A stretch of DNA of 64,000 nucleotides from Pandoraea pneumonica. GTDB lineage: Bacteria; Pseudomonadota; Gammaproteobacteria; Burkholderiales; Burkholderiaceae. Below the pieces are notes generated by a model that was given only the letters and a program-made list of their open reading frames with translations, had not been told where the DNA came from and did no database searches. The position numbers were made by a program, and so were the translations under genes. The DNA is taken from positions 682,001-746,000 of the forward strand of contig NZ_CABPSK010000002.1 of the NCBI RefSeq assembly GCF_902459645.1, in the 5' to 3' direction. Positions 1 through 64,000 of this stretch are shown here, one piece after another; within the stretch, counting starts at the first letter, position 1, and each line of letters begins with the position of its first letter.

Positions 1-134
1 AAGATTATTTGCGCGTCGGAAAAGAAATATCAAAAATCGGATGCAAAACATTATTCGTTCTTGAAGGCGGTTATTGCGTCGAAGACATCGGCGTCAATGT
101 CAGTAATACCCTCGTTGGGTTCTCGAATGGTTAG
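1..134 (+). CDS. C-terminal fragment of a histone deacetylase/acetylpolyamine aminohydrolase family protein
   Basis: The window opens inside a reading frame (first full codon at position 3) that ends at TAG 132-134. The 43 visible residues contain LFVLEGGYCVEDIGVN, which matches the conserved C-terminal strand and loop of class II HDAC-like/acetylpolyamine aminohydrolases (usual form FVLEGGY..e.ig.N). The tyrosine of GGY is the family's transition-state-stabilising residue. These zinc enzymes deacetylate acetylated polyamines or related amides. The body of the gene lies left of the window, so neither its length nor its metal ligands can be checked. The family assignment is an inference from this short but characteristic segment. 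Confidence 0.75.
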   Translation, partial: DYLRVGKEISKIGCKTLFVLEGGYCVEDIGVNVSNTLVGFSNG

Positions 135-395
135 CCGAACGCCAAGCTAAACGGGGGGCGTTAGGCCACCTAATCCCTGATTTTCCTCACATCCAGCGCG
201 TGAAATTCGCGCCGCCGGTGGGGTGCGTTCGTCCATTTGATTTAAAGAAACTGAAAGACAAATTGGCAATTTTTCCTGTCGGCATAGCGTGGCCCGATTT
301 CGAGATTTGATGACCTCGTTAGCGGGGCGATCAAAAAAACAGCCCCCTAACATCAGTTCCGGCAGTTTGATTTTTCACTCACAGAGAAGACCGAT

Positions 396-1466
396 ATGAA
401 ACATCACCTTTGCCGGCTGAGCGTGGCCTTGGGCACGCTGGCCGCACTCACTTCCGCCGCGCACGCGCAGTCGAATGTCACGCTTTACGGCATTGTCGAC
501 CTTGGCCTCGAGTTCCTCACGAACGTGCCCGGGGCCGATGGCGGCAAGACCACACTCTTACGTCAGACGTCGGGCAATATGGCTGGCTCGCGTTGGGGCC
601 TGCGCGGCTCCGAAGACCTTGGCGGCGGCTACAAAGCGATCTTCGTGCTGGAAAACGGCTTCAGTGCAAACACCGGCGTTAGCGGGCAGAGCGGGCGAGA
701 ATTCGGCCGCAAGGCGTTCGTCGGGTTGAGCGGCGGCTTCGGCACCGTGATGCTCGGCCGTCAGCAGAACCTGCTGTACGACATCTCCATTCGTTACGAC
801 CCGATGTTCTACGCAGCGGCGTATTCCGCCTACGCGCACGATCCGTATCTCGCGGCGCGCACCGACAACACGATCAAGTACACCGGAAAGTTCGGCGGAC
901 TCACGTTCTCGACGATGTACAGCAGCGGCTACGACTCGACCATTGCCAATGGGGCGCAAGTGCCCGGGCATACGAAAGTGGGCCGTGACATGGGCGCAGG
1001 CGTGATGTACCAGAACGGTCCGCTCGACGTCGGCCTCGTCTACGACCAGCGCCAGGGTTCCTCGATCGATTCCGCCGACGATACAGCGCGGCGCGTGATC
1101 GTCGGCATTGCCTACAAGCTGCCGAACACCGATCTCTACGCGGCCTATCGCTACTTGCAACAGACGGTCGGTACCACGCAAACGCACACGCATTTGTACT
1201 GGGCCGGTGTCACGCAACATTTTTCGCCTGCATTCACGCTCTCGGGCGCGGTGTATCACACCGATGTCGTCGGCTCGGGGCAAGACCCGACGTCGTTCGT
1301 GTTGGCGCTGGGCTACTACTTATCCAAGCGCACTGACCTGTATTGGAATCTGTCTTACGCGCTCAACCGCAACGGGTCGAATCTCGGCGTCGATGGCATG
1401 GGGGTGAATGTGATCGCGGGGCAAAACCAGTTCGGCACCGTGGCTGGCGTGCGCCACCGGTTCTGA
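396..1466 (+). CDS. Gram-negative trimeric porin (OmpC/Omp32-like)
   Basis: This 356-residue outer-membrane general porin allows diffusion of small hydrophilic solutes. It has a Sec signal peptide of about 24 residues ending AHA before QSNVTLYGIVDLG, the hallmark N-terminus of mature Burkholderiales porins. It also has the conserved GSRWGLRGSEDLGGG segment, alternating aromatic and polar beta-strands throughout, and a C-terminal RHRF ending in the Phe that BAM recognises. Length is normal for the family. It stands alone, with 261 bases of AT-richer leader on its left and a convergent AraC gene on its right. Substrate preference cannot be read from the sequence. Confidence 0.93.
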   Translation: MKHHLCRLSVALGTLAALTSAAHAQSNVTLYGIVDLGLEFLTNVPGADGGKTTLLRQTSGNMAGSRWGLRGSEDLGGGYKAIFVLENGFSANTGVSGQSGREFGRKAFVGLSGGFGTVMLGRQQNLLYDISIRYDPMFYAAAYSAYAHDPYLAARTDNTIKYTGKFGGLTFSTMYSSGYDSTIANGAQVPGHTKVGRDMGAGVMYQNGPLDVGLVYDQRQGSSIDSADDTARRVIVGIAYKLPNTDLYAAYRYLQQTVGTTQTHTHLYWAGVTQHFSPAFTLSGAVYHTDVVGSGQDPTSFVLALGYYLSKRTDLYWNLSYALNRNGSNLGVDGMGVNVIAGQNQFGTVAGVRHRF

Positions 1467-1502
1467 CGATGGCGCAGGGCGCGCGCCTACGTGCGAGACG
1501 CT

Positions 1503-2321
1503 TCAGTCTTTGCCGTGGCGCGCTGCCGATGAAAGCGCTAGTCCGCCGAGGTATTCCTTGGGCGTGCGGCCCATGGCGGTGCGAAACATCGACGTGAAGG
1601 CGCTCGGGCTTTCGTAGCCAAGATCGAGCGCAATGGTCGTGACCGCATCACCTGCGGCTAGACGCGAGAGGGCCACCATCAAGCGCAATTGCTGACGCCA
1701 GAGTGAGAACGTAATGCCGGTCTCGCTACGGAACAGCCGCGTGAGCGTGCGGCGGCCGATGTTGCCTACGCGCGCCCAATCGTCGAGATCGCCGTCGTGT
1801 CCCGGCTCGGTGAGCAGCATGCGGCAGATGCGCAGCAGGCGCGGGTCTTTCGGCATGGGCAGGTGCAGTGGCACCGTCGGTGCACGGCAGATTTCGTCGA
1901 CGATCAGCGACATCACACGCCCGTCGCGTCCCTGCGTTTCGTAAAGCGAGGGAATCTCGATGGCCTCCGAGATGAGGCTGCGCAGCAGGGCAGAGACTTC
2001 GATGATGCAGCAGTCGGTGGGAAGCTCCGACGATGCGTCGGGTTCGATGTAGAGCGAACACGCGAGGATCGCCTGACCCCGGCCATTGCAATTGTGCGTG
2101 ACGCCAGCGGGAATCCATGCGGCGCGATGCGGCGGCACCAACCATGTGCCGGTCGCTGTCTCGATGGTGTACACGCCCTCGACCGCGAAGAGCAACTGCG
2201 CGCGCGGGTGTGAGTGTGGCGGGTCGGCGTCGAGCAGCGTGGAGTCGGAGAAATCGGACACCATGACGGCCACCGGCCGGGGCAAGTCCTGATAGTCGAC
2301 GGAGTGAGTGCTTTTCTGCAT
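1503..2321 (-). CDS. AraC family transcriptional regulator with N-terminal cupin
   Basis: The protein has 272 residues. The N-terminal half is a cupin-type sensor domain (HPRAQLLFAVEGVYTIET, then WLVPPHRAAWIPAG). The C-terminal 100 residues form the double helix-turn-helix of the AraC/XylS family, with LDLGYESPSAFTSMFR and the following GRTPKEY motif. It is divergent from the HSL-type esterase gene at 2478, with a 156-base shared intergenic region, so that esterase is a plausible target. The ligand is unknown. The porin on the other side is convergent and less likely to be regulated by it. Confidence 0.9.
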   Translation of the reverse strand: MQKSTHSVDYQDLPRPVAVMVSDFSDSTLLDADPPHSHPRAQLLFAVEGVYTIETATGTWLVPPHRAAWIPAGVTHNCNGRGQAILACSLYIEPDASSELPTDCCIIEVSALLRSLISEAIEIPSLYETQGRDGRVMSLIVDEICRAPTVPLHLPMPKDPRLLRICRMLLTEPGHDGDLDDWARVGNIGRRTLTRLFRSETGITFSLWRQQLRLMVALSRLAAGDAVTTIALDLGYESPSAFTSMFRTAMGRTPKEYLGGLALSSAARHGKD

Positions 2322-2477
2322 GGATGTTGGCCCGATTTCGCTACTGGATGTCCCTGCACGCGAGGCGGCGAGATTTTTGGAACTCTAAAATTTTTTCGGT
2401 TCGTTGTCATTGGCATGTCATCTCGAACGTCACGACATCTGCTACCTCACTGAAACATTAGCAAGCTGAACCACGAA

Positions 2478-3470
2478 ATGAATAAAGAGAATTACCTAGC
2501 CCTGTCCGTCGATGATGCCGTGCTGCCGGTAATCGATCCCGACATGACGCGCTTCATGGCACTGCAAAGCGAAGACGGTGCCGCGTTCGCGCGATGGGAT
2601 CTCGGCACGGCCACGCAAGCGCGCGAAGCCTTCGAAGTGATTCGCCGTCGTTGGGCCAGCGGTGGTCCGCAAATGCACAGCACCGTCGAGCACCATGTGC
2701 CGACAGTTCACGGCGATGTGCGCATCCGCGTGTATTACCCGAGCGAGCGCGCAACACTGCCCGCCTTGATTTACCTGCACGGCGGCGGCTTCGTCGTCTT
2801 CAGTCTCGACACGCATGACCGTGTGATGCGCGAGTACGCGGCGCGTGCCGGTGTTGCCGTGGTCGGTATCGATTACTCGCGTGCGCCGGAAGCGCGTTTC
2901 CCGCAGGCGCTGGAAGAGATTGTCGACGCGACCCGCTGGCTGCATCGTCATGCGGAATCGCTCGGAATCGATGCGCAGGCGCTCCTGATCGGTGGCGACT
3001 CCGCAGGTGCCAACTTGTCGCTCGGCACGGCGCTTCAGCTACGCGACGCAGGCCAGTCGTTGCTGCGCGGCATGGTGTTCAACTACGGCGCGTTCGACAT
3101 GATTCCGTGGCGCGATTCGTATGCGCGCTTCGGCGGCGGCGAGTATTCGCTGTCGTCGCACGACATGGTGTGCTTCGTGAATCGCTACATCAGTCATCGC
3201 GATGAGCTGTCCGATCCGCGCTGCCGCCCGATTACCGCCAATCTCGATCATCTGCCGCCAGCGTGCTTCGCCATCGCAGAACTCGACCCGCTCTACGACG
3301 AGAACGTCGAGATGGCTGAGCGACTGCAAGCCGCTGGTGTGCCAGTAAGCGCAACCGTCTACCCGGGCACCGTGCATAGCTTTCTCGAGGCAGTATCGAT
3401 CGCCAGCGTCAGCGACCGCGCATTCGCCGAGCAGGCCACGTGGATCAAGCAACGGGTCGGCACCGCATGA
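2478..3470 (+). CDS. alpha/beta hydrolase, hormone-sensitive lipase (family IV) esterase
   Basis: This 330-residue cytoplasmic esterase has the HSL-family oxyanion motif HGGGF, the nucleophile elbow GDSAG, an acid in LDPLYDEN and the catalytic histidine in GTVHSF, all in the usual order and spacing. These enzymes hydrolyse short-chain acyl esters. It is divergent from the AraC gene on its left and is followed after about 50 bases by the PaiB-like gene, so the two probably share a transcript. No signal peptide is visible. The physiological substrate is unknown. Confidence 0.9.
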   Translation: MNKENYLALSVDDAVLPVIDPDMTRFMALQSEDGAAFARWDLGTATQAREAFEVIRRRWASGGPQMHSTVEHHVPTVHGDVRIRVYYPSERATLPALIYLHGGGFVVFSLDTHDRVMREYAARAGVAVVGIDYSRAPEARFPQALEEIVDATRWLHRHAESLGIDAQALLIGGDSAGANLSLGTALQLRDAGQSLLRGMVFNYGAFDMIPWRDSYARFGGGEYSLSSHDMVCFVNRYISHRDELSDPRCRPITANLDHLPPACFAIAELDPLYDENVEMAERLQAAGVPVSATVYPGTVHSFLEAVSIASVSDRAFAEQATWIKQRVGTA

Positions 3471-3522
3471 GCCGCCGCTTCGACCTCGCGCACCTTCCCG
3501 CCCTTTGCCAACAGGATGACTG

Positions 3523-4152
3523 ATGTACCGCCCGGAACCCTATCAAGAGAATTCCCCCGACACGCTGCGCGCGCTGATGCGCCGCTGGCCCTTCGCTGCG
3601 CTCGTGACGTTCGGCGCGTCGGGGATGACGGCAACCCATCTGCCGTTTCTGATCGACATCGATGCGCAGGGCGACACGCTACTGACCACGCATTTGTCGC
3701 GCCGCAACGCCCAGTACGACGACCTGCGCCAAGGCTGCCCGGCCATGGTCATCTTTCAGGGGCCCAGTGCCTACATCTCGCCGAGCTGGTACGACGAGAA
3801 GCGCACGTTCCCCACGTGGAACTACGCCGCGATTCACGCCTATGGCGACATTCGGGTGGTCGACGATGCCGATGGCATCAAGGACATCCTCGATCGTGTG
3901 GTCGAGACCTTCGACGGTCCCGTCGCGGGCGAGTGGACATTCGCTGGCATTCCAGCGGAGATGACGGCGCTGCGCCTGCCGAAAATCGCCGGGGTGGTGA
4001 TGAAAGTCTCGCGGCTGGATGGGGCGCTCAAGCTCAATCAAGACCACAGTGATGCCGACAAGTACGGGGTCATCGCGGCGCTGGAATCGCGCGACGACGC
4101 GGGCGGGCGGGAGATTGCAGCCCTCATGCGCGAGACGTTGCGTGCGTCGTGA
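3523..4152 (+). CDS. PaiB-like FMN-binding negative transcriptional regulator family protein
   Basis: The 209 residues match the PaiB/FMN-binding split-barrel family: MYRPEPY at the start, the segment GMTATHLPFLID, LLTTHLSRRNAQ, then SPSWYDEK and PTWNYAAIHAYG. Family members bind flavin. Bacillus PaiB was described as a negative regulator of protease and sporulation genes, but the biochemical role of proteobacterial homologues is unclear. Start chosen because AGGA lies just upstream of ATG 3523. It follows the esterase gene in the same direction. The next gene begins 156 bases later, after two nested palindromes. Confidence 0.85.
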   Translation: MYRPEPYQENSPDTLRALMRRWPFAALVTFGASGMTATHLPFLIDIDAQGDTLLTTHLSRRNAQYDDLRQGCPAMVIFQGPSAYISPSWYDEKRTFPTWNYAAIHAYGDIRVVDDADGIKDILDRVVETFDGPVAGEWTFAGIPAEMTALRLPKIAGVVMKVSRLDGALKLNQDHSDADKYGVIAALESRDDAGGREIAALMRETLRAS

Positions 4153-4202
4153 CCGTTTGATGACCGTCAGCGTAAACCCCCACGTAAATAATTTTTTTCC
4201 CG

Positions 4203-4235
4203 ATATTGGCGCCAATATGATTGACTAAATCATAT
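4203..4235. promoter_or_regulatory. two nested palindromes upstream of the C45 hydrolase/ABC operon (candidate GntR operator)
   Basis: 4203-4218 is a perfect 16-bp palindrome, ATATTGGC/GCCAATAT. 4215-4235 is a second perfect inverted repeat with 8-bp arms, ATATGATT and AATCATAT, around GACTA. They share four bases and lie 74-106 bases before the first gene of the operon. The operon carries its own GntR-type regulator (9905), which makes autogenous control through these sites a reasonable inference. The symmetry is seen directly; the binding protein is not known. Confidence 0.6.
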
Positions 4236-4308
4236 CCGGATCTGTGCGAACAGCGCTGCCGATGGTCGCGGCGTCACAGATTCTGGCCTTCCGGAGCTTA
4301 GTCAAACG

Positions 4309-5442
4309 ATGACGACATTCCAGCAGTTCCCCTTCATCTCGGTGAGCGGCCGCCCCTACGATCGGGGTGTGCAGTACGGCAAGTTGGCGCAAGACCGTGT
4401 GCGCGCGAGCGCTGCCATGTACGGCCGCACGATCGACGAACTCGGTTACACCGCCAGTGCCCGCGCGGCGTTGTTCAAGCATTTCGAAGGGCATATCGGC
4501 AACGTCGATTCGACCTATCTCGATGAAATGCACGGCATCGCCGACGGCGCCGGTGTGCCGTTTGCCGATATCTTGATGATCAACGCCCGCACCGAAGTGC
4601 TGGCTAAGGCCCGCGCAGACCAGGCCACCGCAGAGGGTGAAGAGCTTCAGGACGGTTGCACCGGTGCAGTGGTGCTGCCGGAGCGCTCTGCTAGCGGCAA
4701 CCTGTTGCACGCGCAAAACTGGGACTGGCGTGCCGATTGCGTCAACACTGGCGTGGTGCTGCGCGTACAGCGCGACGACGGCCCCGACTTTCTGACGTTC
4801 GTGGAAGCGGGCGGCCTTGCGCGCAGCGGCATGAACAGCGCGGGCGTGTCGATTACCGCGAACTATCTCGAATCGGATCGCGACTTTAAGCAACTGGGCG
4901 TGCCGCTGGCGATTCTGCGTCGCAAAGTGCTCGATCAGCCGGTGTTCGCCAATGCGCTCAAGGCCGTGGCGACGACGCCGAAGTCGTGCTCGAACAACAT
5001 CATGCTCGGTATGGCGCAAGGGTTTGCCATCGACTTCGAGTGCACCACCAACGAGGCCTTCCCGCTGTATCCGGGCGACGACAACCTGATCGTGCATGCG
5101 AATCACTGGCTGAGCCCCGTGGCGCGCACCAAGCTCGTCGATACGGGCTGCGAGAACTCGGCCGACAGCTATTACCGTGATTGGCGCGTGCGCAAGCTGC
5201 TCAACAGCACGCCGATGATCTCGCGCGACACCCTTAAGCAAGCCCTGTTCGACGACTTCGGCACGCCGTTCTCTGTGGCCCGTCCGCCGCGCGAAGGCGT
5301 GCGGCACTCGATGACGGCGTCGGTCGCGATGGTCGTGATGGAGCCGGCCGTCGGTGAAATGGACGTCGCCCCGATGCCCGCGCTCAATCGCGTCTTCACC
5401 CGTTATCGCCTCGAAGGCGAGCCCACGCTGCTCGACGCGTAA
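4309..5442 (+). CDS. C45 family autoproteolytic acyltransferase/hydrolase (isopenicillin-N acyltransferase-like)
   Basis: This 377-residue Ntn-hydrolase belongs to the acyl-CoA:6-aminopenicillanate acyltransferase-like family (peptidase family C45). The precursor would self-cleave between Gly116 and Cys117 in DGCTGAVV, leaving Cys117 as N-terminal nucleophile. The downstream motif LLHAQNWDW and the ENSADSYYR segment are typical of the family. Such enzymes cleave or form amide bonds of N-acylated amino acids, penicillin-like compounds or peptides. It heads an operon with a hydrolase and a complete oligopeptide-type ABC importer, which suggests that it processes an imported amide or peptide. 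No signal peptide is seen, so it is probably cytoplasmic. Confidence 0.85.
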   Translation: MTTFQQFPFISVSGRPYDRGVQYGKLAQDRVRASAAMYGRTIDELGYTASARAALFKHFEGHIGNVDSTYLDEMHGIADGAGVPFADILMINARTEVLAKARADQATAEGEELQDGCTGAVVLPERSASGNLLHAQNWDWRADCVNTGVVLRVQRDDGPDFLTFVEAGGLARSGMNSAGVSITANYLESDRDFKQLGVPLAILRRKVLDQPVFANALKAVATTPKSCSNNIMLGMAQGFAIDFECTTNEAFPLYPGDDNLIVHANHWLSPVARTKLVDTGCENSADSYYRDWRVRKLLNSTPMISRDTLKQALFDDFGTPFSVARPPREGVRHSMTASVAMVVMEPAVGEMDVAPMPALNRVFTRYRLEGEPTLLDA

Positions 5443-5486
5443 AGCTCATACAGCACACCCCAATACCACCGATATCCGCAACGACT

Positions 5487-6356
5487 ATGTCCAAAACCAC
5501 TGCAAATTCCGCCGGTTTGAGCACCGAAGCCCGTGCCCGCAACCTCTACGATCTGGGCTCGACGACGATCTTCGCGCACGCGGGCGACCCGCGCTTCGCT
5601 TATGCCCTGTATGTGCCGAAGGCCATCACGCAGCCCGGCCATCGCGTCGAATTGGTGGTGGTCGTTCACGGCACGGGCCGCCAGTTCACCAACTACCGCG
5701 ATGCCTTCGCCGAGTTTGGCCGTTGGCAAGACTGCCTGATCTTGTGCCCGCTGTTCCCGGTTGGCGTGCGCGGCGATGGCAACCCCGGCGGTTTCAAGCA
5801 TTTGGCGGAAGGTGATATTCGCTACGACGAAGTGCTGCTAAACATGGTCGACGAAGTGGGCCGCAAGTATGAAACGTCGTTCGACAAGTTCGCATTGTTC
5901 GGCTATTCCGGCGGCGGCCAGTTCGTCAATCGCTTCGGCTATCTCCACCCGGAGCGTCTGTGGGCGCTGTCGATCGGCGCACCGGGCTCGGTCACGCTGC
6001 TCGACACGCAACAGAACTGGTGGGTGGGGATCGGTGACATCGAGCAACGCTACGGCAAAGCCTTCGATCTCGAAACGTTGCGTCGCGTGCCGGTGCACAT
6101 GGTGGTCGGTAAGGCCGACATCGAGACTTGGGAGATCACGCACCGCGAGGGCGGCCCGCACTACATGCCGGGCGCAAATTCAGCGGGTGCCAACCGGCAA
6201 GAGCGGCTCGCGTCGTTGCGCGATTCGTTCGAGCGCGCGGGCGTCGATGTCACGTTCGACGTGATCGACAACATGCCGCACGACGGCATGCAGTCGGTGC
6301 CCGCCGTGCAGGACTTCCTCGCCGACGTGCTGCGTAAAAAGCGCGCGGCGGCCTAA
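5487..6356 (+). CDS. alpha/beta hydrolase (PHB depolymerase/esterase-like)
   Basis: The 289-residue protein has the alpha/beta-hydrolase core VELVVVVHGTGRQF, the nucleophile elbow GYSGGGQF followed by NRFGYLHPERL, and a late histidine in NMPHDGM. The overall pattern resembles intracellular polyhydroxybutyrate depolymerase-like or plasmid-borne serine esterases. It starts 44 bases after the C45 hydrolase and ends 41 bases before the first permease, so it is within the operon. It probably acts on the same imported compound, for example on an ester bond. The exact substrate is unknown. Confidence 0.8.
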   Translation: MSKTTANSAGLSTEARARNLYDLGSTTIFAHAGDPRFAYALYVPKAITQPGHRVELVVVVHGTGRQFTNYRDAFAEFGRWQDCLILCPLFPVGVRGDGNPGGFKHLAEGDIRYDEVLLNMVDEVGRKYETSFDKFALFGYSGGGQFVNRFGYLHPERLWALSIGAPGSVTLLDTQQNWWVGIGDIEQRYGKAFDLETLRRVPVHMVVGKADIETWEITHREGGPHYMPGANSAGANRQERLASLRDSFERAGVDVTFDVIDNMPHDGMQSVPAVQDFLADVLRKKRAAA

Positions 6357-6397
6357 GCCGTCGTCCCACGCTGTCGTCCTAATTCTGGAGCGCGAAC

Positions 6398-7342
6398 ATG
6401 CTTCGTTTCCTTTTGTCCCGGATACTCGCCGCGACGCCCACGCTGTTGATCGTGACGGTGTCGGTGTTCGTGATGATCCGGCTGGTGCCTGGCGACCCCG
6501 CGCAGTTGCTGCTCGGCGATCTGGCCGACCCGGTCTCGCTCGCGGCCATGCGCGTGAAGATGGGGCTCGATCAGCCGTGGACGACGCAATTCTGGATCTG
6601 GTTCTCCGGCGCATTGCACGGCGATCTGGGCACCTCGATCACCACCGGTGAACCGGTGCGCTCGCTGGTCTGGGCGCGCTTCATTACGAGCGCGCAGGTC
6701 GTCTTGTGCGCCGTGTTGTTTGCAGCCCTTGTCTCCGTACCGGCAGGCATGATCGCCGCATGGAAGCAAAACAAGCTGCCCGATTTGCTGCTCGTGGGCG
6801 GCGCCACGCTGCTAGTGTCGATGCCTGCGTTCTGGCTGGGCCTGTTGATCTTGCTGTTCTTCGGCCTGAAGCTGCAATGGCTGCCGGTGGTGGGCTACGT
6901 CTCCATCGCCGACGATTGGAAAGCAGGCATGTTGTATCTCGTGATGCCGATTCTCACGCTGTTTCTGCATGAAATCGGCGTGCTGATTCGCATGGCGCGC
7001 GCCAGCACGCTCGACGTGCTGCGGCTCGATTACGTGACCCATGCCCGGGCGAAAGGGTTGTCGGAGCGCGCGGTGCTGATGAATCACGTGTTCCGCAATT
7101 CCTTCGGCCCGACGTGGACGCTGATCGGTCTGGTACTCGGCAATCTGCTCGGCGGGATCGCCGTGGTGGAGACGGTGTTCACGATCCCGGGGCTCGGCCG
7201 TCTGCTCGTCGACTCGATCTTTGCGCGCGACTATCCGGTCATTCAGGGGTGCTTGCTCTGCGTGGCGACCGTGTATGTCGTGGTGAACCTCGTGATCGAT
7301 CTTTGCTATCCCATCTTTGATCCCCGGGTGACGGTGCAATGA
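6398..7342 (+). CDS. ABC transporter permease, DppB/OppB type
   Basis: This 314-residue inner-membrane subunit is of the dipeptide/oligopeptide/nickel permease family. It starts with the canonical LLSRILAATPTLLIVTVSVFVMIRL helix followed by VPGDPA, and has six predicted membrane segments. The EAA loop is visible in DYVTHARAKGLSE. TGGAG lies eight bases before the start. Its stop codon is overlapped by the second permease (ATGA at 7339-7342). It forms the transmembrane dimer with the DppC-like protein. Confidence 0.92.
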   Translation: MLRFLLSRILAATPTLLIVTVSVFVMIRLVPGDPAQLLLGDLADPVSLAAMRVKMGLDQPWTTQFWIWFSGALHGDLGTSITTGEPVRSLVWARFITSAQVVLCAVLFAALVSVPAGMIAAWKQNKLPDLLLVGGATLLVSMPAFWLGLLILLFFGLKLQWLPVVGYVSIADDWKAGMLYLVMPILTLFLHEIGVLIRMARASTLDVLRLDYVTHARAKGLSERAVLMNHVFRNSFGPTWTLIGLVLGNLLGGIAVVETVFTIPGLGRLLVDSIFARDYPVIQGCLLCVATVYVVVNLVIDLCYPIFDPRVTVQ

Positions 7343-8160
7343 GAAAACGCTACTTCTCCAATGCCACGGTTGGTGGCCTGCTGCTGGCATTCCTCGTCGT
7401 CTGCGCAATTCTGGGGGCGGTGTGGACGCCGTTCGATCCGCTGCGCATTCATTTCCCCACGCGGTTGCATCCGCCCGGCGGTGTGCACCTGCTCGGTACC
7501 GACGAGTTTGGGCGTGACGAGCTGTCGCGATTGCTCAGCGGTGCGGCGACGAGTTTCCTGATTGCATCGCTGACCGTGTTCTTCGCGATCGTGCTGGGGT
7601 GCACTATCGGCTTGCTGGCGGGGTTCGCCCGCGGCTGGACCGATCGCATCATCATGACGTTCAACAACGCCATGCTGGCGTTTCCAGGGCTGCTGCTGGC
7701 GCTCGGTCTGCTCACGATCGTGGGGCCGAATCAGTACGGCATCGTGCTGGCACTCTGCTTGGCTTATACGCCGTCGGTGGTGCGGGTGGTGCGCGGTGCA
7801 GTGATGTCGTTGCGTGAGCGCGAGTTTGTGGAGTCGTCGCGCGTGTTGGGCAATTCCGATCTGTACACGATGTTCCGTCACGTGTTGCCGAACTGCATCG
7901 CGCCGATTTCGGTGCTGGCCACGTCGATGTTCGGCTGGGTGATTTTGGCCGAGAGCGCGCTGTCGTTCCTCGGTCTGGGTGTGCCGCCGCCGGCACCCAC
8001 GTGGGGCAACATGCTCGCGTCGGCGCGTCCGTTCATTTCGCAGGCGAGCTATCTGTCGATCTTCCCGGGCTTGTGCATCGCGCTCACGCTGCTGGCCATC
8101 AACCTCGCTGGCGACGCCGTGCGAGATCGTCTCGACCCACGCATGCGGGGGATGAAATGA
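7339..8160 (+). CDS. ABC transporter permease, DppC/OppC type
   Basis: The 273-residue second permease shows the family's HLLGTDEFGRDELSRLLSGAATSF segment early on, where the periplasmic-facing part begins, then multiple membrane helices. The EAA loop is EFVESSRVLGNSDLYTMFRHVLPN, and SFLGLGVPPPAPTWGNML lies near the C-terminus, a signature of DppC proteins. It overlaps the preceding permease by four bases and the following ATPase gene by four bases (ATGA at 8157-8160), indicating translational coupling. Confidence 0.92.
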   Translation: MRKRYFSNATVGGLLLAFLVVCAILGAVWTPFDPLRIHFPTRLHPPGGVHLLGTDEFGRDELSRLLSGAATSFLIASLTVFFAIVLGCTIGLLAGFARGWTDRIIMTFNNAMLAFPGLLLALGLLTIVGPNQYGIVLALCLAYTPSVVRVVRGAVMSLREREFVESSRVLGNSDLYTMFRHVLPNCIAPISVLATSMFGWVILAESALSFLGLGVPPPAPTWGNMLASARPFISQASYLSIFPGLCIALTLLAINLAGDAVRDRLDPRMRGMK

Positions 8161-9908
8161 GTCTTGCGCGTACCGAGCTCTCCGATCACATCGACTTCTC
8201 GTCAGGGTCTTCTTCGATGCCGCTTTCGTCGTCTTCTCCCGTCGCTCGAACGACCCCCGCAAAGTCGGTGCTGAGCGTCGAAAACCTCACGCTGACGATT
8301 GGTCAGGGTGGCCGTGAGATCGTCTCCGACGTGTCGTTCGACATCGCGCCCGGCGAGATTGTCGGCATCGTGGGCGAGTCGGGCAGCGGCAAGACGCAGG
8401 CGGCGCGTGCCGTGCTGCGCCTGAACCCCGAGCCGGTGGTGCGGGCAGGCGGGCGCATCGTGTTCGCGGGCGAAGACATGGCGTCCGCCAGCGTGAAGCG
8501 GTTGCGTGAATTGCGCGGCGGCAGCATCGGAATGGTGTTTCAGGAGCCGATGACTTCGCTCAATCCGTCGATGACCATCGGGCGGCAACTGGGCGAAGCG
8601 CTGCGTTTGCATCGGCCTAAGATGTCGGCGGCCGAGCGTAACGAGCGCATTCTCGACATGCTGCATCGCATCGGCATGCGTGACCCCAAGGGCGCGCTCA
8701 GCGCTTGGCCGCATGAGTTTTCGGGCGGGATGCGTCAGCGCATCATGCTCGCGTCGGTGATGCTGCTGGCCCCCGCGCTACTCATTGCCGACGAGCCGAC
8801 CACTGCGCTCGACGCATTGGTTCAGCGCGACGTGCTCGAACTGCTGGTCTCGCTTACCCGCGAACACGACACGGCGGTGCTGATGATCAGCCACGACCTG
8901 CCGATGGTGGCCCGCTACACCGAGCGCATGGTGGTGATGGAGCGCGGCAAGGTGGTGGAGCGTGGGACGACCGCGCAAGTGCTGGCAGCGCCGCGCGAAC
9001 CGTACACACGCAAGCTGCTCATGGCGATGCCGCACCGGCTGCCCGCGCGCGAGCCGATCACGCTAGCCCCCGTGGTCGACGTGAAGGGGCTTTCCGTCGA
9101 ATACGCGGGCCATCAGCGGCTCTTTGCTAAAGCGCAACGCAAGCAGGCGTTGAAAGACGTGAGCGTTCATGTCCGCCCGGGCGAAGTAGTTGCCGTGGTC
9201 GGCGCCTCAGGGTCCGGCAAGACGACGCTGGGCCGCACGATTGCCGGACTGATCAAGCCGTCGGGCGGCGAGATTCTGTTCGATGGCCGCGCCATTCATC
9301 GGTCCGACGCCGCATGGCGTGAGTACCGCCTGAACTGCCAGATGGTGTTTCAAGACCCAAGCGCGTCGCTCAATCCCAGAATGACCGTGCGTCAGTTGGT
9401 GGGCGAAGGGCTGCGTCACGTCTCGGGCCTGTCGCGCGCGGACGTGCAAAGCCGTGTCGACGAAGTTCTGACGGAAGTCGGGCTGGAACCGGCGCACGGG
9501 ACGCGCCTGCCGCATGAACTCTCCGGCGGACAGCGCCAGCGCGTGGCGATTGCCCGTGCCATCGTGCGGCGTCCGTCGTTCGTGATTGCCGACGAGCCCG
9601 TCTCGGCGCTCGACGTCACGGTGCGTGCGCAGGTGCTGGAGGTCTTCGCCAAGCTCCAGCGCAGTCACGGCTTCTCGTGTCTGTTCATCAGTCACGATCT
9701 GGGCGTGGTGGAGCAGTTGGCCGACCGGGTCATCGTGATGCGCGATGGGGCGATCGTCGAGCAGGGAACGCGCGACGAGGTGTTCGATTCGCCCCGGCAC
9801 GAATACACTCGCGAGTTGCTGCGCGCGATCCCGATGCTTACGCCCACGTCCGGTGGGGGTGTCGCGCTGCGTCAGCGTTCGTGTGGACCGGAGACATCGA
9901 CATCGTGA
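8157..9908 (+). CDS. ABC transporter ATP-binding protein with two fused nucleotide-binding domains (DppD-DppF type)
   Basis: This 583-residue protein carries two complete ABC ATPase domains in one chain. The first has Walker A GESGSGKTQ, signature FSGGMRQR and Walker B LLIADEPTTALD. The second has GASGSGKTT, LSGGQRQR and VIADEPVSALD. Peptide importers usually encode these halves as separate DppD and DppF proteins; fused forms also occur (YejF, GsiA). ATG 8157 was chosen because it forms an ATGA overlap with the permease stop; longer readings extend into the permease gene. It would energise uptake through the two permeases. Confidence 0.93.
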   Translation: MSLARTELSDHIDFSSGSSSMPLSSSSPVARTTPAKSVLSVENLTLTIGQGGREIVSDVSFDIAPGEIVGIVGESGSGKTQAARAVLRLNPEPVVRAGGRIVFAGEDMASASVKRLRELRGGSIGMVFQEPMTSLNPSMTIGRQLGEALRLHRPKMSAAERNERILDMLHRIGMRDPKGALSAWPHEFSGGMRQRIMLASVMLLAPALLIADEPTTALDALVQRDVLELLVSLTREHDTAVLMISHDLPMVARYTERMVVMERGKVVERGTTAQVLAAPREPYTRKLLMAMPHRLPAREPITLAPVVDVKGLSVEYAGHQRLFAKAQRKQALKDVSVHVRPGEVVAVVGASGSGKTTLGRTIAGLIKPSGGEILFDGRAIHRSDAAWREYRLNCQMVFQDPSASLNPRMTVRQLVGEGLRHVSGLSRADVQSRVDEVLTEVGLEPAHGTRLPHELSGGQRQRVAIARAIVRRPSFVIADEPVSALDVTVRAQVLEVFAKLQRSHGFSCLFISHDLGVVEQLADRVIVMRDGAIVEQGTRDEVFDSPRHEYTRELLRAIPMLTPTSGGGVALRQRSCGPETSTS

Positions 9909-10591
9909 GTACCGAAAAAAGCGCACAAAACCTTGTGGACCGTATCGTCCAGGACATTCAGGCGGGCATTCTCACGCCCGGCAGTTGGCTCAAGCAAATC
10001 GACTTGCAGACGCGTTACGACGTCACCCGACTGGAGGTGCGTCGCGCGCTGGATCAACTGACGGTCATGCGCGTGACGGCCCATGTGCCGAACTGCGGCT
10101 ATCACATCGAGTCGATCGATGAGCAGCGGCTGTACGACATTCGAGAAATGCGCGTCATCGTCGAACTCGGGGCGGCCGCCGATCTGATCGATCACGTAAC
10201 ACCGGCCCAGATAGTCCGCCTGCGCGAGTTGGCGGCACAGTTCCACGCACTCACTTTCGACGGCACGGTGCTCGATATGCACCCCGTCAACGCCGAGTTT
10301 CACGGCTTGCTGTACTCGGCCTGCCAGAACAAGGAACTGCCCAAGCTGATTCTGGAACTGCGTACGCGCATGCCGTCGGTATTGGCCACGCAGAACCGCA
10401 CACGCGCGCGTATCGAAGCCTCGGCGCTGGAACACTTCGCCATCGTCGATGCCGTCGAAGCGCGCGATCTCAAAGCCTTGCAACGCGTCATCGCCGCGCA
10501 CGTGCGGCAACCGGCCACACCAGCCAAGTCCGCCAGTGCCGGTAAGTCGTGCAGCACCGTCAAAACCAAGTCGTCCGGGGGAAAGAAATGA
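9905..10591 (+). CDS. GntR family transcriptional regulator (FCD/FadR-type)
   Basis: The protein has 228 residues from GTG 9905, which overlaps the ATPase stop as GTGA. The N-terminal winged helix-turn-helix (IVQDIQAGILTPGSWLKQIDLQTRYDVTRLEVRRALDQL) is GntR-like. The C-terminal all-helical part (REMRVIVELGAAADLIDH ... NAEFHGLLYSACQN) resembles the FCD ligand-binding domain. It is embedded between the ATPase and binding-protein genes of the importer, with four-base overlaps on both sides, so it most likely controls this operon in response to the transported compound. The palindromes at 4203-4235 are its candidate operator. Confidence 0.88.
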   Translation: MSTEKSAQNLVDRIVQDIQAGILTPGSWLKQIDLQTRYDVTRLEVRRALDQLTVMRVTAHVPNCGYHIESIDEQRLYDIREMRVIVELGAAADLIDHVTPAQIVRLRELAAQFHALTFDGTVLDMHPVNAEFHGLLYSACQNKELPKLILELRTRMPSVLATQNRTRARIEASALEHFAIVDAVEARDLKALQRVIAAHVRQPATPAKSASAGKSCSTVKTKSSGGKK

Positions 10592-12189
10592 GTGATCGTT
10601 TGTTGTCTGGCTGGCAGGTAATTAGCAACATTCCGGGCGTGCGCGCCGTGGGGGCGATGGCACTGGCCGGTGCGTTGTGTCTGCCGGGCATGGCTGTCGC
10701 GCAGACACAAACGCTCAACGTTGCGCTGGCGGCCGACATCCGCTCGACGGACCCCGGCGTGAATCGCGACGACATGACCGACGCCGTGGTGTTGCACGTG
10801 GTCGAAGGGCTGGTCGGCTATCGCGAGAACGGCACGGTCGCGCCGTTGCTGGCCGAGTCGGTCGATGTCTCCAAAGACGGCATGACGTACACGTTCAAGC
10901 TGCGTCGCGACGTGCACTTCCACAACGGCGCAGCGCTCACGTCTGCCGATGTGCTCTGGAGTTGGCAGCGCTATACCAATCCGAAGACGGGTTGGGCGTG
11001 TCTGGATGAGTTCGATGGCCGCAAGGGGTTGAAGGTGACGAAGGTCAGTGCGCCGGACGCATACACCGTGGTCATGCAACTCAACCGCCCCGCCAGTCTG
11101 TTTCTCGATACGCTGGCGCGCACGTATTGCGGCATGACGGCCGTCATCAACAAAGCCTCGGTGAAGCCCGACGGCACGTGGGACAAACCCATCGGCACCG
11201 GGCCGTTCAAGCTGACGGAGTGGAAGCGCGGCGAGTACGTGCTGATGTCCGCCTATACCGGCTACAAGTCGCCGCCGGGCAATCGACCGGATGGCTATGT
11301 TGGCGCGAAGGCACCGCTGGTCGACACATTGAAGTTCGCCATCGTGCCCGATACCGCGAGCGCTAAGGCAGGGCTGCAATCGGGGGCGTTGTCGGTCGCC
11401 CGCGTAGCACCTTCGGACGTGGTGGAGCTTCAGGCCGACAAGCGGCTGAAGATCATCGTCGGTCAGTTGGCGTCGAAGAACGCGCTGCTGATCCAGACGC
11501 GCGATCCGGTCGTCGGCAATCAGAAGCTGCGTCAGGCCATCGCCGCCTCGCTCGATATTCCGCAGATCGCCGAGGCGATTTCAGAGGGCCACGGCGGGCC
11601 GAATTCATCGGCGGTGCCGACGACGTCGTCGTATTACGACGCGACACAGAAGAAGGGCTACACCTACGATCCGGCGCTGGCCAAACGTCTGCTGAAAGAG
11701 GCAGGCTACAAGGGCCAGAAGATCGTGATCTTCGCTAACAAGCGTGTGAATGTGCCGAGCTACACCATTGCCGTGATCGCGCAGGCCATGATGCAGGCCG
11801 TGGGCATCAACGCGGTGATCGAAGTGCTGGAGTGGACGACGCAACTGGATCGCTATTACAGCGGCGCGTATCAAATCAGCTCGTTCTCGTATTCGTCGCG
11901 CATCGATCCGGCGTTGAGTTACGAGCAATTCTCGGGCGACAAGACGAAGCAGCCGCAGAAGGTCTGGGATGATCCGCGCGCGCTGACGTTGATCGATCAG
12001 AGCCGAGAGGAAGCCGACCCGGTCAAGCGGCAGGCGATGTTCGATCAACTGCACACGATGATGCTCGATCAGGTACCGCTGATTCTGCTGAGCAACGGGA
12101 TGGAGCCTTGGGCCGTAGGCCGCAAGGTGGAAGGCTTCTCGGCTTGGGAGGGCAAGCCGCGCCTGTGGCAGACGCGACTCGCGAAATAA
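10588..12189 (+). CDS. ABC transporter substrate-binding protein, DppA/OppA type (SBP family 5)
   Basis: The 533-residue periplasmic binding protein has an N-terminal signal sequence of about 38 residues ending AVAQT. It has the family-5 hallmarks RSTDPGVNRDD, VVEGLVGY, FKLRRDVHFHNGAALTSADV and the later IGTGPFKL. ATG 10588 is preceded by GGGGGAAAG and overlaps the GntR stop as ATGA. It is last in the operon, followed by a hairpin that serves mainly the opposing porin gene. Its ligand is presumably the peptide or N-acyl compound handled by the two hydrolases of the operon. Confidence 0.92.
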   Translation: MSDRLLSGWQVISNIPGVRAVGAMALAGALCLPGMAVAQTQTLNVALAADIRSTDPGVNRDDMTDAVVLHVVEGLVGYRENGTVAPLLAESVDVSKDGMTYTFKLRRDVHFHNGAALTSADVLWSWQRYTNPKTGWACLDEFDGRKGLKVTKVSAPDAYTVVMQLNRPASLFLDTLARTYCGMTAVINKASVKPDGTWDKPIGTGPFKLTEWKRGEYVLMSAYTGYKSPPGNRPDGYVGAKAPLVDTLKFAIVPDTASAKAGLQSGALSVARVAPSDVVELQADKRLKIIVGQLASKNALLIQTRDPVVGNQKLRQAIAASLDIPQIAEAISEGHGGPNSSAVPTTSSYYDATQKKGYTYDPALAKRLLKEAGYKGQKIVIFANKRVNVPSYTIAVIAQAMMQAVGINAVIEVLEWTTQLDRYYSGAYQISSFSYSSRIDPALSYEQFSGDKTKQPQKVWDDPRALTLIDQSREEADPVKRQAMFDQLHTMMLDQVPLILLSNGMEPWAVGRKVEGFSAWEGKPRLWQTRLAK

Positions 12190-12250
12190 AAAAAGGCGAC
12201 GGCCCGGCGTGCGCATTTGGCGGTACCCCCCGCCGTTGCCAGGCCGTCGC
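12188..12250 (-). terminator. intrinsic terminator of the minus-strand porin gene
   Basis: A near-perfect 12-bp stem (GCGACGGCCCGG at 12196-12207 with CCAGGCCGTCGC at 12239-12250) is followed on the minus strand by a run of seven T (12194-12188). It begins 45 bases after the porin stop. The loop is long (about 30 bases) and partly self-complementary. The plus-strand side lacks a T-run, so termination of the binding-protein gene here would be weaker. Confidence 0.75.
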
Positions 12251-12294
12251 TTGAGGAAAACGTCAGCGAGACGTTCGAGACATTTTTAGCGCGA

Positions 12295-13380
12295 TCAGAA
12301 GCGGTGCTGGATACCGGCGGTCACGCCGACTTGGTTGTCGGCCGCACCGGTCAGGTCACGCGACAGGCTGACCTTCTGGCCGTGCTTCGCAAATGCGTAG
12401 CCGCCCGAGAGGTACAACGAGGTGCGCTTGGACATCGCGTATTGCGCACGCAGCGAGATCAGCGTCGGATCGGCGTCGCCCGCGTCCTTGATGTCCTGAT
12501 GGTAGATCGCGGCATACAGCGTGAACGCCGGGGTGAAGTCGTACGAACCGCCCAGCCAGTACATATCGCTGCGCAGCGACGCCGTGCCTGCCGTGATGAA
12601 CGTCTTCTTGTAGTTGCGATACCCGGCCATGATCTTCGCGGGGCCAAAGCTGTAGCTCGCGCCTGCGTGAATGCCCTGAATGTAATCGGTCGTGTCGGCG
12701 GGGCTCGCGCTCGTGCCTGCGCCGTTCTGGCGGTCGTACGTGGCAACGACTGCGAACGGGCCGTTTTCGTAGCCGATGCCGAAGTCGTACTTCGAGCTCG
12801 TCTTCATGCTGCCCGGCACGTTGCCGAAGCCGTACATGGCGCCGAGCTTCAGGCCGTTGAATTCGCCGTCGTAGCGAACGGCGTTGGCCGAACGCGAGAA
12901 CAGACCGTCTTTACGGCCGCCCGTGGCCGTGGAGCTGGTGGCCCACGAATAGTTCGGTGCGTAACCCATCGGGTCGAACGGGAGCATGAAGTCGTACGTG
13001 GTGGTGAACGTACGGCCGAGGGTGACTTGTCCCCACTTCTTGTGCGCGAGACCGACAGTGGCGCGGCGATCGAAGATGGCGCCGGGGCCGTCGTCGAACT
13101 GCCCGTTGGCCACGTTGATACCGCTTTCCAACTGGAACACCGCCTTGAGGTCGCCGCCGAGGTCTTCGCTGCCCTTGAAGCCGAAGCGCGACGTGTTCTT
13201 GCCGCCGGACACCGCACGCGCGGCGCCGCCGTTATCGCTGGCGTGGTTCACGTATTCCACGCCGGCGTCGACGATCCCGTAAATCGTCACGTTCGATTGC
13301 GCGTGCGCCTGGCCGGCCAGCGCCGCGCCCAGCACACCGAGTGCCGTCGTCGCGGCCAGACCGATACTGCTTCGTTTCAT
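12295..13380 (-). CDS. Gram-negative trimeric porin (OmpC/Omp32-like)
   Basis: The 361-residue outer-membrane porin has a 27-residue signal peptide ending QAHA before QSNVTIYGIVDAGVEYV. It carries the conserved SRFGFKGSEDLGGDLKAVF segment and ends in IQHRF with the terminal Phe. It is distinct from the porin at 396 (different loops; the YGIVD and GSEDLGG cores are shared). GAGGAG precedes the ATG. It lies between the peptide importer and the Fbp-type importer and could supply either with substrate across the outer membrane, but this is only positional inference. Confidence 0.93.
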   Translation of the reverse strand: MKRSSIGLAATTALGVLGAALAGQAHAQSNVTIYGIVDAGVEYVNHASDNGGAARAVSGGKNTSRFGFKGSEDLGGDLKAVFQLESGINVANGQFDDGPGAIFDRRATVGLAHKKWGQVTLGRTFTTTYDFMLPFDPMGYAPNYSWATSSTATGGRKDGLFSRSANAVRYDGEFNGLKLGAMYGFGNVPGSMKTSSKYDFGIGYENGPFAVVATYDRQNGAGTSASPADTTDYIQGIHAGASYSFGPAKIMAGYRNYKKTFITAGTASLRSDMYWLGGSYDFTPAFTLYAAIYHQDIKDAGDADPTLISLRAQYAMSKRTSLYLSGGYAFAKHGQKVSLSRDLTGAADNQVGVTAGIQHRF

Positions 13381-13461
13381 TGTTGTCTCCTCTTTCTTCT
13401 GTTTCTCTTGGGGTTGCGCGGGAGAGCGCCCGCGCGTCGCTTGGGGTGAACTCGAGTGGGC

Positions 13462-14532
13462 TTACGCGTTCGATTGCGCGAATGCCCAGCAGTCGTTGGC
13501 GGGGAATTCGACCCAGTGGTGGCCGGGGTCGCGTGGCACGTGACCGAATGCGCGGAAGCGCAGCGCGCCGCAATGGAACAGGTATTCCCAGCGGTCGCCC
13601 AGATACATCGACGTGACGAGTTGCGCGCCCACGCGGTTGTGACCGGGGCCGTCGGCGACTTGCACGCGCTCAAGGCGAATCACCGCTTGTGCGTCCTGAC
13701 CCGGCGCCAGCGTGTCGCGTGCGCGTGCCTGCAAGGAGAAACCGTCGCCCGCGAGCGTGACGAATTCGCCGTCGATGGCGCTCACGGTCGCGTCGATGCG
13801 GTTGTTGCTGCCCATGAATTCCGCCGTGTAAAGCGAGCGCGGCGAGCCGTAGAGTTCGGCCGGGGTGCCTTCCTGTTCGATGCGTCCGTTGCGCAGCAGC
13901 AGAATGCGATCGGACATCGCCATCGCTTCGGTCTGATCGTGCGTCACGCACAGGGCCGAAAGCCCCAGCGAGACGATCAGTTCACGCAGCCACGCGCGGG
14001 CTTCTTCGCGCAGCTTGGCGTCGAGATTCGACAGCGGCTCGTCGAGCAGAATGACCGGCGGGTTGTAGACGAGGGCGCGTGCGATGGCCACACGCTGCTG
14101 CTGGCCGCCCGACAACTGGAACGGGAAGCGCTCAGCAAGATGACCGAGACCGAGTTGGTCGAGCGCGCTTTGCACGCGCTCGCGGCGCTCGGCGGCACCC
14201 ACTTTGCGCAGCTTCAAGCCATAGCCGACGTTGTCGGCCACCGTGCGGTGCGGCCAGAGGGCATACGACTGAAACACGAGACCGAGCGAGCGTTGTTCGA
14301 CGGGGCAATCGATGCCCTTTTCGCCGTCGAAGAAGACTTGATCGTCGAGCGCGATGCGACCATCCGACGGTTGTTCGAGACCGGCGACGGCACGCAGGAG
14401 CGTGGTCTTGCCGCTGCCCGATGCGCCGAGCAGACAGACGACTTCGCCAGCTTTGAGTTCGAAAGACACGCCCTTGAGAATGGGGTTGGTGCCGTAGCTC
14501 AGAAAGAGGTTGTCGACGACGAGCTTATCCAT
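13462..14532 (-). CDS. ABC transporter ATP-binding protein (FbpC/PotA/CysA family)
   Basis: This 356-residue ATPase has Walker A GASGSGKTT (residues 36-44), signature LSGGQQQR, Walker B VILLDEPLSNLD and the H-loop THDQTEA. The C-terminal third is a TOBE/OB-fold regulatory domain. This architecture is used by importers of ferric iron, phosphonates, sulfate, polyamines and phosphoglycerate. Its start overlaps the permease stop by eight bases, making it the last gene of a binding protein-permease-ATPase set on the minus strand. Confidence 0.92.
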   Translation of the reverse strand: MDKLVVDNLFLSYGTNPILKGVSFELKAGEVVCLLGASGSGKTTLLRAVAGLEQPSDGRIALDDQVFFDGEKGIDCPVEQRSLGLVFQSYALWPHRTVADNVGYGLKLRKVGAAERRERVQSALDQLGLGHLAERFPFQLSGGQQQRVAIARALVYNPPVILLDEPLSNLDAKLREEARAWLRELIVSLGLSALCVTHDQTEAMAMSDRILLLRNGRIEQEGTPAELYGSPRSLYTAEFMGSNNRIDATVSAIDGEFVTLAGDGFSLQARARDTLAPGQDAQAVIRLERVQVADGPGHNRVGAQLVTSMYLGDRWEYLFHCGALRFRAFGHVPRDPGHHWVEFPANDCWAFAQSNA

Positions 14533-16288
14533 GCAATTTGACTCCGAAGCGCAACGCCACGCCCAGACCGGCGCCGACCATCGCGATGTTGATGACAGAG
14601 AGCGCGGCCACTTGATCGACCGCGCCGGTCGCCCACAGCGACACCAGCAGCGAACCGATCACTTCGGTACCCGGGGAGAGCAGATACACCGCAGTGGAGT
14701 ACTCGCGCTCGAAGATCATGAAAATGAGCAGCCAGGCAGCGAGCAGGCCGAAGCGCACGAGCGGCAGGGTGACGTCGAGGCTCACGCGGCTGCGCGTGCC
14801 GCCAACGCTGCGCCCGGCTTCTTCCAACTCGGGGCCGACTTGCAACAGCGCGCTCTGGATGAGCCGCATGCCGTAGGCGAGCCACACCACCGTGTAGGCC
14901 ACCCAGATGCTCCACATCGAGTTCTTGAGTTCCTTCAAGCCCGGCACGAACAGGAAGATCCACAGGAACGCCAGACCCGCCAGCAGACCCGGCACGGCGC
15001 GCGGCAGCAGCACGAGATAGTCGAGCAGCTTGGCTGCCCAATCGTTGCGGCGATGACCCGCGAAGGCCACGAGCGAATAGAAGCCCACGGCCATTGCGCC
15101 GCCGATCACGCCGATACCCAGCGTGTTGAGAATGGCGCGCACGAGGTTGTCTTGTTCGAACAACTCTTCGAAGTTGGCGAGCGTGAGCACTTCGCTCAAT
15201 GCGACGCCTTCGCCCCAGTGCGTGACAAACGAGCGCAGCACGATGCCTGAGATCGGCACGACCACCGTCACGAGCAGCCACGCGACGACGGTACCCAGCG
15301 CAATCCAGCGCCACACGCCCAGCGGCAGCACGGTTTGACGCCCGGCCTTGCCCTTGACCGTGACGAACTTGTTGGCGCGCTTGAGCAGGTGGCGTTGCAG
15401 CAGCACGAGCGGGAAAGTGATCGCGACGATGCACATCGCCACGGCCGCCATCAGGTGATATGAGGGCACGCCGAGCTTGTTGGTGAGCTTGTACAGATAG
15501 GTCGCCAGCACGAGGTGACCTTCCGGGTCGCCCAGCACGAGCGGCAGACCGAACACTTCGAAGCCGAGGAAGAACACCAGCACGCCCGCGAACAGCAGTG
15601 CAGGCATGGTCATCGGCAGGCTCACGTCGAGTGCGACGCGGAACGGGCGCGCACCGGCGACGCGGGCGGCTTCTTCCACGTCCGAGCCGAGGTTGCGCAG
15701 TGCAGCCGACGAGTAGAGATAAACGTGGGGCACATGCGTGAGGCCCACGATCACGGTGATCGCGAAGATCGAATAGACCGACCACGGTGCGTCCATGCCC
15801 GTGAGTTCGCGGAACCACACCGAGTAGAAGCCCACCGGGCCTGCGGCCACGACGTAGCCGAACGCGAGCACCATCGGCGAGACGAACACCGGCGTGAGCA
15901 GCAGCGGTTCGAGCCAGCGGCGGCCCGGCAGGTCGGTGCGCACCATCAGGAACGCGAGAATGCCGCCGAGCGGGATCGAGATGAACAGCATCCCGAACGC
16001 GATGATGAAAGAGTTCTTCACTGCCGACCAAAAATCGGGGTCGGTGAAGATGAAGCGATAACCGTCGATACCGAATGTGCGGCTCGCGTCGAAGAACGGC
16101 GCCGAGAGCAGGCTCTGCAAAACGATGAACGACAGCGGCAGCAGCACAGCAATTGTGAGCACCGCGATAACGAGCCAGCGCGAAGTGGCGGCGAGTGCGC
16201 GCCATGGCGACGCGACGAGATGGGGCACACCGCTGCGCGAACGCGCGGGCGGCACCGCAGAGCGGGAGTCGGTGGTAGACGACAGCAT
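14525..16288 (-). CDS. ABC transporter permease with two fused membrane domains (FbpB/AfuB-like)
   Basis: The 587-residue protein contains two consecutive binding-protein-dependent permease domains, each with several helices and an EAA-type loop (VEEAARVAGARPFRVALDVSLP and LEEAGRSVGGTRSRVSLDVTLP). It therefore replaces two separate permease subunits, as in ferric iron and 2-aminoethylphosphonate-type importers. Start placed at ATG 16288 because AGGGAGA lies six bases upstream; a longer reading from 16318 lacks a ribosome site. A strong hairpin separates it from the binding-protein gene, which probably lets the binding protein be made in excess. Confidence 0.9.
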   Translation of the reverse strand: MLSSTTDSRSAVPPARSRSGVPHLVASPWRALAATSRWLVIAVLTIAVLLPLSFIVLQSLLSAPFFDASRTFGIDGYRFIFTDPDFWSAVKNSFIIAFGMLFISIPLGGILAFLMVRTDLPGRRWLEPLLLTPVFVSPMVLAFGYVVAAGPVGFYSVWFRELTGMDAPWSVYSIFAITVIVGLTHVPHVYLYSSAALRNLGSDVEEAARVAGARPFRVALDVSLPMTMPALLFAGVLVFFLGFEVFGLPLVLGDPEGHLVLATYLYKLTNKLGVPSYHLMAAVAMCIVAITFPLVLLQRHLLKRANKFVTVKGKAGRQTVLPLGVWRWIALGTVVAWLLVTVVVPISGIVLRSFVTHWGEGVALSEVLTLANFEELFEQDNLVRAILNTLGIGVIGGAMAVGFYSLVAFAGHRRNDWAAKLLDYLVLLPRAVPGLLAGLAFLWIFLFVPGLKELKNSMWSIWVAYTVVWLAYGMRLIQSALLQVGPELEEAGRSVGGTRSRVSLDVTLPLVRFGLLAAWLLIFMIFEREYSTAVYLLSPGTEVIGSLLVSLWATGAVDQVAALSVINIAMVGAGLGVALRFGVKLHG

Positions 16289-16352
16289 GAAGGTCTCCCT
16301 GCGCCACGCAGGGCGCATATCAGGAATTAGGGGGAACAGTCCCTAGGGGAGA

Positions 16353-16376
16353 GGCGGGCCGCGTGCGCGGCCCGCC
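16353..16376 (-). other. strong intercistronic hairpin between binding-protein and permease genes
   Basis: GGCGGGCCGCG (16353-16363) is perfectly complementary to CGCGGCCCGCC (16366-16376). The G+C-only stem lies in the 138-base gap between the solute-binding protein gene and the permease gene. No T-run follows on the minus strand, so it is more likely an mRNA-stabilising or partial attenuation element than a terminator. In the E. coli mal operon, similar hairpins after periplasmic-binding-protein genes raise their level relative to the permeases. Confidence 0.6.
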
Positions 16377-16426
16377 GGCATTACTGGTGCATCAGGGGTG
16401 CATCAGAGTGAGTGCGCAGGGGGCGA

Positions 16427-17530
16427 TCAGCGCTTGATCGACTGCTGCCAGCGCTTCAGGAATTCGAGGCGCTTCGATTGATCGAGATAGACGAGCAGGC
16501 CTGCACCGATCGGAATCGGCTTGAGGGCGGCGCCCAGTTGCTGCGTGAGGTTCGCCATCGAGGTTTCGCCTTCCACATCGGCGCGAATCGAGAACAGGTT
16601 GGCCTGGTTCGCCAGCAGCGTTTGGCCGCGCTTCGAGAGCAGATAGTCGACCCACAGCTTGGCGGCGTTGACGTTCTTCGCCTTCTTCGAGATGGTGACC
16701 AGACGGCTCACGACTTGCGTGTAATCACGCGGGTAGACGTAACCGATGGACGGGTCTTTCTTCGCCTTGGCGAACGCGTACGAGCCGAGAATGTTGTAGC
16801 CGATCAGGTTCTCGCCCGACGAAATGCGCTCCATCATCGCGCCCGTGCTCGATTGCAGTTTGGGGTTGAGTGCGCCCATCGCGCCGACGAGTTCCCACGT
16901 CACTTCGGGGTTCACACGCGCGTCTTGCGTCAGGTAGTTGAAGCCCACGCCCGACTTTTCGATGTCGTAAGTCGTGACCTTGCCTTTGAACTTCGCCGGG
17001 TCGGATTGCAGCAGCTTGATGAGCTCGACGCGCGTTTGCGGCACTTGATCGGCGGGCAGAAGGCGCTTGTTGTAGACGATGGCGAGCGGCTCGTAAGTCG
17101 TACCGTAAGCCTGCTTCTGGTACTGCGCCCATTGCGGGATGTGCGTCGATTCGGGCGACTCGTAGCTTGCCATCGTGCCGTCGTTCACCAGCTTGACCTG
17201 AAGGTCCATGGCCGAGCTCCAGAGCACGTCGGCGCTGGTGCTGTTGGCGGCGTATTCGCTGATGTAGCGGTTGTACAGCTCGGTGCTGTTCATGTCGTTG
17301 TACTCGACCTTCACACCGTAGAGCGCCTCGAAGTCTTTGATGAGCGGGCGCACGAGGGCCGTGTCGGTCACCGAATACACGATCAGCTTGCCTTCTTTCT
17401 TCGCGCCGTCGATGGTGGCCTGATAGTTCGCCGGGTAGCCGGCGGGCACTTGGGCGTGAGCGGCGGGTAAGGCGCTCGCGAAGAGTGCAGCGGCGGCCAC
17501 GCAGGCGCCGAGCATTTGCGTTTGCTTCAT
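16427..17530 (-). CDS. ABC transporter substrate-binding protein (FbpA/AfuA-like, SBP family 1/6)
   Basis: This 367-residue periplasmic protein has a 26-residue signal peptide (MKQTQMLGACVAAAALF... ending AHA). The mature part begins with the type-II fold elements GKLIVYSVTDTALVRPLIKDFEALYGVKVEY, typical of ferric or phosphonate/phosphoglycerate binding proteins. GAGGAAGAC precedes ATG 17530; longer readings run into the intergenic region. It is divergent from the TctD-like response regulator, with 154 bases between starts. The ligand is not evident; no Fur-box-like sequence was seen, which argues mildly against iron. Confidence 0.88.
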   Translation of the reverse strand: MKQTQMLGACVAAAALFASALPAAHAQVPAGYPANYQATIDGAKKEGKLIVYSVTDTALVRPLIKDFEALYGVKVEYNDMNSTELYNRYISEYAANSTSADVLWSSAMDLQVKLVNDGTMASYESPESTHIPQWAQYQKQAYGTTYEPLAIVYNKRLLPADQVPQTRVELIKLLQSDPAKFKGKVTTYDIEKSGVGFNYLTQDARVNPEVTWELVGAMGALNPKLQSSTGAMMERISSGENLIGYNILGSYAFAKAKKDPSIGYVYPRDYTQVVSRLVTISKKAKNVNAAKLWVDYLLSKRGQTLLANQANLFSIRADVEGETSMANLTQQLGAALKPIPIGAGLLVYLDQSKRLEFLKRWQQSIKR

Positions 17531-17597
17531 GTCTTCCTCCAGAGACCCCTTGAACGGGGTTTGTCGTTTTCGCGTGGCGCATGGTAATTTGCCGAAA

Positions 17598-17619
17598 CTT
17601 TCAATTCGCTTTCGATTCC
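17598..17619. promoter_or_regulatory. 11-bp tandem direct repeat in the divergent ABC/two-component promoter region
   Basis: CTTTCAATTCG (17598-17608) is followed immediately by CTTTCGATTCC (17609-17619), identical at nine of eleven positions. Tandem 10-11-bp repeats are the usual binding pattern of OmpR/PhoB-type response regulators, and the next gene on the right encodes one. Position between the two divergent starts (17530 and 17685) fits control of the importer, the two-component genes or both. The repeat is seen directly; the regulator link is inference. Confidence 0.5.
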
Positions 17620-17684
17620 GTGTCGAATCCGGCCCATGAGCGTTTTTTCGGGTCATGGATTTCCCTAGGGTCTGGTCCAGTTTC

Positions 17685-18383
17685 ATGCGTATCCTGCTTG
17701 TCGAAGACAATCCGAGTCTGGCCAAATCGCTCACCGAAGCGCTGACGCAGGCGCATTTCGCCGTCGATTGCATGCACGATGGCGAAGCCGCCGATCACGT
17801 GCTGCGCACGCAGGAATACTCGCTCGTCATCCTCGATTTGGGCTTGCCGCGTCTCGACGGGCTGGAGCTGCTGCGCCGGCTGCGTCAGCGGCGCAACATG
17901 GTGCCGGTGATGATTCTCACGGCGCACGGCTCGCTTGAAGACCGCGTGAAGGGGCTCAATCTCGGCGCGGACGATTACCTTTCAAAGCCATTCGAACTCG
18001 ATGAGTTGGAGGCGCGTGCGCGTGCGCTGATTCGCCGTTCGCAGCGTCATGAGAGCGCGGATGTGGCTTGCGGGCCGCTCGTGTTCGACGGAGTGGAGCG
18101 CAGCTTCCGGCTCGACGGCGAACTGCTGGCCCTGACCAAACGCGAACGCGCGGTGCTCGAAGTGCTGATTCTGCGTGCCGGGCGGGCGATCAACAAAGAG
18201 GCGCTCTCCGAGAAGCTCTTCGGTATCGACGAATCGGTGAATCCGGACGCCATCGAAATCTACGTCTACCGGCTGCGCAAAAAGCTCGAAGGAAGCGGTG
18301 TCGCCATCGTCACGCTGCGCGGGCTCGGCTATCTGCTCGAAGCCAAACCCGACGCGGCGCCCCCGCTGCCGACAGCCTCGTAG
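17685..18383 (+). CDS. OmpR-family response regulator, TctD/QseB-like
   Basis: The protein has 232 residues: a receiver domain with the phosphoacceptor Asp51 (LVILDLGLPRLDG), acidic pocket VEDN near residues 7-10 and the conserved Lys in YLSKPF, then an OmpR/PhoB winged helix ending in IVTLRGLGYLLE. MRILLVEDN was taken as the start (ATG 17685). The sensor kinase gene starts 27 bases after its stop. By analogy with TctD/TctE and BctD/BctE, which control carboxylate uptake divergently, it probably regulates the adjacent ABC importer. Confidence 0.92.
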   Translation: MRILLVEDNPSLAKSLTEALTQAHFAVDCMHDGEAADHVLRTQEYSLVILDLGLPRLDGLELLRRLRQRRNMVPVMILTAHGSLEDRVKGLNLGADDYLSKPFELDELEARARALIRRSQRHESADVACGPLVFDGVERSFRLDGELLALTKRERAVLEVLILRAGRAINKEALSEKLFGIDESVNPDAIEIYVYRLRKKLEGSGVAIVTLRGLGYLLEAKPDAAPPLPTAS

Positions 18384-18409
18384 TCGCGCACTCACTTCTT
18401 CCATCCCCG

Positions 18410-19822
18410 ATGCCGCAACCGAATCTTCGCCGCCAACTGGCGCTATGGCTGCTGTTCCCGCTGCTCGGGCTGCTCGCGCTCGACACGTGGCTCACGTATC
18501 AGCGCGCGATGAGTGCGGCCAATTCGGCATTCGACCGCTCGCTCGAGTTCTCGATCAAGTCGATTCGCGAGGGTACGCAACTCATTGACGGCGAGGTGCA
18601 GGTCAATCTGCCGTATCTCGCGCTGGAGATGTTCGAATCGGATCGCGGCGGCAAGATTTATTACGTGATTCGCGAAGACGGCAAGCGGGCGGTCACGGGG
18701 TATCACGATCTGCCGTTACCGCCGCCGGACGTCACGCCGGAGCCGTATCACTCGGTGTTCTACGACGCGGCCTATCGCGGCGAATCGTTGCGCATGGGGG
18801 CGCTGCGGCTGCCGGTGCACGACGTGCCGAACGCAAAGACGCGTGTCGTGTGGATCGTGGTGGGCGAGACCACCGAGTCGCGCCATGAGCTAGCGCGTCA
18901 GATTTTGACGGGGGCGTTGCAGCAGGAGGTGCTGCTCGTCGTGTTGGCGCTGGCCATCGTGTGGCTGGGCGTGACGCGTGGCTTGCGCCCGCTCAACCGG
19001 CTGTCAGCGAAGGTGGCGGCGCGCAGCGAAGACGACACGACACCGCTCGATAACGTCGACTTGCCGACGGAAGTCGAGCCGCTGGTGGAGTCGATCAATC
19101 AGTACGTGGGGCGCGTCGGGCGTATGCAGGCGTCTCGTCAGCGCTTCTTTGCCGACGCGGCGCATCAGTTGAAGACGCCGCTGGCCATCATTCAGGCCGA
19201 GTCGGAGCTGACGCTGCGCGAGACGCTGAGCGCCAGCGCGCGGGAGCGCGTCGAGCGTCTGAATCTGGCGGTGAAGCAGGCGGCGAAAAGTGTTCGACAG
19301 TTGTTGTCACTGTCTCGGTTGGAAGCCGACGTTGGCGCACCGGCGACCAAAGTGCCGCTGCGACTCGATGCGCTCGCACGCAGCACGACATTGGATTGGT
19401 CGCCCGTTGCACGTTCGCGCGGCATCGATCTCGGGTTTGAAAACGACGGCACTGTCGAAGTGCTGGGCCAGCGCGAACTATTGGCCGAGATGTGCGGCAA
19501 CTTGATCGACAACGCGATTCGTTATGCAGGCGACGGCGCGGTTATTACCGTGCGCGTCGATGCGATTGCGGGGGCGGCGGTGCTGCATGTGGTCGATAAC
19601 GGTCCGGGCATTCCTGCGCATGAGCGGGACGCGGTGTTTCAGCGGTTTTATCGCAGCGAGACGACCGGGCAGGCGGTGGACGGCTCGGGGCTCGGACTGG
19701 CTATCGTGCGCGAAATTGCACGCATGCACCGGGCGGAAGTCTCGCTGGCGGATGCTCCGGGCGGCGGGCTGGCCGTTACGGTGCGGTTTCCCGGGTTGGA
19801 TGCGCCGCTCACTGGGGTGTAG
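18410..19822 (+). CDS. sensor histidine kinase, TctE-like
   Basis: This 470-residue inner-membrane kinase starts with a cytoplasmic arginine-rich end, membrane helix 1 (LALWLLFPLLGLLALDTWL), a periplasmic sensor segment of about 130 residues resembling the two-component sensor kinase N-terminal domain, and helix 2 (VLLVVLALAIVWLGV). A HAMP-like linker follows, then the phosphorylated histidine in FFADAAHQLKTPLAII, an N-box around EMCGNLIDNAIRYA and G-boxes DNGPGIP and GSGLGLAIV. It is co-directional with its response regulator. The periplasmic ligand is probably the substrate of the divergent importer. Confidence 0.92.
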   Translation: MPQPNLRRQLALWLLFPLLGLLALDTWLTYQRAMSAANSAFDRSLEFSIKSIREGTQLIDGEVQVNLPYLALEMFESDRGGKIYYVIREDGKRAVTGYHDLPLPPPDVTPEPYHSVFYDAAYRGESLRMGALRLPVHDVPNAKTRVVWIVVGETTESRHELARQILTGALQQEVLLVVLALAIVWLGVTRGLRPLNRLSAKVAARSEDDTTPLDNVDLPTEVEPLVESINQYVGRVGRMQASRQRFFADAAHQLKTPLAIIQAESELTLRETLSASARERVERLNLAVKQAAKSVRQLLSLSRLEADVGAPATKVPLRLDALARSTTLDWSPVARSRGIDLGFENDGTVEVLGQRELLAEMCGNLIDNAIRYAGDGAVITVRVDAIAGAAVLHVVDNGPGIPAHERDAVFQRFYRSETTGQAVDGSGLGLAIVREIARMHRAEVSLADAPGGGLAVTVRFPGLDAPLTGV

Positions 19823-19953
19823 AAGGAATTTCCCCGGGTATCTGGATTTTAGGAATGAATTTGCCGTGGATGAGGAATTTGCGAGTGATTTCGCAAGCCT
19901 TTTCCCTGTTGTCGCGCGTACGATCGATGCACATTTTTGCAGGGAACCCGATC

Positions 19954-21114
19954 ATGCGCGAAAAAGAACAACTTCATTACTTCGATTACGCAGCCACCAC
20001 TCCGGCCGATGCGGCCGTGATTGCCGCGATGGCAGACTGCCTTGGCGTGGACGGCGTGTTCGGCAACCCGGCGTCGAGTTCGCACGCCGCAGGCACCAGC
20101 GCCCGGCGGCTCGTGGAGCGCTCGCGTGCGCAGGTGGCGGCGCTGATCGGCGCAGACGCCGTTGAGATCATCTGGACCTCTGGCGCCACCGAATCGAACA
20201 ATCTCGCGCTCAAAGGGTTTGCCGAACTGGCGCAGGCCCGTCCGCACCTGATCACCAGCGTGATGGAGCACAAGGCCATTCTGGACACGACGGCGTATCT
20301 GGAGAAGCGCGGTGTGCCGGTCACGTACGTGACGCCGTCGGCCACGGGCGAAATTACCGCCGATGCTGTGGCGGCGGCCATGCGCCCGGACACGGGGCTG
20401 GTGTCGCTGATGCTCGTCAACAACGAACTCGGCACGTTGACCGATGTGGCGGCCATCTCGAAGGTGGTGCACGCCGCTGGCGCGCTGTTGCATGTTGACG
20501 CCGCGCAGGCATTGGGCAAGACGCCGATCGACGTGAAGGCCATGGGGATCGATATGCTGTCGATGTCCGCGCACAAGGTGTACGGGCCGAAGGGGATTGG
20601 CGCGCTGTTCGTCGCCAAGGACGTGATGTCGCGTATTGCCCCGCAGATTCACGGTGGCGGTCATGAGCGCGGTTTGCGTTCAGGCACGCTCGCTACGCAT
20701 CAGATCGTCGGCATGGGCACGGCTTGCGAGCTGGCCATGCGCGGGATGACGGTGGATAACGAGCGCATCGCCAAGTTGAGCCGACGCTTGCTCGATGGGG
20801 TGCTGCCGCTGGGCAATGTGACGCACAACGCCGCGAGTGCACGTCGCATTGCGCACACGCTGAGCCTTACGGTGAATCACCCGGGGTTCTTCACGTTCAT
20901 GCTCAATACCAATCTGGCGGTCTCGTCGACGTCGGCCTGCAACTCGGCATCGGGGCAACCGTCGCACGTGTTGAGTTCGATCGGACTGGACAGCGAAGCC
21001 GCAAGACGCACGGTGCGCGTGAGTCTTGGGCGGTTTACCGACGAAGCATCGGTCGATTTCGCCATCGCCTGTTTCGAACGCGCGCTTTGTCAGTGTCGTG
21101 CGTTGGCGGCTTGA
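19954..21114 (+). CDS. cysteine desulfurase family protein (class V aminotransferase, NifS/IscS-like)
   Basis: This 386-residue PLP enzyme has the NifS/IscS start YFDYAATTP, SGATESNNLALKG, the PLP lysine in SMSAHKVYGPKG, and an active-site loop SSTSACNSASGQPSHVL with the nucleophilic cysteine. It would convert cysteine to alanine and give persulfide sulfur. ATG 19954 was chosen by the AGGGAAC box and by conservation of the N-terminus. It stands alone, not with iscU/A, so it may be a specialised paralogue rather than the housekeeping IscS. Its 3' end overlaps the convergent LysR gene by 25 bases. Confidence 0.88.
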   Translation: MREKEQLHYFDYAATTPADAAVIAAMADCLGVDGVFGNPASSSHAAGTSARRLVERSRAQVAALIGADAVEIIWTSGATESNNLALKGFAELAQARPHLITSVMEHKAILDTTAYLEKRGVPVTYVTPSATGEITADAVAAAMRPDTGLVSLMLVNNELGTLTDVAAISKVVHAAGALLHVDAAQALGKTPIDVKAMGIDMLSMSAHKVYGPKGIGALFVAKDVMSRIAPQIHGGGHERGLRSGTLATHQIVGMGTACELAMRGMTVDNERIAKLSRRLLDGVLPLGNVTHNAASARRIAHTLSLTVNHPGFFTFMLNTNLAVSSTSACNSASGQPSHVLSSIGLDSEAARRTVRVSLGRFTDEASVDFAIACFERALCQCRALAA

Positions 21115-22007
21115 GTTAGCCACTCGCGAAATGCCGCCAGCCTGGGCAACGTGGCGCATTCGGCGCGATAGACGATGTAGTACGCAAGCGGTGACGAACA
21201 ATCGACATCGGGAAATAGCCGGACCAGCCGCTGCGCCGCGAGATCGTCTCGCACCAGCACGCTGCGCGCCAGCGCGATGCCGTGGCCGTCGATGGCCGCT
21301 TGCAGCACTGCCGCCGAGTTATTGATCTTCAGACCGGTGCGCGTGGGCACGCCCGACACACCCGCGCGGACCAGCCACGACGGCCACGTGACAAATCCCT
21401 CGTCTTTGTCCACCGAGAGATCGTGAATCAACGGCATGCCGCGCAGATCCTCCGGGTGCTGTAGCGCCGGATGTTCGCGAAGCCACGATGGGGCGCAGAC
21501 CGGAAAGACCTGCTCGTCCATCAACTTCTCTGCCACGAGTCCGGGCCAGTGCCCCTGACCGTAACGCACCCCGATATCGATACCTTGTGCAACGAAGTCG
21601 GCCAGCTTGAGGCTGGTGTCGAGCCGCACATCGGTGTCTGGCCATGCGCTCTGAAAGCTGTCGATGCGGGGCAGCAACCATTTCGCCGCAAAGGCGGGGC
21701 TCACCGTGACCGTCAGCACACCGACCGCTGAGCCCTCGCGCAATTTCGCAAAACCCAGATTGAGCCGGTCAAATCCGTCGCGAATGTCGGGTAGCGCTCG
21801 CTGCGCCGCTTGCGTCGGCACGAGTCGCGCGCGCCCGGTGTTGCTGCGCTCGAACAGCGGCACGCCCAGCCATGCTTCGAGACTGCGCACCATTTGTCCC
21901 ACGGCGGCGGGCGTGACGTTCAATTCGGCAGCGGCCGTAGAAAAACTCTGATGCCGTGCGCTCGCTTCGAACGCCCGCAATGCATTGAGGAAGACCGGTG
22001 CTTTCAT
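21090..22007 (-). CDS. LysR family transcriptional regulator (GcvA-like)
   Basis: The 305 residues begin MKAPVFLNALRAFEASARHQSFSTAAAELNVTPAAVGQMVRSLEAWLGVPLFER, the winged helix-turn-helix of the GcvA/AmpR branch. A type-2 periplasmic-binding-like effector domain follows (SPAFAAKWLLPRI ... DIGVRYGQGHWPGL). It is divergent from the SDR gene at 22133, which is its likely target, with 125 bases between the starts. Start at 22007 matches the conserved N-terminus. Confidence 0.9.
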   Translation of the reverse strand: MKAPVFLNALRAFEASARHQSFSTAAAELNVTPAAVGQMVRSLEAWLGVPLFERSNTGRARLVPTQAAQRALPDIRDGFDRLNLGFAKLREGSAVGVLTVTVSPAFAAKWLLPRIDSFQSAWPDTDVRLDTSLKLADFVAQGIDIGVRYGQGHWPGLVAEKLMDEQVFPVCAPSWLREHPALQHPEDLRGMPLIHDLSVDKDEGFVTWPSWLVRAGVSGVPTRTGLKINNSAAVLQAAIDGHGIALARSVLVRDDLAAQRLVRLFPDVDCSSPLAYYIVYRAECATLPRLAAFREWLTQAANARH

Positions 22008-22132
22008 GATGGAAAGATTTTCTTTCAATGCGACGCAGAATAACTGATTTGTGAAGACATCGCCGGACGCCAACAATATCTCCATCAAAAGGCGTGTTTT
22101 TAGTAACCGGCAGATTTTCAGGAGTCAGCAAA

Positions 22133-22909
22133 ATGCAAAGTTTTTCTTCCAAGGTGGCGATTGTTACGGGTGGCGGCTCGGGGATCGGTAAAGAAGTGGC
22201 GACGCGGCTCGTGGCTGCGGGTGCCAAGGTCGTGATCGGCGGGCGTGACGAGGCGAAGCTTGCCGCCGCCGCTGCGCAAATCGACGCGAGCGGGGCGAAT
22301 GTGCGCTATCTCGCGGGAGACATCGCGAAGCCTGCCACGGCCGAGGCGCTGGTCGCATTGGCGACGTCGGCATTCGGCGGTGTCGACATTCTTGTGAACA
22401 ATGCCGGGGTGTTCCGCCCCAAGGCGTTTCTTGAGTTGAACGAGGCCGAATACGACGGCTTTCTCGACATCATTCTCAAAGGCAAGTTCTTCATGGCGCA
22501 AGCCGCCGCCAAGGCGATGACGCAGCGCGGCGGCGGTGCCATCGTGCAGACGGGCTCGCTGTGGGCCTTGCAGGCCATTGGTGCGACGCCTTCGTCGGCC
22601 TACTCGGCGGCGAATGCCGGTGTGCACGCGCTGACGCGCAATCTGGCGATCGAACTCGCGCCGCTCGATATCCGCATCAACACGGTGGCACCCGCTGTGG
22701 TCGAGACGCCGGTCTACAACACGTTCATGAGCGATGACGAGGTGAAGGCCACGTTGCCCGCGTTCAATGCGTTCCATCCTCTTGGGCGCAACGGCCAACC
22801 GCGCGATGTTGCCGAGGCGATTCTGTTTCTCGCGTCGGATGCGGCGTCGTGGATTACGGGCACCGTGCTGCCGGTAGATGGGGGCGTGATGGCGGGACGT
22901 CAGGCGTGA
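22133..22909 (+). CDS. SDR family oxidoreductase with Asn in place of the catalytic Lys
   Basis: The 258-residue short-chain dehydrogenase has the Rossmann motif TGGGSGIG (12-19), the NNAG motif (89-92), catalytic Ser142 in VQTGS and Tyr157. The usual YxxxK reads YSAAN, so position 161 is Asn instead of Lys (codon AAT). The C-terminus ends WITGTVLPVDGGVMAGR, as in FabG-type proteins. CAGGAG lies nine bases before ATG 22133. The divergent LysR protein probably regulates it. The lost lysine suggests altered or absent dehydrogenase activity; a single-base error (AAG/AAA to AAT) cannot be excluded. Confidence 0.88.
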   Translation: MQSFSSKVAIVTGGGSGIGKEVATRLVAAGAKVVIGGRDEAKLAAAAAQIDASGANVRYLAGDIAKPATAEALVALATSAFGGVDILVNNAGVFRPKAFLELNEAEYDGFLDIILKGKFFMAQAAAKAMTQRGGGAIVQTGSLWALQAIGATPSSAYSAANAGVHALTRNLAIELAPLDIRINTVAPAVVETPVYNTFMSDDEVKATLPAFNAFHPLGRNGQPRDVAEAILFLASDAASWITGTVLPVDGGVMAGRQA

Positions 22910-23047
22910 GTTGATCTATCGCAAGTTGACGAATATTCAACGCGCGTCGCCCTGAGGGGTCAAAGTCGACGTCCTGTATTATGCTTTGATCCACTTGCAA
23001 ATCTATTCTCTCCCTCTCCCCACCCACCTTGATGTTTGGAGGTATGT

Positions 23048-24517
23048 ATGAGCAAAGAGAAAGAACGTCTGGACACCGGATCGACAACCGGTGCAGGCGC
23101 CCCGGCGGCGAGCGATCGCAATACGTTGTCGGTCGGCCCAGACGGTCCGCTGCTGCTCCATGACGTTCACTTCATTGAACAAATGGCGCATTTCAACCGT
23201 GAGAAGGTGCCCGAGCGCCAGCCCCACGCGAAAGGTGCCGGTGCCTTCGGTGTCTTCGAAACCTCTGAGGATGTCAGCCGTTACACGAAGGCTTCGCTGT
23301 TCAAGAAAGGCGCGAAAACCGAAATGCTCGCGCGTTTTTCCACCGTCGCGGGCGAAGCCGGTAGCCCCGATACCTGGCGCGATGTGCGCGGGTTCTCTCT
23401 GAAGTTCTATACCGACGAAGGCAACTACGATCTCGTCGGCAACAACACCCCGATCTTCTTCGTTCGCGATCCGATGAAGTTTCCGCACTTCATCCGCAGC
23501 CAAAAGCGTTTGCCCGACTCGGGCCTGCGCGATAGCCACATGCAGTGGGACTTCTGGACGAACAATCCGGAGTCCGCGCATCAGGTGACGTACCTGATGG
23601 GCGATCGTGGCTTGCCGCGCACGTGGCGGCACATGAATGGCTATGGTTCGCATACCTACATGTGGGTCAATGCCAGCGGCGAGAAATTCTGGGTGAAGTA
23701 TCACTTCCATACCGAACAAGGGATGGAGTTCTTCACCAATGCGCAAGCCGCGACGATGTCCGGTCAGGACGCTGATTTTCATCGCCGCGATTTGTTCGAC
23801 GCCATCGTGCGCGGCGAGCATCCGAGCTGGATCATGTCGGTGCAGGTGATGCCGTATGCCGACGCCAAGAAATACCGCTTCAACCCGTTCGATCTCACGA
23901 AGACGTGGTCGCATAAGGACTATCCGCTGATCAAGGTGGGCAAGATGACGCTCAACCGCAATCCGGAGAATTTCTTCGCGCAGATTGAGCAGGCGGCGTT
24001 CTCGCCGGGCAACACGGTGCCGGGCATTGGTTTGTCGCCCGACAAGATGCTGCTGGGCCGTGCATTCGCTTACAACGATGCGCAACGCAACCGCATCGGC
24101 ACCAACTTCCATCAACTGCCGGTCAACCGTCCGAAGGTGCCGGTGCAGTCGTATATGTTCGACGGTCATATGGCCTTCGAGCACAGCGGCAATGCACCGA
24201 CATATGTGCCGAACAGCGGTGGGCGCCCGTACGCCGATCAGACCGGTGCGGCGGAAGACGGCTGGGAGTCGGACGGCGACATGGTGCGCAACGCCTACAC
24301 CTTGCACAAGGAAGACGACGATTTCTCGCAGCCGGGGAATCTGGTGCGCAATGTGTTCGACGATGCGGCACGCGAGCGCTTGGTAGAAACGGTGTCGGGT
24401 GCATTGCTCGCGGGCGTGCGCAGTCCGGTGCTGGAGCGTGCTTTCGACTACTGGAAACAGATCGACGCCGATGTCGGTGCACGCATCGAGAAAGCGGTGA
24501 AGAGCGCTAAGAAGTAA
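23048..24517 (+). CDS. monofunctional heme catalase (clade 3-like, small subunit)
   Basis: This 489-residue catalase dismutates hydrogen peroxide. The distal histidine is His60 in [14 protein letters not shown], the distal asparagine is near residue 133 in [10 protein letters not shown], and the proximal heme ligand is Tyr342 in [16 protein letters not shown]. Length is that of small-subunit catalases. ATG 23048 follows TTGGAGG at 23036-23042. It has its own terminator at 24567. No clear OxyR site was recognised in the 138 bases upstream. Confidence 0.95.
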
Positions 24518-24566
24518 ATGGCGTTGATGTGATCGCAGTAAACGCCCCAGCGACATCGAGGCGTAG

Positions 24567-24607
24567 ACGGCGGGTGACGATGTATGACATCGCGCCCGCC
24601 GTTTTTA
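24567..24607 (+). terminator. intrinsic terminator of the catalase gene
   Basis: ACGGCGGG (24567-24574) pairs with CCCGCCGT (24595-24602), and the loop itself contains the complementary CGATGT/ACATCG, extending the stem. It is followed by TTTTATT on the plus strand. It lies 50 bases after the catalase stop and just before the 3' end of the convergent nuclease-islet operon. Confidence 0.85.
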
Positions 24608-24613
24608 TTGGCG

Positions 24614-25159
24614 CTAGTGTTTGACGCAGGTGCAAGTCGTGTTCTTCGCATCCAATGCCGCGATGCCTTCGAGGATGTCTTTGCCGGTTGGTGTGGCACG
24701 TAGCATGTCGATAGTCGCAGTGTCAAAGCGCTCGGTGATTCGTGCCATCGTCGTACCGGCGACTTGTATCGCACGCACCGGATCGTAGATTCCCATCACG
24801 CGCACGGTTTCCGTCGCGCGCTCGCCGAACACGGCATCAATGATTTCCGGCGTCTCGAAGAGCATGACTTCGAGTGTTGGAACGGCAATCCTAACCTCGC
24901 AATGTTTCGCGAAATGCGCCTCCAAGATCGATTCAGCACTACCGATCTGGTCGCTGACTAAATCGGGGTAGACGCAATAGGCGTTGTGTATGAGAAGCGT
25001 CGGCGCCTTAAATCGTTTGAGTGTGCGCCACGTGCAATCGGTAGCGTCCCACATGCCGCGGCATGTGATGAACCAAGAAGAATTCACGACGCTGCGGGGC
25101 AACCACGATTGCAGGAGAGTGAAACCGTCGTTTGACGGGCAGACGATGCTGCGTTTCAT
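24614..25159 (-). CDS. hypothetical protein, second gene of a two-gene nuclease islet
   Basis: The 181-residue soluble protein is not recognised from motifs. It begins MKRSIVCPSNDGFTLLQSWL. A central segment KAPTLLIHNAYC is followed by a long helix, then EVRIAVPTLEVMLFETPEIIDAVFG. That order (strand, helix, P.lE....l...P) faintly recalls TOPRIM/DUF4276-like proteins, but the expected acidic motifs are missing, so this is speculation. It ends KNTTCTCVKH with a Cys-x-Cys-x-x-x-His tail. Its start lies five bases after the stop of the PD-(D/E)XK nuclease gene, so the two are co-transcribed. GC of this stretch is about 50-53% on two counted lines, below the neighbours. Confidence 0.72.
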   Translation of the reverse strand: MKRSIVCPSNDGFTLLQSWLPRSVVNSSWFITCRGMWDATDCTWRTLKRFKAPTLLIHNAYCVYPDLVSDQIGSAESILEAHFAKHCEVRIAVPTLEVMLFETPEIIDAVFGERATETVRVMGIYDPVRAIQVAGTTMARITERFDTATIDMLRATPTGKDILEGIAALDAKNTTCTCVKH

Positions 25160-25164
25160 TTCGA

Positions 25165-25731
25165 TCAGTCCTCGCTCTTCGTCTCAAGATAATGCTCCGC
25201 ACGCTCGATGCAGGCCTGATACTTCGATTGCATCAGAAAGGCAAAGTCGCGTTTGCGGATGCACTCGTCGATTTCCTGGCCGTTCCAGCAGAGAATCGTT
25301 TGGGGTTTGGTGAAATTCACCATCAGTTTTGCAGCGCTCGTGAAGTCGCCGCTGGTGAACATGCATCCGATCAATGTCGATGGCCGGCGCGTCAACTGAT
25401 TGCGTAGCTTCGCGATAGGCGCGAAGTCGATGCGCCGCTTGGTGCGCGACTGAAGATTCGAGTGATCCTTACACTCGATCATCGCGCTGATACCCGCGAT
25501 GTACACCAGCCCATCGATCTGCTCGATGTTCGAGGTATCCAACAGGCTGACGCTATACGGCCACCTCACCTGCGCACCACTCAACTCGAATCCCTTGAGC
25601 ACGAGATATTCCAGTGCCTTGCCTGGATCCCAGCCGGGCGTCGCGCATGTCACTACGGCATCCCATAGTTGCGTGATATCGGGCCAGTCGTAACGGCTCA
25701 CTCGATCGATGTATTGCGTGTCTGCTGTCAT
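25165..25731 (-). CDS. PD-(D/E)XK (restriction endonuclease-like/Mrr-type) nuclease
   Basis: The 188-residue protein has a compact PD-(D/E)XK pattern: Glu41 in GKALEYLVLKGFEL, then Asp73 in EQIDGLVYIAG and Glu86-Cys-Lys88 in AMIECKDHS. A helix with RNQLTRRPSTLIGCMFTSGDF follows, as in the Mrr/restriction endonuclease-like fold. No DNA-binding domain or methyltransferase is attached or adjacent. ATG 25731 was chosen because GGAG lies six bases upstream and a TAGAAT -10-like box lies at 25757-25762; longer readings have no ribosome site. It is the first gene of the islet operon. Role in phage defence or nucleic-acid processing is inference. Confidence 0.8.
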   Translation of the reverse strand: MTADTQYIDRVSRYDWPDITQLWDAVVTCATPGWDPGKALEYLVLKGFELSGAQVRWPYSVSLLDTSNIEQIDGLVYIAGISAMIECKDHSNLQSRTKRRIDFAPIAKLRNQLTRRPSTLIGCMFTSGDFTSAAKLMVNFTKPQTILCWNGQEIDECIRKRDFAFLMQSKYQACIERAEHYLETKSED

Positions 25732-25773
25732 ACCCATCTCCAACGAACTGGTGCCGATTCTAGGGGCGCTTGC

Positions 25774-25805
25774 GCTGCGAAAACGCAGCAACGCCGATAT
25801 ATCGG
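25774..25805. promoter_or_regulatory. hairpin and 12-bp palindrome upstream of the nuclease operon
   Basis: GCTGCG-AAAA-CGCAGC (25774-25789) and the perfect palindrome CCGATATATCGG (25794-25805) lie 43-75 bases upstream of the nuclease start. The -10-like TAGAAT (minus strand, 25762-25757) puts the first repeat over the expected -35 region. This is a plausible repressor operator, but no regulator gene is visible in the islet. Confidence 0.4.
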
Positions 25806-25904
25806 AAAGTCCTGATGGGCTATGACACTTCGGCACAAAAAACGGGGCGCAGATGTCACGCATTGTGAGTGTCCTCGCTTCCTGATAGCATGACGGCAGC
25901 TTCA

Positions 25905-25980
25905 ACGGAGATGGCATACCTCCGGCGTGCTTGATGTTCATACGCAAACCGCCCTGCAATGGGGCTGATGATGCCTGCAA
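25905..25980 (+). ncRNA. fluoride riboswitch (crcB motif) aptamer
   Basis: The sequence fits the crcB/fluoride aptamer. P1 is CGGAG (25906-25910) with CTCCG (25920-25924), enclosing the loop ATGGCAT. A variable stem follows (GCGT/ACGC, 25925-25945), then AAACC. P3 pairs GCCC (25951-25954) with GGGC (25962-25965), followed by the conserved TGATG and ATGCC (25971-25975). ATGCC is perfectly complementary to GGCAT (25913-25917), forming the expected pseudoknot. It lies upstream of a CLC-type antiporter gene, the classic target of fluoride riboswitches. Identified by eye against the known consensus; no covariance search was run. Confidence 0.85.
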
Positions 25981-25982
25981 GA

Positions 25983-26000
25983 TCCTGGCGTGCCGGGAGG
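25983..26000 (+). promoter_or_regulatory. Shine-Dalgarno-sequestering hairpin, expression platform of the fluoride riboswitch
   Basis: TCCTGG (25983-25988) can pair with CCGGGA (25993-25998) around a CGTG loop, including one G-U pair. The right arm overlaps the ribosome-binding site GGGAGG (25995-26000) of the 44-codon ORF starting at 26010. Coming directly after the aptamer, this suggests translational rather than transcriptional control: fluoride binding would free the Shine-Dalgarno sequence. The competing pairing is an inference. Confidence 0.6.
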
Positions 26001-26009
26001 TTGCGGGCT

Positions 26010-26144
26010 ATGTGTGTGGACGGATTTCGTTTCACTTCCCCATGCGGTTCCTCGCGACTGACTCGCGTCCTTCCGGCGGCGTTCAGGCGATTCGTCAATG
26101 GCATCGACCGATTCGATGCGTTGCCCTGTGTGTACACACCATGA
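26010..26144 (+). CDS. 44-residue leader ORF between fluoride riboswitch and CLC antiporter gene
   Basis: ATG 26010 is placed nine bases after GGGAGG and opens a 44-codon frame (starting MCVDGFRFTSPCGSS, ending ALPCVYTP). Its TGA at 26142-26144 overlaps the antiporter ATG (26141) as ATGA. The antiporter start has no ribosome site of its own, so translational coupling through this ORF is likely. The peptide has no recognised domain or membrane segment, three cysteines and several arginines. It may be only a translated leader, or a small protein. Confidence 0.6.
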   Translation: MCVDGFRFTSPCGSSRLTRVLPAAFRRFVNGIDRFDALPCVYTP

Positions 26145-27478
26145 AGATGTTTGACCGTTCCCCTTTGCGCGAGCTTGCCGACGTGCTGCCGCGCGCCGCC
26201 CGCGCGAGCGCTGTCGCTGCGCTCGTCGGCGTGATGGCCGGTAGCGCCAGTGCGTTGCTGCTTGTCGCGCTCGAAATCGCCACCGATACGCGCTTACTTC
26301 ACCCGTGGCTGCTCTGGCTGCTGCCGGTGGCTGGCTTCGCCGTCGGCTGGCTTTACTTACGGCTCGGCGCGAGTGTGGAGGCGGGCAACAACCTGTTGAT
26401 CGACGAGATTCATGACCCTCGCCGCGTCGTGCCGCTGCGCATGGCGCCGCTGGTCCTTGCCGGTACGGTCATCACCCATCTGTTTGGCGGCTCGGCAGGG
26501 CGCGAAGGCACCGCCGTGCAAATGGGCGGGGCGCTCGCCGATCAACTCACGCACGTCTTCCGGCTCTCGGGCGAGCAGCGTCGTGTGTTGCTGATGTCGG
26601 GGATTGCGGCAGGCTTCGCATCGGTGTTCGGAACGCCACTTGCCGGTGCGGTATTCGGTCTCGAAGTGCTCGCCATCGGCCGGTTGCGCTATGACGCACT
26701 GTTACCGTGCGTTGTGGCCGCACTCGTGGGCGATGCCGTGACGCGCGCATGGGGCGTGCATCACACGGCTTACACCATCGCACCGCAATGGTTCGGTGCG
26801 TCGATCTCGCTGTCAGGTGCCATGAGCGCCGCGGCGGCTGGTGTGGCGTGCGGTTTGGTCGGCATGGGCTTCGCGCAGGCTACGCACGCGATGTCTGGCT
26901 TCATGAAGCGGCGCATTGCTTACGCGCCATTGCGTCCCGTGGTGGGCGGGGTTGCGGTCGCCGCAGCGGCAACTGCTCTCGGCACGCCGCAGTATCTGGG
27001 GCTCGGCATTCCGACGATTGTCGACGCGTTTCACACGACGCTGCCCTGGTACGACTTCCTCGGCAAGACGCTCTTCACCGTGGTCACACTCGGCTCGGGT
27101 TTCAAAGGCGGGGAAGTCACACCGTTGTTCTATATCGGTGCAACGCTCGGCAACGCACTGTCGCACGTGCTGACGCTGCCGGCGCCGGTACTCGCTGGGA
27201 TCGGCTTCGTCGCGGTGTTTGCCGGGGCGGCGAATACGCCGATTGCTTCTACGCTGATGGCGATCGAAATCTTCGGCCCGCAGATCGGGAGCTATGCCGC
27301 GATCGCTTGTGTGTTGGCGTATCTGTGTTCCGGGCACACCGGCATTTACAAGGCGCAGCGCGTCGGACACGGCAAGCATGGCGTCGTCCCCGAAGGCACA
27401 CGTCTGGCCGATCTGCCCGCGTGGCGTGAAGCCCAACGCGCGCGTACGCAGGCAGCGGACGAGTCACCGCCACGCTGA
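26141..27478 (+). CDS. CLC-type anion channel/antiporter, probably fluoride-specific (CLC-F)
   Basis: This 445-residue membrane protein has about ten or more helices with the CLC signature GGSAGREGTAVQMGG (gating Glu at residue 122) and GSGFKGGEVTPLFYIGA. The usual chloride-selectivity motif GSGIP is replaced by GNNLL (82-86), a change typical of the fluoride-exporting branch. The upstream fluoride riboswitch strongly supports F-/H+ antiport and fluoride detoxification. ATG 26141 was chosen by the ATGA overlap with the leader ORF. The C-terminus overlaps the convergent DUF72 gene by 15 bases. Confidence 0.9.
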   Translation: MKMFDRSPLRELADVLPRAARASAVAALVGVMAGSASALLLVALEIATDTRLLHPWLLWLLPVAGFAVGWLYLRLGASVEAGNNLLIDEIHDPRRVVPLRMAPLVLAGTVITHLFGGSAGREGTAVQMGGALADQLTHVFRLSGEQRRVLLMSGIAAGFASVFGTPLAGAVFGLEVLAIGRLRYDALLPCVVAALVGDAVTRAWGVHHTAYTIAPQWFGASISLSGAMSAAAAGVACGLVGMGFAQATHAMSGFMKRRIAYAPLRPVVGGVAVAAAATALGTPQYLGLGIPTIVDAFHTTLPWYDFLGKTLFTVVTLGSGFKGGEVTPLFYIGATLGNALSHVLTLPAPVLAGIGFVAVFAGAANTPIASTLMAIEIFGPQIGSYAAIACVLAYLCSGHTGIYKAQRVGHGKHGVVPEGTRLADLPAWREAQRARTQAADESPPR

Positions 27479-28513
27479 CATGTCGCCTTGATCGAGCACA
27501 TCCCACACGTCTTGCGCGTCGGTGGTGTTCACGGTGATATCGCCGCGTGCGAGCGCCGCAATCGTGCGTTGAAAAGCTGCGGCATTGCGCATGCCCTGAT
27601 CTTCGTGATTGGTGTTGAAGAGCACGTGCGTGTCGTCAGCCTTGGCGGCAATGCGCGCCACACGTGCAGAGATATCGATCAACTCGCTCGCGCTGTACTC
27701 GTAGACGAATCTTCCTGACGATGCCTTGATGCCGCGCCGGTTCCACGCAGCGGCATTGCGCCCGTGCAGACGGACGACGCAGAGGTCGTCGCGCGTCGTT
27801 GCCCACACGGCGGGCACGGTGTTATCGAAACCGGTGGGGCTATCGACGATGGTGTGGGCCGCGCCCGTCTCGCGCAGCATGGCGAGGGTCGCCGCTTCGC
27901 GCGAGGGCGTATCGAACCAACTGCGATGCCGGAATTCGATGGCGTGACGCTCGCCGTCGAGGCGTCTGGCCGTGTCGAACACGAGTGCCCGTCCGGCCCG
28001 GTCGTTCTGCACGCGTGGCGAGAACTGGAAATGGATCGCTGCCAACTGACCGCTTTGGCGCAACGGCTCGATCGCTTCGAGATACCGCCGCCATAGCTCG
28101 TCGCGTAGCTCCGTGGGAAGACCGACATGGAGATCGACGTGGGGATCGACCAAGGCGTCGGGCGTGGGATCGACCAGCATCGATAGCTCGTCTTGCGATA
28201 CCGGTTCACCGGGCGCCATATTCAGTGCGGCCGCAATATCACGGGGCAGCGCGCTGGCAGGCGTCGTGTGTCCGGTGAAGGCGCGAAAAGCCTTGATGTG
28301 AAAGCGGAACGACGGCGGCGTGCGCTGCGTCCAGCGCCATGCCATCCCCGCATCGGGCAGCCGGTAATAGCTGCTGTCGACTTCGACCAGATCGAACTGC
28401 GACGCGTAGTGACGCAGCCGGGCTTCGGGCGTGTCGACGCCCGGCGGGTAGAACCGCCCGCAGGCGATGAGTGTCCGGTCGGTCCAGGACGAGGTGCCGA
28501 CGCGCAATGTCAT
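27464..28513 (-). CDS. DUF72 domain-containing protein
   Basis: The 349-residue protein is of the DUF72/YecE family (TIM-barrel-like). It starts TLRVGTSSWTDRTL..GRFYPPG and shows LRHYASQFDLVEVDSSYYRLP, then FRFHIKAFRAFTGH and FNTNHEDQGMRNAAAFQ near the end. The biochemical function of the family is unknown. It is divergent from the helicase gene, sharing the 137-base region that holds the LexA-like box, so it could be under the same control. Confidence 0.88.
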   Translation of the reverse strand: MTLRVGTSSWTDRTLIACGRFYPPGVDTPEARLRHYASQFDLVEVDSSYYRLPDAGMAWRWTQRTPPSFRFHIKAFRAFTGHTTPASALPRDIAAALNMAPGEPVSQDELSMLVDPTPDALVDPHVDLHVGLPTELRDELWRRYLEAIEPLRQSGQLAAIHFQFSPRVQNDRAGRALVFDTARRLDGERHAIEFRHRSWFDTPSREAATLAMLRETGAAHTIVDSPTGFDNTVPAVWATTRDDLCVVRLHGRNAAAWNRRGIKASSGRFVYEYSASELIDISARVARIAAKADDTHVLFNTNHEDQGMRNAAAFQRTIAALARGDITVNTTDAQDVWDVLDQGDMSAWR

Positions 28514-28559
28514 AACGCGAAAATCCAGTGACTCGATGAGCGTCGATGCGCCCGTTATA

Positions 28560-28575
28560 ATGTATAAATATACAG
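28560..28575. promoter_or_regulatory. LexA-like SOS box upstream of the UvrD-like helicase
   Basis: ATGTATAAATATACAG (28560-28575) matches the gamma/betaproteobacterial LexA pattern CTGT-N8-ACAG at all but the first base, with the usual AT-rich spacer. A perfect -10 TATAAT lies at 28556-28561 and overlaps the site, so bound LexA would block the promoter. The site is 75 bases before the helicase start and 47 bases before the divergent DUF72 start. Confidence 0.65.
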
Positions 28576-28650
28576 TAGTTGGCGCGGCGCATTTCCCGCC
28601 GCCGCCCGATTTCTCGACCGTTCACCCTTTGCTCGCCTCCCTTGTCTTGC

Positions 28651-30735
28651 ATGTCAGATAAGCCGACTCCCGCCGCCCGCGACCCGTGGGCCGAACTCAA
28701 CGACCGCCAGCGCGAAGCCGTCGACTACGGCGTCGGCGACGATGGGGCGCCCGGCGGCCCGCTGCTGGTCATCGCAGGGGCGGGGTCCGGTAAGACCAGC
28801 ACGCTTGCGCATCGCGTGGCGAATCTGATCGCCCGAGGGGCCGATCCCAATCGGATCTTGCTGCTGACGTTTTCGCGGCGTGCCGCCGGTGAGATGGAGC
28901 GCCGCGTGGGCGCTGTGCTGCAAAAGGTGTTGGGGTTGGCGTCGTCGCAACCGCCGTCGCTGCCATGGGCGGGCACGTTCCACGCCGTCGGCGCGCGCTT
29001 GCTGCGCGATTTCGCCACCCGCATCGGGCTCTCGGAAGCGTTCACCATCCACGATCGCAGTGACGCAGAAGACCTGCTCGGTTTGTCGCGGCACGAGTTG
29101 GGCTTCTCGGCCACGCAATCGCGCTTTCCGCTCAAAGGCACCTGCCTGTCGATCTACTCGCGCGCGGTGAACAGCCAGGCGCCGCTTGCGGAGGTGCTGG
29201 CGAAACACTTCCCGTGGTGTGCCCAGTGGGAAGCGCAGTTGAAGACGTTGTTCGGCGCATACGTCGACGCTAAGCAGGCGCAGCACGTGCTCGACTACGA
29301 CGATCTGCTGCTGTATTGGGCGGAAATGATGACCGCGCCCGCGTTGGCGCGCGAATTAGGCGCGCGCTTCGATCACGTGCTGGTCGACGAGTATCAGGAC
29401 ACCAACCGCCTTCAGTCGCAGATTCTCCTCGCGATGAAACCCGACGGACGAGGCCTCACCGTCGTCGGTGACGATGCGCAGTCGATCTATGCGTTTCGTG
29501 CGGCCACTATCCGCAACATTCTCGACTTCCCCGGCCAGTTTGCCGAACCCGCCTACGTGGTCACGCTAGAGCGCAATTACCGCTCGACACAGCCGATTCT
29601 CGACGCGTCGAATGCGGTGATTGCGGAGTCCACCGAACGCTATGCAAAGGCGCTTTGGACCGATCGCGCGTCGACGCAATTGCCGCAACTCGTCAACGTC
29701 AGCGACGAATCGGGGCAAGCGCGGTGGGTGGCCGATCAGGTGCTGGAGCAACGCGAGACGGGCACGCGGCTGATGCAGCAGGCTGTGCTCTTTCGTACCG
29801 GCAGCCATAGCGCAGCGCTCGAACTCGAACTCACGCGGCGCAATATTCCGTTCGTGAAATTCGGCGGGTTGAAGTTTCTCGAAGCCGCCCACGTCAAGGA
29901 CATGCTGTCGATTCTGCGCTGGGCACACAATCCGGCGAGCCGTCTGTCGGGGTTTCGCGTGGCGCAATTGATTCCCGGCATCGGGCCGGTGAGCGCGACG
30001 CGCCTGCTCGATGCGATGGCGCAATCGGCCACGCCCGCGCAAGTGCTGGCCGAGTTCAAACCGCCATCGGCCGCTGCGCATGACTGGCGCGGTTTCGTGG
30101 AGGTGTTCCTCGCCTTGCACGACACGCGGCTTGCGTGGCCCGCCGACGTCGATCTTGCTTTGCGCTGGTACGCACCGTTGCTCACGCAGCGTTTCGACGA
30201 TGCGGCGGTTCGTCAGGCCGATCTCGAACAACTGGCGCGTATTGCGGGCACCTACGGTTCGCGCGAACAATTTTTGACGGAGCTGACGCTCGATCCACCC
30301 GATGCGACGAGCGCACAATCCGGCCCGCCGCTGCTCGACGAGGACTATCTGATTCTCTCGACGATTCACAGCGCGAAGGGGCAGGAGTGGAATTCTGTCT
30401 ACGTGCTCAACGTGGTCGACGGTTGCATTCCGTCCGATATGAGTACCGGCGACGACGAGGATATCGAGGAGGAGCGCCGTCTACTGTACGTCGCGATGAC
30501 GCGTGCGAAGTCGTCGTTGCAACTCGTCGTGCCGCAGCGCTTTTACGTGCATCAGCAAACCGGGCTGGGCGACCGGCATGTCTACGGCACGCGCAGCCGT
30601 TTCGTCTCGGACAAGATGTTGCCGCTCTTCGAGATGCTGCCCAAGCCGCGCGAAGGTGACGCGCCTTCGGGGCCGGTCGCGGATGTCACGGTACACATCG
30701 ACGTCGCAAGGAGGCTGCGGAATGCGTGGTCGTGA
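28651..30735 (+). CDS. UvrD/Rep family ATP-dependent DNA helicase (SF1A)
   Basis: This 694-residue superfamily 1A helicase has Q-motif LNDRQREAV, Walker A GAGSGKTS (43-50), LLLTFSRRAAGEM (motif Ia), LVDEYQDTN (motif II), GDDAQSIYAFRAA (III), LERNYRSTQ (IV), STIHSAKGQEW (V) and LLYVAMTRAK (VI). It is close in length to UvrD and Rep. ATG 28651 gives the usual N-terminus; the sequence upstream is the SOS-like promoter. It is followed by an overlapping acetyltransferase gene. It probably acts in repair or replication restart. Confidence 0.93.
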   Translation: MSDKPTPAARDPWAELNDRQREAVDYGVGDDGAPGGPLLVIAGAGSGKTSTLAHRVANLIARGADPNRILLLTFSRRAAGEMERRVGAVLQKVLGLASSQPPSLPWAGTFHAVGARLLRDFATRIGLSEAFTIHDRSDAEDLLGLSRHELGFSATQSRFPLKGTCLSIYSRAVNSQAPLAEVLAKHFPWCAQWEAQLKTLFGAYVDAKQAQHVLDYDDLLLYWAEMMTAPALARELGARFDHVLVDEYQDTNRLQSQILLAMKPDGRGLTVVGDDAQSIYAFRAATIRNILDFPGQFAEPAYVVTLERNYRSTQPILDASNAVIAESTERYAKALWTDRASTQLPQLVNVSDESGQARWVADQVLEQRETGTRLMQQAVLFRTGSHSAALELELTRRNIPFVKFGGLKFLEAAHVKDMLSILRWAHNPASRLSGFRVAQLIPGIGPVSATRLLDAMAQSATPAQVLAEFKPPSAAAHDWRGFVEVFLALHDTRLAWPADVDLALRWYAPLLTQRFDDAAVRQADLEQLARIAGTYGSREQFLTELTLDPPDATSAQSGPPLLDEDYLILSTIHSAKGQEWNSVYVLNVVDGCIPSDMSTGDDEDIEEERRLLYVAMTRAKSSLQLVVPQRFYVHQQTGLGDRHVYGTRSRFVSDKMLPLFEMLPKPREGDAPSGPVADVTVHIDVARRLRNAWS

Positions 30736-31213
30736 AGTGCGTGGTCCTGAAGTGAAACTGCGCGCGGCGTGTGCGGCGGATATCGATGCGCTGACGTCGC
30801 TGCTCATGCAGACCTATCACACGACGTGGGCGCCCGAGCTTCGCCTGGAAGTCGCCGCCAAGTTTGCGTCGGGCGAGAGCACTCGCGCGTACATCGAGGC
30901 GCACTGGCCGGAGTTCACGGTCGCGACGCTTGAGGGCGTGTTGGTCGGCATGGTGCACGTGGTTGGCGATTTCATCGACGCTTTGCACGTCTCGCCCGGG
31001 CATCAGCGACTCGGCATCGGTGCTGGTCTGCTCTCGCACGCCGAGGCGCAGATGCGTGCTAGCGGACAGTCGCAGGCGCGGCTGGAAACCGATACGTTCA
31101 ACACGCAGAGCCGCGCGTTCTACGGCAAGTACGGTTATGCCGAGGTGGCGACTTATCCCGACGAGGAGTGGGATAGCGGCTTCACTACCGTATTGCTCAC
31201 GAAGGCGCTGTAG
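30722..31213 (+). CDS. GNAT family N-acetyltransferase
   Basis: The 163-residue acetyltransferase has VKLRAACAADIDALTSLLMQTYH at the N-terminus, FIDALHVSPGHQRLGIGAGLLSHAEAQMRA (the acetyl-CoA-binding motif A with Q/R-x-x-G-x-G/A) and SRAFYGKYGYAEV (motif B). The ATG at 30722 overlaps the helicase end by 14 bases; GTG 30752 is an alternative start. The substrate is unknown. Its stop lies within a short 12-bp tandem repeat. Confidence 0.82.
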   Translation: MRGREVRGPEVKLRAACAADIDALTSLLMQTYHTTWAPELRLEVAAKFASGESTRAYIEAHWPEFTVATLEGVLVGMVHVVGDFIDALHVSPGHQRLGIGAGLLSHAEAQMRASGQSQARLETDTFNTQSRAFYGKYGYAEVATYPDEEWDSGFTTVLLTKAL

Positions 31214-31233
31214 GTGGCGCTGTAGGTGGCGCT
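31204..31233. repeat. 12-bp tandem repeat (2.5 copies) across the acetyltransferase stop codon
   Basis: GGCGCTGTAGGT occurs twice in a row (31204-31227) followed by half a unit GGCGCT. The first copy contains the TAG stop. It probably arose by replication slippage. No function is evident. Confidence 0.7.
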
Positions 31234-31360
31234 TTGGGCGCCCCTTTCGGCGGCGCTTCAGCGAGCCATCAGGCGGCCTTCTCAAAGGCACTTCACATGG
31301 CGCGCCGAGCGCCTATCTTCTTTTCCCTTTCCACCGACATGCGCGGTAATGTTCCCAAGG

Positions 31361-31388
31361 TTGCCGTCCTTGGCGCATCAGGTATAGT
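31361..31388 (+). promoter_or_regulatory. sigma-70-like promoter of the DUF4239 gene
   Basis: TTGCCG (31361-31366) and TATAGT (31383-31388) are separated by 16 bases, a good match to -35/-10 spacing. The predicted start of transcription lies about 75 bases before the ATG at 31471. Seen by inspection only. Confidence 0.45.
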
Positions 31389-31470
31389 CGCCGCATCGGC
31401 GGCGGGCAGCCCAATGTAGGTTGCCCCAGGTTGTCATTACGCACGTCGAGCGCTCAGGAGAGAGGAACGG

Positions 31471-32262
31471 ATGCAATGGCTGGTTGACCAAATGACGCTG
31501 ATGCCCACGGGCTTGTTGCTCGTGTCGTTGGCGATCGTGACGGCGCTCACGGCAGTCCTCGTGGCTTGGCTGGCGCGCGTCTGGTTATTCGATCGGCTGG
31601 CCGATCCCTCGGAAGTGCGCGGCACCGTGGCCGACGTGGTGCACGGCAGTCTGCTGGCCTTCATCGTTTTCGTGCTGGCCCACGTGCTGACCGATGTGCG
31701 CGCGAATCTCGGCCATGCCGACGATCAGGCGTTGCACGAAGCGTCGGTGGTGCGGCGTCTGGACCGCGAATTGAAGGCTGTCGGCGACGCCGATGCGCAA
31801 GCCGCCCGCGTGTTGCTCCGCAGTTACGTGAGGTCCGCCGTCGACGACGAGTGGCAGACGCTGAGCACTGCCGACCCCGATCTCTCACCGCGTACGGAAG
31901 AAGTGCTGACCGCGTTCGTCGGCGCAACGCGCAAGGTGTTAAAGCAACACGAGGAGAGCGCGAGTTCGATACGCACGCTGCTCGATCGTCTGGAAGAAGC
32001 ACGGCAAGGCCGCTTCGAGAATGCGACGAAGACGGTGCCGTCCGTCTTCTGGTGGGTCATCACGCTGTTTTTGGTGGCGGCCATGGCGATGAATGGACGC
32101 TATCCCGGTTCGTGGAAAAGTAACTTCATCATCGCCCTGCACATGGGCGCGATCGGCATGGTCGTCGCGCTGATCATCAATCTGGACGAGCCGTTTCGCG
32201 GCGTGTCCGGGATTTCGCCCGCGCCGCTGGCGAAGTCGGTCGGCATTGTTCTGCCGAAGTGA
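31471..32262 (+). CDS. DUF4239 domain-containing membrane protein (bestrophin-like)
   Basis: The 263-residue inner-membrane protein has two N-terminal helices (LLLVSLAIVTALTAVLVAWLA and LLAFIVFVLAHVLTDV), a cytoplasmic helical segment of about 100 residues (VRRLDRELKAVGDADAQAARVLL ...), and two C-terminal helices with SVFWWVITLFLVAAMAMNG and ALHMGAIGMVVALIINLDEPFRG. This layout and the NLDEPF motif match DUF4239, which is distantly related to bestrophin channels. Function is not established. Confidence 0.85.
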   Translation: MQWLVDQMTLMPTGLLLVSLAIVTALTAVLVAWLARVWLFDRLADPSEVRGTVADVVHGSLLAFIVFVLAHVLTDVRANLGHADDQALHEASVVRRLDRELKAVGDADAQAARVLLRSYVRSAVDDEWQTLSTADPDLSPRTEEVLTAFVGATRKVLKQHEESASSIRTLLDRLEEARQGRFENATKTVPSVFWWVITLFLVAAMAMNGRYPGSWKSNFIIALHMGAIGMVVALIINLDEPFRGVSGISPAPLAKSVGIVLPK

Positions 32263-32353
32263 CGCCCGCAGCGGGCGCACAAGTTTTCCGCCGCCTACCC
32301 CCCATCGGGTCGCGGCGAGCCGTTAGCACGTATTGAAGTAGGAGTTGAAGACG

Positions 32354-32644
32354 ATGTTTTCCCATACCCCGACCCAGCCGACCTCGTCGGCCGAGTCCAC
32401 GCCTGAAATCGAGGCTTTCCGTCCGGGCGTCTATCGCCATTACAAAGGCAATTTTTACCTCGCACTCGGCATTGCCCGGGCCGACGAGACCGATGAACCG
32501 GTGGTCGTCTATACCCGGCTTTATCCGCGTGAAGGGCTGCCGATGAGCACCCGGTTGCTGCGCATCTGGAACGAGCCGGTCACGACCGAATCGGGGCCGG
32601 TGGCACGTTTCACTTACGTCGGTCACACGACGCCTGCCGAATGA
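32354..32644 (+). CDS. DUF1653 domain-containing protein
   Basis: The 96-residue cytoplasmic protein contains FRPGVYRHYKGNFYLALGIARADETDEPVVVYTRLYP, the DUF1653 core (RHYKG.y..lgiArh.et.e..VVY). AGGAG lies nine bases before ATG 32354. Family function is unknown. Its TGA (32642-32644) is close to the start of the next reading frame, so the following lipoprotein gene may be co-transcribed. Confidence 0.85.
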   Translation: MFSHTPTQPTSSAESTPEIEAFRPGVYRHYKGNFYLALGIARADETDEPVVVYTRLYPREGLPMSTRLLRIWNEPVTTESGPVARFTYVGHTTPAE

Positions 32645-32766
32645 CCGGCGTGGTTCGCAGATTCCCGAGTCTCTTTTCAGGACGCTTGACGATCATGAAC
32701 ACCGTAGCTCCCATGCGCCGCTCGCCGGTGACTGCCTTGCCTGCGCCGTCGGGCGACGCGAATGCC

Positions 32767-32961
32767 ATGTCGAAGCCCGCGCCGCGTAACTTGCGTCGTT
32801 GGTGGGCACTGTTTGCGATTCTGCCGTTTGTGACGTCTGTCGCGGGATGCGGACTGATGGCTGCACCGTGCCGTGTGGCGTCGGCGGGCTTGAAGATCGT
32901 GCCGGGCGTGGGAGGGGTGTTAGCCGCGCCGACCGATGCCTGTGCGGCAGTGATCGACTGA
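32767..32961 (+). CDS. small DUF6726-like lipoprotein
   Basis: The 64-residue form starting at ATG 32767 has a lipoprotein signal peptide: RNLRRWW, a hydrophobic stretch, then the lipobox VAGC with Cys at residue 28. The mature part GLMAAPCRVASAGLKIVPGVGG...DACAAVID matches small Burkholderiales proteins of the DUF6726 type. In-frame ATGs at 32641 and 32695 would give longer products with an unusually long n-region; no start has a strong ribosome site, so the start is uncertain. Function is unknown. Confidence 0.7.
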   Translation: MSKPAPRNLRRWWALFAILPFVTSVAGCGLMAAPCRVASAGLKIVPGVGGVLAAPTDACAAVID

Positions 32962-33007
32962 GATTCGACGTGTCGGCTCGGCGTACGAGCCCAACCTTAG
33001 CGACCGT

Positions 33008-33070
33008 AGAAAAAAAGAAAGCCCGCGAGGTGCGGGCTTAATCCATATCAGGAGGAGACATGGAGGAGAC
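33008..33070 (-). ncRNA. candidate trans-acting small RNA with two anti-Shine-Dalgarno motifs
   Basis: Read on the minus strand, a TATACT -10 box (33082-33077) is followed by a predicted transcript start near 33070. Two CTCCTCC motifs follow (complements of 33062-33068 and 33051-33057). Then comes a hairpin AGCCCGC/GCGGGCT (33038-33020), ending in TTTCTTTTTTT (33019-33010). Unpaired CTCCTCC next to a rho-independent terminator is the layout of Hfq-type sRNAs that bind mRNA Shine-Dalgarno sequences. The -35 region is weak. No ORF explains the region. An alternative is that the hairpin simply ends the lipase gene at 33241. Confidence 0.55.
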
Positions 33071-33240
33071 GAGTTCAGTATAGGACAACGTGTTGCGATG
33101 CACCATATGTAGTTTTGCGTAAGTGTCCGTATGTTGCGTTCATGCAACGATAAATAAATTCAAATAAATCAAACACTTATTTCTCTGCTTGCCAACTCGT
33201 CCCACCATGCTCCTTCCGTAATTCCGAATCACCCCTCTAT

Positions 33241-34413
33241 TTATTGTGCGCGTGCACGCTTCTCGGGTGCCATCAACTTCAGCACGAACGGCACCGAGTC
33301 TCTGAGCGAGGGATTGACCGCCGCATCGTGATCGAGTCCTTCGTAGACGCGTACTACTGTCGTCGTTCCCGCCGCCGCGACATCGCGCGCAAAGGCCTGC
33401 TGCATCATGACCGGCACGTCGATATCGTCCGACCCCATGCCGATGAATACCGGGTGCTTGATCCGCAGCGTGGGGTAGCGCAGCGAGGGCGTCTGGTTGT
33501 GCATGAGCTTCTGAATCGCTGGCTGCATGCTGTTGCCGCCATTCAGGCCGGCGGCTGTCGAGCGGTCGGTCAATTCATCGATACACAGCGTGCGTGCCAT
33601 ATCCAGCACCGGCAGGGCTTGCGGCGAGAAGTAGCGTGCGGCTTGCAGCGACGGATCGCGATCGGCAGCCGACAGAAAGATGTACATCGCGTAGGGAATC
33701 TTCGGGTCGGGCGCACCGGGGTCGGGCTGACCCGCGAAGATGGCAGCCGCCGAAGTCTGGGCATTGAAGTACGGCGTGCCCGTCAGCACCGTGGCGATCA
33801 CCTTCACATCGGGCGCGTATTGCGGCTGAAACCCTGCGGCGGCAAACGCGGCATGGGCGCCTTGCGATTGCCCGACGATCAGCACACGGTTCTGCAACGG
33901 GAACACGCTGCGGGCGGCCAGCAGGCTGTCGAGCACGCTGTACGCTTCGGCGCGCGCATCCAGATAGTGATGCAGGCCGCGCGAGCCTAGCCCGGCATAG
34001 TCGGGGGCCACCACAGCGAAGCCGAGCGAGAGCCACGTGCCGAGGTACTGGATGTCGCGTTGACTGCGCACATTGAGCGATGGCGCGCAGGCACTCGCCA
34101 CGCCCACCGTGCCATGCGCCCAGAGCACAACGGGCCAGCCACCGGCGGGGGTGGGGCCCTTCGGCAGAAACACGGCGCCGGTATCTTCGCGGGCTTCGAT
34201 GCCGCCGACGCCGTCGATCGAGCTAAAGCGAATGCGGAACTGTTCTCCCGCTTCCGGTAAACCGTGGTCGGCTTCGAGCGGCACGCGCTCGACGATGGCA
34301 CCGTGCGGAATGACGGCGGGAGCGGCTTCGGGCGTGACCGCGTGTGCGGCACGGCCGATGACCAGACTGGCGAACAGGGCGGCGCTCGCGTAGCGCCACA
34401 GGCGGTTGAACAT
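33241..34413 (-). CDS. secreted alpha/beta hydrolase, lipase family (LIP-type)
   Basis: The 390-residue protein has a Sec signal peptide (MFNRLWRYASAALFASLVIGRAAHA). WPVVLWAHGTVG is the oxyanion strand, and the nucleophile elbow is VGQSQGAHAA. Later segments VFIGMGSDDIDVPV (acid) and GLDHDAAVNP (histidine) complete the triad. It resembles secretory lipases/triacylglycerol lipase-like proteins. It is probably periplasmic or exported. It stands alone, with 85 bases to the next upstream gene. Confidence 0.85.
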   Translation of the reverse strand: MFNRLWRYASAALFASLVIGRAAHAVTPEAAPAVIPHGAIVERVPLEADHGLPEAGEQFRIRFSSIDGVGGIEAREDTGAVFLPKGPTPAGGWPVVLWAHGTVGVASACAPSLNVRSQRDIQYLGTWLSLGFAVVAPDYAGLGSRGLHHYLDARAEAYSVLDSLLAARSVFPLQNRVLIVGQSQGAHAAFAAAGFQPQYAPDVKVIATVLTGTPYFNAQTSAAAIFAGQPDPGAPDPKIPYAMYIFLSAADRDPSLQAARYFSPQALPVLDMARTLCIDELTDRSTAAGLNGGNSMQPAIQKLMHNQTPSLRYPTLRIKHPVFIGMGSDDIDVPVMMQQAFARDVAAAGTTTVVRVYEGLDHDAAVNPSLRDSVPFVLKLMAPEKRARAQ

Positions 34414-34498
34414 GTTGAGCTGTCCTCTTGGAAGTGACTGCTGTTAGGGTCTGTTCACGCTAATGGGCTACGTGTTTGTCGTGACGTTAGCCGTGATG

Positions 34499-35899
34499 TT
34501 AACCGTGCGATGCCTGATTACCTTGCGCTTGCGCGGCGGCCTGCTCGGCGGCTTCGCGCCACGCGCGGCGCGATCGGCGCATACGGCGCAACGCCAGCGA
34601 CGACATGGTGATCCAGCCAAACGGACGCGGGTCCACCAGCATGCTCACCGCACGGGCGTAATCGAGTACGAGGCCCGGCGTCCAAGCCATCGTCTTCGCC
34701 CGCTTGCGCAACTGTGCCGCGACCCACAACTCGGGCGTCAGCCACAAACGAACGAAGGTCCACCACCCCGCGTCGTCGCCGTTGGTCAGTCGGCCCACGC
34801 GCCCTTCGATGGCGGCTTCGAGCGCCTTGGCCACGCTGCTCGAACAGTTGCGATGCGTGAGGTTATACGTGGGGTTCTGCCGGTACATCTCCCAGAAAGC
34901 GCTTAGCTGCTGGGGGCTGTAATTGCGAATGCGCACCTTGACCGTCGACGGGCACCACGCTTTCGACTCGGTCGCATAGTCGGGCTGGAACACGCCGGGC
35001 ACGTCGTTCTCGCGCGTGGCGCGCAGCAACTGGCCGAATTGGTCGGGCGAGCGGTCGATTTCCTGTGCCGGATACAAACTCAGATACACCCCTTCATGGC
35101 TCTCGAGCGCGGCGTGTCCGGTCGAGATCACGCCATTCTTGTCGACGGCGGCGATGTAGCGATCGATCAGCGGCTGGCGTCGTGCGGGTGCTTTGGCGGA
35201 ACCGGAGGGTGTCCAGACGTGCACGGTCAGTGCCGGTTCGCCTTCCGAAGGGGGCCCTTCCCAGCGCGGTGCGCGCGGACGCTCACGCCATAACTTGCGC
35301 TTTTCTTCCGGGCTGCCAAGAATCTGCTCGACACGGAAGCTGCTGCGCATACGGCGCGCACGCATTGCCAGTACCAGCACATTCCAGCCGGTGAAGACGA
35401 GGCCCAAGCCAATCGCGTACGGCAGCGTGCCTTTGTAGTGCGTGGGGTATGGCTGATAGAAGAACACCGCGACGGCGATTTCGAAAATTCCCCCGGCCAT
35501 CGCCCACGCCCAGCGCGGATAGCGAACGACGTACGCCGCCACGCATTGAAGCAGGCCATCGGCGAGGAACAGCGTGCCGAACAGCATCGACAGCCAGAAG
35601 TTGCCGTTCTGCTGATGGAAAAAGAGCACGAGCAGCGCGGTCAGCGTAAAGGTGCCGCCCTTCAGGCCACGGACGATGCGCTGGCCGCCCACGCCGATGC
35701 TGACGATGGCGAGCGTTGCCAGCCCTTCGGCAAGCAGCAGCCAAGCGAACACCTGCAACGGAAAATGCACCACGCCGTCGAGGGCATCGATGATCAATGC
35801 CAGCCCGAAGGCAAAGAACAGCGCGCCAATCCAAATCAGCGCGCGGGCTCGACGGCGTAAGTAATCGACGCCAAGCAACAATAAGATCAGACGTACCAA
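34499..35899 (-). CDS. HdeD-like membrane protein fused to a permuted NlpC/P60-like peptidase domain
   Basis: The protein has 466 residues. Residues 15-182 are strongly hydrophobic with about six helices (for example LIWIGALFFAFGLALIIDAL) and resemble the HdeD/DUF308 acid-resistance family. After a proline-rich linker (200-240), the soluble part shows TGHAALESHEGVYLSLYP (His262) and, about 90 residues later, YNLTHRNCSSSVAKALEAA (Cys352). His before Cys in this order is the pattern of circularly permuted NlpC/P60 (LRAT-like) papain folds. A membrane-tethered thiol hydrolase or acyltransferase is inferred. A third hydrophobic stretch near 380-440 may contact the membrane. Confidence 0.7.
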   Translation of the reverse strand: MVRLILLLLGVDYLRRRARALIWIGALFFAFGLALIIDALDGVVHFPLQVFAWLLLAEGLATLAIVSIGVGGQRIVRGLKGGTFTLTALLVLFFHQQNGNFWLSMLFGTLFLADGLLQCVAAYVVRYPRWAWAMAGGIFEIAVAVFFYQPYPTHYKGTLPYAIGLGLVFTGWNVLVLAMRARRMRSSFRVEQILGSPEEKRKLWRERPRAPRWEGPPSEGEPALTVHVWTPSGSAKAPARRQPLIDRYIAAVDKNGVISTGHAALESHEGVYLSLYPAQEIDRSPDQFGQLLRATRENDVPGVFQPDYATESKAWCPSTVKVRIRNYSPQQLSAFWEMYRQNPTYNLTHRNCSSSVAKALEAAIEGRVGRLTNGDDAGWWTFVRLWLTPELWVAAQLRKRAKTMAWTPGLVLDYARAVSMLVDPRPFGWITMSSLALRRMRRSRRAWREAAEQAAAQAQGNQASHG

Positions 35900-36031
35900 C
35901 GCAAGGTCTCCATCGCGTGCGTCGCAACGCCGACAGTCCGTGGCGTTGTGCGCATCCCGCTCACCGGGAGTGTGGGAAAAGGCTTGTTATGTGGTGCTAT
36001 GTTAGCGCGTGTACTGTTACAGGCCAAAAAC

Positions 36032-36067
36032 AAAGGCGGCGCGCTCCGTGAGGAACGCGCCGCCTTT
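36032..36067 (-). terminator. intrinsic terminator downstream of argG (bidirectional)
   Basis: A perfect 12-bp stem, AAAGGCGGCGCG (36032-36043) with CGCGCCGCCTTT (36056-36067), has an A-rich left flank that gives TTTGTTTTTGG on the minus strand and TTTT on the plus strand. It lies 65 bases past the argG stop. Confidence 0.85.
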
Positions 36068-36131
36068 TGCGGCTAGACGGTGTCGACGTGCTTACCGTCC
36101 CTTGCAGGACGGCAGCGCGGGGCAACGCGTC

Positions 36132-37487
<1,356 letters not shown>

Positions 37488-37568
37488 TTAACCTGACAAG
37501 TATCCCCGTCCGGGCTATGGATGGTCAAGTCTGATGGCCGATTCCCATGCATCGGGATGCACTTCGGG

Positions 37569-38465
37569 CTACCACTGCGCGCCCGCCACGTGACATGCCG
37601 AGGCCAAAAACTCCGAAAACGCCCGAATCACGAGCGAAGCCTGACGATGCTGCGGATAGACGACGTGAATGGCCGTCGGCGGCGGCGCGAAGTCGTCGAG
37701 CACTGTCACCAGACGCCCGCCCAGCAAGGCTGGCGCCACGATGAAGACCGGCAGGAAGGTGAGGCCGAGGTCGGCCACGGCGGCGTCGCGGGCCAATTCC
37801 CCGTTGTTGACCCGCAGGCGTCCCGACACGGGAATTTCCACCGGATGGCCGTCGCGGGCATACGTCCAACTCACGCGCTGGCTATGGCCGTAAGGCAGCA
37901 GGGCGTGTTCGCGCAGGTCTTCCGGCGTCTGGGGCGTGCCGTGGGCATCCAGATAGCGCGGGCTCGCGCAGGTCACCATCCGCATCGGGGCCACGGCGCG
38001 GGCAATCAGCGACGAATCGGCAAGCGCGCCGATACGCACGGCCACGTCGTAGCCTTCGCCGATGATGTCCACCGTGCGGTCGTTCAGCTCCAATTCGATG
38101 GTGACGTCGGGATACGTCGCGAGAAACGACGGAATGACCGAGCCGAGAAACATCGTGCCGAACGACATCGGGGCCGAGACGCGCAAATTGCCGCGCGGGC
38201 GCTCCCCCTGACTGCTCACCGCCAGGTTCGCCGCTTCGACGTCATCGAGAATGCGCCGCGCGCGGGCGTAATAGATTTGCCCGAGGTCAGTGACGGCCAG
38301 CCGCCGCGTCGTGCGCAGCAGCAGGCGCACGCCGAGACTCTGTTCGAGGGCCGAGATGCGGCGGCTCACGAATTGCTTCGACAGCCCGAGTTTGGCCGCC
38401 GCGCCGGTAAAGCTCATCGCTTCCACCGCGCTCACGAAGATTCGCATGTCGTCGAGCAGGTCCAT
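37569..38465 (-). CDS. LysR family transcriptional regulator
   Basis: The protein has 298 residues, with the CrgA/DmlR-type N-terminus MDLLDDMRIFVSAVEAMSFTGAAAKLGLSKQFVSRRISALEQSLGVRLLLRTTRRL. An effector domain with ELNDRTVDIIGEGYDVAVRIGALADSSLIAR follows. It lies downstream of an EamA transporter gene on the same strand, not divergent from an obvious target, so its regulon is unclear. Confidence 0.9.
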   Translation of the reverse strand: MDLLDDMRIFVSAVEAMSFTGAAAKLGLSKQFVSRRISALEQSLGVRLLLRTTRRLAVTDLGQIYYARARRILDDVEAANLAVSSQGERPRGNLRVSAPMSFGTMFLGSVIPSFLATYPDVTIELELNDRTVDIIGEGYDVAVRIGALADSSLIARAVAPMRMVTCASPRYLDAHGTPQTPEDLREHALLPYGHSQRVSWTYARDGHPVEIPVSGRLRVNNGELARDAAVADLGLTFLPVFIVAPALLGGRLVTVLDDFAPPPTAIHVVYPQHRQASLVIRAFSEFLASACHVAGAQW

Positions 38466-38553
38466 CGGTCAGTGTCCGGTCGTGTATGAAATAGGGTGAC
38501 AACACTCGGCAATGCCGCGTCATTGTCACCCATGTGCCGACAATCTTAACCGT

Positions 38554-39402
38554 TCAACGCAGTGCCAGCCGCAAGCCGAGCAGGATCGCCCCTGTGCCAG
38601 CCACGGCGAGCATCGTCGGTTGGTGTCCGAAGATGCCCCAGTCGAGCAGCGCCGTGACCACTGGCACGAGATAGAACAGGCTGGTCACGGTGACGAGATT
38701 GCCCGACGCGATCATGCGGTAGAGCAGCAGCGTCGCGCCGACCGAGATCACCACGCCCATATAGAGCAGCGGCAGCCAGAAGCCGGGGGTGTTATCGAAA
38801 TGCCACGGCTGCGTTGGCGCGATCAGTACCGCGAGCGCCAAGCCGACGGCGTACTGAAGCGGCAGTACGTCGAGCGGCGTTTGTCGGCTGCCTTTCTGGG
38901 CGATGGTGCCGAGGGTCATGCAGGCGAGGGCGGTGAGCGCCCAGACGGACCCAGCGGCCGAGAGCCGTGCCGACACTAGGCTTTGCGCGACGACCAGTGC
39001 CAGACCGGCCAAGGCGAGCGCGAGGCCCGCGAGCCGTCGTCCACTGTGCGAGCGTTCGAGCGCCACGAGGGTGAGGATCGGCTGCACGCCAAGCACGGTG
39101 GCCAGCGCGCCGGGCGTAATGCCGTTAGCTAGCGCGAGCAGATACGCCGCTTGATAGCCGCCGATCAGCAGCACGCCCGTGCCTGCCACGCGCCAGCAAG
39201 TACCGGGCGCTGGCCACCACTGACGCCGGGTCATGGCCAGCAGCGTGAGCGCGGCGAGCGCCACGCCGAGGCGTATCACCAGAAACGCGAACGCCGACGC
39301 GTGCGTCAGCCCCCATTTGGCGGCGAGTGCACCGCCGCTCCACAACAAAACAAACAGCATCGTTGTGCCGTTTCGGCGCAACCAAAGACCATCGACTTGC
39401 AT
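38554..39402 (-). CDS. EamA/DMT family transporter
   Basis: The 282-residue inner-membrane protein has about ten hydrophobic helices in two EamA repeats (LRRNGTTMLFVLLWSGGALAAKWGLTHASAFAFLVIRL at the start; FWLPLLYMGVVISVGATLLLYRMIASG in the second half). The drug/metabolite transporter superfamily exports amino acids or other metabolites. ATG 39402 is preceded by GGGGAAAG. Specific substrate unknown. Confidence 0.88.
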   Translation of the reverse strand: MQVDGLWLRRNGTTMLFVLLWSGGALAAKWGLTHASAFAFLVIRLGVALAALTLLAMTRRQWWPAPGTCWRVAGTGVLLIGGYQAAYLLALANGITPGALATVLGVQPILTLVALERSHSGRRLAGLALALAGLALVVAQSLVSARLSAAGSVWALTALACMTLGTIAQKGSRQTPLDVLPLQYAVGLALAVLIAPTQPWHFDNTPGFWLPLLYMGVVISVGATLLLYRMIASGNLVTVTSLFYLVPVVTALLDWGIFGHQPTMLAVAGTGAILLGLRLALR

Positions 39403-39896
39403 TGTGCTTTCCCCTACACAGGATGTCCGGCCTGTGGTGCCTTGCGCCGACACGTGGATTCGCGCGCGAAAAACCTCACGCGCAAGCGCACACGACGCGG
39501 CACAAGCCGTCATGTCGAGACGACACGACGCAAGACAACAGGCGGATCAGAATTCGGAATTGAAGCGAGACGCGGTGCTATGGGTGTGAATCACCCAAGC
39601 GCGTCTGGTGGCGTCAGGCCACGGCGACGACTGCCACCGTTGCCACGACACTGGCAACTGCCACGACCACTGCTACGTCGTGAGTTGCCACGCCGGCCGG
39701 CGGGGGAGGCGCTACGGCTGCAAAGCGTCCGCGCAGGCGCGAGCCGGCACCGCGCGAGGGCGGCGATACGGCAAGACGGACGGACGCGTGAGCAGTCATG
39801 AGAGGAAATCGGTGAGAAATAAGCGCACGTCACTCAACGTGCGTGAACGTACTTTACACGGGGCGTTCGTTCGCGGCAAGCGAAGCGGCGAGGCCA
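39403..39896. other. 494-base intergenic region without a supported gene
   Basis: The region lies between the 3' end of the PNPOx-like gene and the start of the EamA gene, both on the minus strand. It contains the EamA promoter side, a low-complexity stretch rich in TGCCAC words around 39630-39690, and a terminator-like hairpin at 39824-39843. Small frames are present, but they have repetitive Val/Ala or Arg/Ser composition and no ribosome sites. Confidence 0.5.
39815..39843 (-). terminator. probable intrinsic terminator after the PNPOx-like gene
   Basis: CGCACGT (39824-39830) pairs with ACGTGCG (39837-39843). On the minus strand the stem is followed by CTTATTTCTC. It lies 54 bases past the stop at 39897. 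The T-run is imperfect. Confidence 0.5.
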
Positions 39897-40913
39897 TCAC
39901 GCGGATGGCCAATCACCGGTACGTTCCACGCTCGGCGATGTCTCGCCGTCGCGCCACGCCGCAGGCAACGCCCCGCGCACACGGCGCACTTCACGCACGT
40001 GCACGCGCACCAATCGCAAGGCGCCGGTGAAGCCGCTTTGTGTTTCGTCATGCCAAAGAATTTCAGCGTCGCCCGCGACGTGCAGAAAATCGCCCGAGGC
40101 GAAGTCGACGAACAGCAGCCCCACACGCGGATTCACGAGCAGGTTGCCCAGTGTGTTGAAGAATGCGTTGCCGCGAAAGTCGGGCCACGTCAGGGTGTGG
40201 GCGTCGTCGACGCGCACGAACCCCGGCTTGCCGCCACGATGCGACACATCTGCCCCGGCGCTGCGCTCGCTCGCACCGTCGCCCGCGTAAAACGTGGCGA
40301 CAAAGAATGTATCGGCGCTGGCGATCTGCCATTGCGCGTCTTCATCGAGCATGGCTTGTGGCGTCTCGGCCTGCGGCGGTGCGCTGTGCGCGTCCGGCGT
40401 GATTTCGCGCTTGCGGATGTACTGCGGACAATTGCCGAAGCTCTGCGCAACGCGCACTGCAAACCCCCGCTCATCGCTCTCGATCACGGGGCCGTTGATG
40501 CGATTGCGACGCCGTGTCGACGGTTCGAGCCCGAGCACACCCACCGGTGCGCCGTGAGTCATCGTGCCGAACAGTGGATCGGTCGGTGGCGGCAATGCAT
40601 CGACGCGCAGCTCGGTCGGATCGGGTGAGGACACGAAACCCGGCGTGCCACTGAGCAATGTCGCCCAAGGCTGTGCGGTGTGATCGAGTCCGCCGACCAC
40701 CAGAAACGGCAATTGCGGGAAAAACTGCCGATGTTGCTCGGGCATTGCCGTGCGAATCACTTTCGGTCCGACTTCCGCCATGGCCTCGCGGGATCCAGCG
40801 AGCATTTGCACAACGGCTTCCCCCGCATGGAACGGCGAGTCGGGACTCAGCGTCGGGAGCGCGTCGAAGACCAGCGCTGTCGCGGCAACATTGGCATGGC
40901 GGATGTCGTTCAT
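39897..40913 (-). CDS. pyridoxamine 5'-phosphate oxidase-related flavin-nucleotide-binding protein
   Basis: The 338-residue protein has two parts: an N-terminal segment with FHAGEAVVQMLAGSREAMAEVG and QFFPQLPFLVVGGLDHTAQPWATLLSGTPGF (split-barrel FMN-binding fold), and a C-terminal repeat FFVATFYAG...VSHRGGKPGFVRV with RGNAFFNTLGNLLVNPRVGLLFVDF. This double arrangement is typical of PNPOx-like FMN-binding proteins of unknown substrate. It begins 18 bases after the GST gene and forms an operon with it. Role in redox stress is inference. Confidence 0.82.
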   Translation of the reverse strand: MNDIRHANVAATALVFDALPTLSPDSPFHAGEAVVQMLAGSREAMAEVGPKVIRTAMPEQHRQFFPQLPFLVVGGLDHTAQPWATLLSGTPGFVSSPDPTELRVDALPPPTDPLFGTMTHGAPVGVLGLEPSTRRRNRINGPVIESDERGFAVRVAQSFGNCPQYIRKREITPDAHSAPPQAETPQAMLDEDAQWQIASADTFFVATFYAGDGASERSAGADVSHRGGKPGFVRVDDAHTLTWPDFRGNAFFNTLGNLLVNPRVGLLFVDFASGDFLHVAGDAEILWHDETQSGFTGALRLVRVHVREVRRVRGALPAAWRDGETSPSVERTGDWPSA

Positions 40914-40931
40914 GATCGTCTCGGCGTCAAG

Positions 40932-41600
40932 TTATGCCGCTGCGTTCAACCCGCATGGCAGCGACGCCATCGGGACGAACCCCGGCAAGGCCGCGACGCG
41001 TGCGAGCCACGCGCGCACGGCGGGATACGGCTCGAGCGTTACGTTTCCTTCCGGCGCGTGCGCGAGGTAGGCATAGCACGCCAAGTCAGCAATCGTCGGC
41101 GTGTCGCCCGTCAGGAAACGCGTCGCTGTCGGTGCCGTCAAATGCTCCTCCATCCGCGTGAGCAAGCGCTCGGCCAGGCGGATCATCGTCTCGGAGTCGC
41201 CCGGGCGCTTGAACGCCACGACGATGCGTGCGGCGGCCGGGCCAAAGGCCAGATCCCCCGCGGCGACCGACAGCCATCGCTGCACGTGCGCAGCGGCGAC
41301 AGGGTCGCGCGGCAGCCACGTCCCGGTGGGGTCGTAACGCGAGGCGAGATAGACGAGGATCGCGTTCGAGTCGCTGAGAACCACACCGTCGTCATCAATG
41401 ACCGGCACTTGCCCGAAGGCATTGAGCGCGAGGAACGGCGATTGAAGGTGCTCCCCGCCGACGAGGTCGACGTCGATCGCCTCGAACGGCAAGCCGAGCA
41501 AATTCAGCATCAGCTCTACGCGGTGGCAATGGCCAGACAGAGCGAAGCGATAGAGCCGGATCGGGCGGCTGGGGTGGGGTGTTGCGGCGTGTGCAGTCAT
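40932..41600 (-). CDS. glutathione S-transferase family protein
   Basis: The 222-residue protein has a thioredoxin-like N-terminal domain (IRLYRFALSGHCHRVELMLNLLGLPFEAIDVDLVGGEH, with FGQVPVIDDDGVVLSDSNAILVYL carrying the cis-Pro and the glutathione-contacting SxAI-like element). A helical C-terminal domain follows, with FLTGDTPTIADLACYAYLAH (N-capping box). It is first of the GST/PNPOx operon and divergent from the LysR gene at 41760, its likely regulator. Confidence 0.9.
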   Translation of the reverse strand: MTAHAATPHPSRPIRLYRFALSGHCHRVELMLNLLGLPFEAIDVDLVGGEHLQSPFLALNAFGQVPVIDDDGVVLSDSNAILVYLASRYDPTGTWLPRDPVAAAHVQRWLSVAAGDLAFGPAAARIVVAFKRPGDSETMIRLAERLLTRMEEHLTAPTATRFLTGDTPTIADLACYAYLAHAPEGNVTLEPYPAVRAWLARVAALPGFVPMASLPCGLNAAA

Positions 41601-41737
41601 GAAGAATCTCCGGTGAAGTCGCGAGGCGGGTGAACTCCGGACCGGCGCATCTGTTGCGCTGTCGGGGGTTCACGCATTCCACATCTGCATTGTTATTCCT
41701 ATTGAATTCCGGATAAATGGCGAAGAACTGATTTGAC

Positions 41738-41756
41738 TACTCCGATAAGTGGAGTA
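41738..41756. promoter_or_regulatory. inverted repeat overlapping the LysR ribosome-binding site
   Basis: TACTCC (41738-41743) and GGAGTA (41751-41756) are perfectly complementary around GATAAGT. The right arm contains the GGAG that serves the LysR start at 41760. It may be an mRNA hairpin that limits LysR translation, or an operator. Confidence 0.4.
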
Positions 41757-41759
41757 ATG

Positions 41760-42662
41760 ATGCTCGCCATGGACAAACTTCGCGCTATGCAGACGTTCGT
41801 TGCGATCGTGGATCAGGGCAGCCTGAGCGCGGCGGCGCGCGTGCTGGAATCGTCGTTGCCCGCCGTGGTGCGCACGTTGGCGGCGCTAGAAACGTCGCTG
41901 GACGTGCGGTTGCTCAATCGCACTACGCGCCGTCTGGCGCTTACCGAGGAAGGGCATTCCTATCTGGAGAGTTGCCGCCAGATCCTGAGCGAAGTGCACG
42001 ACGCCGAGGCGCGGCTTGCCGCACGGCATCAGGCACCGACAGGCACGCTCGTGGTCACGGCGCCGGTGCTCTTCGGCCAGCTGCACGTCGCCCCTGCGCT
42101 GCATCGTTTCCTGCGGGCGTATCCCGCCATCAAATGCCGCTTGTTGCTCAACGACCGCGTGGTGAACCTGTGGGAGGAGGGTATCGACGTGGGCATTCGC
42201 ATCTCGCCGCTCGACGACTCGACGCTGGTGGCGCAAAACATCGGTGCTATCCGGCGTGTGGTGGTGGCGAGCGCGGCCTGTTTGGCAGAGCAGGGCGAAG
42301 TCACGCACCCGCGCGACTTGATCGGCAAGAACTGCATCCGTGCCTATGGCGCGAGCTATGTGCAGTGGCGGTTCTGGGAAAACGGGCGAGAGTTCGCCGT
42401 GCCGGTCGACGGGAATCTCGAAGTGAACCACGGACTTGCCGCGATCGAGGCGTGCATCGGTGGGCTGGGCTTCGGCAGCTTTCTGTCGTATCAGGTGGCC
42501 GGGCCGCTGGCCGACGGGCGCCTCAAACGCATACTCACGGACTACGAAGGACCGGCGCGTCCTGTGAGCATCGTGTATCCGCATGCAAGGCTGTTGCCGT
42601 CGCGCACACGGGCGTTCGTCGAATGGATGAAGAAGGAATTGCGGGAAGTGCCGATGGTTTGA
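41760..42662 (+). CDS. LysR family transcriptional regulator
   Basis: The 300-residue protein has the helix-turn-helix MDKLRAMQTFVAIVDQGSLSAAARVLESSLPAVVRTLAALETSLDVRLLNRTTRRLALTEEG and an effector domain with CRLLLNDRVVNLWEEGIDVGIRI. Start at ATG 41760 by GGAG five bases upstream; ATG 41769 is an alternative. It is divergent from the GST/PNPOx operon, 159 bases between starts, which is its presumed target. Confidence 0.9.
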   Translation: MLAMDKLRAMQTFVAIVDQGSLSAAARVLESSLPAVVRTLAALETSLDVRLLNRTTRRLALTEEGHSYLESCRQILSEVHDAEARLAARHQAPTGTLVVTAPVLFGQLHVAPALHRFLRAYPAIKCRLLLNDRVVNLWEEGIDVGIRISPLDDSTLVAQNIGAIRRVVVASAACLAEQGEVTHPRDLIGKNCIRAYGASYVQWRFWENGREFAVPVDGNLEVNHGLAAIEACIGGLGFGSFLSYQVAGPLADGRLKRILTDYEGPARPVSIVYPHARLLPSRTRAFVEWMKKELREVPMV

Positions 42663-42755
42663 GCCGCGTTGCGAATGCAATGTGGACGTGTGGGGCGAAT
42701 CTCAGACCGCACATAAAAGAACGCGGAAAGCGACAGTGCCGCTCTCCGCTAAAAA

Positions 42756-42779
42756 GCCCGCCGACGCCAACCGGCGGGC
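42756..42779 (-). terminator. intrinsic terminator of the small secreted-protein gene
   Basis: GCCCGCCG (42756-42763) pairs with CGGCGGGC (42772-42779). The minus strand continues TTTTTAGCGG. It lies 66 bases past the stop at 42846. Confidence 0.8.
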
Positions 42780-42845
42780 CGCTTCGTTCTTGATGCCGTT
42801 CGCTTTGTGCAGCTAGTGAGCGCCAAGCGTCAGGCAGCACTGGTT

Positions 42846-43142
42846 TCAGTCACGGTCATGGTCACCGCGCCAGCCGCGATGCCAACCACGGTCGTGGCGA
42901 TCGTCCCAGCGGCGCTCACGCCAGTCATCCCAGCGATCGCGGCCGTAGTAGACGACGGGGCTCGGCTCGACATACACCGGGCGCGGCTGCACATACACCG
43001 GCTGCGGGGCGACGTAGACAGGGGCCGCGACGACCGGTGCCGGTACGCCGAGATACACGCCCACGTCGACATGGGCCGATGCGGCACTCGATGCAGCCGC
43101 AGCAGCAACGCCCGCGGCAGCAATGATGAGAAAACGTTTCAT
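42846..43142 (-). CDS. small secreted protein with PVYV-type repeats and Arg/Asp-rich tail
   Basis: The 98-residue protein starts with a signal peptide (MKRFLIIAAAGVAAAAASSAASA) followed by HVDVGVYLGVPAPVV. A proline/valine repeat region (APVYVAPQPVYVQPRPVYVEP) and a C-terminal tail rich in Trp, Arg, Asp and His (RDRWDDWRERRWDDRHDRGW) follow. GGAGG precedes the ATG. Similar periplasmic or surface proteins of unknown role are common in Burkholderiales. The His/Asp tail could bind metal, which is speculation. Confidence 0.8.
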   Translation of the reverse strand: MKRFLIIAAAGVAAAAASSAASAHVDVGVYLGVPAPVVAAPVYVAPQPVYVQPRPVYVEPSPVVYYGRDRWDDWRERRWDDRHDRGWHRGWRGDHDRD

Positions 43143-43463
43143 GGTGTCCTCCAGTGGCGCTCGCGAATCGGTGACGAATAGTCCGGTGCGAAATATGACG
43201 AGCGCTTGCGATGAGTCGGATCGATTCGCGCGGTGAGCTGTGCTTGCGCAGTGTTGGCTTGTCGTCGAATCGTTGAGGCAAGTGTAGCGATCGCATCGCG
43301 TGGCAGGTGCAACGAGTCTGTCGGGGATGTGTCGTTTTGTAACGCGGATAGACACGCTAAAACGGTGTCACGTCACGCGCATCGTGTCGCCGTGAAGTGC
43401 GGCGCTGGAGGGGAGGGCGGGGAAACGCAGAAGCGGGAGACTGCGGGAAAAAGCACGGCGGAA
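43143..43463. other. intergenic region, no gene seen
   Basis: Between the small secreted-protein gene and the tRNA terminator. It contains the upstream region of the secreted-protein gene and no convincing ORF or structured RNA. The next element is the tRNA terminator hairpin at 43464-43501. Confidence 0.5.
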
Positions 43464-43501
43464 AAAACAAAAGGCGTCACGCGAAAAACGCGGGACGCCT
43501 T
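43464..43501 (-). terminator. intrinsic terminator of the tRNA-Val transcript
   Basis: AAGGCGTC (43471-43478) pairs with GACGCCTT (43494-43501), with an inner GCG/CGC extension and an A-rich loop. The minus strand runs on into TTGTTTTTTCC. It ends the tRNA transcript 15 bases after the CCA end. Confidence 0.85.
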
Positions 43502-43515
43502 GTGCTTTTGTTCGT

Positions 43516-43592
43516 TGGTAGGCTCGATTGGACTCGAACCAACGACCCCCACCATGTCAAGGTGGTGCTCTAACCAGCTGAGCTACGAGCCT
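43516..43592 (-). tRNA. tRNA-Val (anticodon GAC)
   Basis: A 77-nucleotide tRNA with encoded CCA. The acceptor stem is AGGCTCG with CGAGCCT, followed by discriminator A and CCA. The D-arm contains AGCTCAGCTGGTTAGAGC, the anticodon stem-loop is CCACC-TTGACAT-GGTGG with anticodon GAC (reads GUC/GUU valine codons), and the T-arm contains GGTTCGAGTCC. It is followed by its own terminator. There are no adjacent integrase genes or direct repeats that would mark it as an attachment site. Confidence 0.97.
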
Positions 43593-43674
43593 AGAAAGAC
43601 CGCGAGTATAGGGTCAATTTCGAAAGGTGGCAAGCCTTTGGCGAAAATTTCCTAAAAAATTTTGAGCGGCGGGC

Positions 43675-44469
43675 TCATTCGCCGCGTTTGGCGTTGCCGC
43701 GTCGCGGCTTGAGCCGCACCCAAATGCCTTGCTTCCCGCCGGTGCCTGCGCGTTGCTCCACGTCGAACAACCCGATGGTCGAGACCAGGTCGCTCAGCTT
43801 GCCGAACCCGTAGTTGCGCGAATCGAAGTCGGGGGCCTGCTTGGCGACGTGACTGCCGATGGACCCGAGACTCGCCCAGCCGTCTTCGTCCGACACGTCG
43901 GTCACGGCATTGCGCAGCAGTCGCACCAGACGGGCGTCGCGTTTGAGCTCGGCGGCGCTGCGGCGTTTGCGCGGTGCCGGGGCTTCGTCGTCATCGTCGT
44001 CGCGTTCGTTGTCCTGACGGAGCAACTCGGTGTAGATGAACTTGTCGCAGGCGGTGACGAACGGTTGCGGCGTCTTGCGCTCGCCAAAGCCGTACACGAT
44101 CAGCCCCTGTTCCCGAATACGCGAGGCGAGTCGTGTGAAGTCGCTATCGCTCGACACGAGGCAGAAGCCGTCGAAGCGCCCGGTGTAGAGCAGATCCATC
44201 GCGTCGATGATCATTGCGCTGTCGGTCGCATTCTTGCCGACCGTGTAGCGAAACTGCTGGATCGGTTGAATCGAATATTCGAGCAGACACTTCTTCCAGC
44301 CGTCGAGATTCGGCTTGGTCCAGTCGCCATAGATGCGCTTCACGCTCGCCACGCCGTACTTGGCCACCTCGGTGAGCAGACCTTCGACGATGGCGGGTGC
44401 GGCGTTATCGGCATCGATCAGTACGACGAGCGTCGAACCTTGTACGGCCACTGCGGAAGTCGAGGACAT
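43675..44469 (-). CDS. NYN domain protein with C-terminal OST-HTH/LOTUS domain
   Basis: The 264-residue protein has an N-terminal NYN (PIN-like) RNase domain with acidic residues in LVVLIDADNAAP (Asp19, Asp21), TVGKNATDSAMIIDAMDLLYTGRFDGFCLVSSDSDFTRLA. After an Arg/Lys-rich linker comes an OST-HTH domain (RLVRLLRNAVTDVSDEDGWASLGSIGSHV... FDSRNYGFGKLSDLV). This LabA/DUF88-like pair is associated with RNA binding and processing, but its bacterial role is not settled. Start at ATG 44469; a longer reading from 44499 is possible. Confidence 0.88.
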   Translation of the reverse strand: MSSTSAVAVQGSTLVVLIDADNAAPAIVEGLLTEVAKYGVASVKRIYGDWTKPNLDGWKKCLLEYSIQPIQQFRYTVGKNATDSAMIIDAMDLLYTGRFDGFCLVSSDSDFTRLASRIREQGLIVYGFGERKTPQPFVTACDKFIYTELLRQDNERDDDDDEAPAPRKRRSAAELKRDARLVRLLRNAVTDVSDEDGWASLGSIGSHVAKQAPDFDSRNYGFGKLSDLVSTIGLFDVEQRAGTGGKQGIWVRLKPRRGNAKRGE

Positions 44470-44619
44470 GGATGGGTTCCTTGTGGGCGAAGATGTCACG
44501 CATTATGGCGCGGAATGATGTGTGCGCCGTCCTAGCGCGGCAAACCACCACAGGGGATTGCTCGCTAACCACCCCAACCGCCCTAACTGCCCCAATCGGC
44601 TTGACCGCCCAATCAGCGA

Positions 44620-44805
44620 TTAAGTCCGTGCCGCCTCGCCAATGAGTGCGATCACCCGCTGCGGATCGTCGATCTCGTTGGCCAGCAGTAGCGCGAGTTT
44701 CGCGAGTAACAATTCACGCTGGTCCTCGGGCGTGGCATCGATAGCCAGGGCCAGCGTGTCGTAAATTTCTTCGAGCCCGGCGATGGCGGTAAGTGGTGCA
44801 GTCAT
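44620..44805 (-). CDS. DUF2783-like small protein
   Basis: The 61-residue protein (MTAPLTAIAGLEEIYDTLALAID..., then ELLLAKLALLLANEIDDPQRVIALIGEA) is helical and matches the pattern of DUF2783, a family often encoded next to flavin monooxygenases. It lies 66 bases downstream of the monooxygenase gene on the same strand, so they are probably co-transcribed. Function is unknown. Confidence 0.8.
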   Translation of the reverse strand: MTAPLTAIAGLEEIYDTLALAIDATPEDQRELLLAKLALLLANEIDDPQRVIALIGEAART

Positions 44806-44871
44806 GACAAAACCCTATCCAAAGAGACGTGATGCGTGCCGCGCAGCGCACTGCCCGGCACGCGGCACTGT

Positions 44872-46569
44872 TCAGACGCGCGCCGTGGCGTGGGTGAGCG
44901 CATCGGAAAGCTGCGCCGCGTCGAGCGTTTGCCAGCGCGCGCAGATGTGATGATCGGGACGCACGAGATACGCGGTGCCGTGCTGTGCGCCGTACTTCGC
45001 GGGCGCATGGCCCGATGCATCGGGCAACGTGATGTCGGCACCCGGCACGACATCTCGCGTGCTGGCGAAGGCGATCACCGTCACCGGTATGCCTTGGTCG
45101 CGCCATGTCGAGAGCGTGTCGTGCAGCGCGTCATTGAGCGGTGCATCGCCAAACGTCAGCAGATGGAAGGCGGCACCGAAATGATCGTAGAGGTAGTCGT
45201 TCTCACCGAGCTTCACATTGGGAGCCGGTGCGCCGACCGTCGGCCCGGCGTTCATGCGGGCGTTGTCGTCGCTCGGGCTGTTGAGCGGCGAGTCGCGATA
45301 GTCGTGCGCGCGCGATGTGCGCCAATGGAACAACGGCCGCACGAATTCGTGATCGAGTGAGAGGTCGAGCACGGCATCGCGCAGCACACGAAAACCATGC
45401 GAGGGCGGTGTCATGAAGCGGGTACTTTTGCCCGCTTCGGCAATGATTTCCCGGGCTGCGCCCACGCGGTCGTGCGTATACGACGCGAGCAGCGCCTCGG
45501 GCGCCACGCCTTTCGCGACAGCCGCCAATTTCCACGACAGATCGATCGCGTCCTGAAAGCCGGTATTCGCCCCGCGCACGCCGAAGATCGGCAGCAAGTG
45601 CGCGGCGTCGCCCGCGAAAAGAATGCGCCCGTGAACGTAGTCGGGCAGCGTGAGCGCGCGTGCCGAGTACACCGAGCACCAATCGAGTTCCCACGGCTTG
45701 CCGCCCAGACCCATCATCTCGAGTTGCGCGTCGATGCGCTCGCGGATGGTCTCCGGCTTCAGCGCGTGTTCCGACGTTTCCGTGGCTGGCAACTGATAGT
45801 CCACGCGCCAGATGCCGTCGGGTTCGCGATGCATGAGCACGGTGTTGCCCGGGTTCCAGTCCGGCGCGAAATAGGCGAGACGCTCGGTCGGCAGGTCGAG
45901 ATCGATACGAATGTCGGCGATCACGAAACGCCCTTCGTAGCTCGCGCCTTCGAAGCGCAGGCCCATGGCAGTGCGCACCGTCGAGCGCGCACCGTCGGCG
46001 GCCACGAGCCATTGCGTGCGCTGCGTGTACTCGCCCTCGGGCGTATCGATTTGCATCGTGACGCCGCCGCAGCCGTCCTGCCCGTCTTGAGTTAGGCCGA
46101 CCAGCTTGTTCCCCCAGCGAATGTCCACGAGCGGTTCACGCTCGATAGCGTCCACCAGATAGCTCTCGAGCACGTTCTGTTGCAGGTTGATGAGCGGTGC
46201 GAAGCGATCGTCTTCGCTGACGGGCGATTCCATACGGAACACACGTTGGCCGCGATAGAACGAATTGCCGCTCGTCCATGGCAGCCCCTTGGCAACCACG
46301 GCGTCGGCCACACCGACCGCTTGCAGAATCTCTTGCGAGCGCCGCGTGAAGACGATGGCGCGGCTGCCTTCCGAGACTTGTTGCTCGGCTTGCAGCACCA
46401 CGCAGCGCACGCCATGGCGCGCGAGTGCGAGCGCCGTCACCATGCCGATAGGGCCACCGCCGACGATGGTGACGGGCACTTCGGTCGGCTCGCCTTGTGG
46501 CGCGAAGTACGGATGAACGCGGTATGCGTGATACAGCGATGCGCGCGGGGAAGTCTCCGGTCGATGCAT
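44872..46569 (-). CDS. FAD-dependent aromatic monooxygenase (MhpA/PheA-like)
   Basis: The 565-residue flavoprotein hydroxylase has the dinucleotide-binding motif VTIVGGGPIGMVTALALARHG (from residue 33), the second FAD motif GRILFAGDAAHLLPIFGVRGANTGFQDAIDLSWKLA, and a thioredoxin-like C-terminal domain with GAPAPNVKL. These enzymes hydroxylate phenolic rings with NAD(P)H and oxygen, as in 3-(3-hydroxyphenyl)propionate or resorcinol degradation. ATG 46569 is preceded by GGAAGG at eight bases. It is divergent from the MarR gene, with twin palindromes between. Confidence 0.9.
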   Translation of the reverse strand: MHRPETSPRASLYHAYRVHPYFAPQGEPTEVPVTIVGGGPIGMVTALALARHGVRCVVLQAEQQVSEGSRAIVFTRRSQEILQAVGVADAVVAKGLPWTSGNSFYRGQRVFRMESPVSEDDRFAPLINLQQNVLESYLVDAIEREPLVDIRWGNKLVGLTQDGQDGCGGVTMQIDTPEGEYTQRTQWLVAADGARSTVRTAMGLRFEGASYEGRFVIADIRIDLDLPTERLAYFAPDWNPGNTVLMHREPDGIWRVDYQLPATETSEHALKPETIRERIDAQLEMMGLGGKPWELDWCSVYSARALTLPDYVHGRILFAGDAAHLLPIFGVRGANTGFQDAIDLSWKLAAVAKGVAPEALLASYTHDRVGAAREIIAEAGKSTRFMTPPSHGFRVLRDAVLDLSLDHEFVRPLFHWRTSRAHDYRDSPLNSPSDDNARMNAGPTVGAPAPNVKLGENDYLYDHFGAAFHLLTFGDAPLNDALHDTLSTWRDQGIPVTVIAFASTRDVVPGADITLPDASGHAPAKYGAQHGTAYLVRPDHHICARWQTLDAAQLSDALTHATARV

Positions 46570-46590
46570 GATGCGGCCTTCCAACATTTA

Positions 46591-46636
46591 GTTGCTAACG
46601 CAACCATTCTAGTGTGCTAAGGTTGCGCCCGCAACC
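46591..46636. promoter_or_regulatory. twin palindromic operators between the monooxygenase and MarR genes
   Basis: GTTGC-TAAC-GCAAC (46591-46604) and GGTTGC-GCCC-GCAACC (46621-46636) are two perfect inverted repeats of the same core GTTGC-N4-GCAAC. Their centres are 31 bp apart, close to three helical turns. They fill the short gap between the divergent starts and so are likely MarR-type operators controlling both genes. Confidence 0.75.
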
Positions 46637-46673
46637 AAATATCGACCCGTTTCCACTAGGGGAAAACACCGAA

Positions 46674-47129
46674 ATGCGGCCCGCTCATAAGACGCTCGAT
46701 CAGTTCCTGACTTACAAGATGCACCGCTTGATGAAGCAGCACGACAAGCGCATTGCGCAGTCGTATGCGGACGCGGCGCAACTGAGCCTTGCCGAATCGC
46801 GTGTATTGGCGGCGGTGGGCTCGGCGGGGGCGTTATCGAATTCGGAACTGGCGCGGCGCGCGAATCTCGACAAGAGTCAGGCGAGCCGGGGCGCCGATGG
46901 GTTGGTGTCGCGGGGTCTCGTGAAGCGCGCGCCCGACGAGTTCGATGGCCGTGCGGTGAAGGTCACGCTCACGCCGGAAGGCGAGGCGGTATGGCGCGTG
47001 GTGATCGGCGCCGCGCGCGAACATTACGAACACCTGTTCGCGGCGCTCACGGATGACGAGATGCGCGTGTACGAGCGGCTGCTCGACAAGCTACTGCTGC
47101 GCTCCGATGAACTGGACGGGCAGGACTGA
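46674..47129 (+). CDS. MarR family transcriptional regulator
   Basis: The 151-residue winged-helix repressor shows LSLAESRVLAAVGSAGALSNSELARRANLDKSQASRGADGLVSRGLVKRAPDEFDGRAVKVTLTPEGEAVW, the MarR helix-turn-helix and wing. ATG 46674 is preceded by AGGGGA. It is divergent from the flavin monooxygenase operon and probably represses it until a phenolic ligand binds. The nearby twin palindromes are its likely sites. Confidence 0.93.
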   Translation: MRPAHKTLDQFLTYKMHRLMKQHDKRIAQSYADAAQLSLAESRVLAAVGSAGALSNSELARRANLDKSQASRGADGLVSRGLVKRAPDEFDGRAVKVTLTPEGEAVWRVVIGAAREHYEHLFAALTDDEMRVYERLLDKLLLRSDELDGQD

Positions 47130-47177
47130 CGCCAGCCGCGTCTGCGCGTCCGTCAGACGGCGACGGCAGTAGCAAAG

Positions 47178-47205
47178 AAGAAGGGCACCTCGCGGTGCCC
47201 TTCTT
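47178..47205. terminator. symmetrical terminator-like hairpin between convergent genes
   Basis: AAGAAGGGCACC (47178-47189) and GGTGCCCTTCTT (47194-47205) form a perfect 12-bp stem with loop TCGC. The stem's own T-rich end serves as the U-tract on either strand. It lies between the MarR stop (47129) and the convergent phosphoesterase stop (47268). Confidence 0.8.
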
Positions 47206-47267
47206 GCATTTCGCTTGCTTCGATTCAGCGTTGGGGTTGCGCGTGAATTACCGCCACCCCAACCGCA

Positions 47268-48977
47268 TTACGAGAACGACAGCGTCTTCGTCAGATCGCC
47301 CGGCGGCATCGCGCCGCGCGAAGCGAAGGCCGCATTGCGATGGGCCAGGCCTTCGAGCGTGGGCAGGTCGTACAGGCGCGTGATGAAGCGCAGGACCGAC
47401 GTGGTGTCGTAGAACGTGTGATCGACGTTGCCGCGCTTGGCGAACGGCGACACGACGAGCGCCGGAATGCGCGAACCCGGACCCCAGCGGTCGCCCTTGG
47501 GCGGTGCGACGTGATCCCACCAGCCGCCGTTTTCGTCGTACGTAATCACGACCATCATGTTTTGCCACTGCGGCGACTTCATCAAGTGCGCGAGGATGTT
47601 CGCCACGTGCTGATCGCCCGACTCGACGTCCGAATAACCGGCGTGCTGGTTCAGGTTGCCTTGCGGCTTGTAGAACGTCACGGCGGGCAGCTTGCCCTCA
47701 ATGGCGTCGGCAATGAACTTGTTCGAAATCGGACCGTCGCCCAGACCGCCGTCGCGCAGGTGTTCTTCACGCGCGGCAGTGCCCGGCGCGAACTGTGCGA
47801 AGTAGTTGAACGGCTGATGGTGGTACTGGAAGTTCGGCGTATCCGGGCCGCCCTTGTGATCGAGCGCGGCTTGCCATGCACCCGCATACCACGCCCACGA
47901 CACGCCCTTCGCCGAGAGCAGATCGCCGATGGTGGCGTAGTTTTGCGGCGGCAGCGTGCTCGGGTTCGACGCATCGGCAAGGCGCTTGTCGCCGGTGGCC
48001 GACGGCTTGATCGGCGACGGCTGGTAGGCCGGCATCATTGTGTTCACTGCGAAGTTATCGGGCGTGATCGCGCCATCGCGCACGAACTTCGGCTTGCCAT
48101 CGGCGGCGGAGGCCGGCGATTCCGCATGCACGGCCAGACGCACGCCTTGCGGGCCGTCGGCGAGTACGGCGATCTTGTCCTTGGCCGGGCTTTGCGCGGC
48201 GTTCGGATAGACCGGCGGACGGCCCGTGATCAGGAACTGGTGATTCAGGAACGAACCGCCGAAGGCCGCCATGAAGAAGTTGTCGCACATCGTGTACTGC
48301 TGCGCGATCTTGTACATGTTGAGCGTCTTGGCGGTTTCGCCGTAGTAGCCCATGACGAGGCCGCCCGAGTCGGCCCATGCGGCGAACTGGTTGTTCGTGC
48401 CGTCGGCGATCTGCATCTGGTTTTGCCAGAACAGGTGCCAGAGATCGCGCGTGATGACCGATTCCGGCAGCAGCTTGCCTTCGGTGTCTTTGAGCATGAA
48501 CGGGGCGTTCGGCTGGCGGGCGATGTCTTTTTCGGTGATGTGGTACTTCTTGCCGCCGATGGTCTGGGCACGGGGCACGAGACCGTCGAAGATCGGCGGC
48601 AGCAGCGACATCGGCGACTTGCCGTCGCGGTCGACTTGCGTGTAGGCGGAGGCGGGTACTTTCGAGAGCGGCTTTTCGACGCCGGGGAAGTCGGCGAACA
48701 GGTTGTTGAAGCTGCGGTTCTCGAGGTAGATCACGACCACGGTCTTGATATTGGCCTTGAGCTGGGCGTCGAACGTGCCGCCTGCGGCGACAGCGGTCGG
48801 GGCACCGGCACCGCCTTCGGCGGCGCAGCCCGTGAGGGCCGTGGTGGCACCGGCAGCACCGGCGGCGCCGATGGCGGCCAGCCCTTGCAGAATGCGGCGG
48901 CGCGACGGGTCCGACGGATTGTCGTCCTGGCTGTCGAGGGCGGGATCGTGCGGCTGGGGCGTGGCGTCGTGCGTCAT
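47268..48977 (-). CDS. TAT-exported phosphoesterase (acid phosphatase AcpA/phospholipase C superfamily)
   Basis: The 569-residue protein has a twin-arginine signal (SRRRILQGLAAIGAAGAAG), possibly a lipoprotein-like LTGCAAE just after it. The metal-binding motif VVVIYLENRSFNNLFADFPG is typical of the AcpA/phospholipase C family. Near the C-terminus come VVITYDENGGWWDHVAPP and GPGSRIPALVVSPFAK. It is expected in the periplasm or exported, hydrolysing phosphate esters. ATG 48977 was taken because AAGGACATC precedes it. The neighbours give no phosphate context. Confidence 0.9.
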   Translation of the reverse strand: MTHDATPQPHDPALDSQDDNPSDPSRRRILQGLAAIGAAGAAGATTALTGCAAEGGAGAPTAVAAGGTFDAQLKANIKTVVVIYLENRSFNNLFADFPGVEKPLSKVPASAYTQVDRDGKSPMSLLPPIFDGLVPRAQTIGGKKYHITEKDIARQPNAPFMLKDTEGKLLPESVITRDLWHLFWQNQMQIADGTNNQFAAWADSGGLVMGYYGETAKTLNMYKIAQQYTMCDNFFMAAFGGSFLNHQFLITGRPPVYPNAAQSPAKDKIAVLADGPQGVRLAVHAESPASAADGKPKFVRDGAITPDNFAVNTMMPAYQPSPIKPSATGDKRLADASNPSTLPPQNYATIGDLLSAKGVSWAWYAGAWQAALDHKGGPDTPNFQYHHQPFNYFAQFAPGTAAREEHLRDGGLGDGPISNKFIADAIEGKLPAVTFYKPQGNLNQHAGYSDVESGDQHVANILAHLMKSPQWQNMMVVITYDENGGWWDHVAPPKGDRWGPGSRIPALVVSPFAKRGNVDHTFYDTTSVLRFITRLYDLPTLEGLAHRNAAFASRGAMPPGDLTKTLSFS

Positions 48978-49134
48978 GATGTCCTTGTTTGACCGGTCGG
49001 GCTTTAGTGCGCGCGTGGGCGCCCGCAAGGGTCGGCAAGGTGCGACGTACGAGTGAAGTCGTCACCCTGCCCGGGCGGGCGAGGCAGACGACGTTTTTAC
49101 GCGGGGATTGTGACAATTAAGTGACGAAATCGAG

Positions 49135-50046
49135 TCACTTGCCGGAGTAACCGCTGTCTTCAAACAAACCGGTGTGGAATTGCTCGACCAAATCGTCGAG
49201 CAGCGCGCGCAGGGCGCTCGGCATTTGTTTGCGCGACGTGTAGACGCCGTACACCGTCATTTCCCGTGGCACATAGCCGGGCAATAGCGCACGCAATGAA
49301 CCGTCGCGTAAGTAAGGCAACGCTGCGTAGACCGGCTGCATGCCGATACCGGCACCGGCGAGCGTCGCCGACAGCAGCACATTCGCCTCGTTCGCCGAGA
49401 GGTTGCCGCCGACCGGCACACCGAGCGGCGTGCCCTCATGCGTGAACTGCCACAGGCTCTTGCCGAAATACGTGTAGGTCAGACAGTTGTGCAAAGCCAG
49501 ATCCTCGGCGCGCGTCGGGGTGCCGTGGCGTTGCAGATACGACGGCGCGGCGCACACGACGGAATGGCACGTCGCCAGCCGTCGCACGATCAAACCCGGC
49601 GCTGGCTCAGACGTGACCCGAATCGCCAGATCGATGCGTTCGTCGACGAGATCGACGGTGCGGTCGGCCACCACGAGGTCGATGGCCACGCCCGGATGCC
49701 GCGCAATGAAGCGCGTGACTGCCGCCGCAAGAAACGCCTGCCCCAGCGACGTACTGCACGCAACGCGTAACAAACCGCGCGGGGTGGTGTCGTCGTGCGA
49801 CACGCTGGCAAGATCGTCCGCGATCCCGAGCATTTCGCGGCAGCGTGGCAGCGCATCGACCCCGGCCTCCGTCAGACTCACCGCGCGCGTCGTGCGGTGT
49901 AGCAAGCGCGTGCCGAGCCACGCCTCTAGTTCCGCCAGATAGCGCGAGACCATCGCGCGCGACATGTCGAGCCGCTGCGCCGCCGCCGTGAGCGAGCCGC
50001 GCTCAGCTACCTCGGTAAAGACACGCATGGCAGTCAGCCGGTCCAT
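49135..50046 (-). CDS. LysR family transcriptional regulator
   Basis: The 303-residue protein begins MDRLTAMRVFTEVAERGSLTAAAQRLDMSRAMVSRYLAELEAWLGTRLLHRTTRAVSLTEAG and has an effector domain with IDLVVADRTVDLVDERIDLAIRV. It is divergent from the FrnE-like gene (147 bases between starts), its likely target. Confidence 0.9.
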   Translation of the reverse strand: MDRLTAMRVFTEVAERGSLTAAAQRLDMSRAMVSRYLAELEAWLGTRLLHRTTRAVSLTEAGVDALPRCREMLGIADDLASVSHDDTTPRGLLRVACSTSLGQAFLAAAVTRFIARHPGVAIDLVVADRTVDLVDERIDLAIRVTSEPAPGLIVRRLATCHSVVCAAPSYLQRHGTPTRAEDLALHNCLTYTYFGKSLWQFTHEGTPLGVPVGGNLSANEANVLLSATLAGAGIGMQPVYAALPYLRDGSLRALLPGYVPREMTVYGVYTSRKQMPSALRALLDDLVEQFHTGLFEDSGYSGK

Positions 50047-50193
50047 GATTTGCTCGATCGATGCAACAAAGTGATCGTCATTATGGGCTTTTTCTGAGCG
50101 ATTGGAGTGTCTACGATGTCATTCATAGAGCGCGTCGAGGTGAGTGTGTCGACGCAAGACTGCTGGCACTACCGTTCAAGAGGACACCCCGCA

Positions 50194-50943
50194 ATGACGC
50201 AAGCCCGTTTGCATTACATCGCCGATCCGCTATGTGGCTGGTGCTACGCCGCCGCGCCGCTCGTGCGTGCTGCCCGCGATGTGGCAGGTCTGGACGTCGC
50301 GCTGCACGGCGGCGGCATGATGGCGGGCCCGAACGCGCAGGCCGTGACGCCGCAACTTCGCAACTACGTCATGCCGCACGACCACCGCATCGCGGCGCTC
50401 ACCGGACAGCCGTTTGGCGACGCCTATTTCGAAGGCCTGTTGCGCGATAGCTCCGCCGTGTTCGATTCAGCACCGCCGACGGCTGCCGCACTGGCCGCCG
50501 AGGCGCTGGCCGGGCGGGGGCTCGATATGTTCGCGGCGCTGCAAAAGGCGCACTACGTCGACGGCCGACGCATTGCGGATCGTGACGTACTCATCGACAT
50601 CGCCACAGAACTCGGCCTCGATCGGCAGGCATTCGCCGATGCGTTCGACGCACAAGACGACGCCGCGCTCATGCGCCATTTCCGCGAGAGCCGCGCGTGG
50701 CTGACCCGCGTGGGCGGCAGCGGTTTTCCGACCTTTGCGCTGGAAATCGATGGTCAGCTCGAACGTTTGGAACCGGGCCGCTATCTCGGCAAGCCCGAGG
50801 CTTGGCGCGACGCGTTGCGTGAGCGTCTGCTGGCGGCCGAATCAGCCCGATCGGCACAATCGGCCCAATCCGGTGCTACCGCTGGCACGGGCGACGAGAC
50901 GAACACGCCCCCGCAATGCGGCCCCGACGGCTGCGCAATCTGA
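50194..50943 (+). CDS. DsbA family (FrnE-like) thiol oxidoreductase
   Basis: The 249-residue thioredoxin-fold protein has an active site C14-GW-C17 in ADPLCGWCYAAAPLV and the helical insertion typical of DsbA/FrnE. There is no signal peptide, so it is cytoplasmic, like FrnE and 2-hydroxychromene isomerase relatives. The cis-Pro region is GGSGFPTFALE. It ends with a cysteine-containing tail (PPQCGPDGCAI) that could be a second redox pair, as found in some FrnE proteins. AAGAGGA precedes ATG 50194. Confidence 0.87.
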   Translation: MTQARLHYIADPLCGWCYAAAPLVRAARDVAGLDVALHGGGMMAGPNAQAVTPQLRNYVMPHDHRIAALTGQPFGDAYFEGLLRDSSAVFDSAPPTAAALAAEALAGRGLDMFAALQKAHYVDGRRIADRDVLIDIATELGLDRQAFADAFDAQDDAALMRHFRESRAWLTRVGGSGFPTFALEIDGQLERLEPGRYLGKPEAWRDALRERLLAAESARSAQSAQSGATAGTGDETNTPPQCGPDGCAI

Positions 50944-51017
50944 TCACAGCGGCAGACGCAGCATCGCAAGACGGCGCGGCGTCGGCCGAATTTCCCCTCA
51001 CCCCAAGGAGTTTCCCG

Positions 51018-51638
51018 ATGAAAGTCGCATTGATTGGTATTACCGGCCGCGTGGGTACGCGTGTGGCCGCCGAATTGCTGCAACGTGGTCACACGGTCAC
51101 GGGCATTGCGCGCAACCCTGAGCGCGTCGAGGCCGAAAAGGGCCTGACCGTGGTGAAGGGCGACGCCGCCGACCCCACATCGCTCGCGCCGTTGCTCGCC
51201 GGAAACGATGCCGTGATCAGCGCCGGGCGCTTTGTCTCGATGGACGCCGCCAAGCTGATCGACGCTGTGAAGCGTGCAGGCGTGCCGCGTTTGCTCGTCG
51301 TTGGCGGTGCTGGGAGTCTGGAGATCGCACCGGGTAAGGCGCTCATCGATACGCCGGAATTCCCCGAAGCGTACAAGGCGGAAGCCAGCGCCGGGCGCGA
51401 CTTCCTGAACGTGTTGCGCGCTGAGCCGAAAGATTCGTCGCTGAACTGGACTTTCCTGTCGCCGTCGGCGTTGTTCGAGCCGGGCGAGCGCACGGGCAAG
51501 TTCCGTCTGGGCGGCGATGGCCTGCTCGTCGACGCCAACGGCAAGAGCTGGATTTCGATGGAAGACTACGCCATCGCGCTCGTCGACGAACTCGAAAAGA
51601 ACCAGCATCCGCGCGCCCGTTTCACGATCGGGTATTGA
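51018..51638 (+). CDS. NAD(P)-binding oxidoreductase (NmrA/SDR-like, YwnB type)
   Basis: The 206-residue Rossmann protein has the N-terminal motif MKVALIGITGRVGTRVAAELLQRGH, VKGDAADPTSLAPLLAGNDAVISA and LVVGGAGSLEI, as in atypical SDR5/NmrA-like proteins that bind NAD(P) and often serve as redox sensors or reductases. AAGGAG lies eight bases before ATG 51018. It follows the FrnE-like gene by 74 bases in the same direction, so both may belong to the regulon of the divergent LysR protein. Confidence 0.87.
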   Translation: MKVALIGITGRVGTRVAAELLQRGHTVTGIARNPERVEAEKGLTVVKGDAADPTSLAPLLAGNDAVISAGRFVSMDAAKLIDAVKRAGVPRLLVVGGAGSLEIAPGKALIDTPEFPEAYKAEASAGRDFLNVLRAEPKDSSLNWTFLSPSALFEPGERTGKFRLGGDGLLVDANGKSWISMEDYAIALVDELEKNQHPRARFTIGY

Positions 51639-51660
51639 TCGATCGTTGGCGGGGGCTTGT

Positions 51661-51694
51661 GAGGGGCGGTCGCTGACCGCCCCTCGTCGTTTTC
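51661..51694 (+). terminator. intrinsic terminator of the FrnE/NmrA-like transcript
   Basis: GAGGGGCGGT (51661-51670) pairs with ACCGCCCCTC (51676-51685), loop CGCTG, followed by GTCGTTTTC. It starts 22 bases after the stop at 51638. Confidence 0.85.
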
Positions 51695-51747
51695 AGGCGG
51701 CGGTTTATCTGAGCGCGATGTATTCGTCCCGCGCCAGAAGGCCGATG

Positions 51748-52428
51748 TCAGCGCGCTTGCCGGAAGGTCAGGTTATAGCGCACGGCGTTGGCGTCGAAGC
51801 TGCCTTCCACGCTGGCGATGCCGTGATAGACGAGCCGCGACGGCCCGCCCCACACCACCACGTCCCCCGGCTCGAGCCGCACTTTGCGCGTGCGGTCGCT
51901 GCGTTGCAAGCCGCCCCACAGAAAGATCGCTGGCAACCCCAGCGACACCGAGACGATCGGTGCTCCCATCTCGCGTTCGTCACGGTCTTGATGGAGCGTG
52001 AGCCGCGCGTCGAGCGAATAGCGATTGATAAGACAGGCGTCGGGTTTGAAGTTGTCATACCCGGCCGCTTGCGCAGCCTCGCATGCCAGTGTCACGAACG
52101 ATGCGGGCATCGCAGGCCACTCGCGGCCGGAGAGCGGGTCGTGGCTGCCATAGCGATACCCCATCCGGTCGCTGATCCAGCCCACCTCGCCGCAATTCGT
52201 CATCGCGACCGACATGCGCTTGCCGCCTGGTGTGAGCCAGTGGCGCAGCGGCGCTTGCGCGACGATCGCGTCGATATCGCTCTGTAGCGCGGCAACGGCT
52301 GTGCGGGCATAGCCGCGCAGCACAAAGGCCCCCGGGGCGAGTTCATCGGAGGAGATGCCACGCTCGCCGGATGTAGCGTGGGGGTCGCGTGGATCGTGCG
52401 CGTCGTGGGCAAAGAGATCGAGCGTCAT
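51748..52428 (-). CDS. alkB: alpha-ketoglutarate-dependent DNA oxidative demethylase AlkB
   Basis: The 226-residue dioxygenase repairs 1-methyladenine and 3-methylcytosine. Iron ligands are His146 and Asp148 (LTLHQDRDE) and His202 (VYHGI); 2-oxoglutarate is held by Arg217 and Arg223 in VRYNLTFR. PAIFLWGGLQR and LEPGDVVVWGGPSRL are typical of bacterial AlkB. The start at 52428 overlaps the preceding oxygenase stop as ATGA, making it the third gene of the ada operon. Direct-reversal repair context confirms its role. Confidence 0.95.
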   Translation of the reverse strand: MTLDLFAHDAHDPRDPHATSGERGISSDELAPGAFVLRGYARTAVAALQSDIDAIVAQAPLRHWLTPGGKRMSVAMTNCGEVGWISDRMGYRYGSHDPLSGREWPAMPASFVTLACEAAQAAGYDNFKPDACLINRYSLDARLTLHQDRDEREMGAPIVSVSLGLPAIFLWGGLQRSDRTRKVRLEPGDVVVWGGPSRLVYHGIASVEGSFDANAVRYNLTFRQAR

Positions 52429-53171
52429 GTGGCGTCGTGCAGAATCAAACCCAGTGTGTGCCGATGACCGCTGCGAAGCCGACTCACGCCGTGTCGAAGA
52501 TTGACGCGATACACGCCTCGCGTGCCCTTCACCGGCCGGTGATTGACGGCGAATACCACGGCATCGCCGCGCGTGAGCGGCACCACTTCGGCGCGCGACT
52601 GCATGCGCGGGCGCTGCTCGGTGAGCACGAACTCGCCGCCAGTGAAATCGTCGCCGGGTTGTGAAAGCAGAATGGCCACCTGCAACGGGAACACGTGTTC
52701 CCCATAGAGATCCTGATGCAGGCAATTGTAGTCACCCGCGCGATATTTCAGCAGCAGCGGCGTAGGGCGGCGCTGGCCCGCCGCATGACACTTGGCGAGA
52801 AACTCGGCGTGTGTCGGCGGGTAACGCACGTCGATGCCCATTGCGGCATGCCAACGGTGCGCAATCTCGCGCAGCGGCGCGTAAAACCCCTCGCGCAGTT
52901 CCGCCACGAGCGGCGGCAACGGATAGGCGAAGTACTGGTACTCGCCGAGACCGAAACCGTGACGCGCCATCACCACCCGGCTGCGAAAACGCGACGACGT
53001 CGGCGTAATACTTGGTCGACCATCGGTGTCGCCGTACATCGCCACGATGGCAGCGCATTCGTCGGCGCTCAGCAGCTTCGGTACGCACGCAGCGCCAACG
53101 CCGTTGAGCTCGTCTTCGATGGTTTGCCAATCGAGGGTCTGCACCCGGTTCAAGGGTTCGCGCGCCGTCAT
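52425..53171 (-). CDS. 2OG-Fe(II) oxygenase in the ada operon
   Basis: The 248-residue protein has the double-stranded beta-helix oxygenase pattern: His152-x-Asp154 in NCLHQDLYGEHVFPLQV, then FTGGEFVLTEQRPR, GDAVVFAVNHRPV and a distal histidine/arginine group in RVNLRHGVSRLRSG. The N-terminal half is a helical segment of about 100 residues. It overlaps ada upstream and alkB downstream by ATGA, so it is translated with both and is probably part of the alkylation response. It is not an AlkB paralogue by motif (no NxxxxxR end). Substrate unknown. Confidence 0.87.
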   Translation of the reverse strand: MTAREPLNRVQTLDWQTIEDELNGVGAACVPKLLSADECAAIVAMYGDTDGRPSITPTSSRFRSRVVMARHGFGLGEYQYFAYPLPPLVAELREGFYAPLREIAHRWHAAMGIDVRYPPTHAEFLAKCHAAGQRRPTPLLLKYRAGDYNCLHQDLYGEHVFPLQVAILLSQPGDDFTGGEFVLTEQRPRMQSRAEVVPLTRGDAVVFAVNHRPVKGTRGVYRVNLRHGVSRLRSGHRHTLGLILHDAT

Positions 53172-54397
53172 AGCTTCCCCTTTGTGCCCATACCGGCTGC
53201 GCCGCCCGCGTCTGCCTGTTCGTGAGCGAGCAGCGCGCGTTTGCGCTCCACACCCCAGCGATAGCCTGACAAGCCGCCGTCGTGACGCACGATCCGATGG
53301 CATGGAATTGCCACGGCCAGTGTGTTCGAGGCGCAGGCCTGTGCTACAGCACGCACCGCACGCGGCGACCCGATGCGCTCGGCGATATCGGAATAACTCG
53401 CGACTTCACCTGCGGGCACATCGCGCAGCGCCTGCCACACACGCTGTTGAAACGCGGTGCCGCGCACGTCCAGCGGCAGCGACAACCCAACACGCGGCGA
53501 TTCCACAAACCCCACCACTTGTGCCACCCAGCGCTCGAACTCGGCGTCGGCACCGGTGAGTTCCGCCTTCGGGAAGCGATCTTGCAGTTCGTGCACGAGT
53601 GTTTCCGGATCGTCGCCAAGCGAGATTGCGCACAGGCCACGCGGCGTCGCGGCAACGAGTAGCGCGCCAAGCGAGCACTGCGCGACGGCGAAGCGAATCG
53701 TCTCCGCCTGCCCGCCCGCGCGAAATGCAGCGGGCTTCATGCCAAGCAATGCCCCGGCGTTTTCGTAGAAGCGGCCATTGGAATTGAAGCCGGCGTCGTA
53801 GAACGCCGACGTCACGCTACCGGAAGCGGGCAGCGCGTCACGTACACGCTCGGCTCGGCGACCGTTGGCATAGGCGCGCGGCGTCACGCCGGTTACCGTG
53901 CGAAACAGGCGATGGAAGTAGTGCGAGCTCAGACCGGCCTCGGCGGCGAGATCTTCCAGGCGCGGTGCGACATCGGCGGTGTCGATACGACGGCATGCCG
54001 CAGTAATGAGTGCCGCATGACGCGCATCGAGCGAGCCCTGGTCCGGCTTGCAACGCCTGCACGGACGAAAGCCCGCCCGCTCGGCGGCAGCCATATCGGC
54101 GTGAAACGCAACGTTCTCACGCAGGGCAAGGCGCGCGCCGCACGACGGGCGGCAATACACCCCGGTCGTGCGCACGGAATAGAAGAATTGACCATCGGCG
54201 TCTTTGTCGCGCGCCGCGACGGCGGCCCACTTGGCGGCATCCGTGGCATAGCGCGTGGCGGAATCATCCGAAGCGTGTACTGCGATGGAAGGTTCACGCA
54301 CAGCCTTCGAACGAGATTGCGTCGGGCCGGGTTGCGTCGAGCTTCCTGCACGCGGTTCACGGACTGAAGACTTGGTACTCACTTGATTGGCACACAT
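53168..54397 (-). CDS. ada: bifunctional Ada: methylphosphotriester/O6-methylguanine-DNA methyltransferase and activator
   Basis: This 409-residue protein has the N-terminal zinc domain with four cysteines (Cys82, Cys86, Cys113, Cys116; VYCRPSCGARL and RPCRRCKP), an AraC-type helix-turn-helix (FHRLFRTVTGVTPRAY) and a C-terminal methyltransferase with active Cys366 in AVAIPCHRIVRHDGGLSGYRWG. One cysteine of the first cluster accepts methyl groups from phosphotriesters and converts Ada into an activator. A low-complexity 50-residue extension precedes the usual start. It heads the ada-oxygenase-alkB operon. Confidence 0.95.
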   Translation of the reverse strand: MCANQVSTKSSVREPRAGSSTQPGPTQSRSKAVREPSIAVHASDDSATRYATDAAKWAAVAARDKDADGQFFYSVRTTGVYCRPSCGARLALRENVAFHADMAAAERAGFRPCRRCKPDQGSLDARHAALITAACRRIDTADVAPRLEDLAAEAGLSSHYFHRLFRTVTGVTPRAYANGRRAERVRDALPASGSVTSAFYDAGFNSNGRFYENAGALLGMKPAAFRAGGQAETIRFAVAQCSLGALLVAATPRGLCAISLGDDPETLVHELQDRFPKAELTGADAEFERWVAQVVGFVESPRVGLSLPLDVRGTAFQQRVWQALRDVPAGEVASYSDIAERIGSPRAVRAVAQACASNTLAVAIPCHRIVRHDGGLSGYRWGVERKRALLAHEQADAGGAAGMGTKGKL

Positions 54398-54469
54398 CGC
54401 AGTGTTCTCCCAATGACTGATGACTTGCCTTCAGTTTAGGGAGCGGGTGACGATGCCGCGCTCCGGTTC

Positions 54470-54482
54470 TTGCTATTGAATT
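54470..54482 (-). promoter_or_regulatory. Ada-box-like activator site upstream of ada
   Basis: On the minus strand the sequence AATTCAATAGCAA (54482-54470) matches the Ada A-box/B-box pattern AAT-N6-GCAA. A TAAACT -10-like hexamer lies at 54438-54433, which places the site near -44 to -56, about where Ada binds in the E. coli ada promoter. The site lies between the copD stop and the ada start. Assignment is by pattern only. Confidence 0.6.
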
Positions 54483-54504
54483 CTGCCGAGGCCGCCCGCG
54501 CGGG

Positions 54505-55497
54505 TCAGACCCCTGGCGGCATGGTGGTGCCGAGCTTGGCGGCAAGGCTCATGACCATGACCAGGACGAGCGCTTCGATGGCGATGACACGCGCGAAGGC
54601 CGTCGTGTCCAAATGCGTCTCCCCGGTATCGAGGACCAGGCGCGGCAGAAAGTGCCAGCGATTCCATGCGCCAAGCAGCGCAGCGCAAGCGACGAGTATC
54701 AGCTTGGTAATCAGCCACGCGAGATACGGCGCGTTCTGCGGCTCGAACCACGTCGACGGGGTTTCGCCCAACGTGCGCCACGCGTTGAACGCACCGGTGA
54801 CAAGCGCGACAAACATCGCCAGCGTCGCCACCGACGACAGGCGTTCGCCATAGGCCGCGCGCGCGCCGACCGGCCAATGCCGCCAGCCCGGAATCACGCA
54901 ACCCGCGACGAGCAGCACGCCCGTCCATGTGGCGGCCGCGCCCACGTGCAGCGTGTGCACCCCGATGGCAAGCCACGGCATCGCGGCGTCGGCGGCATGG
55001 CCCGTGCCTGCGCGGGCGAGCGCCAGCAACACGGCGCCGGCCGCATAGATCATCCGGGCATGCCGTTCCTGCTGATGCTCGCGGCGGTGATGACGATCAC
55101 GCGGATCGTCGGCGACCGGCGGGGCATTGCGCAAACGCCGACGCGCATCGAACCACGTCCACGCGCCTGCGCAGAGCAGCGCGACGCCGAGGCCCGCCAC
55201 CCATTGCATGCGGCCGTAATGCGATAGCGTGAGGACCTGCCACACGTCGCTCAGCATCGCCGTCGTGGTTTCCCAGTCGCCACCAGTCATCGCCTGCGTA
55301 CTCGCCAGTACGTAGGCAACCCACGCGACGACGGCCAACCCGGCAGCAAACCCCGGCAGTACCCGTAAGGTCAGCCCGCGTCGCACCGCGTGTGGGCTGC
55401 GCAGCAGCAATACCCCCAGCGCCAGCGCGAGCGCAAGGTTCAGCAACCCGGCGGTCGCCGGTTGCCAGGTGCCCGCTGCGAGATCGGACGGCATCAC
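54505..55497 (-). CDS. copD: copper homeostasis membrane protein CopD
   Basis: The 330-residue inner-membrane protein has about eight helices. Conserved histidines lie at helix ends (HYGRMQWVAGLG, AIGVHTLHVGAAATWTGVLLVAG), as in CopD/PcoD, which imports copper from the periplasm in concert with CopC. Its start overlaps the copC stop as ATGA (55494-55497). It shares the intergenic region upstream of copC with the divergent COG0523 operon. Confidence 0.9.
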   Translation of the reverse strand: MMPSDLAAGTWQPATAGLLNLALALALGVLLLRSPHAVRRGLTLRVLPGFAAGLAVVAWVAYVLASTQAMTGGDWETTTAMLSDVWQVLTLSHYGRMQWVAGLGVALLCAGAWTWFDARRRLRNAPPVADDPRDRHHRREHQQERHARMIYAAGAVLLALARAGTGHAADAAMPWLAIGVHTLHVGAAATWTGVLLVAGCVIPGWRHWPVGARAAYGERLSSVATLAMFVALVTGAFNAWRTLGETPSTWFEPQNAPYLAWLITKLILVACAALLGAWNRWHFLPRLVLDTGETHLDTTAFARVIAIEALVLVMVMSLAAKLGTTMPPGV

Positions 55498-55889
55498 TTC
55501 ACAGTGAACTTGAAGCTGCCTTTCGTGCGGTGCCCGTCATTCGCCACGGCGACCCAGTTCGCCTGATAGTCGCCCGCCTTGAGGGGCGGCAACGCGACCG
55601 TAAGCGTCTTGCGTGCGGCGTCGAGTTCGGCCTTCGTCTGCGTGACCGGCTTGCCTTGCGCGTCGACGACGGTCAGTGTCGAAAAGGCCCCTTCAAGGGC
55701 CGAGTCGAACGTGACGCGTACCGACTTCGGCGCGTCGACGCTCGCTTGCGCAGCAGGCTCGCTCGATACCGGGTGCGCGTGGGCCCACGCGCCTTGGGAC
55801 GCGCCCATCAGCCCGATGACGGCGGCGACGGCGAGCCCACGTGCCGCGTGGCGCAGCGACTGCATTGCGGGCGTGAACAGATCGATCAT
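55494..55889 (-). CDS. copC: periplasmic copper-binding protein CopC
   Basis: The 131-residue protein has a signal peptide ending GAWA before HAHPVSSEPAAQASVDAPKSVRVTFD. That mature N-terminus starts with His, the Cu(II) ligand of CopC. Further family motifs are LEGAFSTLTVVDAQG and YQANWVAVANDGHRTKGSFKFTV. ATG 55889 was chosen; ATG 55865 would also leave a complete signal peptide. Neither has a strong ribosome site. The protein delivers or buffers periplasmic copper with CopD. Confidence 0.88.
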   Translation of the reverse strand: MIDLFTPAMQSLRHAARGLAVAAVIGLMGASQGAWAHAHPVSSEPAAQASVDAPKSVRVTFDSALEGAFSTLTVVDAQGKPVTQTKAELDAARKTLTVALPPLKAGDYQANWVAVANDGHRTKGSFKFTVK

Positions 55890-56095
55890 TTTGCTCGGAG
55901 TGCCTGAAGCACGTTGGGTGGGCGTGGCGTAAGAGGTCTTTGGCATACGCGTATCGAGTGGGGTGACAAGGGTGATTGGCAGGGCGATGTTGAGCATCGG
56001 CCGCCTCACCATCAGCGGCCTGTGCCGCTCGCGCAGTATCGCAGACCTTGATGACCGATGCAGCCGCTCGCGGGTTCCGCAATAAGGGGGATGAG

Positions 56096-56128
56096 AAGCG
56101 GGATCTAAGCGGGATGAAAGCGGGACGA
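56096..56128. repeat. three tandem 11-bp repeats in the copC/COG0523 intergenic region
   Basis: AAGCGGGATCT, AAGCGGGATGA and AAGCGGGACGA follow one another without gaps. Spacing near one helical turn would put a bound factor on one face of the DNA. They lie about 210 bases upstream of the copC start and could be sites for a response regulator or copper sensor; this is inference. Confidence 0.5.
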
Positions 56129-56154
56129 ATAGCGCCGCACCGGGGGCTTGTTCT

Positions 56155-56224
56155 ATTTTTGCAACTGAGTTGCAAAAATAAGATTCTCCCCGTATGATCG
56201 CGCCATATTGCAACTCAATTGCAT
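56155..56224. promoter_or_regulatory. promoter of the COG0523 operon flanked by two palindromic (Zur-like) operators
   Basis: 56155-56179 is a perfect palindrome with 11-bp arms (ATTTTTGCAAC) around TGA. A second, imperfect copy TTGCAAC-TCA-ATTGCAT lies at 56208-56224. Between them sit -35 TTGCAA (56170-56175) and -10 TATGAT (56193-56198), 17 bp apart. The first palindrome covers the -35 and the second the start region, as expected for a repressor. Because the operon encodes a COG0523 GTPase and a zinc-dependent QueD-like enzyme, both common zinc-starvation genes, Zur is the best guess. Confidence 0.7.
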
Positions 56225-56442
56225 TTTTGCGGCGACATTTCGTTGCAGCCCCGTATGCGCGCCGACGCGTTTCGTTTCGGCCCGACGCCTGCGCCGGTCC
56301 CCCCGACGGCGCGCGCCACCGGCGTCCCGCCCTGTGCGCTGCTGGCCGCTTCCAGCCTCACCCAGGCTCCGGCAGCGCCACACCCCTCGCGAGCGTCGTC
56401 GGCGTGCATCCCTCCGGGGCTTTACCACAGGATCGATCCACC

Positions 56443-57693
56443 ATGACTTCTCAACTCACTGCTGCCGGTGGTGCCGACCGCCGTCTGCCCGTCACCGTGC
56501 TTTCCGGCTTCCTCGGTGCTGGCAAGACCACCTTGCTCAATCACGTGCTGGGTAACCGCGACGGCTTGCGCGTGGCTGTCCTCGTCAACGATATGAGCGA
56601 GGTCAACATCGACGCCTCGTTCGTCGCGCGGGGTGCCGAGAACGCGGGCGCAGCGCTCTCGCGTACCGAAGAGAAGCTGGTGGAAATGAGCAACGGCTGC
56701 ATTTGCTGCACGCTGCGCGAAGACTTGCTGATTGCGGTGCGCGAGCTCGCGCAGGACGGACGCTTCGACTATCTGCTGATCGAATCGACGGGCATCGCCG
56801 AGCCCATGCCGGTGGCCGCGACGTTCGAATTTCGCGACGAAGCGGGCCAATCGCTCGCCGATGTGGCCCGTCTCGACACGATGGTGACGGTGGTCGACGC
56901 GCTGCACGTGCTCGAAGACTTCAACGGTCTGGATACGCTGGCACAGCGCGGTGAAGTGGCCGGTGAAGAGGACGAGCGCCGTCTGGCGGAACTGCTCACC
57001 GAGCAAATCGAGTTCGCCGACGTGGTCGTGGTGAGCAAGGTCGATTGCGTCGATGCCACGCGGCTCGACGCGGTGAAGGCGTTGATCACTGGGCTCAATC
57101 CGTCGGCACGCATCGTGTTGGGCGAGCGCGGGCAGGTGCCGTTGAACGAAGTGCTGGGCACGGGCCGCTTCGACCCCGAGCGCGCCGAGCAGATGGCGGG
57201 CTGGGCGCAAGCGCTCGCGGGCGATCACGCGTCGGAAGCCGACACTTTCGGTGTGACGAGCTTCGTGTTGCGCCAGCGCGAGCCGCTGCACCCGGCGCGC
57301 TTTGCCGCCTTCATGGGCATGCCGCTGCCAGGGCTGATGCGCGCGAAAGGTTACGTATGGGTGGCGAATCGTCCGGCATGGGCGCTTGCGTATTCGCGTG
57401 CCGGGAATACGGCGACGCTGGAGCCGGTCGGTCAATGGTGGGCAGCGGCAGACCCGGACGTGTGGCCGCCGTACGGCGATCCGCAGCGCGACGCGATCGA
57501 AGCCAGTTGGGAAGCCCCGTGGGGCGATCGCATCAACGAAGTCGTGTTCATTGGCCGCGACATGGATCGCGTCGCCATCGAGTCGGCGTTCGAGGCGTGC
57601 CGTCTTGGCGTGGTCGAACTGGCGCAGGGCGACGCCGCGTGGCGCGACTCGCAGCACGCGCTGCAACTCGACATACCGAGCGACGCTGCATGA
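56443..57693 (+). CDS. COG0523 family GTPase (CobW/ZigA-like metal chaperone)
   Basis: This 416-residue G3E GTPase has the P-loop GFLGAGKT (22-29) and the COG0523 metal motif CICC (86-89) in [11 protein letters not shown]. The guanine-specificity region contains VVVSKVDCV, and the C-terminal CobW domain contains [16 protein letters not shown]. Members deliver or allocate zinc or cobalt. The palindromic operators upstream and the coupled QueD-like gene suggest a zinc-starvation role (ZigA/YciC-like). The leader is long, about 240 bases, and no riboswitch was recognised in it. Confidence 0.88.
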
Positions 57694-58190
57694 GTGGTGT
57701 GGGGCTGATGGGCGGCTTCAAGGGAAGGGGGGGCGTGGGCGGGTCGCACGGCGGCGCGGAAATGTCGGCAAAGGCGGCGGCGAACGCGAACGGGGCTGTT
57801 GACCGCGCGCAGTTCACGCTGTCGCGCAGCTTCGTTTTTGAAGCGGCGCATACGCTGGCACGCCGCGATATCGATCCGCCGAGCATCGACGCGAGCCGTC
57901 GCATTCATGGCCACAGCTATCGGGCGACGGTCGAGGTGACCGGCAAGCCGCAGGGCGAGACGGGCATGGTGCTCGATCTCGCCATCTTCGACGACGAGTT
58001 GTCGCGCGTGCGCGAGCGGCTGGACCACCGGTTGCTCGACGACGTTGCAGGCCTTGGCCCTGCCACGCTCGAAAATCTTTGCAGTTATATCTGGCGAACA
58101 CTGGCACCGCAGCTCGCGGGTTTATCGCGTGTGACGGTAAGCCGCGATGCGCGCGGCGACGCGTGTTCGCTCGTGGTTAGCCCGTCGTAG
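57690..58190 (+). CDS. 6-carboxytetrahydropterin synthase QueD family protein
   Basis: The 166-residue protein starts at ATG 57690, overlapping the GTPase stop as ATGA. After a low-complexity Gly-rich 35-residue N-terminus comes the PTPS/QueD core: [10 protein letters not shown] (first zinc histidine), [14 protein letters not shown] (two further zinc histidines), [13 protein letters not shown] and LDHRLLDD, with a glutamate in TLENLC. The family makes the pterin precursor of queuosine, but paralogues next to COG0523 GTPases are often zinc-stress replacements. The cysteine usual for QueD is not at the expected position near the first His. Confidence 0.82.
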
Positions 58191-58220
58191 TGGCGTAGTG
58201 CTCTAATGGCAACGCGCCAT

Positions 58221-58254
58221 AAAAAAAGCGGACGGCCCCGTGGGAGCCGTCCGC
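58221..58254 (-). terminator. intrinsic terminator of the pirin gene
   Basis: GCGGACGGC (58228-58236) pairs with GCCGTCCGC (58246-58254). On the minus strand it is followed by seven T (58227-58221). It lies 56 bases past the pirin stop at 58310 and also faces the convergent QueD-like gene. Confidence 0.85.
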
Positions 58255-58309
58255 CATCGATGATTCGCGCGTTGCGGCAACCCTTCGCCGCAAGTCACGT
58301 CACCTAGTC

Positions 58310-59029
58310 TTAGAAGTCGGGCGTTTCGATCGGACGCAGATCGAATACCAGCACTTCGGCATCGCGTCCGTTCGAGAGCGTGAGTGCCGTTTCTTCGCGC
58401 ACTCGCACGCCATCGCCTTCGCCCAGCGCCACACCGTTGAGTTCCACACTGCCGCGTGCAACGTGCACATAGGCATAGCGGTTCGGTGCAATGCTCAGCG
58501 TGGCCGATTCGTCACCGTCGAACAGTCCCGCATACACGCGCGCATTCTGATGAATGTGCAGCGAGTTGTCGGCGCCGTCCGGCGACATGATCAGGCGCAG
58601 ACGGCCGCGCTTTTCTTCCGGCGTGAAACGCTGTTGCTGATACTCCGGCGTGATGCCCTTCTCGTTCGGCACGATCCAAATTTGCAGGAAGTGCACCGGC
58701 GACGTCGGCGAGTGATTGAACTCGCTGTGCGCCACGCCGCGCCCGGCACTCATCAACTGCACGTCACCCGGCTCGATGACCGACCCGGTGCCCATGGTGT
58801 CCTTGTGTTCGAGCGCGCCTTCGAGCACGTACGAAAAGATCTCCATGTCGCGGTGCGGGTGCTTACCGAAACCTTGTGCCGGTGCCACGCGGTCGTCGTT
58901 GATCACGAGCAGATCGGAGAAGCCGACTTGCTTCGGATCGTAATAGTTGGCGAACGAGAACGTATGGTGCGAATTGAGCCAGCCGTGGTTGGCAACGCCT
59001 CGGTCAGCAGCTTTTCTGATGTCCAGCAT
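58310..59029 (-). CDS. pirin family protein (quercetin dioxygenase-like cupin)
   Basis: The 239-residue bicupin has the pirin N-domain with metal-binding histidines in FGKHPHRDMEIFSYVLEG and later GVAHSEFNHS. Its C-terminal domain is a second, degenerate cupin. E. coli YhhW of this family has quercetinase activity. AGGAGC lies seven bases before ATG 59029. It is divergent from phzF-like 59384, with a 354-base region between. Confidence 0.92.
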   Translation of the reverse strand: MLDIRKAADRGVANHGWLNSHHTFSFANYYDPKQVGFSDLLVINDDRVAPAQGFGKHPHRDMEIFSYVLEGALEHKDTMGTGSVIEPGDVQLMSAGRGVAHSEFNHSPTSPVHFLQIWIVPNEKGITPEYQQQRFTPEEKRGRLRLIMSPDGADNSLHIHQNARVYAGLFDGDESATLSIAPNRYAYVHVARGSVELNGVALGEGDGVRVREETALTLSNGRDAEVLVFDLRPIETPDF

Positions 59030-59383
59030 GATGGGCTCCTTGGGGATCTGAATCAGTAAGAGGCGGTGTTGATTGCCTCGATGACTCACATTTTAGGGTC
59101 CCCACGCAGAACTACAATCCGTCTGAATTGTGAATTATTGTCATGTCATAGGTGACAATTGATTCGCGTTGAATCCGCGAGTTTTCCCGTGCGGTGGCGG
59201 AACATTCCGACCGCATCGGTGAGATTTGCCGAAAAGTCGCGTGTAAATGGCAAAGCTGTGCGGTCGCCGCGCACATTGCCGCACGATGTGCGAGACTACG
59301 AGCCTTCTTTCGCATGACCCACCGGTCGTCTTGCGACACCGCCGGACCTGTCAGCCTGACCGCCCCCAACCTGGAGATTCGTC
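59030..59383. other. 354-base divergent intergenic region with one inverted repeat
   Basis: Between the pirin and PhzF-like starts. No convincing ORF. It contains an AT-richer stretch and a perfect inverted repeat ATTGTCA-N9-TGACAAT at 59137-59159, a candidate operator about 110 bases upstream of the pirin start. Confidence 0.5.
59137..59159. promoter_or_regulatory. inverted repeat ATTGTCA-N9-TGACAAT
   Basis: Two perfect 7-bp arms (59137-59143 and 59153-59159) are separated by nine bases. Size and spacing fit a dimeric helix-turn-helix protein such as a LysR, MarR or TetR family member. No regulator gene is adjacent. Confidence 0.4.
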
Positions 59384-60253
59384 ATGAGCCGCACTTTTGC
59401 TTTTCGCATCGTCAACGTTTTCGCCGAGACCACTTTCGGCGGCAATCCGCTGTGCGTGTTCGAGGACGCGCGTGGCATGAGCGACGACGAGATGCGAGCG
59501 CTGGCGCGACAGTTCAATCTGTCCGAGACGACGTTCATCCTGCCGTCGGAGACTGCCGACGCCCACGTGCGGATCTTCACGCCGGGGTATGAAATGCGCT
59601 TTGCCGGGCACCCGACGCTGGGCACGGCCCACGTGTTGCGCGCGATGCGTAACCTCGGCGATGCGCTGACGCTGCAATTCGCCGCAGGCCTCGTGCCGGT
59701 GCAGGCCAACGGCGATCACTGGACACTCACAGCGCCGTCGCACGGCGAGCCGAAGATCGCCAAAGCAAAAGAAGCGGATGCTGACATCGCGGCATTGGTC
59801 CGTCTGTCGCGTGACGATCTGGCGCAATCGCCGCAGTGGGTCGACACCGGTGCCGATCAATTGTTGATTCCGTTGAAGAACGCCGATGCCGTGGCCCGCG
59901 CAACGCCGGACAGCGCACGACTGGAGCGCTGGCCGCTTTCGAGCCTCGAGCGCAAGACGGGCTATGTGTTCTCCATCGACAGCGAGAAGGGCGGCGAGTT
60001 GGAGGTGACGGCACGCTACTTCTTCACCACGCAGGGTGGTGGCGTGAGCGAAGACCCGGGCACCGGTTCGGCGTGCGCGAATCTGGGCGGCTGGCTGATC
60101 GGCCAAGGTTACCCGTTGCCCGTACGTGCGCGTGTGTCGCAGGGCGACGCCATTGAGCGCCCGTGCCGGTTGACGCTGGAAGTGACGGCCGAGCGTGAGA
60201 TTCGTGTCGGCGGTAACGTGATCGAACTCGCGCGTGGCGAAGTGAGCCTGTAA
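59384..60253 (+). CDS. PhzF family isomerase
   Basis: This 289-residue protein belongs to the diaminopimelate epimerase-like PhzF family. It has FRIVNVFAETTFGGNPLCVFEDA, the catalytic glutamate Glu48 in LSETTFIL, FTPGYEMRFAGHPTLGTAHVL and, in the second half, EDPGTGSACANLGGWL. No phenazine genes are nearby, so a general isomerase role is more likely. CTGGAG precedes ATG 59384. The YigZ-like gene follows after 49 bases. Confidence 0.92.
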   Translation: MSRTFAFRIVNVFAETTFGGNPLCVFEDARGMSDDEMRALARQFNLSETTFILPSETADAHVRIFTPGYEMRFAGHPTLGTAHVLRAMRNLGDALTLQFAAGLVPVQANGDHWTLTAPSHGEPKIAKAKEADADIAALVRLSRDDLAQSPQWVDTGADQLLIPLKNADAVARATPDSARLERWPLSSLERKTGYVFSIDSEKGGELEVTARYFFTTQGGGVSEDPGTGSACANLGGWLIGQGYPLPVRARVSQGDAIERPCRLTLEVTAEREIRVGGNVIELARGEVSL

Positions 60254-60268
60254 GGCCCTAGGGAAGAC

Positions 60269-60286
60269 GCGCGGCGAAAGCCGCGC
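60269..60286 (+). other. GNRA-capped hairpin just before the YigZ ribosome-binding site
   Basis: GCGCGGC-GAAA-GCCGCGC is a perfect 7-bp stem with a GAAA tetraloop. It is followed at once by AGGGAG (60287-60292), the ribosome site of the gene at 60303. There is no T-run, so it is not an ordinary terminator. It may stabilise the mRNA end of the upstream gene. Confidence 0.5.
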
Positions 60287-60302
60287 AGGGAGAATTCAAC
60301 GG

Positions 60303-60881
60303 ATGTACGCATTGGCAGCACCGGTCGAGGTTGAACTGGACATCAGGAAGAGCCGGTTCATTGGCATCGTCATGCCTGTCGCCACGCGCGAAGCGGCGAT
60401 GCGCGAACTCGACGCGTTGCGCGTGCGCTATCCCAACGCCACGCACTATTGCTGGGTGTTGCTGTGCGAGGGCGCGTCGGGGTTCGACGACGATGGCGAG
60501 CCAGGCGGCACGGCGGCCAAGCCTATGTACAACGTGCTGATGCACAAGGAATTGGCCAATGTGTTCGCCGTCGTGGTGCGTTACTACGGCGGCATCAAAT
60601 TGGGCGCGGGCGGCTTGACGCGTGCGTACGGACAAGCGGTGAGCGAAGCGTTGAAGCTGGCCACGCTCACCGCGGTCGAACCGATGGCCGAGCCGCAATA
60701 CCGGTGCAGCTTCGCCCATGAAGCGATGCTGCGCCGGATTGCCGAACGCCATGCGGCCACGGTGCTCGACGTCAGCTACGACGACGGCGTCACCCTGACC
60801 TTGAGCCTCAAGGCGCGTGACGTCGACGCGTTCGAGGCCGAGGCCACTGAAGCCCTCAGCGGCGGACTCGAACGCGTCTAG
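60303..60881 (+). CDS. YigZ/IMPACT family protein
   Basis: The 192-residue protein shows the UPF0029/Impact N-terminal domain: EVELDIRKSRFIGIVMPVATREAAMREL, THYCWVLLCEGASGFDDDGEPGGTAAKPMYNVL, and VVRYYGGIKLGAGGLTRAYGQA. A ferredoxin-like C-terminal DUF1949-type domain follows (QYRCSFAHEAMLRRI). Eukaryotic IMPACT modulates translation through GCN2; the bacterial role is unresolved. It is co-directional with the PhzF gene and probably co-transcribed. Confidence 0.92.
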   Translation: MYALAAPVEVELDIRKSRFIGIVMPVATREAAMRELDALRVRYPNATHYCWVLLCEGASGFDDDGEPGGTAAKPMYNVLMHKELANVFAVVVRYYGGIKLGAGGLTRAYGQAVSEALKLATLTAVEPMAEPQYRCSFAHEAMLRRIAERHAATVLDVSYDDGVTLTLSLKARDVDAFEAEATEALSGGLERV

Positions 60882-60932
60882 GCGAGAGATTGTTCCAGCA
60901 CTTGTCGTGTCGCCAAGGCCCGGTTGCCGGGA

Positions 60933-61445
60933 TTACCGGACGTTGATGACGCCCTTCATGCCTGCTTCGTAGTGACCTGGCTCAAGACACGCGAAGTCCA
61001 CTGTGCCCGCCTGCGTGAAGTGCCACACAAGCGTTTTGCGCTGACCCGGATCGACGGTCACCGCATTGGGCTCGGCGTGTGCCATGCCGGGCATCTGCTG
61101 CATCATCTTCGCGTGATCGGCCAGCGTGGCCGACGTTCCGAGCATCATCTCGTGACGAACCTTGCCGCTATTGGTGACGACGAAACGTACCGTATCGCCA
61201 CGACGTACCGTGAGCGTGCCCGGCGAGAAGCGCATGGTGTCGCGCATGTCGACTTCGACGGTGCGCGTCGCTTGGGCCTCGTCACCCGCTTCACCGATGT
61301 TGGCGGCGGCGCTGTCGCCATGGCTGTGTTGCATGCCATGCATGGCATGCGGATCATCGGCAAACGCGGGCAGGCTCAGACCGAGTGCCGTGGCAGGAAT
61401 GAGCAGGCGCGACAGCAACAGACGGACGAAAGACGAACGAATCAT
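60933..61445 (-). CDS. cupredoxin-like copper-binding protein (CopI-like)
   Basis: The 170-residue periplasmic protein has a signal peptide (MIRSSFVRLLLSRLLIPATALGLSLPAFA), then a His/Met-rich segment DPHAMHGMQHSHG. A cupredoxin domain follows with copper ligands in KVRHEMML and in FACLEPGHYEAGM (Cys, His and Met). GGAGG precedes the ATG, which overlaps the oxidase stop as ATGA. It is last gene of the copper operon and probably binds copper for periplasmic detoxification. Confidence 0.9.
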   Translation of the reverse strand: MIRSSFVRLLLSRLLIPATALGLSLPAFADDPHAMHGMQHSHGDSAAANIGEAGDEAQATRTVEVDMRDTMRFSPGTLTVRRGDTVRFVVTNSGKVRHEMMLGTSATLADHAKMMQQMPGMAHAEPNAVTVDPGQRKTLVWHFTQAGTVDFACLEPGHYEAGMKGVINVR

Positions 61446-62788
61446 GATTTGCCTCCGGTAACGGGCGGACGGTGAGAAGAAGGTAGGGTTGCAGCATTGC
61501 CTTGCCACGGACTCGCGACCGAGCCCCGTGGCGCGCCGGGTTTCTGGGCATACCAGCCCGGATCGCGATAACTGTCGCGCGGCAGGTCGCGCCGCACTTT
61601 CACGGTGGTGAACATGCCGCCCATTTCGATCGGTCCATACGGGCCGGTGCCGGTCATCATCGGCAGCGTGTTCTCGGGGAGTGGCATTTCCATGCCGTTC
61701 ATCGACCCTCCGGTTTCCCCCATCGCCATATAGTCGGGAATGATGCGCGCAATTTTGCCCGCAATCTCGCGCTGATTCACGCCGAGCATCGTGGGCACCT
61801 CGTGGCCCATGGGGTTCATCGTATGGTGCGATTTGTGGCAGTGGAAAGCCCAGTCGCCAAGCTCGGTAGCGTCGAACTCGATGGCGCGCATCTGGCCCAC
61901 GGCGACATCCGTCGTCACTTCCGGCCACTGTGCCGAGGGCGGCACCCATCCGCCATCGGTGCCCGTCACCTTGAACTCGTGTCCGTGCAGATGGATGGGG
62001 TGATTGGTCATCGTGAGATTGCCCACACGTATGCGTACCCGGTCGCCCTGGCGCGCCACCATCGGATCGATGCCCGGAAATGCGCGACTGTTCCATGTCC
62101 ACAGATTGAAGTCCGTCATCTCGTTCACGCGCGGCGTGCGGGTGCCCGGATCGATGGCATACGCGTTGATGAGGAACACGTAATCGCGATCGACGGGCAT
62201 CGCCGCCGGATCTTTCGGATGCGTGACCCAGAAACCCATCAGGCCCATCGCCATCTGCATCATCTCGTCGGCATGCGGGTGGTACATGAACGTGCCCGCC
62301 CGCTTCGCTTCGAACTCGTAGACGTACGTTTGGCCGGGCGCAATGGCACGCTGGTTGAGCCCGGCGACGCCGTCCATCCCATTGGGCAGACGCTGGCCGT
62401 GCCAGTGCACGCTCGTCGCCTCGGGCAGGCGGTTCGTGACGTACAGGCGCACACGATCGCCTTCCACGACTTCGATGGTCGGTCCCGGACTCTGGCCGTT
62501 GTAACCCCACAGGTTCGCTTGCATGCCGGGGGCAATCTCGCGCACGACGGGTTCGGCAATCAGGTGGAACTCTTTGACGCCGTTGCGCATGCGCCATGGC
62601 AGCGTCCAGCCGTTGAGCGTCACGACAGGGCGATACGGACGCCCGGTGGGCGGGCTGTGCGGAGACGCCGTACTGGCGTCGCTGCGTGTGGCCGCCTCGG
62701 GCAAGGCGGCAAGGCTGGTGCGCTCGACCGCGGCCGCGCCCATCACGGCGAGGCTGGCATCACGCAGGAATCGTCGGCGCGACGTCAT
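61442..62788 (-). CDS. multicopper oxidase (CopA/CueO-like)
   Basis: The 448-residue periplasmic oxidase carries a TAT signal (SRRRFLRDASLAVMG). All four copper-binding clusters are present: SVHWHGQRLP, FMYHPHADEM, NHPIHLHGHEF and FHCHKSHHTMNPM. The residue after the last cluster suggests a type-1 site with a methionine ligand. It oxidises Cu(I) to the less toxic Cu(II). It overlaps the genes on both sides by four bases, so it is in a tight operon with the TolC-type and cupredoxin proteins. Confidence 0.93.
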   Translation of the reverse strand: MTSRRRFLRDASLAVMGAAAVERTSLAALPEAATRSDASTASPHSPPTGRPYRPVVTLNGWTLPWRMRNGVKEFHLIAEPVVREIAPGMQANLWGYNGQSPGPTIEVVEGDRVRLYVTNRLPEATSVHWHGQRLPNGMDGVAGLNQRAIAPGQTYVYEFEAKRAGTFMYHPHADEMMQMAMGLMGFWVTHPKDPAAMPVDRDYVFLINAYAIDPGTRTPRVNEMTDFNLWTWNSRAFPGIDPMVARQGDRVRIRVGNLTMTNHPIHLHGHEFKVTGTDGGWVPPSAQWPEVTTDVAVGQMRAIEFDATELGDWAFHCHKSHHTMNPMGHEVPTMLGVNQREIAGKIARIIPDYMAMGETGGSMNGMEMPLPENTLPMMTGTGPYGPIEMGGMFTTVKVRRDLPRDSYRDPGWYAQKPGAPRGSVASPWQGNAATLPSSHRPPVTGGKS

Positions 62789-64000
62789 GCGCCACCTCCA
62801 TGGGAATGTGTTGAAGATGAGGAAGGCGAGGGCGCAGCGTTTTGCGCCCCGTTTTGTGCCCCGGTCTGCGCCGCGGGTGCTGCGTCATGCTGTGCCGCTG
62901 TGGGCGCTGTGGGCGCTGTGGCGGCTGTGGGCGCAGCAGGCGTCGAAGGCGTCGCAGGCATCGCTGGTGAGTCGGCATGCGCGTCGCCGCCGCCGAGGCT
63001 TTCCCTGAACGCGGCATCCGCTAGCCAGAAGTCCGACGTCGCATCGATGTAGGCCAGCACGGTGTCGCGTTGCTCGCGGGCGTCGGTGAGCAGATCGAAC
63101 ACGCTCGCGAGCATGCCGTTGTAGCGCAGCAGCAGTTCGTCCGAGACGCGTTGGCGCAGCGGCAGAACGGTAGTGCGGTAGTGCTCGGCGATGTCCCACG
63201 CAGCGAGCGCCTGGGCGCGACGGGTGCGCACATCGGCGCGCGCTGCGACGGCGGTGTCGGCCAATCGATCGACCCGCTGCCGATAGCGCGCTTCGGCACC
63301 GGCCACGCGTGCGCTGCCCCAATCGAAGAGCGGCACTTCCAGCGAAATTTCATAGCCCCGCTCATTGGGTGACCCCGTCGCGCTGTTGTCGCGATAGGAC
63401 GTGTCGAGCACATTGATGAAGCGCGTCGCCTGCGTGAGACCGAGGTCGCTGGCCGTCGCGTCGAGCGCTGCGCGCGCCTCGCGAATATCCGGGCGCTCGC
63501 GCATCGCTTGAGCTTCGGCATCGGGCCACGCCGGACGCACGCGCGGCAACGCGGGCAGACGCGACGGCAACGTGAACGCGAGTTGTTGACCCCATAACCC
63601 CATCTGCCGAGCGAGGTGCTCGCGCGCCGTGTTGGCTTGCTCTCTCGCACGTGCCAATCGTGCCGCGGTATCGGCGTAGACCAGATTCTCTTGCGTTCGG
63701 CGCATCGCACTGAAGTTGCCCGCACGCGCCATGCCGTCGGCCAGTTCGCTGGCGGCCTGTGTGGCGACGCTCGTTTGCTCGAGAATCTCCACGCGCTCTT
63801 GTGCGGCGACGGCATCGATCCATGCCCGTCGGGTGAGCGTGGCTTGTTCGACGATGGCTTGGGTGACCTGCGCTTGCACCTGCGCGAAACGCCGCGCCTC
63901 GATGCGCGAGGCGAGCGGCATCGTCAGCACGCGAACGAAGTCGATGCCCCACGTGCGCTCGATGGCGATGTCACCACCACCTTGCACGCGCTGGAAGGCA
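62785..64000 (-). CDS. TolC family outer-membrane efflux protein, C-terminal part (gene continues beyond window)
   Basis: At least 405 residues of a TolC/CusC-type outer-membrane factor are present; the frame stays open to the right edge (reading AFQRVQGGGDIAIERTWGIDFVRVL), so the N-terminus lies outside. Long coiled-coil helices rich in Ala, Arg, Gln and Glu are visible (RRFAQVQAQVTQAIVEQATL, ARLARAREQANTAREHLARQ), and RPDIREARAALDA is the family repeat signature. The C-terminus has an Ala/Thr/Pro repeat (APTAATAPTAPTAAQ) and a His-containing end. It begins the visible part of a copper operon; a Cus-type RND pump may lie to the right. Confidence 0.88.
   Translation of the reverse strand, partial: AFQRVQGGGDIAIERTWGIDFVRVLTMPLASRIEARRFAQVQAQVTQAIVEQATLTRRAWIDAVAAQERVEILEQTSVATQAASELADGMARAGNFSAMRRTQENLVYADTAARLARAREQANTAREHLARQMGLWGQQLAFTLPSRLPALPRVRPAWPDAEAQAMRERPDIREARAALDATASDLGLTQATRFINVLDTSYRDNSATGSPNERGYEISLEVPLFDWGSARVAGAEARYRQRVDRLADTAVAARADVRTRRAQALAAWDIAEHYRTTVLPLRQRVSDELLLRYNGMLASVFDLLTDAREQRDTVLAYIDATSDFWLADAAFRESLGGGDAHADSPAMPATPSTPAAPTAATAPTAPTAAQHDAAPAAQTGAQNGAQNAAPSPSSSSTHSHGGGA

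Follow-up and report, generated by a model that had tools for sequence, protein, structure and literature searches.

The 64,000-nucleotide stretch of Pandoraea pneumonica DNA analyzed here, called the window, carries on its + strand a fluoride riboswitch aptamer (25898..25984), an expression-platform hairpin (25973..26008), a leader ORF of 44 codons (26010..26144) and the gene of a CLC-F-type fluoride/proton antiporter of 445 amino acids (26141..27478). The antiporter was matched by PF00654 with an E value of 2.5e-72. Its best match among solved structures was 6d0j, a CLC-type fluoride/proton antiporter (E 1.1e-59), compared to 4.7e-10 for the best ClcA, and the NCBIfam chloride equivalogs scored far below their cut-off (best 98.1 vs 482 bits). 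These matches point to a member of the Voltage_CLC family that is closer to CLC-F than to the chloride CLCs, in agreement with the identity that the original prediction had given it. The protein is 90% identical to that of a named P. bronchicola locus and at most 73% identical to those of the other 79 named loci.

A crcB/fluoride aptamer with an ATGCC/GGCAT pseudoknot had been read upstream of this gene, and the Rfam covariance model had been proposed as a check. The model, RF01734, matched 25898-25984 with 48.8 bits, above the gathering threshold of 34 (E 1.8e-10). The pseudoknot strand GGCAT (25913..25917, + strand) can pair with ATGCC (25971-25975), as read from the sequence, and the aptamer pattern was found in 20 of 20 Pandoraea orthologues. 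The score, together with the presence of both pseudoknot strands, which are kept in relatives, supports membership in RF01734. Further upstream, a promoter-like TTGTGA and TAGCAT separated by 17 nt were read from the sequence (25863..25891, + strand). The consensus scan did not call this pair of boxes. In the 20-genome Pandoraea alignment, counted by eye, TTGTGA was exact in 19 and TAGCAT in 18, and the leader transcript probably starts near them. Elsewhere in the window, a Betaproteobacteria toxic small RNA (RF02278) was found at 33013-33071 on the - strand with 67.3 bits.

Leader ORF and expression platform

The leader ORF starts 9 nt past a GGGAGG Shine-Dalgarno (SD) sequence (25995..26000, + strand) that lies inside the hairpin. 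Its TGA overlaps the antiporter ATG at 26141 as ATGA, with the end of the stop at +4, as had been predicted. Duplexes with the anti-SD were computed with a 16S tail, and the antiporter start was given the better of two scores, that of the start codon and that of the position 6 nt on. The leader start gave -11.0 kcal/mol, a level reached by 0.1% of 2000 random positions, and the same value was obtained in all 20 Pandoraea orthologues. The antiporter start gave +0.9 kcal/mol, compared to a median of -2.3 kcal/mol at 2000 random positions, which bears out the claim that it has no ribosome site of its own. The 46 scored genes of the window had a median of -5.75 kcal/mol at their best candidate start. 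Across the 20 Pandoraea orthologues, the antiporter start ranged from +0.9 to -3.3 kcal/mol and was weaker than the random median in 18.

A GTG in the antiporter frame (26012..26014, + strand) lies within AUGUG at the leader start and is a possible second start, which would give the antiporter a 43-codon N-terminal extension. One explanation of the locus is direct in-frame initiation, in which an extended antiporter is made from this GTG in the window or from the leader ATG in the three relatives where the leader is fused in frame (L011, L023 and L025). GTG 26012 would use the same SD as the leader ATG, and AUGUG is described as able to start both frames in E. coli (PMC9841429). However, the GTG must compete with the AUG, AUGUG was found in this genome only (1 of 20 orthologues) and the fusion in 3 of 20. 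Also, there is no conservation in the extensions, in contrast to the good protein alignment from 26141, the proposed start, on. Direct in-frame initiation is thus very unlikely. A single long antiporter made from the leader site as a general rule was rejected, as the leader ATG is in the antiporter frame in only 3 of 20.

The hairpin has a predicted energy of -24.7 kcal/mol. In its outer stem, GCCTGCAA (25973-25980) pairs with TTGCGGGC (26001-26008), and its inner stem consists of TCCTGG (25983-25988) and CCGGGA (25993-25998). In the predicted fold, the GGGA of GGGAGG is paired and the final GG is in an internal loop. The hairpin that had been proposed to mask the GGGAGG of the short ORF was thus recovered by folding. 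The outer stem overlaps the pseudoknot strand by its GCC, and without GCCU the hairpin had a computed energy of -15.0 kcal/mol instead of -24.7 kcal/mol. For the inner stem by itself, the value was -8.3 kcal/mol. The folding energy of the whole leader was no better than that of shuffled sequences (z -0.30).

Folding constrained to the fluoride-bound state did not raise the exposure of GGGAGG in the 20 genomes. With full leaders, mean exposure went from 0.26 in the apo state to 0.17 in the bound state, and with short leaders from 0.33 to 0.32, with the inner stem still masking GGGAGG in the constrained fold. Riboswitch control of the 44-codon ORF, as originally proposed, is therefore supported by the predicted masking and not by exposure of GGGAGG on modelled fluoride binding. 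The gating of GGGAGG by fluoride is only plausible, since constrained folding did not expose it. A strong SD could compete better with a weakened hairpin.

Conservation in Pandoraea and routes to the antiporter start

Orthologues were found in 20 of 32 Pandoraea genomes (L009-L028) at a match threshold of E 1e-60. One further genome (G007) has a more distant homologue (63%), and the remaining 11 of the 32 gave no match at this threshold. All 20 orthologues keep the aptamer, the hairpin and GGGAGG. The leader ATG was present in 19, with ACG in its place in L027, and lies 81-143 nt from the antiporter start. The end of the leader stop relative to the antiporter start was +4 (ATGA) in 10 of 20, -4 in three, +14 in one and +32 in one, and in these 15 the leader is 33-48 codons long. 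The leader is fused in frame in three others. In L021, no stop of the leader frame falls near the antiporter start, and the frame runs open for 456 codons. The layout is thus broken in two of 20 genomes, L027 and L021. By parsimony on the antiporter gene tree, the frame relation between leader and antiporter changed seven times. The comparison of the 44-codon ORF across relatives, proposed with the original prediction, therefore had a divided outcome, in which the leader ATG was kept in 19 of 20 and ATGA in 10 of 20, while the peptide, length and frame were not conserved. A conserved leader peptide was rejected because frames and sequences drift across Pandoraea. In this genus, both the antiporter start and the leader ORF are readily annotated wrongly.

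At the level of alignment columns, the three positions of the leader ATG were identical in 20, 19 and 20 of 20 genomes. The contrast with the surroundings is small, since the three preceding columns gave 20, 19 and 17, and 5 of the next 11 columns reached 19. The 105 columns after the ATG with at most 10 gaps had a mean of 74%, and 29 of them reached 19 of 20. Runs of three columns with at least 19 of 20 were found after the leader ATG only in CAGGC and the adjoining GTC[G/A]A. CAGGC, kept in 20 of 20, belongs to a conserved element inside the leader ORF, GTTCAGGC (26081..26088, + strand), which is a candidate partner of CCTGG at 25984-25988. Among 150 family genomes, 15 of them Pandoraea, the pattern GGGAGGTTGCGGGCTATG was matched exactly in six, all Pandoraea; with one mismatch, it was matched in two Pandoraea genomes and G162, and a reversed-pattern control also gave scattered matches.

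Several of these features are near chance level. All 19 leader frames are free of stops before -7. In the same 19 genomes, however, 32 of the 38 alternative frames also lack a stop before -15. The absence of early leader stops is therefore only suggestive, and the open leader frame by itself is close to chance. The ATGA overlap by itself is not beyond chance, because it follows from a Met-Lys start and a leader in one of the two other frames. Neither ATGA alone nor the open frame alone was accepted as a sign of selection. The retention of GGGAGG and the hairpin in 20 of 20 genomes and of the leader ATG in 19 of 20 is beyond chance, and a GGGAGG that is kept together with an ATG 9 nt past it, at a long distance from a start that lacks its own site, is less easily put down to chance.

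The reading we prefer, with moderate confidence, is an ON switch that responds to fluoride at the level of translation. It would control access to a ribosome landing pad in place of the gene's own start, and the antiporter would be reached mainly by termination-reinitiation. Without fluoride, the GCC of the pseudoknot strand would join a 14-pair hairpin predicted to bury GGGAGG, the outer stem of which covaries in relatives. With fluoride, the pseudoknot would claim this strand and the outer stem would be partly lost; therefore, the hairpin would weaken from about -25 to about -15 kcal/mol, as computed. This weakening may be sufficient for ribosome access. Ribosomes would then load at GGGAGG and the AUG at 26010 and translate the leader, whose sequence is not conserved, as far as the AUGA. 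After termination there, they would start again on the antiporter, which has no usable SD. The role of the leader would be that of a path for ribosomes and not that of a peptide. Leader ribosomes would reach the region of the antiporter start in 18 of 20 genomes, because the stop lies at -4 to +32 in 15 and the frames are fused in three. The relay through a coupled leader ORF, as first proposed, is the most economical reading and fits these 18 genomes, but not L027 and L021. The relay step is suggested by conservation and by the ppe2 precedent discussed below. Against the preferred reading stand the near-chance open frame and ATGA, the modelled fluoride binding that does not expose GGGAGG and the two relatives that break the layout.

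The main rival is distant loading without leader translation, in the mode of the SAM-II riboswitch of S. meliloti metA, and the rivals considered here are not mutually exclusive. The gated GGGAGG would concentrate 30S subunits locally. Initiation would take place directly at the antiporter start, which lies 131 nt past the leader ATG, and the leader ORF would be incidental. In metA, a riboswitch-borne SD is reported to serve a start 74 nt downstream, and expression needs this SD and tolerates mutation of AUG1 (PMC9373788). Likewise, the SD carried by the Pandoraea riboswitch could serve a far-downstream start. As that report describes it, metA differs in that AUG1 is dispensable and shares the frame of AUG2, the two are separated by a terminator and SAM lowers translation. 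L027 and L021 fit distant loading better than the relay, although L027 is a single case of a relative without the leader ATG, and the near-chance openness of the leader frame also agrees with this rival. However, the ATG 9 nt past GGGAGG is kept in 19 of 20, and the distance of 81-143 nt from the leader ATG to the antiporter start exceeds that of metA. We consider distant loading rather unlikely. A further account, less likely than not, is a frame-independent landing pad. The masked GGGAGG-AUG would keep its place 81-143 nt upstream while the leader shifts freely in frame relative to the antiporter, and reinitiation, in-frame fusion and distant loading would be interchangeable.

Another explanation is transcript protection. 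Without leader translation, Rho would load on the C-rich, G-poor leader and terminate before the antiporter, and fluoride-induced translation of the leader would block Rho, an effect that could combine with reinitiation. A scan of 25700-26200 revealed no intrinsic terminator on the + strand, as this explanation would have it. C exceeds G between the leader start and the antiporter in 20 of 20 leaders, and between ATG+12 and CAGGC, 15 of 20 leaders rank in the top 10% for C minus G when compared to window stretches of equal length on both strands. The bias is modest, however, as the window's own leader is in the top 15% over this stretch and in the top 31% as a whole. The authors of the ppe2 study concluded that Rho did not explain the loss that they described (PMC11260477). 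Rho is thus quite an unlikely basis for the control of the antiporter.

Fluoride riboswitches in relatives and elsewhere in the genome

RF01734 was carried by 45 of the 80 named loci. All of these but L107 were viewed, and 34 non-Pandoraea leaders were scored after setting aside L034 (Pandoraea), L043 (no start located) and eight distant loci (L086, L093, L099, L103, L106, L110, L111 and L112). Starts of non-Pandoraea CLC-F genes behind the riboswitch were mostly weak (+1.9 to -4.0 kcal/mol in 30 of 34). A weak antiporter SD alone is therefore no proof of coupling, since it is usual outside Pandoraea too. In 2 of the 34, a leader ORF with a strong site (SD of -6 kcal/mol or stronger) ends no more than 10 nt from the gene. 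Aptamer class, gene and the competition between outer stem and pseudoknot are common to the Pandoraea locus and the relatives. The Pandoraea locus differs from them in the strong-SD leader ORF near the gene and in the distance from GCC to the start, which is 118-180 nt in Pandoraea and 82-132 nt in the non-Pandoraea relatives. The greater distance in Pandoraea may reflect the insertion of a leader, with the ribosome site shifted into the hairpin.

A platform recurs in the non-Pandoraea CLC-F leaders from L035 to L094, in which the outer stem opposes the pseudoknot and a long-range duplex, C:D, is formed. Several Burkholderiales CLC-F leaders also have, as judged by eye, a D:E hairpin over the gene start. 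In Roseateles terrae (L058), the CLC-F leader contains a 34-codon GTG ORF from -104 to +1 with an SD of -7.3 kcal/mol that ends at the gene start.

Covariation was scored on an alignment of 32 rows, made up of 28 of the 34 scored relatives, L030, L009, L019 and one filler, of which 31 were countable (28 non-Pandoraea). The homologous outer stem was paired in 98.6%, with changes on both sides at three of seven pairs, and helix C:D was paired in 78% of cells. Taken together, outer stem and C:D scored 0.369, higher than the slid versions and than any of 500 shuffles (mean 0.220), although the structure was drawn from one row of the alignment, which favours the real structure over the slid controls. 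Three of five measures exceeded all 500 shuffles. Pairs with both-side changes (246/500) and further pair types (43/500) were not above the shuffles.

The platform of the relatives bears on a further rival, namely that the Pandoraea leader ORF is a chance by-product and the riboswitch acts otherwise, for example on transcription or by C:D pairing as in the relatives. In 30 of 34 non-Pandoraea leaders, the start of the C:D duplex lies 38-48 nt before the gene, and in 19 of the 34 the duplex beats shuffles (p <=0.05). The rarity of coupled leader ORFs outside Pandoraea, the CAGGC kept in all Pandoraea leaders and the unexposed GGGAGG of the bound-state fold are all in keeping with such a by-product. 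However, the duplex beats shuffles in only 1 of 20 Pandoraea leaders (p 0.04-0.99), and GGGAGG followed by the ATG is kept in 19 of 20. This makes a chance by-product unlikely.

The same genome carries ten further fluoride riboswitches within 22 kb (G000:C1:184756-207026; L032 and L033). The genes among them encode a second CLC-F (70% identical), a Na/H exchanger, a pyrophosphatase, an enolase, CrcB, a Na/Ca exchanger, a CMAS-type methyltransferase, two MutS domain V proteins, a dynamin-like protein and DUF190. The region is likely a fluoride-resistance island, and the second CLC-F is present in 2 of 32 Pandoraea genomes. For comparison, an island described in Enterobacter cloacae FRM has six genes under one riboswitch (PMC5533749). 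In the Pandoraea region, several genes behind the riboswitches carry a strong SD of their own, and an apparent terminator stands before the CrcB gene, as judged by eye; a leader relay is therefore not the general solution of this genome. The Na+/H+ exchanger riboswitch is followed by a 32-codon GTG ORF (SD -10.8) that ends in ATGA, and the gene has its own SD of -9.7. This ORF, from -95 to +4 before the exchanger, was found in two Pandoraea genomes (L122 and L123), and in another genus (L124) a 42-codon ORF ends 9 nt before the exchanger start.

Known relays and meaning of the Pandoraea locus

The layout had been regarded as not commonly described, and this part of the original prediction needs correction, as the B12 relay of ppe2 (PMC11260477) and the SAM-II riboswitch of metA (PMC9373788) are published precedents. 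In M. tuberculosis, a B12 riboswitch is reported to control the start site of a short out-of-frame ORF, uPPE2, which overlaps ppe2 as AUGA. The same report describes ppe2 as having no SD and its expression as uORF-dependent, mainly by termination-reinitiation. Removal of the uPPE2 SD or AUG severely diminished ppe2 expression, and shifting the uORF stops off AUGA lowered it (PMC11260477). At the Pandoraea locus, the uORF start site is likewise predicted to be masked by the expression platform, the stop and start overlap as AUGA in the window and the downstream gene has no SD. The relay layout is therefore of a known kind, which looks rare and was described only recently. As the ppe2 report presents that system, it has a B12 aptamer and an OFF switch and is experimentally proven. 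The Pandoraea case has a fluoride aptamer, an expected ON switch and an antiporter, is known from sequence and has a leader frame that is not conserved.

Among open-licence PMC papers, we found no report of a fluoride riboswitch acting through a leader peptide or ORF, which is not proof that none exists. On the account of a frame-independent landing pad, the Pandoraea locus would be the first fluoride riboswitch known to us that works by way of a leader ORF, and perhaps the first such ON switch induced by its ligand. If the proposed relay from riboswitch to uORF holds, it would extend from one mycobacterial B12 switch, for which it is proven, to a lineage far removed from it, where the ligand is different and the sign probably opposite. 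The Pandoraea species form a natural mutant series, with ATGA, -4, +14, +32, fused, startless and stopless leaders, which lets coupling distance and frame be compared.
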